Shown in pieces: positions 1 through 33,094 of a DNA stretch of 33,094 nucleotides. The notes beneath the pieces were generated by a model. It saw nothing but the letters and a program-made list of their open reading frames with translations. It was not told where the DNA came from and did no database searches. The stretch comes from Holophagales bacterium. Its GTDB lineage: Bacteria; Acidobacteriota; Holophagae; Holophagales; Holophagaceae. Numbering within the stretch: the stretch's first letter is position 1; each line of letters starts with the position of its first letter. The translations under genes were made by a program, and so were the position numbers. The DNA is taken from NCBI GenBank assembly GCA_031273105.1, contig JAISSN010000108.1, positions 1-33,094 on the forward strand, read 5' to 3'.

Positions 1-2
1 TG

Positions 3-101
3 CCAACGCCGCCCCTGGCTCTGGCCTCATTCAGCGTTGTGGCCTGTCTTGTGTTTTTAATATTGGGCGCGCTGGACGCCGGCAGGCGCAGGAAAAGTTA
101 A
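3..101 (+). CDS. C-terminal fragment of a membrane protein (truncated by window edge)
   Basis: Open frame PTPPLALASFSVVACLVFLILGALDAGRRRKS* has a hydrophobic helix plus a positive tail and converges on the pilin gene. Confidence 0.35.
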   Translation, partial: PTPPLALASFSVVACLVFLILGALDAGRRRKS

Positions 102-529
102 TATTTTTTATTCTCAAACACGCCGCCGGTTTGGTCGGCTGTGAGAACATGCTCGCTTGGTTTCAATGGGTCGGTTACGGTGATCAAATACGTCAATCCG
201 GTTTCGCCGATGGTAATTTTAAAATCCATCTTTGAATTGCCCTTGGGCGTGAAACCAGGAACTATATCCTCACCCGCCGCCGTTGGCCTTGTTCCGTCCG
301 ACTTGTACATATAGTCGTTGGGCTTGCCGTACGCGCCCATTTCCGCACGGCGCGTTTCAAGGGCCATTTGTATAACCTTTGTGTTGGACGTAGCGTCCCC
401 GATGAGCCTGGCCCTGCGTCTTTGGCCCGCAAGGGCAGGTACGGCTATCCCTGTGATGATCCCCAGAATCGCTATGACCAGCAATAATTCTATTAGCGTA
501 AACCCCTTTGACCTATCACGCTTCAACAT
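98..529 (-). CDS. Type IV pilin / type II secretion pseudopilin-like protein
   Basis: Prepilin motif RSKGFTLIELLLVIAILGIITGIAVPAL. The start is reset from ORF 676 to ATG at 529, preceded by a GGAGGGAG ribosome-binding site. Confidence 0.88.
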   Translation of the reverse strand: MLKRDRSKGFTLIELLLVIAILGIITGIAVPALAGQRRRARLIGDATSNTKVIQMALETRRAEMGAYGKPNDYMYKSDGTRPTAAGEDIVPGFTPKGNSKMDFKITIGETGLTYLITVTDPLKPSEHVLTADQTGGVFENKKY

Positions 530-886
530 TGCTCCCTCCGGCGCCTGTGTGGCGTAAGCAGGGTTCATTGTACAACACATTTTGAGGTAGTTGCAAAACC
601 CCGTTTTCATCTGTGCCTGAAACGAAGCCGTCCGCTCCAAAGCCGCATCCGGCGAAATGAAGGCGCAGCCTGTCAACTCCGTTGAAGTTGCAAAACTGAA
701 GTTTTGTAACCCTCGACTATAGGGCGCAGTGTCTTTTTCGGGCTTGTTTAGCGACGCATTATCTGAAAGAATATTTTAGCTGGATGCGGTTCTCTTGGTG
801 ATTGCGCATCCGGCGCTCTGACTGCCTATCTGCCGGGGCATTTTTGAGGAAGGCCCCTTACTCTTTTCACAATCAAGGAGTGTCTT

Positions 887-3283
887 TTGAGCAAAAAGAT
901 TATGCTCATCAACGCCACGGACACGGAAGAAATCCGCGTGGCCATACTGAATGACGGCGTGCTTTCAGGTTTTGACATTGAGTTCATACACAACGAGAAG
1001 ATCAAGGGCAATATTTATAAAGCCAGAATCATCCGCGTTGATACCAGCCTGCAAGCGGCTTTTGTCCATTACGGCGGGCAAAAGAACGGTTTTCTGCCAA
1101 TTGGCGAGCTTCCGAGGGACTTGGTCAGCCCCGACGGGCGCAGGGGACGCATCCAGGACTTACTGCAAAAAGACCAGGAAATCATGATTCAGGTCATCAG
1201 GGAGGAGCTTGGGACGAAAGGCGCCATGGTGACCGCCCAAATCAGTTTGCCCGGGCGCTATCTGGTGCTGACGCCCGGCAACGCCATAAATGGAATCAGC
1301 CGCAAGATAGAGAGCCGCGAGGAGCGCGAATACTTCAAGCAGCTTGTTGACGCCCTTGACGTGCCGCGAGACATGGGCGTCATCGTCCGCACGGCCTCCC
1401 TTGGTGTAACCAGAGAGGACTTTGAGCGCGACCTGGATAATTTAATTGACACATACAAAGAAGTTCAGTCCCTTTACAAAAAACGCGAAGGCGTTGGCCT
1501 CGTGTGGCAGGAAGACGATGTCGTCACGCGTACGCTCAGGGACACCTGGACGCCGGACATTGAAGAAATACACATTGACGACCAGGATACCTTTCAAACC
1601 GCCCAGAGCTTTTTCCGTCGCGCAATGCCCCAGCACTTAAAGGTTCTCCATCAATATAATGGGAAAAAGCCCATATTTTCAAAGTTTCAGACAGAAGAGC
1701 AAATTGAGAGAATTTATTACCGCCGCGTACCCCTGCCCAGCGGCGGCGCTATCATTATTGACCAAACCGAAGCCCTTGTCGCTATTGACGTAAATTCCGG
1801 CAAGACCACCGGCGATAATCAGGAAGACATGGCGCTACGGACTAATATGGAAGCGGCGGAAGCCATCGCTACCCAACTGCGTTTAAGGGACCTGGCCGGC
1901 CTCATCGTCATTGATTTCATTGACATGAGGCGCGAGACCAACAACAAGGCCGTAATGGATCGCCTGGTTGAGCGCCTTCGCATGGACAAGGCTCGCATGG
2001 AAGTAGGCAAGATAAATCGCTTTGGCGTACTTGTGATGACGCGCCAGCGGATTCGCCCATCCATCCAGCACGTCACCTACGAAACATGCCATGTGTGTCA
2101 GGGAACGGGCAAGGTCAAGAACTCCGAAGCCCTCGTCCTCAGCGTCCTCCGCCGCCTCAAGTCTGTACTTAGCAAAAATGGCGTCTCCAAAATACAACTC
2201 CGGCTTTCACCTCCTATAGCTATCAATCTGCTCAACCAGCGGCGCTCAGAGTTGGCTGATCTGGAGGAATCCTATTTGGCAGCGATTGTCGTGACGCCTG
2301 ATCACGAAATAATATACGGCGAAATTTCAATGGAAATAGCCCGCAGGGACGATGAGCCGGAGCAAGGCAAACGCCCCGAAACAGAAACTGCTGAAGCGCA
2401 TGGGCGCCAGCGTGATAATGAACATGAAACCGTTGTGCTGGACGGCGACGCCCCTATTAGTTTTGACAAGGCGCTGACCCAGGCTAACGAAAAAAACCAG
2501 GGCCAGAATGGTCGCAGGGACGCTCAAAGGGCTGCGTTAAATGAGCGAGAGCGCCTGAGGTCTCTCTTTGAAACCAAAACTCCAAAAACCAAGGCTACGC
2601 CCGCAAAGGGCAACGCCGTGAAAGAGAAACCAGATCGGCGTAAAGAAGAAATGCCTGAGCCTCCAAAACTAACGCCGGAGGTCATAGCCTCCCTTGCCGT
2701 ACCAGCCGCCAAAACCCGAAAGCTCCTTTCAACCGCTTCTAAGGACGCGCCCTTGCCAAAAACTCGCGCTGACCAGAGAGCCGATAAAGCCAGGAAGGGT
2801 AGTAAAATAAGGACAGCGGCTAAAACAGGGCCTGCTCCGAAAACAAAAGGGGTTGAATCAGGCCCAGCCAAGACGGCCAAAGCGATTGAGTCAACCAAGA
2901 CGGCTAAAACAGCAAAACAAGATAAGGCAACTAAGACAACCAGAACAACCAAAACGGCTTCGGGGGCTTTGGCGACCAAGGCGGCGCTCGTGGCTAAAAC
3001 GCCTCAAGCGCCCCCTGCGGCCAAAGTCGCTTCTAAAGCTAAGATAGCTTCAAAAACAACCGCTGCCGCCAAGGCAGCCAGAATGCCCGAAGCGACTAAA
3101 ACAACCAAAACGGCTAACGTGGCAAAAACAGCAGGCGGCCCCGCTAAACAAAAGAGCGCGGTAAAATCAGGGACGGCTTCAACAAGACAGACTCCAGAAA
3201 AGCCCAAAAAATCAAAGCCTGAAGCTCCGATAAAGCCGATCAGGCAAACGTCCGCGCCAAAAAAGAGCCGTACTCAAAAATGA
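887..3283 (+). CDS. Ribonuclease E/G family protein with long Lys/Thr/Ala-rich C-terminal tail
   Basis: S1-like N-terminus, IDVNSGK...DLAGLIVIDFIDM core and CHVCQGTGKV zinc-link. TTG start after AAGGAG. Confidence 0.93.
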   Translation: MSKKIMLINATDTEEIRVAILNDGVLSGFDIEFIHNEKIKGNIYKARIIRVDTSLQAAFVHYGGQKNGFLPIGELPRDLVSPDGRRGRIQDLLQKDQEIMIQVIREELGTKGAMVTAQISLPGRYLVLTPGNAINGISRKIESREEREYFKQLVDALDVPRDMGVIVRTASLGVTREDFERDLDNLIDTYKEVQSLYKKREGVGLVWQEDDVVTRTLRDTWTPDIEEIHIDDQDTFQTAQSFFRRAMPQHLKVLHQYNGKKPIFSKFQTEEQIERIYYRRVPLPSGGAIIIDQTEALVAIDVNSGKTTGDNQEDMALRTNMEAAEAIATQLRLRDLAGLIVIDFIDMRRETNNKAVMDRLVERLRMDKARMEVGKINRFGVLVMTRQRIRPSIQHVTYETCHVCQGTGKVKNSEALVLSVLRRLKSVLSKNGVSKIQLRLSPPIAINLLNQRRSELADLEESYLAAIVVTPDHEIIYGEISMEIARRDDEPEQGKRPETETAEAHGRQRDNEHETVVLDGDAPISFDKALTQANEKNQGQNGRRDAQRAALNERERLRSLFETKTPKTKATPAKGNAVKEKPDRRKEEMPEPPKLTPEVIASLAVPAAKTRKLLSTASKDAPLPKTRADQRADKARKGSKIRTAAKTGPAPKTKGVESGPAKTAKAIESTKTAKTAKQDKATKTTRTTKTASGALATKAALVAKTPQAPPAAKVASKAKIASKTTAAAKAARMPEATKTTKTANVAKTAGGPAKQKSAVKSGTASTRQTPEKPKKSKPEAPIKPIRQTSAPKKSRTQK

Positions 3284-3294
3284 GGTGAAGCCTA

Positions 3295-4143
3295 TTGCAC
3301 ACTGATTCGGTCTATGCGCTGATCCCGCTCGCCTGTCTGGCTACGCTCTTTGGAGGGTGGCTTGTAGTTCATTTTCTTTACAACCGCGTTTCAATAATGA
3401 GGCATATCTCCGGCGCGGCGGCTGGATATCTGGCCTCGGCGACAATAGTTCGCATAATGCCCGAAGCCCTCCGCTTTGGGGGCGACGCAATGGCTCTTTG
3501 GGCCATGGGCGGCTTTCTATTCGTACACATCATAGAGTACGGCATCACACCCCATTTTCACTATGGCGAAGAGTCTCACGATCACGAGGGCACGGCCATG
3601 ACAGGCGTCATGGCTCTACTGGGGCTTTCTCTGCATAGTTTTTTGGACGGGATGACCATAACGGCGGCCATGCGTACTGAGTCAGCCCTTGGCATGCTTG
3701 TTTTTCTTGGCGTACTCCTGCATAGAATACCAGAAGGCGCTACCATTAGTTCTATTTTTTTGGTGCGCGGGTTTGGTTCACGCGGCGCGCTTTTTGCCGC
3801 CGGAACGCTGACGGTAACCGCCCTGCTGGGCGCTTTGAGCCAGGATTTGTTTGAGCTGCCCGTAGGCCCGGTATTAGCTGTCGCCGCCGGATTGGGCCTT
3901 TACGTGGCCTGCGTTGACCTGCTCCCGCAGGCGCAAAAGGAGAGTGGCTGGAAGAGCACTGTTTCGCTGGCGGCAGGGGTTCTTATATTCGTGGCGGCAA
4001 ATTATCTCCTGCCTCATGAACACGAGCATGGACGCGAAAATGAAGGCCAGGTGGTCGGAGCGGCGCACACGGAATGCAGTCGGGAGCATGACGGCGACTA
4101 TTCATCCGACGCGCACTCCGGCCATCATTCTCACAAGCATTGA
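3295..4143 (+). CDS. ZIP family metal transporter with His-rich C-terminus
   Basis: Multiple TM helices with ZIP-like motifs HSFLDG and HRIPEG, and a His-rich tail HEHEHGRE...HSGHHSHKH. TTG start after GAGGTGA. Confidence 0.78.
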   Translation: MHTDSVYALIPLACLATLFGGWLVVHFLYNRVSIMRHISGAAAGYLASATIVRIMPEALRFGGDAMALWAMGGFLFVHIIEYGITPHFHYGEESHDHEGTAMTGVMALLGLSLHSFLDGMTITAAMRTESALGMLVFLGVLLHRIPEGATISSIFLVRGFGSRGALFAAGTLTVTALLGALSQDLFELPVGPVLAVAAGLGLYVACVDLLPQAQKESGWKSTVSLAAGVLIFVAANYLLPHEHEHGRENEGQVVGAAHTECSREHDGDYSSDAHSGHHSHKH

Positions 4144-4150
4144 GGACGCC

Positions 4151-6640
4151 TTGCTGCGGGGCGATAGATTTAATGGGCGGCCTTTGACAACGAGGATTGT
4201 TCTTTTGCTGATAACTTTGCTAACAGCAAGAGGCTGCGCGCATGCCCAGGGGCTCCCTGAAATTCCTGTCGCTCACCCCGATCAATACCTGAAAGAGGCG
4301 GATTACCTGTTTCCCCAGCGACCGGCCAAAATCAGTGATAAAAAAACGATGTCCATTAACTGGCATGGCGAATCTGTCAGAGAGGACGAGGGGACGCTGA
4401 TACTCGCCGGGGGCGCTTTAGATATGGACGGTCCTATAGGCAATTTGTCCATAAAAGCCGACGCCATTGAATACAACCGCTTTGAACAAACCATCAAAGC
4501 CGTTGGCGACGTGCGCATGGAACACCCTGAATTTAAAATGCTCTGCCGCCGCCTGGAAATGAAACTTACTTATGCAGACGACGATATTATCCCTTCTGGC
4601 GAAGCCTGGGAAGTTACCTTTGAGCTTCCGCCCACATGGACTCTAAATTCCCGCCTTGTGCGTTTTGTGAGCTATCCTGGCGACTCCCTGGGCTTTGTCG
4701 GCAAATTGATGGGCGGGGGCAAGGCGGACACCACCACTGAATTTCACTTCGAGGAAGTCTCCGTCACCCCCTGTCCCCAGAGAAACCCTGACTGGATTGC
4801 CAAGGCGTCTGGATTGGAATTAAAAACGGGGACATACAGCGATAATTCAGGGCTACAGGGATACGCCACGCTGAAAAACCTCGTCTTAAAACTGGGCCGC
4901 GTTCCAATTCTGTGGATGCCCTTGGCGCTCTTTCCGGCCCGCATAGACAGGGCGCCTGGCCTTTTGCCCCCCACGATCGGGTTCAACGGCCAGTTGGGCG
5001 CTACGCTGGGCCTGTCTTATTTTCAGCCCCTCGGCGCCACCGTTGACCTGACTTTTTCTCCCACATGGTATTCCAAAGAGGGCTTTATGTGGAGCCTTGA
5101 ATCCCGATGGGAACCGGAAGTCACACATAAGGGGAGCGTGAACATGAGGTATATCCGCCCCAATAGCACAAAAGAAGCGAGGTACCGCCTGAATTTGCAC
5201 GAAATATGGGATTTGGAGAACGGCTGGTTCGTCAGGGCCGACGTCAACCAGGCGTCTGACCAAATGATGGACGTGGAGTTCGGCACAGTGAGCCGTAGTC
5301 TGTTGGGTACAGCCGTTTACAACAGCTCACTGTACGTGGGGAAAAACTTTAAATGGGCCGCCTTTAGCGTGTTTGCCTCGGAACAGCGCACATTTTTCCA
5401 GCCTGACGACCACTTTTATAACATCAATTTTCCGGGCTCCATGCAAAAACTCAAAACTCCAGAAGGACAATTGCGCCTTTACCCCGTAGCGATAGGCAAC
5501 TTTTATTTAGACGGTTCCGCCAGGATTGGCCGCTTTGGCTACAGCCTTGACCTCGGCGACGATGTACCCAGGGCCAGCTATTACTGGAACAGAAGCGATT
5601 ACCAACTACGGCTCCAGGGCCGCCTCGGACACATAGGCCCCTTTCGCGCCGACCTGCAACTGGGGGCGCGCTTTACTCAATATGGCGCGGTACTCAAAGA
5701 CTCATATTTTGATATAGAGTCCCCCGATGGCGGAAACGAACTACCCCCGAATCCAATAGACAATCCTGAATTTGACCCATTCAGGGTCGAGGGGCCGTCA
5801 ACCCAGCGTATGCTTGGCTCCAGCCGCATCCAGATATCAACGCCGCAGCTTGGCAGGAGTTTTTTAAACTTGAAAGTGGGCAAGTATTCCGGCGACATCA
5901 AGCACATTTTGGAACCATATATTGCCTTTGTCTTCAATTCCAAACATAAACTGGCCGGCCAATTTCCCAGGTTTGACGAGGCGGACGTACGTCCAGGGGT
6001 GGGAAACAGCGCCGCGGGTGAGCGCAGCGCTGAGTTCGGCGTCAATCAGCATTTGTTTGGCAGACCCGACTCCACTTACGCGTACACGCACGCTGTCAGG
6101 TTTAACCTGTCGGTAAAATATTATTTTGACCCAATCATACTGGCGGATGGTCGCGTGAGGCAGGGTTTGGGTTCTTTTGACGGCAAAATAGACGTCGAGC
6201 CGAGCGAGACATTGCGCCTTAGTTTCAGGCGCGTTTCGGAACACCTTGGGGACAACACAGATACATCAATGTCGGCCGATTTAGCCGTGGGTAAAAAAAC
6301 GCGATTTAACCTGGCGTTTTTTACTACTGGTTTTAATCAATTGCGTATAAGACAGCGGGGCGTCAGCATCGGCGGTCAACACAAAATGTGGAACGATAAA
6401 TTGTACATGACCTTTGAAGCTAACTATGACTATGAGAGAAAAATTTTCAGCCAGGGTCAGGTCGTGCTGGCATACGTCAGCCCCTGCGTAGAATACAGTA
6501 TCAAATATTATCACATCGCCCTCCCGGCCGTGTCGCTGTTTGCCAAAGAAGACAGGGTTGACTTCGCCATCAGTCTGAAAAACCTGGGTGAATTGTTTTC
6601 AGCCGACGTGGGCGGATTGTTTTCAGGACTTTTTAAATAA
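4151..6640 (+). CDS. lptD: LPS-assembly protein LptD (OstA-like)
   Basis: Signal peptide, OstA-like N-domain (KADAIEYNRFEQTIKAVGDVRMEHPEFKMLCRRLEM) and a long beta-barrel. Start uncertain: TTG 4151, TTG 4184 or ATG 4088. The ORF-track start at 3914 lies inside the ZIP gene. Confidence 0.82.
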   Translation: MLRGDRFNGRPLTTRIVLLLITLLTARGCAHAQGLPEIPVAHPDQYLKEADYLFPQRPAKISDKKTMSINWHGESVREDEGTLILAGGALDMDGPIGNLSIKADAIEYNRFEQTIKAVGDVRMEHPEFKMLCRRLEMKLTYADDDIIPSGEAWEVTFELPPTWTLNSRLVRFVSYPGDSLGFVGKLMGGGKADTTTEFHFEEVSVTPCPQRNPDWIAKASGLELKTGTYSDNSGLQGYATLKNLVLKLGRVPILWMPLALFPARIDRAPGLLPPTIGFNGQLGATLGLSYFQPLGATVDLTFSPTWYSKEGFMWSLESRWEPEVTHKGSVNMRYIRPNSTKEARYRLNLHEIWDLENGWFVRADVNQASDQMMDVEFGTVSRSLLGTAVYNSSLYVGKNFKWAAFSVFASEQRTFFQPDDHFYNINFPGSMQKLKTPEGQLRLYPVAIGNFYLDGSARIGRFGYSLDLGDDVPRASYYWNRSDYQLRLQGRLGHIGPFRADLQLGARFTQYGAVLKDSYFDIESPDGGNELPPNPIDNPEFDPFRVEGPSTQRMLGSSRIQISTPQLGRSFLNLKVGKYSGDIKHILEPYIAFVFNSKHKLAGQFPRFDEADVRPGVGNSAAGERSAEFGVNQHLFGRPDSTYAYTHAVRFNLSVKYYFDPIILADGRVRQGLGSFDGKIDVEPSETLRLSFRRVSEHLGDNTDTSMSADLAVGKKTRFNLAFFTTGFNQLRIRQRGVSIGGQHKMWNDKLYMTFEANYDYERKIFSQGQVVLAYVSPCVEYSIKYYHIALPAVSLFAKEDRVDFAISLKNLGELFSADVGGLFSGLFK

Positions 6641-6668
6641 TACCAAATTGCGTTCGAAATTGTATTAT
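6637..6668. terminator. Probable bidirectional hairpin between convergent lptD and yhaM-like genes
   Basis: ATAATAC...GTATTAT inverted repeat around AAATTGCGTTCGAAATT. Confidence 0.45.
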
Positions 6669-6672
6669 CACC

Positions 6673-7650
6673 TCATTGAGCAGCAGAGGGCCAGCGTGTT
6701 TTATATATCATTCGCTCCAGAGATTTATTGTACTGGGTCCAATTTCCTGCGCCGGGGTCTTCTCTTATGTTGGTAAAAACAGATTCCAGTTTGCCGTCCA
6801 GATCATCTAAATAGTGGATCAAAATAGCTTCCGGCGTTTTTGGCAATACGGGAGCGCCAAATTCTAATTTTCCATGATGACCCAACAATATGTGCAGAAA
6901 TTGACGCCTTAGCTCTTCGGGAAACCTTTCGACACTCGATATGGCGTTTTGTACCCACTGAACTTCTATAGAAATATGGCCCAACAAATTGCCTTCGTCT
7001 GTGTATCCAAATGAGCGGTCATAGCTCAATTCGGCAATTTTTCCGACATCGTGCAAAAGCGCCGCCGCGATGACGAGATCTCTGTTCATGCTTTGATAAT
7101 GAGAGCAGGCTTTTTCGGCCATAGAAGCGACTGAAATAGTATGCTCCAACAAACCGCCGAGGTACACATGGTGAAGATGCTTAGCCGCAGGCGCTTTTGC
7201 GAAGGCTTCGCGCAATGCCTTATCATCCCTCAGCATGGCTACGACCAGGTTTTTGAGCCAGGGGTCTTTCAGGCTGTCAATGAAACGGTCTAATTCGGCG
7301 AGCATTTCCCCAACGGGCTTGTCGGACAACGGAAAAAAGGCGGACAGGTCTGGTATTTCTTCGTCCGGAGCGAAACGGAGCTTGTCCAGCTTGAGCTGTA
7401 TCCGGCTGTTGAAAATGGTCACGGCGCCCTTGATCTTAAGAAAGGCGTCAGGCTGTATCGCGTCTATGTCGCCTTCAATGGCCCTCAAATCCCACAAAAA
7501 GGCTTTCACGCGTCCGGTTGCGTCCGACAGCGTGAGTTCAAGATAATCCGTTCCCCGGGAGCTGGTCTTAAAGGCGGTCTCCTGGGCCAGCAGGTAGCCT
7601 GTGAACGCGTCCCCTTCTTTGAACGATTTAATGGGAATTTGAATGGTCAT
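6673..7650 (-). CDS. OB-fold/HD-domain 3'-5' exoribonuclease, YhaM family
   Basis: N-terminal OB-fold (DYLELTLSDATGRVKAFLWDL) followed by an HD domain (HHVYLGGLLEHTISV, AALLHDVGKI, HILLGHHG). Confidence 0.85.
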   Translation of the reverse strand: MTIQIPIKSFKEGDAFTGYLLAQETAFKTSSRGTDYLELTLSDATGRVKAFLWDLRAIEGDIDAIQPDAFLKIKGAVTIFNSRIQLKLDKLRFAPDEEIPDLSAFFPLSDKPVGEMLAELDRFIDSLKDPWLKNLVVAMLRDDKALREAFAKAPAAKHLHHVYLGGLLEHTISVASMAEKACSHYQSMNRDLVIAAALLHDVGKIAELSYDRSFGYTDEGNLLGHISIEVQWVQNAISSVERFPEELRRQFLHILLGHHGKLEFGAPVLPKTPEAILIHYLDDLDGKLESVFTNIREDPGAGNWTQYNKSLERMIYKTRWPSAAQ

Positions 7651-7677
7651 ACACACTCCGGTAATAATATTATATCG

Positions 7678-8811
7678 TTACACAAACGCTTGAAATATCT
7701 GGTTGCTGACCAGCGTGCCTTCAGTTGTTAAGCGCATGTTTTCACCATCCAGCCTCAGCAGGCCCCTGGCTATAAATGGCGCCAGCTCCCTTTCCCAATT
7801 CTGTATCAGGCCGCACATCCCCAGCTCTTCTGCCAATTCGCGCAAGGCGCTCCAGTTTACGCCGCTCCGCAACCTCAGGGCCAGCAATGGTATTTCGGCC
7901 AGTGATTCCTCAAGGCTCAGAAATTGGATTTCCGTTTGACCATCGTCGTTGATCCATTCGGCGATGTTTTCGCTTTCCGTCCACCTCAGGTTGCCGATGT
8001 TACCCGCCGCGCCCGGGCCAAGGCCGATATATGGCTTTTTCTGCCAATATCGGATATTGTGTACCGAGTGCCTGCCTGGACGCGAATAATTGCTGATTTC
8101 ATAAGGATCAAGGCCAAGTTGGGGCAGATACTCCATGAGCGCCTGATAAGCCTGAGCGACCAACTCATCCGGCGGCAACTCTGCCAGCCCATTATCAACC
8201 TGGAATTTCAGCGGACATTGTTTATCAAGGTCTAGTATGTAAACGCTCAAGTGTTCAACCCCGGCGTCAATCATGCGGGCGGCGTCCTCCTGTACGCTCT
8301 CCATGCGCTGTCCTGGCGCGCCCAGTAATAAATCGGCGCTTATGCGGTCAAAACCGGCGTCCTTGCACATTTTTACGGCGTCAAGACACTGGGCGGCATC
8401 GTGGACGCGCCCCAGGCGTTGGAGTAGGGTGTTGTCCAGCGTTTGCGCGCCAAGGCTCAAGCGATTCCAGCCGCCCCGCATTGCCGTTTTTAGCCATTCG
8501 GGGCTTAGCGTACCCGGGTTAGCCTCCAGCGTGGCTTCTAACAATCCGGCTGCGTCAAATTCGCTGTGAATTACCCGGCTGATCGCCGCCAGTGAATCCT
8601 GTGATAGCAGGGAAGGCGTGCCACCGCCCATATAAACCGTTTCCAGCGCCGGTTTTTCCAGATATCTTCCCCAATCCGCCATGTCCCGCAGGAGGCGCTT
8701 TACGTAGAGAGGCTCCAGGGAGAGTGCGGTTGTGCTTGTAAAGGAGCAGTACGCGCATCTGCGCTGACAAAACGGCGCGTGTATATACAGACCTAAATTT
8801 GGATAAGCCAT
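7678..8811 (-). CDS. hemW: HemW-like radical SAM protein (coproporphyrinogen III oxidase-like)
   Basis: LYIHAPFCQRRCAYCSF radical SAM CxxxCxxC, VYMGGGTPSLL, EANPGT, NYSRPGRHSVHNIRYW. Confidence 0.9.
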   Translation of the reverse strand: MAYPNLGLYIHAPFCQRRCAYCSFTSTTALSLEPLYVKRLLRDMADWGRYLEKPALETVYMGGGTPSLLSQDSLAAISRVIHSEFDAAGLLEATLEANPGTLSPEWLKTAMRGGWNRLSLGAQTLDNTLLQRLGRVHDAAQCLDAVKMCKDAGFDRISADLLLGAPGQRMESVQEDAARMIDAGVEHLSVYILDLDKQCPLKFQVDNGLAELPPDELVAQAYQALMEYLPQLGLDPYEISNYSRPGRHSVHNIRYWQKKPYIGLGPGAAGNIGNLRWTESENIAEWINDDGQTEIQFLSLEESLAEIPLLALRLRSGVNWSALRELAEELGMCGLIQNWERELAPFIARGLLRLDGENMRLTTEGTLVSNQIFQAFV

Positions 8812-8843
8812 CGGATGATTCAAACGTCCGGGCATGTGGACGT

Positions 8844-9590
8844 TCAAGGGTCAACAACCACGCGGTAGAGCGTCTGCCTTGCGTGACGAATTTCTGTGGG
8901 AAAGGCCCAGGCGGGGGATAGCGGGCTGGCAGCTTTTGACAGGGTTTCAACATGATCCATCATGGCTTGTTGATTTTCCGGTTTCATCTGAACATAGCCC
9001 CCAAGATAGTTGGGCAACATGGATAACAGGTATTCCAATCTCCTGGCCTGGGGACGATAAAGGGTCTTATTTAAGCCAATGTGAGAGGAAATCAGGCCGA
9101 CAATTGCAAAAAACGTCCAAACCATAACCTTTGCCGGCCTTGACAGGCCAGCGCAGACCCACCACGCAAGGAGCAGGCAAATCGCCATGATCACAAACGG
9201 CGTCAGTGGTAAGAGCCACAGGCCATTCCCCCAGAGGGTTTCGCTAAGGGCGCTGTCAATGGTATTGATGGATTTCGTCCTGTTGCCATCCAGCCTCGCC
9301 GCATGAAGCGTCCTGTCTATGTTGCGCCAATAGGCGATGGTTTCTTCCCCCATAGCGGATTCCATCTCCAGCCTCAGGTCTTCACGGGTCGGCGGGGCGG
9401 CAAGGGTTACAGGTCCCTCCTCCGCTGCGTCCCTGCGAAATATGGTCTCAAGGATAGTCGCGTTTGGGGGAGGCGTGGTCGTCGTCACACGCACCTGTCC
9501 GTTCTTGTCTTTCCAGCGGTACAGAGGCGGATGGGGAGGGCCGACAGGCTCTTGCGTTTGTAGCAGTAAAACTAATGCCAGAGATAACAT
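8844..9590 (-). CDS. DUF4124-like membrane protein
   Basis: N-terminal signal, PLYRWKDKNGQVRVTTTTPPP (DUF4124-like) and two internal TM segments. Confidence 0.6.
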   Translation of the reverse strand: MLSLALVLLLQTQEPVGPPHPPLYRWKDKNGQVRVTTTTPPPNATILETIFRRDAAEEGPVTLAAPPTREDLRLEMESAMGEETIAYWRNIDRTLHAARLDGNRTKSINTIDSALSETLWGNGLWLLPLTPFVIMAICLLLAWWVCAGLSRPAKVMVWTFFAIVGLISSHIGLNKTLYRPQARRLEYLLSMLPNYLGGYVQMKPENQQAMMDHVETLSKAASPLSPAWAFPTEIRHARQTLYRVVVDP

Positions 9591-9684
9591 TTGGATAGCT
9601 TTTAAAAAAGGTGTTCAGATGATTTTCGATGCGAGACTTTAAGCGGCTCTCTAACGGCAGATGGCTTCAAAGGAAAAATATTCG

Positions 9685-10251
9685 TCACTTGAAGCGTTCA
9701 TCCAGAATTTCACACCAGAAGTGAATAACCATGATATGAACCTCCTGGATTCTGGCAGTCACATCGTCAGGCACTATCAGACAGTCGTCCATCAGGGCGT
9801 TAAGGCGCCCGCCGTCCCTGCCAAGAAGCCCCAGTGTACGTATCTCCAATGCCTGCGCTGATTTGACGGCCTGAACGACGTTTTCGCTGTTGCCGGATGT
9901 GCTTATGCCAATGAGCAAATCTCCCGGCCGCCCCAGCGCCTCCACCTGCCGCGCAAAGACGCGGTCAAAGCCATAGTCGTTGCCAATCGCTGTCAAGGCG
10001 GATGTGTCTGTGGTCAAGGCAATGCCAGCCAGAGCGCGCCGTTCTGTTACAAACCTGCCGCACATCTCTGCTGCAAAGTGCTGGGCGTCAGCGGCGCTTC
10101 CGCCATTGCCGCAGATGAGAACCTTTGCCCCGCCCGCCAGTCGCCGGGCCATGTCGTCCCCCAGCGCAACGATATGGCTTACTTCCTTAGCAAAAAACGC
10201 TTGTTTTAGCTTAGTTGACTCTTGAACGCCCCTGAGTAGTATTTCCTGCAT
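9685..10251 (-). CDS. gmhA: Phosphoheptose isomerase (SIS domain)
   Basis: [50 protein letters not shown]. Confidence 0.92.
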
Positions 10252-10482
10252 CACGCCCTCGTATTAACAACGAGAAAAAAATATTGTACGACATGGTTGT
10301 TTGTCTTGCGGACCATTTTTGCACCACAAAATGAATGCGCGGATGCGCCGGAGCGCGTCTCAGCGCAGAGAGCCGATATTTAGCCGGTGGGCAGGAGGTG
10401 AGCGCAGTCCTAACTTTACATTTTTGTAACACTTTTCCAGCGCGTTGACTATTATAATGATAGCGGTAATCGGAGAAATCTC

Positions 10483-11481
10483 ATGGATTGGGTTCAATGG
10501 ATGGCTGACCAGCACATAAAGGCGATGATATTCGCAATCGCTGCCGGCGCTCTCCTGCCATACCCTTTGATTGCGGCCCAGAGGCCCGGAAGGGGGATAA
10601 AGCCGTGGTGGACTACCACACGGTTTCTTACCTGGATAGGCCTGGTTGCGGCAATCATTGCTGTAGCCACCGGTCAATTCCTCGCTAAAAACCTGGGGCT
10701 TTTGAACAACGGATGGATAATCCGGGATGAATGGTCTGATTTGCGCATTCATCAATATCTCGGCGGGGCCGCTGTTTTTCTTGGCTACTTTTGCCTCCGC
10801 GCGGTTCACGCCCACAGAAAAGAGCATCAGGGCCTGGGAACTTATGCCCTTGTTACAGGGTTGCTTTGGGCAGTGGTGTCTATAAGCGCGGGGCATTATG
10901 GACTCAAGCTGGCCCGCCTCCGAAACGCGAAAGTGCCGATGGTAGCCCAAGCGCAGGCGCGGATACAGCCCGAGTCCGAGCCTGACGCAACCCTTGAGCA
11001 GGCAATCCGTAGCAGGCGGATCGTGAAGATGCTGGACTACGCCGCGCTTGTGCCGGTACACCCGGAGCCGTTCAGGAGTCCTGCCCACAAAAACAGGTGG
11101 GTCAGGGTCTGGGTGAGTCAACACGCGGTTGAGGCCTATAACAAGGGCGAATCGCTTCCCGCTGACGCGATGGTTGTCATGAACAGCGTTGAAGACCGCT
11201 GGGGACGCCCAGGCCATGAAATTGGCCCATTGTACTGTCTGGACACATTGCAGGGCGGTAAGCCCAGACTTGGCTTTTATTGGTCTAATGTGCCAGAATC
11301 CAAGCGAAACGAAGTCAGTGGCATGAAGAACGTCAACTGGTTAGAGCCAAATTCAAACCTGGCAAGCTGCGTCGAGTGCCACACGGCAGGTCTGTCCGCG
11401 CCCAATGCCAGATTCCGCCGTCCCCAGGCCCCAAGAAGGCCAAGCACTGAAGGCGAAGCGCCGGTGGGCAGCGGACAATAA
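10483..11481 (+). CDS. Integral membrane protein (about 4 TM) fused to periplasmic monoheme cytochrome P460-like domain
   Basis: Hydrophobic helices over residues 1-160. The C-terminal part resembles cytochrome P460 (NRWVRVWVSQHAVEAYNKGESLPADAMVVMNS...GFYWSN) and ends in one CVECH heme motif. Confidence 0.65.
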   Translation: MDWVQWMADQHIKAMIFAIAAGALLPYPLIAAQRPGRGIKPWWTTTRFLTWIGLVAAIIAVATGQFLAKNLGLLNNGWIIRDEWSDLRIHQYLGGAAVFLGYFCLRAVHAHRKEHQGLGTYALVTGLLWAVVSISAGHYGLKLARLRNAKVPMVAQAQARIQPESEPDATLEQAIRSRRIVKMLDYAALVPVHPEPFRSPAHKNRWVRVWVSQHAVEAYNKGESLPADAMVVMNSVEDRWGRPGHEIGPLYCLDTLQGGKPRLGFYWSNVPESKRNEVSGMKNVNWLEPNSNLASCVECHTAGLSAPNARFRRPQAPRRPSTEGEAPVGSGQ

Positions 11482-11619
11482 CAGTGAACTGAACGGTAGG
11501 ATGTCAATATTGTCGCATCACAGCGCAGCAATATTTTCAATCGTTGAACCGCTCTGAATTATTCCCAAACATCCTTTCCCCATTGATAATATTTTTTAAC
11601 AACGCCCATTGGAGCCGCC

Positions 11620-13653
11620 ATGTCACATTCCGCCCCGGACGAAATTAAAGGATTACCTGAAAACGCCAGACGTCCGCTGGAGCCGGGCGAAAATTACACG
11701 CCGCTGGTACCCCAGGACGGCGTGCTAGAAACTACCGGCAGGGCTATTGTCCTGGGGCTTGTATTTTGCGCTATTTTCTCAATGGCCGCCGCCTATCTGG
11801 CGCTGAAACTGGGCCAGGGCATTGAGGCAGCCATTCCTATAGCTATTTTGGCGGTTGGGTTAAGCAGATTTTTCTCCAGAAAAAACACCATCCTGGAAAA
11901 CGTGATCATACAAAGTATTGGCGCGAACAGCAGCCACGTAGTCTCAGGCGCCGTTTTCACCATTCCCGCCCTGTACATGCTGGCCGCCGTTTCGGGCAGC
12001 GGCGTATCCACGCCATCGCTTTTGCAGGTTGTATTGGTGAGCTTTCTTGGCGGCTCTATCGGCATCCTGTTCCTCATACCCCTGCGCCACAACTTCATGG
12101 TTGAAAATCACGGGGTTTTCCCCTGGCCCGAGGCCACGGCCACCACAGAAATAATCGTCACGGGCGAAAAGGCTGGCAACCAGGCCAAAACACTGGTTGC
12201 CGCTGCTTTAATTGGCGGTCTGTACGACGGCCTGACCAGTTTATTCAGGGTGATGGCTGAAAACATTCGACTTGTTTATATAGGCCCGTCTCAATGGCTG
12301 GGCAGGATGCAGGAAAAGGCATTCATGCGCTTTGATTTTCTTAACAGCGCTGCCACCCTCGGCATCGGTTACATAATCGGCCTGCGCTATACGGCCATCA
12401 TCGCCGCAGGCTCGTTTTTCGCTACTTTTGTCTTAGTGCCAATGGTTCACGGCGTCGCCGAGTATGTGCCCGGTATTGTCCCCCCGGGTACAGTCCCGAT
12501 GGCCGAGATGGGGCCGGGGGAAATTTTCCGAGATTACGTTCGCATAATAGGCGTTGGCTGTATCGCGGGTGCGGGCGTGATGGGCGTGTTGTCCAGCTTG
12601 CCAAGCATGATGCGCTCCATAGTCAGCAACATGAAGGCGCTCATGAATAAAGGCAGCGCAAAAGCAGCGGCGCCAGGCCGCACAGAGCGCAGCGTACCTG
12701 GCTCTTTTGTGGCCGTTGGCCTGGTTGTTTTCACAATCGCCACGGTATTTTTCTTCACATTCGGCATTGGCATAACAAACGCCATTGTCCCCGCCCTGCT
12801 CGGCACGGCGGTCGTCATGGTCATTTCTTTCTTCTTTGCCCCCGTGGCCGCCAGGGCCATAGCCACCATAGGCACAAACCCCATCAGCGGTATGACCATG
12901 CTGACGCTGCTCATCACGGGCCTGGTTATGTTAAAGCTGGGCTTCACAGGCGGGACGGGCATGTTTGTAACCATGATGGTTGGCGGCGTCGTTTGCACGG
13001 CCCTGGCTGCCAGCGGCGCTTTCAGCACAGACCTCAAGATAGGCCACTGGATAGGCTCAACCCCGGCCAGGCAGATTGGCTGGAAGTTTGTAGGCACGCT
13101 AGTGGCAGCGCTTTTTTGCGGCGTGGCCATGTTTGTCATGAGCAAGGGCGGCTTCGGCGCCGAAGGCCAATACGCCGCGCCCCAGGCCAGCGCCATGAGG
13201 GCCATTCTGGAAGGCATCTTTGGCGATACCGCCATGCCGCTGCGCTGGTATTTCTTTGCGCTGGGCATAGTTCTATCCCTCGTGCTGCGCCTCCTGAGCC
13301 TGCCCGCCCTGGGTTTTGCCCTTGGCATGTACTTACCCATCGAACTCAACACGCCATTATTCCTGGGCGGCATACTCAGCCACATAGTCAATAAGAAGAA
13401 GTCCGGCGACACGGACGAGAGCGCCAAAAACCGCGAAAATAAAGGCATCCTCATAGCTTCGGGCCTAATGGCAGGCGGCGCTATAATGGGCGTCATAGGC
13501 GCTATAGTCCGTATGAACCCAAGTTGGAAAGACGGCTTCTATTTACTGAACAGCCACATCATTGAGGGCGGCATAGGCGAGTGGCTTGCCATACTGGGCA
13601 TGGCGGCTTTATGCATTTATGTCGTGAGGTCGAGCAGGAGGGCTGACGCTTAG
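11620..13653 (+). CDS. OPT family oligopeptide transporter
   Basis: About 677 aa polytopic protein. YTPLVPQDGVLETTGRAIVLGLVFCAIFSMAAAYLALKLGQGIEAAIPIAILAVGLSRF and NHGVFPWPEATATTEI are typical of OPT proteins. Confidence 0.9.
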   Translation: MSHSAPDEIKGLPENARRPLEPGENYTPLVPQDGVLETTGRAIVLGLVFCAIFSMAAAYLALKLGQGIEAAIPIAILAVGLSRFFSRKNTILENVIIQSIGANSSHVVSGAVFTIPALYMLAAVSGSGVSTPSLLQVVLVSFLGGSIGILFLIPLRHNFMVENHGVFPWPEATATTEIIVTGEKAGNQAKTLVAAALIGGLYDGLTSLFRVMAENIRLVYIGPSQWLGRMQEKAFMRFDFLNSAATLGIGYIIGLRYTAIIAAGSFFATFVLVPMVHGVAEYVPGIVPPGTVPMAEMGPGEIFRDYVRIIGVGCIAGAGVMGVLSSLPSMMRSIVSNMKALMNKGSAKAAAPGRTERSVPGSFVAVGLVVFTIATVFFFTFGIGITNAIVPALLGTAVVMVISFFFAPVAARAIATIGTNPISGMTMLTLLITGLVMLKLGFTGGTGMFVTMMVGGVVCTALAASGAFSTDLKIGHWIGSTPARQIGWKFVGTLVAALFCGVAMFVMSKGGFGAEGQYAAPQASAMRAILEGIFGDTAMPLRWYFFALGIVLSLVLRLLSLPALGFALGMYLPIELNTPLFLGGILSHIVNKKKSGDTDESAKNRENKGILIASGLMAGGAIMGVIGAIVRMNPSWKDGFYLLNSHIIEGGIGEWLAILGMAALCIYVVRSSRRADA

Positions 13654-13678
13654 TTTTTCATAAAATGACCAGCACAAA

Positions 13679-14557
13679 ATGACCAGCACCAAAAAACAGC
13701 CTTCAACCTCCTTTCGCCTGCTCATTGAATACGATGGCCGCCGCTATCATGGCTGGCAGAGGCAAGGAACCCTTGCGAAGCCGTATCCGCAGCATGGAAC
13801 GCTTGCGAAGCCGTATCCGCAACAGGGGGCCGCGCAAAGCGCCACTGGCGTTAAGACCATAGCTGGCGCCATTGACCGGGTTTTACACTTGGCCGGCGTA
13901 AAGATATTAAACCTGACGGGCGCGGGCAGGACAGATTCTGGCGTCCACGCCCTTGGGCAAGTGGCCCACATACATCTTGCCCACCCCATAAAATCATTTG
14001 AACTACACCAAATACTGGAACAAGGCCTGCCTTACGACATAGCGGTTCCACACATAGAGCCATGTCCGCCCGACTTCGACGCTAGACATGACGCTATTTC
14101 CAGAACGTACCTGTATCAGATAGCTCTGCGAAAGAGCGCTTTCACAAAAAACCACACCTGGTGGCCAAAGGCGCCCCTTGACCTGCCTCTTTTGAATGAA
14201 ACCTGGTCGCTCTTTGAGGGCAATCATTCCATGGCCGCCTTTGCCGACCTTGAAGCAGGCGAAAACCCCCGCTGTCAGATTTATGACTGCCATTCAAAGA
14301 CCAGCGGCCATATTCTGCTGTTGCGAGTGACGGCCAGGTTTTTTCTCAGAAGGCAGGTCAGAAGGATGGTCGGCGCGGTAGTCCAATGCGCTGCGGGCAA
14401 TGTGGAAATTGACCGGATAGCCGGAGACATCAAGGCGCCGTCAAAAAAATCCGCGCTGTACTGGGCGGAAAAAACAGCGCCCGCTTCCGGGCTTTTTCTG
14501 GAATCGGTCGGCTATGGCTCCGAACATGATTCCGTTTCCAGAGCGGTTCAATTTTGA
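13679..14557 (+). CDS. truA: tRNA pseudouridine(38-40) synthase TruA with internal repeat insertion
   Basis: IEYDGRRYHGWQRQ, GAGRTDSGVHALGQVAH (catalytic Asp) and FFLRRQVRRMVGAV. Contains extra residues GTLAKPYPQHGTLAKPYPQQGAAQSATGVK after WQRQ. Confidence 0.93.
   Translation: MTSTKKQPSTSFRLLIEYDGRRYHGWQRQGTLAKPYPQHGTLAKPYPQQGAAQSATGVKTIAGAIDRVLHLAGVKILNLTGAGRTDSGVHALGQVAHIHLAHPIKSFELHQILEQGLPYDIAVPHIEPCPPDFDARHDAISRTYLYQIALRKSAFTKNHTWWPKAPLDLPLLNETWSLFEGNHSMAAFADLEAGENPRCQIYDCHSKTSGHILLLRVTARFFLRRQVRRMVGAVVQCAAGNVEIDRIAGDIKAPSKKSALYWAEKTAPASGLFLESVGYGSEHDSVSRAVQF
13763..13822 (+). repeat. 30-bp tandem repeat (2 units) inside truA
   Basis: caaggaacccttgcgaagccgtatccgcag then catggaacgcttgcgaagccgtatccgcaa: 27/30 identical. 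Confidence 0.95.
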
Positions 14558-14565
14558 GAAGCAAT

Positions 14566-15501
14566 ATGTTCACGCCTCAACACAAATTCTCTGCCCTGCT
14601 TTTGCGGCTGGCGCTGCTCTTTTGCGCTACGCTTACGGCGCAAGAGCAACGTCCGCTTCTTGTGGCTGTATTAGACCCCGTTAGCAATCAAAACGTAACC
14701 CAAATGATTAAAATGACGGTTACCGGAACCCTGGAGCAATACATAGTAAGCAGTAAAAAATACAGGGTTGTTGACAGGGTTCGCACGACTCAAGTTTTAG
14801 CAGAGCATGGTTTTGCAAGAAACGGCCTTGTTGACAACAGTGAAGTAAAAGAGATAGGCAAAATGCTTCAGGCAGACGTTGTATGTGTTTCAGAATTGCA
14901 ACAAGAGAAAGGTTATTTTATTGCCAAATGCTCGCTCATTGACGTATCCCAAGGCGAAGTGTTTGCGTCGGCCATGGAGTTAATAGCGTCTGATTCCCCA
15001 GTAGAAATTAAAAGCGGCGTTGAACGGGTAGCCATGACCCTACTAGGAATTGAAAACGCCAGAGAAGTCCAAGCCAGAGAAAAAGCCATCAAAGAATTAG
15101 CCGAAAGGGAGATGAGAGAACAGGAGGCCAGAGAGCAGGCGCTTAGAGAGCAAGCTGCCAGAAAAGCCGCTCAATTAGTGAAGGCGCAACCTAAGGTTAA
15201 GCCTCATCCCCCTGAGCTTACTAAAGTTAGCATTGGCACACGGCTTGGTATTTTAGTGCCAATGGATAAAGAAACAAAAAATATAACTAGTAATCCTTTG
15301 ATTAATTTAAATTTATTCGGAAATGCAATATGGAATAATGAATGGGGAATTCAATTAGGTATTGATTGGGCGAGTTCTACAGATTCTTCTACTGATACGC
15401 CTTATTATATTAATCGAGAAGAGAAAATCACAGAAATATCCCGAAAAGGAGCATGCCTTGATGCTCTTTATATGGTGAAATTTATTGGGGCAATCCTTTG
15501 A
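14566..15501 (+). CDS. CsgG/LpoB-like lipoprotein-assembly-type domain, coiled coil and truncated beta-barrel-like C-terminus
   Basis: Signal peptide, RPLLVAVLDPVSNQNVTQMIKMTVTGTLEQYIVSSKKYRVVDR (CsgG/LpoB-like), EREMREQEAREQALREQAARKAA coiled coil, then a short beta-rich segment. Confidence 0.6.
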   Translation: MFTPQHKFSALLLRLALLFCATLTAQEQRPLLVAVLDPVSNQNVTQMIKMTVTGTLEQYIVSSKKYRVVDRVRTTQVLAEHGFARNGLVDNSEVKEIGKMLQADVVCVSELQQEKGYFIAKCSLIDVSQGEVFASAMELIASDSPVEIKSGVERVAMTLLGIENAREVQAREKAIKELAEREMREQEAREQALREQAARKAAQLVKAQPKVKPHPPELTKVSIGTRLGILVPMDKETKNITSNPLINLNLFGNAIWNNEWGIQLGIDWASSTDSSTDTPYYINREEKITEISRKGACLDALYMVKFIGAIL

Positions 15502-16358
15502 AACCAGAAACAGTTGAAAGCGCGAATGGCGGGAAATTATTAGTTTTAGACGTTGACGGCGTGTTGATTGACCCCTGCGGTAGCTTCGAGAAGTGCGCTG
15601 CCATGGCGCTTAATGAAATAGCCCCCGACCTTGCCTGGTCTGATGAGCTATATTGGCGATTCAAGCGTATTTCAGGCTTCAACAACGACTTCAGGCTGAC
15701 GGCGGCGGCTGTGGCGCTGTTTGAGGCGGGGGAAATAGACCATTTAAGCGAAGGGCGGATTGATTCCGCCCAAAGCGATCAGGGGTGTGGGGAAGCCGAA
15801 CCGCCTGTCCGCCGGAGGGCAGGCGGCGGGTCTCCCCACACAGCATTAAGCGAGATGCGCGATACCGGTTTCCCCCACTTGGAAAAGCGTATCGGGGAAT
15901 TAGAACCCCATTGTAAGGAGCGGGTTCAGTTTTACTACCAAAGCGTCAAGCATCTGGAGCGCCCATTGATAACGTACTCCGAACTGGAGGCCCTCAAGGG
16001 CTGGGACGTAGCTATATTGACAGGCAGGCCGCCGGAGGAGTTGACGCTGGCCTTTGAAGTGCTGGGTTTTGAACTACCTGCCGTTGGCGACACCTGCCCC
16101 GAATTCCGCAAGCCCGCTCCCGGCGGGTTGATACACCTGGCCGATACATTTAAGGCAAAGCGCGTCTATTTTGTCGGCGACACAACTGACGACGCAACGT
16201 GCCTGCGCCGGGCGCGGGAAGCCAGGCCGGACTTGGAACTGACCTTTGTAGCCGTGAACAAACTGCGGTTTGAAATAACCCAGCCGGAAGATTTAGCTTA
16301 CCCGGCGCTGAGGGACTTTGTTGCGTTTCTGCATCAAAATTGCGTTCAACAATCCTGA
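15498..16358 (+). CDS. HAD superfamily hydrolase containing in-frame palindromic insertion
   Basis: VLDVDGVLIDP (HAD motif I), VAILTGRPPEEL (motif II), FRKPAPGGLIH (motif III) and YFVGDTTDDATCLRRA (motif IV). TTG start overlaps the upstream stop. Confidence 0.8.
   Translation: MKPETVESANGGKLLVLDVDGVLIDPCGSFEKCAAMALNEIAPDLAWSDELYWRFKRISGFNNDFRLTAAAVALFEAGEIDHLSEGRIDSAQSDQGCGEAEPPVRRRAGGGSPHTALSEMRDTGFPHLEKRIGELEPHCKERVQFYYQSVKHLERPLITYSELEALKGWDVAILTGRPPEELTLAFEVLGFELPAVGDTCPEFRKPAPGGLIHLADTFKAKRVYFVGDTTDDATCLRRAREARPDLELTFVAVNKLRFEITQPEDLAYPALRDFVAFLHQNCVQQS
15744..15853 (+). repeat. Candidate small palindromic element with TTAAGCGA flanking direct repeats
   Basis: TTAAGCGA at 15744-15751 and 15846-15853, 102 nt apart. 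Between them are hairpin GGGCGGA/TCCGCCC (15753-15771) and a 57-nt hairpin (15785-15841). Confidence 0.7.
16323..16346 (+). repeat. Partial (left-half) copy of the TTTCTGnATCAAAATTGCGTT repeat
   Basis: gcgtttctgcatcaaaattgcgtt matches 24852-24875 at about 22/24 positions. Confidence 0.7.
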
Positions 16359-16401
16359 CGTGTTGCCGTTCTGTTGTATTGTTTCCGTTAAATTATCCGC
16401 T

Positions 16402-17826
16402 ATGAAAAACCATGCCCTGAAATTAATCGCCCTGCTTTTGTCCTTCTGCCTGACGCCGCTGACAGGCCAGGAGTACAGAAAGGGAGCGATACTTGACGGC
16501 GACAGGTATGGACAGACCGACGCCGAGCCCGAGCGACTCATCCTGGATTTGACCAACCTGCCCCGTTCGATATCCCTCAAGCAGTACAGCCCTGTTCCGG
16601 GAAACCAGGGGGATTACGACACCTGCGTCGGCTGGGCGACGGCGTATGCCGCCCTGACTATTTCTGAATCACTGGCTCTGAATAGGACAAACCGTGAACA
16701 GACGCAAAATAATGCCTTTTCGCCCATTTATGTGTACAAAAATATTTCAAAAGATCCAACGGGCCTCAGCAGCTCAAGAATACCCGACGCTCTGGATTTA
16801 ATGAAAAACAGCGGAATCGTCAAGCGGCTGCCCCTGGAAAACAAGATGACCTTTGAGGAAATTGATTTATCCATTTACGGCGCCGCCAGGCGATTTCCAA
16901 TATCGGGCTTTGTGCAGCTTTATTCAAACCCCCGAAACGAGCCTGGAGCAATCAGCGAAAGAGTTCCGCCGGTAAAAATGGGCCTGGTTGAAGGAAAACC
17001 CATTATCATAGGCATGAATACGCCCGATTCTTTTTTTAGCGCCAAACACGTATGGCGGCCAGAGGAAAGTCCGGCTAATTACTACGGCGGTCATGCCATG
17101 TGCGTGGTGGGCTATGATGACGACATGCACGGCGGCGCCTTTGAGGTTCAGAACAGTTGGGGAACGGCCTGGGGGAATGGCGGCTACGCGTGGATAACCT
17201 ATAGCGATTTTGCCGCCTTTGTCTATAGCGCCTATGAAATCACTGAAAATCTGGATGTCTGCGAAGGCTTAACCGCTGCTCCCCAACCTTCTGCTAATTT
17301 AGCTAAAGCAAAAGAACATTATGAAAAAGGCGATATTTTCAGGAAGAGAGGGGATTGGGACTTAGCCATTTTGGAATACAGCGAAGCCATAAGGCTCAAC
17401 CCCCATTACGTTGCAGCCTATCACTACCGGGGCTATATCCACGATGATCAAGGCGACTTTGACAGCGCCATAGCCGATTACAACATAGCCATAAGGCTCA
17501 AACCCGATAACGCCGTAATCTATCACAACCGTGGCTATGCCTACTGCAATAGCGGCGAATTTGACCGCGCCATAGCCGACTACAACGCAGCTATAAAGCT
17601 CAAGCCCGATTACGCTCTGGCCTTTCACAACCGAGGCAACGCCTACTATTATAAAAGCGACTTTGACAGCGCCATAGCCGACTACAACATGGCCATTAAG
17701 CTCAAACCTGATGACGCCGTAATCTATTACAACCGAAGCAACGCCCACAGGCAAAAAGGAAACCGCGCCCAAGCCGACGCTGACTATGCAAAGGCCAGGG
17801 AGTTGGGATGGGACTCTGTTGTATAG
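16402..17826 (+). CDS. Secreted C1 (papain-like) peptidase with C-terminal TPR repeats
   Basis: Signal peptide from ATG 16402. Papain-like triad contexts GNQGDYDTCVGWATAYA (Cys), GGHAMCVVGYDDD (His) and QNSWGTAWGNGGY (Asn), followed by about four TPR units. Confidence 0.82.
   Translation: MKNHALKLIALLLSFCLTPLTGQEYRKGAILDGDRYGQTDAEPERLILDLTNLPRSISLKQYSPVPGNQGDYDTCVGWATAYAALTISESLALNRTNREQTQNNAFSPIYVYKNISKDPTGLSSSRIPDALDLMKNSGIVKRLPLENKMTFEEIDLSIYGAARRFPISGFVQLYSNPRNEPGAISERVPPVKMGLVEGKPIIIGMNTPDSFFSAKHVWRPEESPANYYGGHAMCVVGYDDDMHGGAFEVQNSWGTAWGNGGYAWITYSDFAAFVYSAYEITENLDVCEGLTAAPQPSANLAKAKEHYEKGDIFRKRGDWDLAILEYSEAIRLNPHYVAAYHYRGYIHDDQGDFDSAIADYNIAIRLKPDNAVIYHNRGYAYCNSGEFDRAIADYNAAIKLKPDYALAFHNRGNAYYYKSDFDSAIADYNMAIKLKPDDAVIYYNRSNAHRQKGNRAQADADYAKARELGWDSVV
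17335..17800 (+). repeat. Tandem TPR-encoding repeats (about 102-nt period)
   Basis: Recurring gacagcgccatagccgattacaacatagccataaggctcaaacccga units; protein FDSAIADYNIAIRLKPDNAVIYHNRGYAY. Confidence 0.9.
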
Positions 17827-17881
17827 CAGTCTGGCGCATCGGCGCCGCGCATCGTTGTTTTATAATCACTATGCAAAATGA

Positions 17882-17907
17882 CGTCTGAAGCTATCCAGCT
17901 TCAGACG
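17882..17907. terminator. Bidirectional intrinsic-type terminator between convergent genes
   Basis: CGTCTGAAGCT atcc AGCTTCAGACG: perfect 11-bp stem with 4-nt loop. A T-rich tract follows on the minus strand. Confidence 0.75.
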
Positions 17908-17937
17908 CCATGCTTTGTTACTTCATTACTCTATTGG

Positions 17938-20676
17938 TTAAAACTTACTGTGTACTTTCTTGATATCGGCTATCTTGCCGCTTCCGTGGCAGAACAGGCA
18001 TCCTTCTGATTTCGGGAAGGGGGTGCGCGGCAGGGGGCTATCAGGGGTTACGTCTTTGTCTCTGCTGAGATCGCCGCGTCGGGCGTAGAAGTAGCCGCCA
18101 TTGGCCCTCATGTGCGCTATAGCCGCCTCACTATCATGGCATCCGGCGCAGGCGTGGGTTATGGGGGAATTGACCAGGTTATCCAAACCGCCATTGACTG
18201 CGGCGCCAGTTCCTGTAGCGGGGCCTGTGCCATAATTCCTGGTTGTATCAATACCATAGGTCTTCGGCCAGTTGGCATTAGGGGCGCCGGTTGCGGCTGT
18301 TGTCCACAGCAGGTTTGGCAGGGCGGCTTGGGATTGGGCATTGCTGAAATCATAAGTACCGGGCAGGTGGCACTGTTCGCAGTTATTCAAAACGCCAGGG
18401 TAACCGGCGGAGCCCATGGGTCTTCCGGCCAACGCGCCAGACGTCGGGTATCTCCTGTATTCATCCGTGCGCTTGCCGGGGGCGTGTATGGCATGGGCCA
18501 GATTGACCATATTACTTGACCAGCCATTGCCGTTTCGCTGTTGATGGCACGCGGCGCAAAGTGAAGGATCATTAGCCTGGCTGCTGCCATGGGCGCCGTA
18601 AGCTCTTAAGGGCAAGCTGGAGCCATACAAATCGTGGCAGTCGTTGCACTTATTAACGTCTGCTATGGAACGCCTGGCGGCATTACCTGTTATACCTCCA
18701 ACAAGAACGCGCTTGGAGGGGGTTACACGCTTGGCTATATGCCCGCCGGCAGTAGTATTGAAAGTTGCGGGCAAGTCGCCAGCTTGCACATAACCGCCTG
18801 TCATATAGCATGTAACCATTACAGCGCCAGCTTGAATAGCAGCTCCTGTAGCCGCGTCGTTTGTCGTAGCAGTCCAGAAACCATCGGCGTCGGGATTGGC
18901 TGAAAGCGTTCCCTGGTTACCGTTAAGAATATTGGCCAGTGAAACGCTGCCATAGTAATTGAAATCGGCTGGCGTGGGATTGCCGTCCTGGGGCCGCCCA
19001 TACATGATATAGAAGCTCGGGCCGCCAGTAAAACCGCTAGCCGCTGCCGGAAATGAACCGCTGTTTGTAATGGCTGCGCCGTTTTGCTTAATTCTGAACA
19101 CAATAGTAAGGTTTCCGTCAGCGTTTCGCGTAACGCTGCGGAGATCGTATTCAAAGTTATGCAATGCTATTTCAGGGCTAGTGGGGGACGTGGGGGGGTT
19201 GGCGTTATTATTTCTGGTTTTATCCCTGACGAGGTGACGGCCTATCTTGGCGGTTTGGGTTTCCGCAGAGACGGGGGCGCCTTTGATGGGAGACCAGTTT
19301 GCATAGGTTGACGCTCCATCCTCGTTGTGGCATTGCTGACAAGAACCAGTCTGATAAACGTGGCCCTGGCCTCTGTTAGTCCTATAGCCCAGTGAGCCAT
19401 CCTCGTGGCAAGCGCCGCAGGCTAACGCGCTGGGCTTTTTATACCAGTTGTCGCCCTGGGCGGCTGTTTCGCCTGAGGGATGTACTGTCCGGTGGCACTG
19501 GGTGCAGTTCTTGATATCCATTGGATAGCCAATTTCGTTGAACAAGACGCCAGCGTAATTGTAACCTTTGTTCACCAGCTTTTCGCCCATGTGGAGCGTG
19601 TGACCCAGGATGACCATGTTTCCCGCCGCTCTGTTGCGGTTTAACTTGTTAGTGGCGCCTGTGTAAGCTCCGTTGGTTAGTGTGGATTCGGCGTAGCCGT
19701 ATTTGCGTTGGTCTGTGTGGCACATGGTGCAATACCTGACGTCCCAGCGCGCTCCTTCATGAAAACTGTGTCCCAGCCTGCCGTGGCAATCGTTGCAGGC
19801 CGCTGTGGTGACTAATTCTCTCCCCCGGGGGTCATTGGGGGCTATTTTTTCGCCGGTTGCCGGTATGAAATCATAAACAAGATTTGCCGGCCCGAGAATG
19901 TTTATTGCCGGATAGACGGAAGGCTGTCCGTTTTCGGTATTGGGGGTTCGTCCGGTCCCCGTTCCGCGATACGCGCCTGCAACCTGGACTGTCATCCTGT
20001 GGATTACATTTGGATCGTATGTAACGTCATCCAGGTCTTCTTTTATTTGTGTCGTGCCGTTATATGTGAACGCGTCCAACTGGGCGTTGACCTGGGAAAT
20101 ATCCCTGCGGAATGTGTATTCGTAGCTGCCATCGCCATTGTCAACCAGCGCGCCTATATTATCGTAACTGGGGCGGCCCGGAGTCCATGTCGCCGTGTCG
20201 GTATTGTTAGAAGGAGTGGTCACTATATAATTGACCCAACGGCTTGGAGCCATCAGGACTCCGTTGGGCGAGTCTTCAGGGATCAGCTTGGCTATGCTAA
20301 AGGAAACGTTTGGATAGCTGGCGTAAGCCGTAGGGGAAGACTGGCTTGTCCAGGTCATGCCTGAAACTGGCGTGCCGTTTTCATCAAGCAACTTAAACCT
20401 GACTACCGGGACAGCCCCTGGCGTTTTCATGGTAACGCCTGTTACTTCTCCCTTCAGGCGCAACTCGCCCCATTGCTCTTTAGTCAGCGCCTTAGCGTTG
20501 ATGACAGTCCCAGGCGCTGGCGTCCCTGGTTCGCCTTGCGGGCCTTGTGTTCCATCTGAACCGTCTTTCCCATCAACGCCGTCTCGCCCGTCAGCGCCCC
20601 GACAACCGGCCAATACCATGGCCATCGCTAAGGCAACAGCAAAGCTGCCTATGGTTTTGAGCAACTTTAGTGTCAT
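17938..20676 (-). CDS. OmcA/MtrC family decaheme c-type cytochrome lipoprotein with N-terminal collagen-like segment
   Basis: Lipobox LAGC, GADGRDGVDGKDGSDGTQGPQGEPG, and ten CXXCH motifs (CNDCH, CTMCH, CTQCH, CGACH, CQQCH, CNDCH, CAACH, CEQCH, CAGCH, CLFCH). ATG 20676 is preceded by AGGGGGA. Confidence 0.92.
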   Translation of the reverse strand: MTLKLLKTIGSFAVALAMAMVLAGCRGADGRDGVDGKDGSDGTQGPQGEPGTPAPGTVINAKALTKEQWGELRLKGEVTGVTMKTPGAVPVVRFKLLDENGTPVSGMTWTSQSSPTAYASYPNVSFSIAKLIPEDSPNGVLMAPSRWVNYIVTTPSNNTDTATWTPGRPSYDNIGALVDNGDGSYEYTFRRDISQVNAQLDAFTYNGTTQIKEDLDDVTYDPNVIHRMTVQVAGAYRGTGTGRTPNTENGQPSVYPAINILGPANLVYDFIPATGEKIAPNDPRGRELVTTAACNDCHGRLGHSFHEGARWDVRYCTMCHTDQRKYGYAESTLTNGAYTGATNKLNRNRAAGNMVILGHTLHMGEKLVNKGYNYAGVLFNEIGYPMDIKNCTQCHRTVHPSGETAAQGDNWYKKPSALACGACHEDGSLGYRTNRGQGHVYQTGSCQQCHNEDGASTYANWSPIKGAPVSAETQTAKIGRHLVRDKTRNNNANPPTSPTSPEIALHNFEYDLRSVTRNADGNLTIVFRIKQNGAAITNSGSFPAAASGFTGGPSFYIMYGRPQDGNPTPADFNYYGSVSLANILNGNQGTLSANPDADGFWTATTNDAATGAAIQAGAVMVTCYMTGGYVQAGDLPATFNTTAGGHIAKRVTPSKRVLVGGITGNAARRSIADVNKCNDCHDLYGSSLPLRAYGAHGSSQANDPSLCAACHQQRNGNGWSSNMVNLAHAIHAPGKRTDEYRRYPTSGALAGRPMGSAGYPGVLNNCEQCHLPGTYDFSNAQSQAALPNLLWTTAATGAPNANWPKTYGIDTTRNYGTGPATGTGAAVNGGLDNLVNSPITHACAGCHDSEAAIAHMRANGGYFYARRGDLSRDKDVTPDSPLPRTPFPKSEGCLFCHGSGKIADIKKVHSKF

Positions 20677-20752
20677 GTCAGTTCCCCCTGGAAAAAAAGT
20701 CGTGAACAAGTGTTTTGGTGGTTGTGCATACGGCAATTCCGTAAGTTTTCAG

Positions 20753-21403
20753 TTACATGTGACATAGCGCGCCATTATAACAAGTGGGGCGGGTATTCGG
20801 CTCAGGCGGCGGCAATGCTGGTTTACGGGAGGAGTTTTCGCCTCTTGTGTGGCACTTTGCGCAGGCTGGCATGTTGACTTCGGCCGTCATGCGGTGTGAA
20901 ACATCGCGGCCTGTCCATGGCCTGTTTGGGTGAGGCGCTCTGGTATGGCAGGACATACACGAAACAGCTATGCCAACTCCTCTGTAATCTTCGCCGTGGC
21001 ATCTTTGGCATGAAGCAAAACCCGCAATGACGGCAGGGTTATCGCCTGGAGCGCTTTGCGCACTGTTTCTGCCGTGTCTGAAACTGTCGTCGTAGCCGGG
21101 AGTATGGCTCACGCCGTTGACGTGACAGGAAAAGCAACTCTTGCCCGAAACGCCGCCGGCCAATTCACTGCTTATAGCGGAGCCGTGGCAGGTTTCACAC
21201 TGGTTTGGCTTTGTCAAAAAGTCAGACCAGTGGTCATTTATATACCCCTGGGGATGTTCGCCCAATTGACCGTCAAATTTGGGGGCGTCGTCAACCCCAC
21301 TGGAACAGCCGGTAACAAGGAGCGCGGCTGAGAAAAGCAAAGCAGCAAATGCCGTTATGGCCGCCGACATCGCCAAGCCGCCCATCGTCCCTATTTTGTT
21401 CAT
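20753..21403 (-). CDS. Multiheme c-type cytochrome lipoprotein (5 CXXCH plus one CX5CH)
   Basis: Signal with lipobox-like VTGC. CETCH, CFSCH, CQRCH, CMSCH, CAKCH and terminal CYNGALCH. ATG 21403 preceded by GGAGAGGA. Confidence 0.87.
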   Translation of the reverse strand: MNKIGTMGGLAMSAAITAFAALLFSAALLVTGCSSGVDDAPKFDGQLGEHPQGYINDHWSDFLTKPNQCETCHGSAISSELAGGVSGKSCFSCHVNGVSHTPGYDDSFRHGRNSAQSAPGDNPAVIAGFASCQRCHGEDYRGVGIAVSCMSCHTRAPHPNRPWTGRDVSHRMTAEVNMPACAKCHTRGENSSRKPALPPPEPNTRPTCYNGALCHM

Positions 21404-21445
21404 TGTAAATCCTCTCCAGCCACTCATAAGCAATCCTACCTGTTT

Positions 21446-21919
21446 CTATCTATGACAAGCGCGGCAGCGGTCGTTATTGGCGCGGCCATGGCATTTGTAA
21501 CACGCCGTGGGATCTATTTTACCTTCTATGCGGTGCATGGTAATGTAATCGCCCCCGTGGGGAGATATTACATCGGGCCTGTTACCCTGTTTTAACGCAG
21601 GTTTCAACACTGTTTTGTCTGTGTGGCAGTCGGCGCAAAAGCTAACAGGGTGGCAACTGGCGCATACGTTGTTATATTGAACAGCCTTGGGGCCGTGCGC
21701 ATTTATGAAATCCGTTGTGTGGTTGAACTCGGCGTACGAGCGCACATGGTTTGTCATAGGCTCGTCGGCGTGGCAACCGGTGCAATCGGGGCGGCCAGCG
21801 CCAAGCTCCATGGGGTGGATGGCCGTAAAACTTGTCTCTGTTGAAACGAGCATACAGGCCGTGGCAAATATCAGAGCTAAAACGCCTGCAAGCGCCAGAG
21901 CAATTTTTTGGCGCGCCAT
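21446..21919 (-). CDS. Pentaheme c-type cytochrome
   Basis: N-terminal signal sequence plus CTGCH, CASCH, CADCH, CYKCH, CRACH. ATG 21919 overlaps the upstream stop (TGATG) with AGGAGG seven nt before. Confidence 0.88.
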   Translation of the reverse strand: MARQKIALALAGVLALIFATACMLVSTETSFTAIHPMELGAGRPDCTGCHADEPMTNHVRSYAEFNHTTDFINAHGPKAVQYNNVCASCHPVSFCADCHTDKTVLKPALKQGNRPDVISPHGGDYITMHRIEGKIDPTACYKCHGRANNDRCRACHR

Positions 21920-23376
21920 CACTTGCCTCCTTTAGGTGCAAAACCGAATTTATACTCAACCCGCAGTAAGCCCCTTGCCTCGTTCTTTGCCACAGATGTG
22001 GAGCCAAAGGCGAGGTCTGCTGAAATGCGCAGGTTTTCCGCTGGTTTAATGCCAACAGACGCTATGAATTCATACAGCTTTGACTGACCGTTTAAGTGCT
22101 CTTTGCTGTATTCGCTGTTGTCAAAATCATACTCAATACAGTCCAGACTGGCCGTGTACTTGTCGGAGCTATACATGAGCCAGGCGCGCGATTCGTGGTG
22201 GGAAAGGCTGTAGGAGGGCTTTAGGGGATCAACAAACACGACGTCAGATGTTTTTATGCGGTGATAGCTAAGGCCGGAAGCGAACTTTTTGGGGCTATGA
22301 GACATGCGCATATCAAAGCCAAAGCGGGTAGAATCGCCAAATGTCTCCCTGTGAATATTCTTATAGTCGGCTGTTATTTCTATGGGGCCGTCCTGATCGT
22401 CGGAGTCCAGATACGTGACGCTGGCGCCGTAGGAGCGGTGCTTGTCCTTTTCAAAGGTACTGAACAGGGACGGCATGTTTGAACCGGCGAAATATGCCTG
22501 GAAATTGCGCTCTACGTAGTTGGCCTTAGCGGAAAAGTAATTATTGAATTTGTATGACAGAGAATAGTCGTTTTCGGCTATCTTGCTGGCGTCGTCCAAA
22601 TCTGTGGGGCCAAACGTCCGGTCGGCTATGTCAAACACCGTGCGGCCCGTGAACATGAGCCTTGATATGGGGACAAAGATAATATCGCCGCCAATCAGCT
22701 TGCGCCTGTAGTCGTGAACATTACTATAAAAGAAATCACCGTCGTTGCGCGGCTGAGGCAGTGGAACCGGGTTGTCTGTCGGAATTGGGTTGTCATATTT
22801 ATCATAGCGTGATGTGGCCGTGCCGTCCTGCAGGAAAGAAACGCCTATCTCGCCCATTTTGGCAATGCGATATCCGAGGCGGGCGCCAAAGATTATATCC
22901 CGTTGCCATCGGTAATCGCGCTGTTGGTCGTGGTTTTGAACGTCGTAATAAACAGGGCGGCCGCCAAAGGCGGAAAAATTGAAGCCGCCTTTAAGGTCAA
23001 CGCGGCCGCTGACGCCGTCAATTTGTTCGTAACCAAGGCCGTGGTTGATGGCAAAGCGCCCTGCCTGAAGCTCACCGTTGGCCCTGTCAAAACGATAGCG
23101 CGCATAGCCGTAAGTGAGGCTGCCTGTGGTTTTGCCATTCAGCCTGGTTTGATCGGCCAAATCGAAATTACCCCACCCAAACAGGTGGAGCGAGAAGTTT
23201 TCCGTACCTAATTTAGTGGCGTCAATGCCCAGAAACTGCGTCAACGGCGCATATGTTCTTTCCAGGCCCGGAATGTCTTGCTTGTAGTACTGGGCGAAGG
23301 TCGCCGTGTACACATTGACCTCCTGCGCCCAGGACGCCGAGGAGACCAGTAGGACAAGCAGGGTCGTCTTTCGCAT
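21919..23376 (-). CDS. Outer-membrane beta-barrel protein, candidate porin of a porin-cytochrome module
   Basis: Signal peptide MRKTTLLVLLVSSASWAQ, alternating beta-strand pattern through the protein, ends EYKFGFAPKGGK. In operon with multiheme cytochromes. Confidence 0.78.
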   Translation of the reverse strand: MRKTTLLVLLVSSASWAQEVNVYTATFAQYYKQDIPGLERTYAPLTQFLGIDATKLGTENFSLHLFGWGNFDLADQTRLNGKTTGSLTYGYARYRFDRANGELQAGRFAINHGLGYEQIDGVSGRVDLKGGFNFSAFGGRPVYYDVQNHDQQRDYRWQRDIIFGARLGYRIAKMGEIGVSFLQDGTATSRYDKYDNPIPTDNPVPLPQPRNDGDFFYSNVHDYRRKLIGGDIIFVPISRLMFTGRTVFDIADRTFGPTDLDDASKIAENDYSLSYKFNNYFSAKANYVERNFQAYFAGSNMPSLFSTFEKDKHRSYGASVTYLDSDDQDGPIEITADYKNIHRETFGDSTRFGFDMRMSHSPKKFASGLSYHRIKTSDVVFVDPLKPSYSLSHHESRAWLMYSSDKYTASLDCIEYDFDNSEYSKEHLNGQSKLYEFIASVGIKPAENLRISADLAFGSTSVAKNEARGLLRVEYKFGFAPKGGK

Positions 23377-23404
23377 CAAAACCACCTCAAATCCAGATGT
23401 AAAC

Positions 23405-23433
23405 ATAATACAACAATGTGGTTACAATGTGAA
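23405..23433 (-). promoter_or_regulatory. Sigma70-like promoter for the cytochrome cluster with direct repeat in the spacer
   Basis: Minus strand TTCACA-N17-TATTAT, T-rich tract upstream. ACAATGTG is repeated at 23413 and 23424 (+ strand). Confidence 0.5.
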
Positions 23434-23592
23434 AAAAAAATATTAAAAAAAAGTTACTTTTGTACTCGTGATGGTTGCGCAACGGCGCGTGTCTAATGGA
23501 CGGGCGATTTTCCTGGATTGCCGCAAGCCGCATGACCATAACAGCTTGAGCCGCCTTGTCGGCGCAACTTACCGCAAATCCGCCGTGCGCCC

Positions 23593-23634
23593 TTAATTCG
23601 AGGACGTGACGCTAGTGTCGCGTCCGTGAATTAA
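23593..23634. repeat. 42-nt interrupted palindrome
   Basis: TTAATTC ga GGACGTGAC gctagt GTCGCGTCC gt GAATTAA. Confidence 0.75.
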
Positions 23635-23756
23635 ATATGTTATAATATTTCCATGAATGGATGCATGTATGAGCCTTTTCGCTGGAAATACACTGATGAA
23701 CCTTCATTACTTAATGCTTACTTAATTGGAAGACGTTACACTAGCTGCGGAAACGA

Positions 23757-24812
23757 CTACAGCGGCGCGCATGAAACAATGTCCAGCCCAAAGCCTTTAA
23801 TCCCGATGTACCTCTTTTCCTGGCGCGTCAGGAGCCTCATTTTCGTGATGCCCAGTTGTCCAAGGATTTGGGCGCCGACGCCTACTTCCCTGTGCGTTGG
23901 GTCTAATACGGGTTCCGAGCCGTCCAAGGCTTGGCGGCGCAGAAAAACCAGCACGCCGCCGTCTTTTTGAATGGCCGTCATAGCCGCGTGAAAAGCTGAG
24001 CCTTCTATAATTCCGAAGCCATCCAAATCATCCGGCAGCGTTTCAACGTGTACCCTCACCAGGGGCGTTTGTTTTGTTATATCGCCCATTTGAAAGGCGA
24101 AGTGATAACTCTTGTCCAAAACATTCTGAAATTTGTGAATTATTATCCGTCCCCATTGCGTCTCTCTGGTATGAGTCTCCACGGCTTGAACTATTGGGTC
24201 TTTTTGCAGCCTGTAGGCCACCAGGTCGGCGACGGTGACCATCAGTAAGTCATGGGTTTTGCAGAATTCGATGAGGTCAAGTACCCTGGCCATGCTGCCG
24301 TCGTCCTTCATGATCTCGCAAATGACGCCGCTGGGATGTAGGCCGGCAAGCCTGGCCAGGTCAATGGCCGCTTCTGTCTGGCCAGTCCTGGCTAATACTC
24401 CCCCGGGGCGCGCCCGTAGCGGAAAAGTATGCCCTGGTTTAACAAAGTCGCCCGGTTTGGCGTGTTCGGAAATCAGGGCCTGCACCGTCCTGGCGCGATC
24501 CCTGGCGCTTATGCCCGTAGTGGTACCTTCCCTCGCTTCCACGGACACGCAAAAGGCTGTTTCAAAGGGGCTGGAATTGTCCTGTACCATTTGTGGAATA
24601 TCCAGGCGATCCAGTAACTTGCCTTCCAGCGCGGTGCAAATCAAGCCGCGACCAAAGGCGGCCATAAACGCTATGGCCTCGGGCGTGGCGTACTGGGCGG
24701 CGATGGTCAGGTCGCCTTCGTTCTCCCTGTCCTCATCGTCAACGACTACGACCATCTTCCCCTGGCCTATAGCCTGGATGGCGTCTTCAATGGTGGCAAA
24801 AGGTTCAGGCAA
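23757..24812 (-). CDS. 3,4-dihydroxy-2-butanone 4-phosphate synthase fused to degenerate GTP cyclohydrolase II-like domain (RibBX-like)
   Basis: N-terminal RibB motifs VVVVDDEDRENEGDL and HTFPLRARPGGVLARTGQTEAAIDLARLAG. The C-terminal RibA-like domain lacks the zinc Cys set. Confidence 0.88.
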   Translation of the reverse strand: MPEPFATIEDAIQAIGQGKMVVVVDDEDRENEGDLTIAAQYATPEAIAFMAAFGRGLICTALEGKLLDRLDIPQMVQDNSSPFETAFCVSVEAREGTTTGISARDRARTVQALISEHAKPGDFVKPGHTFPLRARPGGVLARTGQTEAAIDLARLAGLHPSGVICEIMKDDGSMARVLDLIEFCKTHDLLMVTVADLVAYRLQKDPIVQAVETHTRETQWGRIIIHKFQNVLDKSYHFAFQMGDITKQTPLVRVHVETLPDDLDGFGIIEGSAFHAAMTAIQKDGGVLVFLRRQALDGSEPVLDPTHREVGVGAQILGQLGITKMRLLTRQEKRYIGIKGFGLDIVSCAPL

Positions 24813-24853
24813 AATTACACCTCGAAAGCTATGACAGTTTAAAGTTTATTCCG

Positions 24854-24895
24854 TTTCTGTATCAAAATTGCGTTACGCAATGTTTGATGCAGAAA
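24854..24895. repeat. 42-nt near-perfect palindrome (repeat family member)
   Basis: TTTCTGTATCAAAATTGCGTTACGCAATGTTTGATGCAGAAA: arms 13 bp with one G-T plus inner TTGCG/CGCAA. Confidence 0.9.
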
Positions 24896-25058
24896 GTCGC
24901 CTTTGAAGCCTGGATTGCTTTCAGCCTCAAAATGGCTCAATGGAACTTTATTCAGCGCGCACACAACGGCAATGGGTTTCCATGTCATAATAATAATGCT
25001 GATGGCGGAACTTGGCTTTGGTTTGACGACACTTATGATGTGGTTTGAGAGGTTACTT

Positions 25059-26165
25059 ATGAAAAAAAAATGCGCGGCGGGAATACTTGGCTGCTTGTTG
25101 TCCTTGGGGCTGGCTCTGGGGTGCGTTGACCCGGAAGAAGAAGGAGGAGGCAGTACAGGGGGGACCTCTCTCTATGTGTTTGACGCCAGCGACGGCGCTT
25201 CAAACAGGATACTCGTCTATTCGGACTTGGCCGCTCTCTTTGAGGACACTACCATTGAGCCGTCCAGAAGGCTGGGTGGAAGCAAGATTGACACGGTTAA
25301 AAACCTGGCTTGGGGCGGCATGTGTTTTGACGCCGAAGGCAACAGGCTCTATTTGGTTTCAGAAACAGGGGACGTTATACGCATTGAGCGCGCCCGCATA
25401 CAAAACGGTACCCCAAGCAACCTTGATATTGCTTCATTCAGGCTGGGCGAATCAGGCGACCGTCTTTCAAGCGGAATATTCGGGCAGGCTTCCATAGACT
25501 CTATGGCAAATGTTTTGTACGTAACGGAGTCAAACCCGTCAGACGCAAGAGTATGGGTCGTCAATAACCCCAACGCCCAACAGGACGGCTCCACCTATAA
25601 TAGTAATGGTAACTATTTATTTATCAGCGGCGACAAAGGCGACACAGGCGTCGCCGCGAACAACGGGTATGTTTATGCCTATTTTGACAGCGGTTCCAGT
25701 GTAAGACCTACCCTGGACACTGAATATACCGGACCAAGATTGAGAAGAGGGACGTCTTCAGGGTTCTCAGATATATCAAACATGATTATTGGCTCGGTCA
25801 GCACTACGCGATTAGCCAAATACGGGTGTTTAGCCATAGACCAGGACAGCCAGGTTTACTTTGCGAGACATTTGACGGACGCGGCGGTCGGTTCTGGAAA
25901 CGCGATACTGTTTTTCAGGCCGGGGCAGTTTAATCCTGGCTGGAATCAAGCCCCGGAAAGAACCTTTGCCGCGATCAGCAACCTTCGTATCATCAGCCAT
26001 GCCATAACCAGGGATTGGTTGGTGGGCGCGCTGTCTAACGGCGACGCGGGCAGGGACATAATCTGGATGTGGAGATCGCCCTCAAGTTCATCTCCCTCCT
26101 CGCAAGAGTTCAGGGTTGGCTCAAATGCCTCAATTCGCGGTCTGGCGCTTGACGGCAAAAATTAA
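25059..26165 (+). CDS. Predicted lipoprotein, possible beta-propeller
   Basis: MKKKCAAGILGCLLSLGLALGC lipobox from ATG 25059 after GAGAGG. Repetitive LYLVSE/LYVTES/VYFARH strand pattern. Confidence 0.65.
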   Translation: MKKKCAAGILGCLLSLGLALGCVDPEEEGGGSTGGTSLYVFDASDGASNRILVYSDLAALFEDTTIEPSRRLGGSKIDTVKNLAWGGMCFDAEGNRLYLVSETGDVIRIERARIQNGTPSNLDIASFRLGESGDRLSSGIFGQASIDSMANVLYVTESNPSDARVWVVNNPNAQQDGSTYNSNGNYLFISGDKGDTGVAANNGYVYAYFDSGSSVRPTLDTEYTGPRLRRGTSSGFSDISNMIIGSVSTTRLAKYGCLAIDQDSQVYFARHLTDAAVGSGNAILFFRPGQFNPGWNQAPERTFAAISNLRIISHAITRDWLVGALSNGDAGRDIIWMWRSPSSSSPSSQEFRVGSNASIRGLALDGKN

Positions 26166-26167
26166 TA

Positions 26168-27106
26168 ATGTTCCTGTTTCGTCCGTTTCGCCTTGTCTGG
26201 CTTGTATTTAAAGACGTCAATCGCGATTTTTTACGTCACAGATCACACTTCTTGCTGGCCATTCTTTCGCTGGCGACGGGACTGTTCATCGTCGGCGGCG
26301 GGCTTTTAGGAATTGACACGCTGGATAAGTGGGTTGGTCAGATGCAATCCCTGGCCCGCATCACGGTTTTTGCCGCTGAGGGCGCAAGCGTTAAAACCCT
26401 TGAGGAAAACCTGAAGCTCGACCCCAGGTTTACGTCAGTAAGGCTGGTCACCAGCGAAGAAGCCACCAAGCAATTCGCTGAGTCCGTTGCGGACGCGGGC
26501 TTGCTGTTAGGCGCGCTGGGACGCGATGCGGTGCCGGATAATTTAGAATTGACCCTGCGCGAAGATTTACTGGAGCGACGCAAAGCCATAGAAGTTGGAC
26601 AGGGGCTTAGAAGCGTTTTGGGCGTTGGCGACGTGGTGGTTGACCATGAGCGCCTTGACTCTCTGCTAAAAGGCGCCCGCATGGTGCGGAGCGTGTTGGC
26701 GATATTCGGGTTTATATTATTGGCGGTCGCCGCGTTTTCAACCGGAACCGTTGTTCGCATGAGCATCATGGCCAGGGACGAAGAAATAAACATTATGAGG
26801 CTGGTGGGCGCAACTGAACTTTTTATATTGACTCCATTGCTGGCGGAAGGGGCCGTATTGGGGCTTTTTGCCGCCTTGGCCGCCGCCGTTGCGCTATGGA
26901 CAATCTGGTTGCTATTGGCGCTGGGTATGTTAAGCCTTTCGCCATTTGTAGCTGAAATATTAAAATTGGCTATTTTTTCATTCAAAAATTTGGCTCTGTT
27001 ATCAATGACGGGAATTCTGACGGGTGCTATCGGCGCCCTGTGGGGCTTTCGCAGCTCCGCGCAAAGTAGGAAAATAGCCGAGAAGTTGATGAATGCGTAT
27101 GATTGA
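26168..27106 (+). CDS. ftsX: Cell division protein FtsX-like permease
   Basis: N-terminal TM, large periplasmic loop (ITVFAAEGAS...), then three TM helices with ARDEEINIMRLVGATELFI. Confidence 0.85.
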   Translation: MFLFRPFRLVWLVFKDVNRDFLRHRSHFLLAILSLATGLFIVGGGLLGIDTLDKWVGQMQSLARITVFAAEGASVKTLEENLKLDPRFTSVRLVTSEEATKQFAESVADAGLLLGALGRDAVPDNLELTLREDLLERRKAIEVGQGLRSVLGVGDVVVDHERLDSLLKGARMVRSVLAIFGFILLAVAAFSTGTVVRMSIMARDEEINIMRLVGATELFILTPLLAEGAVLGLFAALAAAVALWTIWLLLALGMLSLSPFVAEILKLAIFSFKNLALLSMTGILTGAIGALWGFRSSAQSRKIAEKLMNAYD

Positions 27107-27228
27107 TTCCGTTTCCAGGTCAGGATGGTATAGCCGTTCAACTTTGAAAAAGCTGAATCAAGTGGAGCGCGAGCGTTTCAATCGCAGACGTATCTTTAAT
27201 ACTGACAGACATTTCTCAAGTTGAATCG

Positions 27229-29178
27229 CTATATTACGCAATCAGCGACAAAAGCCTGCGTTTTCCTGGCGATCTCTTCGGCGCTCAGTCCCTCGTCTTG
27301 CAGCAACTTGTCTGTTGAGCCGTGTTGAACAGGATGATCGGAAACGCCGCATCTGAGCAGTAAAGCCTTTATTCCTGCGTCCGCAAAGTACTCGGCTATG
27401 GCCGAGCCAAAGCCGCCGGGCAGGCAACCTTCTTCAAGTGTCACGACCCGGCCTGTTCTTTTTGCCCAGGTGACTATTAGCTCTTTGTCTATTGGCTTGG
27501 CAAACCTGGCGTTGACGACAGCGCAGGAAATACCATCGGCTTCCAGCCTGTCAGCGGCCTCCAATGCCCTGTGAACCATGGTTCCAAGAGCTACAAAGGT
27601 AACATCGGCGCCTTCCCGCAATAGTTCGCCTTTACCAATGTGCATGGGGACAAAGTCGTCCTGAATTGGCGCGCCAGGCGCGGCGCCGCGCGGATAGCGA
27701 ATCGCGGCGGGACAGTCGCAGTAAATAGCCGTAAACAGCATACGCCGAAACTCGTTTCCGTCCTTTGGGGCCATGATGACTATGTTTGGCAAACAGCGCA
27801 GGTAGGCTATATCATATAGGCCGTGATGGGTTGAACCGTCCGCTCCGACGATGCCCGCCCTGTCCATGGCAAACGTGACGGGCAGGTTTTGCAGGCAGAC
27901 GTCGTGAAAAACCTGGTCAAAGCCGCGTTGAAGAAATGTGGAGTAGATGGCGCAAACGGGCCGCAGACCCTGTACCGCCAGTCCGGCGGCAAAGGTGACT
28001 GCGTGTTGTTCAGCAATTCCAACATCAAAACAGCGATCAGGGTACGCTTTTTGAAATATGCTCAGTCCCGTGCCTTCCAGCATGGCGGCTGAAATAGCGA
28101 CTATTTTTTCGTCTTTATTGGCAAGCTCCGTCAATGTGTCGCCGAATATCTTAGTGTACGATGGAGGGTCTGGTTTTGTGGTATCAACAGGCGCCTGATT
28201 GATTTCGCCGGAAACGGCATTAAAGGCGCCTATGCCGTGCCAAGTGAGAGGGTCTTTTTCTGAAGGCTCGTACCCATAGCCCTTCTTGGTCTGAACGTGC
28301 AAAAGCACAGGGCCGTCCATCATCTTTTCTTTTGCCTCCGCCAGGAAGTGTGTCAGGGATTTAATATTATGACCATTTACAGGGCCTATATAGCGGAAGC
28401 CCAGGTCTTCAAACAAAAGACCGGGTATCGCTATACGCTTGACGGCCTCCTTGCCGCCCTTTAAGGCGCGCGTCAGCACCCTGCGCAGGGCGTCAGGGGG
28501 AATGTGCTCTATGGCTTTTTCTATTCTGTCGTGCCACTTGAGATAGTACTGGCCGGAAATTATCTGGTTTAGGTAGCCCTGCAAGCTGCCAACGTTTGGG
28601 TTGATGCTCATGTCGTTGTCGTTGAGTATCACCATGAATTGTTTAGCCCTCAGGTATCCAGCCTGGTTGAGCGCCTCGAAGGCCATCCCCGCCGTCATGC
28701 TGCCGTCGCCGATGACGGCTACGCAGGCATAGTCCTGTTTTTGCAGATCACGGGCCTTAGCCATACCCAAAGCGGCTGAAATACTCGTGCTTGAGTGTCC
28801 AGCCCCGAAGTGGTCGTATTGGCTCTCTTCCCGCTTTAAAAAACCCGATATGCCGTTGTATTCGCGCAACGTGGAAAATAGCGGCCATCTTCCCGTGAGT
28901 ACCTTGTGAGAGTATGCCTGATGTCCCACGTCCCAAACAATCCTGTCAACTAAAAAATCGAAAGTGTGAAACAGGGCCACCGTAAGCTCGACCGTCCCCA
29001 TGTTGGACGCGAAATGGCCTCCGGTTCCGCTGACGGAATCAATCAGGAATTGCCGGACTTCACCGGCGAGGCTCTCCAGTTGATTTAACGTGAACTGGCG
29101 GATGTGCTGCGGGGTCGTGAGCGACTCAAGAATCGGATAATCGCTCAATTTGCCCTCACCGACAAGAAGCGCGCCCAT
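27229..29178 (-). CDS. dxs: 1-deoxy-D-xylulose-5-phosphate synthase
   Basis: GGHFASNMGTVELTVALF, VWDVGHQAYSHKVLTGR, VIGDGSMTAGMAFEALN, DVGIAEQHAVTFAAGLA, DRAGIVGADGSTHHGLYDI. Confidence 0.96.
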   Translation of the reverse strand: MGALLVGEGKLSDYPILESLTTPQHIRQFTLNQLESLAGEVRQFLIDSVSGTGGHFASNMGTVELTVALFHTFDFLVDRIVWDVGHQAYSHKVLTGRWPLFSTLREYNGISGFLKREESQYDHFGAGHSSTSISAALGMAKARDLQKQDYACVAVIGDGSMTAGMAFEALNQAGYLRAKQFMVILNDNDMSINPNVGSLQGYLNQIISGQYYLKWHDRIEKAIEHIPPDALRRVLTRALKGGKEAVKRIAIPGLLFEDLGFRYIGPVNGHNIKSLTHFLAEAKEKMMDGPVLLHVQTKKGYGYEPSEKDPLTWHGIGAFNAVSGEINQAPVDTTKPDPPSYTKIFGDTLTELANKDEKIVAISAAMLEGTGLSIFQKAYPDRCFDVGIAEQHAVTFAAGLAVQGLRPVCAIYSTFLQRGFDQVFHDVCLQNLPVTFAMDRAGIVGADGSTHHGLYDIAYLRCLPNIVIMAPKDGNEFRRMLFTAIYCDCPAAIRYPRGAAPGAPIQDDFVPMHIGKGELLREGADVTFVALGTMVHRALEAADRLEADGISCAVVNARFAKPIDKELIVTWAKRTGRVVTLEEGCLPGGFGSAIAEYFADAGIKALLLRCGVSDHPVQHGSTDKLLQDEGLSAEEIARKTQAFVADCVI

Positions 29179-30050
29179 GCTATCAGCGAACTGGGATTTG
29201 GTAATGGCGCAAGCAGGCCCACGGCGCGTTCCGTCGTGTCCTCAAGGGCCTTTGCGGCGCCGTCAAGCCCCAGGAGTTTTGGATAAGTGATTTTGTTTTT
29301 GCCTTCATCTTTTCCAACCCTCTTGCCCATGGTTTCAGAATCAGACGTGGCGTCGAGTATGTCGTCCCTGATTTGAAACGCCAGGCCAAGAGCCGCGCCC
29401 GCTTCTCTTAGAGCGGAGCGGATGCCGCCGTCAGCGCCCGCGGCTATTGCGCCCAATTCCAGAGACGCGCGCAGAAGAGCGCCCGTTTTCAAGCGGTGAA
29501 TGAGTTGCAGGCGTGCGTAATCATATGGCTTTCCCTCCTTTACAAGATTCTCGCCTTCGAGGTCCAGGCTCTGCCCGCCAACCATCCCACGCCATCCGGC
29601 GGCTTCCGAGAGGGTTTGAATGGCCTGGACTTTTTGCTCAGAGGTCAGTTTTGCAGCCCCGGCTAAAATACCAAAAGCCTCAGTCAAAAATCCATCGCCG
29701 GCCAATATGGCCTGCCCCTCTCCGAATACCTTATGGTTAGTTGGCTTGCCCCGCCTGAGGTCGTCATCGTCCATAGCCGGAAGATCGTCGTGGATGAGGC
29801 TGTAAGTGTGGATGTACTCCAGGGCTATAGCGCAGGACAGAGCGGTTTCCGCTGATTTGTCTGCGGATTCAGCCGCCAGGAGACAGAGAACAGGGCGAAC
29901 GCGCTTGCCTCCGGCTTCCAGGCTATAGCGCGCCGCCTCCTGAAGTATCGGCGCCTCAAAGTCGAAAAGTGGCGCCAGCAATGCCGATTCAACCATTGGG
30001 ACGAGGCGTTCCAGGTCTGCAATGACCGCGGATTCAAATTGAGTCGTCAA
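29145..30050 (-). CDS. ispA: Polyprenyl (farnesyl/geranylgeranyl) diphosphate synthase
   Basis: GGKRVRP, IHDDLPAMDDDDLRRGKPTNHK (first Asp-rich motif), FQIRDDILD (second). TTG start overlaps the xseB stop. Confidence 0.93.
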   Translation of the reverse strand: MTTQFESAVIADLERLVPMVESALLAPLFDFEAPILQEAARYSLEAGGKRVRPVLCLLAAESADKSAETALSCAIALEYIHTYSLIHDDLPAMDDDDLRRGKPTNHKVFGEGQAILAGDGFLTEAFGILAGAAKLTSEQKVQAIQTLSEAAGWRGMVGGQSLDLEGENLVKEGKPYDYARLQLIHRLKTGALLRASLELGAIAAGADGGIRSALREAGAALGLAFQIRDDILDATSDSETMGKRVGKDEGKNKITYPKLLGLDGAAKALEDTTERAVGLLAPLPNPSSLIAWARFLSVRAN

Positions 30051-30283
30051 GCGTCGTCTCCTTCCAGTGGTTCGGCCAGGTATTCACCGCCCAGCCCCTG
30101 GCGCAACACTTTTACTCTTCGATGAGCCGCCGCCAGTTGCTGCTGAAGCGCCGCCGAGAGTTTCATGCCATCCTCATAACATTGAATGGCCTCCTCAAGC
30201 CCGAGGTTTCCGCCTTCCAGTTTTTGTACTGTAGCTTCCAGCTTTTCCAGCCCTTCGTCGAATGAAATTTGATTTGCTCCCAT
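30047..30283 (-). CDS. xseB: Exodeoxyribonuclease VII small subunit
   Basis: SFDEGLEKLEATVQKLEGGNLGLEEAIQCYEDGMKL. Start reset to ATG 30283. Confidence 0.93.
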   Translation of the reverse strand: MGANQISFDEGLEKLEATVQKLEGGNLGLEEAIQCYEDGMKLSAALQQQLAAAHRRVKVLRQGLGGEYLAEPLEGDDA

Positions 30284-30298
30284 TATGTAATTATAGCG

Positions 30299-30339
30299 TT
30301 TCCGGTTCAAAACCGCGTTCCGCAATTTTGAACCGAAAA
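30299..30339. repeat. Palindromic repeat family member overlapping xseB upstream region
   Basis: TTTCCGGTTCAAAACCGCGTTCCGCAATTTTGAACCGAAAA: CGGTTCAAAA/TTTTGAACCG 10-bp arms. Confidence 0.8.
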
Positions 30340-30449
30340 GCAGCTCTGGGCGCGCGAACTCGCCCCTTTTCCGCTAAATGCCTCTAAATGCGTAATGTTG
30401 ACGTAGCGAGCCACTACGTTATTGCGGCAAATCGGATCATTTCAAACGG

Positions 30450-31709
30450 CTATGACTTTTCCACCCACACGTTGAGTATTTGAAGCGTAACTTCTACGGC
30501 CCTGGACATCCAGTTCAGGCTCACCCACTCGTGCGTGCTGTGATAAGACTGGGAGCCGGCAAAGATATTCGGCGTCAACAGGCCCATGAAGGAGAGCCGC
30601 GCCCCATCCGTCCCGCCCCTTATGGGCTTTTTGGACGGCTCAATGCCCTGGCGCCTGACGGCCTCTAAGGCGTAATCCAACACCTTTGGGTCTTTGGAAA
30701 TGGGATAGTACATGTTTCTGTAAGACTCCTTAATCGTCAATTCAATCTTTGCGCCCGGAAACGCTTCCCCGGCTTTGTCAACGATAGCTCCCAGAATGTC
30801 TTCCCTCTCGCGCAGTTCTTCTTCCGTAAAGGCCCTGACCAGGAGCTTTATTTCAGTCTTGCCGACGTCGCCGTTGAAAGCTATCGCGTGCAAGTACGGC
30901 TCGCGCCCTTCAGTCGTTTCAGGCAAGCGGTCTTTGGGCAGGGATTCCACGATGTGAGAGGCAACCCGAAGGGCGTTTATCATCTTGCCCTTGGCGTAGC
31001 CTGGGTGGACGTCATGGCCTGTAACCGTTATGACGGCTGAATCGGCGCAAAAGGTTTCGTCCTCAATCTCGCCTAAGTCCGACCCGTCCAGCGTGTAGGC
31101 GTAATTGGCCTTGAACGCCGCCACGTCAAAGTGTTCTGTGCCTCGCCCCACTTCTTCATCGGGCGTGAAGCCTATCCTTATGGTACCGTGCAAAAAATTG
31201 GGATTATCTCTGAGCCAGGCGACTATGGTCATTATTTCGGCTATGCCCGCCTTATCGTCGGCCCCCAATAGCGTCGTACCATCCGATGTGATAATCGTGT
31301 GGCCTGCGCAGCGGCTCAAATTCGGGTTCTGGGCAAGGGGGATGACGCCGCCAGAGGGCAGGGGAACATTGCCCCCCTTAAAGTCTTTGATTACCTGAGG
31401 CTTAACGCCGAGACCGGACGTGCCGGGATAGGTGTCCATGTGGGCGATCAGACCAATGGTGGGCACAAGACGCCCTTCAGGCAAATTGGACGGCACGGTT
31501 GCCATCACGTAGCCCCAATCGTTCATGGCGGCGTCCTGGCAGCCCAGGGCCTTTAATTCCTCTACTAAGAGGCGCGCCAGGTCTTTTTGCTTTTCGGTTG
31601 TGGGAAAGCATTGGGCGTTATCATCGCTTTGCGTATCTATTCGCGCATAGCGCAAAAAGCGGTCGAGCAATGCTCCCTGTTCATCCTGTGAAAGAGTAAA
31701 GACAGGCAT
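30450..31709 (-). CDS. pepT: Peptidase T (tripeptide aminopeptidase)
   Basis: LLDRFLRYARIDTQSD, GLIAHMDT, TLLGADDKAGIAEIMT, GFTPDEEVGRGTEHFD, PIRGGTDGARLSFMGL. Confidence 0.94.
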   Translation of the reverse strand: MPVFTLSQDEQGALLDRFLRYARIDTQSDDNAQCFPTTEKQKDLARLLVEELKALGCQDAAMNDWGYVMATVPSNLPEGRLVPTIGLIAHMDTYPGTSGLGVKPQVIKDFKGGNVPLPSGGVIPLAQNPNLSRCAGHTIITSDGTTLLGADDKAGIAEIMTIVAWLRDNPNFLHGTIRIGFTPDEEVGRGTEHFDVAAFKANYAYTLDGSDLGEIEDETFCADSAVITVTGHDVHPGYAKGKMINALRVASHIVESLPKDRLPETTEGREPYLHAIAFNGDVGKTEIKLLVRAFTEEELREREDILGAIVDKAGEAFPGAKIELTIKESYRNMYYPISKDPKVLDYALEAVRRQGIEPSKKPIRGGTDGARLSFMGLLTPNIFAGSQSYHSTHEWVSLNWMSRAVEVTLQILNVWVEKS

Positions 31710-31783
31710 TTTTTTACCTCCTGAAACGCAACCATGATAGTATACTACCGTTCCTTAAACCCACACGAAAGGCGGCAGCCAAC

Positions 31784-32839
31784 ATGCAGAAGAAATACAT
31801 AATCCTTTTTTCCGCTATCTCAACCCTGTTCATTGCTTCGTTAATACTGAATTTTTACCTGTGGACGAAGTCGGTAAATTCGCTTAAGCCAACGAGCAAC
31901 ATAATAGCTTTTTCAAACGCGAATTCACGGGATACTTATTTTACTTTGCACAATGTCAGAGCCGCGCACTTGCTAGGCTCCGGGCGAGGCGTTAAGGTTG
32001 GAATAATGGACTGGTTTTTTGGTTACGCCAACTACTCAAACCTTTATGCCGACGCTGTAAATTTCACACAAAATCAGCGCGCCCTTGACGGGGAAAGTCA
32101 TGGGCTTTGGATGGCTAATGTTCTCAGGGAAATAGCCCCCAACTGCGATATATACGCTTTAGCCGTTGATTTTGGCGACGAGGACAAAAAGGTGGTCAAT
32201 ATGGTTAAGGCCATTGACTGGGCCATTGAGAACAATATTGATATTCTTACATATTCAAGTGGGTCATTTTCAAAAAATAACCGACCCAAAATTGACAAGG
32301 CGGTAAACAAAGCGGTACAACATGGAATTATAACAACTTTTATACATTATGATAACCCAAACAATTTATTTCCAGGCGGTTTTTCTTCGTTTAATGAAGG
32401 TAATAGGGAAGCCGATGTAAACATCCTGCATTATGACTATAATGTAATTATGCAAGAAAAATATGAAAAATTTGTTGGTCTTAAAGGTGATTATTCTCAG
32501 ATAAAATCCGGTGACGACATACCATTTTTGTCATTATCTTCAACCTCGCCCGTTTTGGCCGGATTTGTGGCGATATTGAAGGAAATAAATCCTGATTTAT
32601 CTTCCGCTGATTATAAAGATATTCTGGTGAAAACCAGTTACCAGACTGAATATTACGACTGGGGCTGGGGCAGATATTGGAACGCGCCCCGCACGGTGGA
32701 TATTGCCAAGGCGGCTGCTTATGCCGTAAACTTGCGCTTAACCGGGATCAAGCAGGAAAATATATCTCCCTCTGCACCCTCCGCGCCAACAATAAGCCAA
32801 GGGGAGACGCCAAGTCCGCCTAATTCCAATTCTAAATAG
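31784..32839 (+). CDS. Membrane-anchored divergent subtilase (S8-like) domain protein
   Basis: N-terminal TM anchor. GVKVGIMDWF (Asp), GESHGLWMANVL (His) and LSLSSTSPVLAGFVAILKEINPDLSSADYKDIL (Ser) align with the subtilase D/H/S blocks. Confidence 0.65.
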   Translation: MQKKYIILFSAISTLFIASLILNFYLWTKSVNSLKPTSNIIAFSNANSRDTYFTLHNVRAAHLLGSGRGVKVGIMDWFFGYANYSNLYADAVNFTQNQRALDGESHGLWMANVLREIAPNCDIYALAVDFGDEDKKVVNMVKAIDWAIENNIDILTYSSGSFSKNNRPKIDKAVNKAVQHGIITTFIHYDNPNNLFPGGFSSFNEGNREADVNILHYDYNVIMQEKYEKFVGLKGDYSQIKSGDDIPFLSLSSTSPVLAGFVAILKEINPDLSSADYKDILVKTSYQTEYYDWGWGRYWNAPRTVDIAKAAAYAVNLRLTGIKQENISPSAPSAPTISQGETPSPPNSNSK

Positions 32840-32871
32840 AAATTGCTTTAATTTCTATTTAGAATTGGAAT
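32823..32871. terminator. Perfect 22-bp inverted repeat overlapping the stop codon of the subtilase gene
   Basis: ATTCCAATTCTAAATAGAAATT gcttt AATTTCTATTTAGAATTGGAAT. Confidence 0.85.
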
Positions 32872-32915
32872 GCGCGACACGGATATCGCGCCGAAATGCG
32901 TAGCATTTCAAGAGG

Positions 32916-32945
32916 CATGGAACGCTTACGACGCCGTATCCGTAG
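32916..32945 (+). repeat. Third copy of the truA 30-bp repeat unit
   Basis: catggaacgcttacgacgccgtatccgtag: 26/30 with truA unit 2. Confidence 0.85.
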
Positions 32946-33062
32946 CAAGGCGAGACCACGCTCTCGCCGCAGCCGACTACTTCAAACCTGGAGTCCCGCA
33001 GGAATATATCTAGGATAACAGCTTAGGCATTGAAGCGCAGTATTTTTTGTAGAATTTAGTGC

Positions 33063-33090
33063 TTGACAGATCGTATTTACTAGATATAGT
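33063..33090 (+). promoter_or_regulatory. Sigma70-like promoter at window end
   Basis: TTGACA-N16-TATAGT. Confidence 0.4.
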
Positions 33091-33094
33091 GATT

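Follow-up and report, generated by a model that had tools for sequence, protein, structure and literature searches.

Four adjacent genes lie at 17938-23376 on the minus strand of the window, by which we mean the whole stretch of 33,094 nucleotides that was analysed, and which is contig 97 of a 2.07-Mb Holophagaceae genome (193 contigs, 92.5% complete). With gene starts refined from ribosome-binding sites and homologues, they encode an outer-membrane beta-barrel, a pentaheme, a penta/hexaheme and a decaheme cytochrome, in that order (Table 1). An earlier note had listed these four genes on one strand, with the first two coupled by TGATG and with at least 20 heme motifs; all four are present as described, the coupling is an overlap of start and stop, and we count exactly 20 CXXCH motifs (0, 5, 5 and 10 per protein) plus one CX5CH. 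Shuffling the same proteins gives mean counts of 0, 0.06, 0.04 and 0.02, well under one per protein, and the heme sites of the operon are thus not chance occurrences. All three cytochromes carry a signal peptide and a lipobox. The region holds 9 promoter-like sites compared to 5.6 ± 2.7 in shuffles, so the one upstream of the barrel may be there by chance.

Table 1 Features of the four-gene cluster, with positions in the window.
Feature	Position	Strand	Remarks
Outer-membrane beta-barrel, 485 aa	21919..23376	-	Sec signal peptide; ORF extends to 23406; homologues in Holophagaceae and Geobacterales
Pentaheme cytochrome lipoprotein, 157 aa	21446..21919	-	Start overlaps barrel stop, TGATG at 21917-21921
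Penta/hexaheme cytochrome lipoprotein, 216 aa	20753..21403	-	5 CXXCH + CX5CH
CX5CH motif (CYNGALCH), putative non-canonical sixth heme site	20759..20782	-	Invariant in 24 aligned homologues
Decaheme OmcA/MtrC-family surface lipoprotein, 912 aa	17938..20676	-	TIGR03507, PF22113, MtrF match
Promoter-like site TTCACA-17-TATTAT	23405..23433	-	Just upstream of barrel; weak, consensus match only

Relatives at genus and family level, together with the named loci, put the genome in Holophagaceae, and the closest relative that has a name, Holophagales bacterium Coa324_bin7, has a barrel 66-67% and a pentaheme 78% identical to those of the window. Nasutitermitinae commonly harbour Holophagaceae, and a termite survey (PMC9137090) included Coatitermes among its hosts; judging from the sample name of this relative, the lineage of the window likely originates from a termite gut.

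The barrel of the window matches no family in Pfam or NCBIfam, be it a substrate porin, which the earlier note had raised as an objection to its own reading, or MtrB, whose model is matched by none of 30 barrel homologues either. Its AlphaFold model (pLDDT 78.6) has about 22 strands and no plug domain, and the best matches of this model in the PDB are general porins and other barrels with no specific relative, which shows only that the protein is a barrel. A barrel of about 22 strands has room for a plug of some 150 residues, which is about as large as the pentaheme. In a tree of barrel sequences, those from Holophagaceae fall into a single supported group within the Geobacterales sequences, which suggests a single transfer from the Geobacterales side followed by vertical descent, with a direction that is tentative because the tree is rooted at its midpoint.

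In the pentaheme, the five CXXCH motifs are matched by exactly five further histidines, all invariant across 52 homologues, so that bis-His ligation is expected and five bis-His hemes are predicted. A profile of this family aligns with 8-heme OmaB-like proteins over nearly the whole length (E values of about 1e-18 to 1e-20), including residues outside the heme motifs. The genes of these 8-heme proteins sit between those of a barrel and of a 10-12-heme cytochrome, and the proteins lack a lipobox. The alignments point to the pentaheme as a distant homologue of OmaB-like proteins and, taken together with a barrel match of about 1e-9, make it likely that the small cytochromes of the Ext-type and Oma-type conduits descend from one ancestor; homology between Ext and Omb-Oma-Omc-type complexes is not found in PMC6148476. 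An AlphaFold model of the pentaheme, built on a 34-sequence alignment, reached a pLDDT of 54 and was unusable, as is often the case for models without heme.

The third protein is marked by the putative CX5CH heme site at its C terminus. Across 24 homologues, the five CXXCH, the CX5CH and exactly six further histidines are all invariant, and as these histidines equal the six motifs in number, a sixth heme on CX5CH is the better reading and the protein probably binds six hemes. In doubled versions of the protein the CX5CH is doubled as well. A literature search for CX5CH heme sites returned no paper, from which it follows only that the papers searched do not use this term. Relatives hold the penta/hexaheme unit in the same operon slot in doubled or expanded forms with 10, 20 or 25 CXXCH: in a second Holophagaceae clade (L078, L085, L087 and L092) the third gene encodes a 25-CXXCH protein that starts with this unit, and Geobacter versions reach 20 CXXCH, in the manner of a modular repeat cytochrome growing by units.

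The last protein, described in the earlier note as a decaheme lipoprotein of OmcA/MtrC type, does belong to that family: it has ten CXXCH and matches TIGR03507 over the whole model (positions 5-672 of 672; E value 1.8e-121) with 406.8 bits, above the curated cut-off of 209.3. PF22113 is matched twice, and the MtrF structure (3pmq) with an E value of 3.6e-17. Only two cysteines lie outside the heme motifs, one in the lipobox and one isolated, and a cysteine inventory found the CX8C pair of MtrC neither here nor in about 30 Holophagaceae homologues. In MtrC, this domain III disulfide acts as an oxygen/flavin switch and protects Shewanella against oxygen (PMC9973256); its lack in the decaheme and its homologues would suit strict anaerobes. 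Just after the lipid anchor, the decaheme and its homologues carry collagen-like Gly-X-Y repeats (GTNGTNGTNG...; 20512-20601, minus strand, in the window), which are perhaps a tether between membrane and cytochrome.

Missing linkage between barrel and cytochromes in homologous neighbourhoods was the second objection that the earlier note had raised, and we found the opposite. The barrel gene lies directly upstream of the pentaheme gene in 51 of 51 loci (L047-L097) from at least three phyla; a stricter script recovers this adjacency in 41 of 44 Holophagaceae loci, the shortfall being due to overlapping frames. A member of the third-gene family comes next in all 42 testable Holophagaceae loci, and an OmcA/MtrC decaheme is the fourth gene in 31 of the 38 with enough DNA. 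In the remaining seven, the third gene is instead doubled (10 CXXCH) or expanded (25 CXXCH), and the three loci with the doubled form encode another multiheme cytochrome upstream of the barrel. The four-gene set is kept throughout Holophagaceae (Acidobacteriota), Geothrix isolates such as G. fuzhouensis and G. oryzisoli included; the pentaheme occurs in 33 of the 39 Holophagaceae sampled and, weakly, in 2 of 357 other genomes of the phylum. Given that barrel and pentaheme adjoin in all loci while the third and fourth genes vary, these two proteins make up a constant core with exchangeable outer cytochromes, which is the pattern of Geobacter conduits (PMC6148476). An apparent fusion of the barrel and pentaheme genes at locus L083 is an artefact, as the reading frame crosses an X (an ambiguous or masked base) at the junction.

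Homologues of the pentaheme are also found in 116 of 141 Geobacterales genomes, where we distinguish three types of cluster: a barrel and pentaheme with a relative of the third gene of up to 20 CXXCH; an OmcA/MtrC decaheme, barrel and pentaheme with a 3-4-heme protein; and a shorter barrel with an 8-heme and a 10-12-heme protein, which fits Omb-Oma-Omc. Downstream of the Geobacterales barrel and pentaheme pairs lie surface cytochromes of 3-20 CXXCH, and in several clusters an OmcA/MtrC decaheme is encoded just upstream of the pair. A comparable arrangement of barrel and pentaheme with other surface cytochromes has been described for the ext clusters (PMC6148476).

The earlier note had likened the layout to porin-cytochrome (Pcc/Mtr) conduits, of which the conduit part is supported and the Mtr part is not: the nearest known relatives are the Geobacter Ext-type pairs of barrel and pentaheme. 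As in Ext (extABCD, extEFG), a barrel lies directly beside a pentaheme lipoprotein and is followed by a further cytochrome, and both are homologous to the Geobacterales pairs, the kinship being judged through these relatives rather than through ExtB/C/E/F of G. sulfurreducens themselves. Unlike in Ext, the third gene encodes a single 5(+1)-heme unit and the decaheme comes last, and neither the window nor the Holophagaceae clusters encode a dodecaheme periplasmic ExtA/ExtG, although extBCD clusters without extA nearby have been noted (PMC6148476). The Omb-Oma-Omc (Pcc) conduits of Geobacter share the succession of barrel, small cytochrome and larger cytochrome, but homology to them is distant: the OmbB-like barrel is matched weakly, at about 1e-9, OmaB is soluble with 8 hemes whereas the pentaheme is a lipoprotein with 5, and an OmcA/MtrC decaheme takes the place of the 12-heme OmcB at the surface. 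With MtrCAB of Shewanella, the locus shares a surface decaheme of the same family (TIGR03507), here without the CX8C disulfide; membership is rejected as the barrel is not of the MtrB family (about 22 compared to 26 strands) and an MtrA/DmsE-type decaheme periplasmic cytochrome was found neither in the window nor in the rest of the assembly. The conduit of Holophaga S7 comes from the same bacterial family and has the same porin family by the profile of the paper that reports it (PMC7399161), to whose text, which gives no sequence-level description, our comparison refers. That ExtB/E-family conduit was stated to be the first likely one reported in Acidobacteria, and homologues of extEFG are reported to be expressed by a Holophaga genome (PMC11748539). 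The kind of conduit is therefore already known, and the anatomy described here is a variant of it; the variant architecture that the earlier note had proposed for this putative conduit is supported by the conserved linkage and by the homology to Ext-type pairs.

Taken together, we consider it fairly probable that the four genes are one transcription unit for an outer-membrane electron conduit of the Ext kind, as predicted from sequence, in which the pentaheme plays the role of MtrA or OmaB. The wide, plug-less barrel would hold the small pentaheme lipoprotein, which would most likely supply the heme chain across the membrane, as the decaheme MtrA or the octaheme OmaB does elsewhere. The penta/hexaheme lipoprotein would carry the chain on at the outer face, and the decaheme would end it as a surface reductase whose acceptors are minerals, humics, flavins or a partner cell. 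Electrons would most likely flow outward, as respiratory electrons leaving the cell. Co-transcription, complex formation, the cytochrome that occupies the barrel, the direction of flow and the substrate are all parts that we infer.

The earlier note had remarked on the absence of an 8-10-heme partner of MtrA or OmaB size, and this holds beyond the window: no such periplasmic protein is encoded in it, and the rest of the assembly (about 92% complete; pattern matches on contigs 1-137 were checked for in-frame neighbours and contigs 138-193 were read) yielded no other protein with at least two CXXCH. Cytochrome c7 profiles match in this operon only, and a three-motif cluster on contig C51, considered as another multiheme cytochrome, lies in no open frame. 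The small partner appears to be a trait of the family rather than the sign of a missing gene. Since no other multiheme cytochrome was found, one of the three in the operon has to cross the membrane if the conduit works, the strongest candidate being the pentaheme with its relation to OmaB. Of the very few candidates for c-type heme outside the operon, one is a 332-aa membrane protein at 10483-11481 (plus strand), whose single CXXCH (CVECHTAG) is C-terminal and which Pfam does not match at 1e-3; it is conceivably an electron carrier or enzyme. The genome encodes System II cytochrome c maturation as a ResB-CcsA fusion.

A stronger version of this reading would make the locus the smallest known conduit, with the pentaheme spanning the membrane within the 22-stranded barrel and with no 8-12-heme partner, the CX5CH hexaheme extending it, both forming the complete multiheme set of a termite-gut-type bacterium together with the decaheme, and an inner-membrane donor of an unrecognised kind; we regard this as possible but doubtful. 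In our view unlikely is a conduit in which both small cytochromes sit on the outer surface while the route through the barrel is completed by a periplasmic protein that either is not linked to the cluster or is not multiheme. Both small cytochromes have lipoboxes, and the pentaheme in particular may lie outside rather than inside the barrel because the annotation of its counterparts in Geobacter is that of lipoproteins on the outer surface; likewise, ExtC and ExtF, which are also pentahemes, are predicted to be lipoproteins of the outer membrane and to have a periplasmic dodecaheme as a separate partner, whose gene in some cases lies elsewhere (PMC6148476). Against such an arrangement stand the homology of the pentaheme to OmaB-like proteins without a lipobox and the search of the assembly, which yielded no further protein with at least two CXXCH.

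None of the four genomes of the genus has PF03264, the NapC/NirT-type quinol oxidase family of CymA/ImcH, whereas all eight other Holophagaceae tested do, and ImcH has been reported for Geothrix (PMC6295460). With neither PF03264 nor a periplasmic multiheme carrier, no complete chain from quinol to conduit is seen, and the conduit is either fed by an unrecognised donor or on its way out. The latter would make it a relic that worked in a free-living ancestor and is being lost, after its donor and carriers, by a host-associated lineage with a reduced genome (2.07 Mb compared to 3-5 Mb in most Geothrix-like relatives). The barrel is indeed missing from one 94%-complete genome of the genus, but two of the four genomes are only 64-69% complete, all four genes of the window are intact, and dN/dS values against the sister genome, rough as synonymous sites are near saturation, are 0.06 for the pentaheme, 0.13 for the barrel and 0.18 for the decaheme (synonymous changes in the penta/hexaheme gene are saturated and give no figure). 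Such values indicate purifying selection and speak for a module that stayed in use, at least up to the split of the two lineages, which leaves a relic rather improbable. Least credible is an ordinary substrate porin that adjoins respiratory cytochromes by chance, with no electron path across the membrane: its best fold matches among general porins show only a barrel, the barrel of the window matches no substrate-porin family, and the linkage to the pentaheme in 51 of 51 loci from at least three phyla disfavours it.

Geothrix and its relatives respire iron and humics, but the literature searched contains no genetic work that settles how their outer membrane is wired; the four-gene module is a candidate for it that is conserved across the family and present in named, growable isolates. 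Should the pentaheme alone span the membrane, it would lower the known size limit of protein wires through an outer membrane and offer a smaller part for bioelectronics. With these three as its only multiheme cytochromes, a genome would present electron export in a naturally minimal form, suited to a hunt for the inner-membrane donor, and in termite hindguts the module would be a sign that a resident bacterium respires humics or iron.

The genes that flank the four-gene unit are not conserved and differ even in a relative of the same genus. Directly upstream, at 23757-24812 (minus strand), the window encodes RibBA (riboflavin synthesis), which is suggestive of flavin shuttling; as a flavin-secretion partner of the operon it was rejected because the adjacency is not conserved in relatives. 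Convergent with the operon, at 16318-17826 (plus strand), lies a gene for a papain-family (C1) peptidase fused to TPR repeats. Among the Geobacterales relatives, five loci (L152, L153, L154, L156 and L173) encode a heme-free protein of about 930 aa after the barrel and pentaheme cluster and, also downstream, a giant 31-37-heme cytochrome of 1600-1800 aa.
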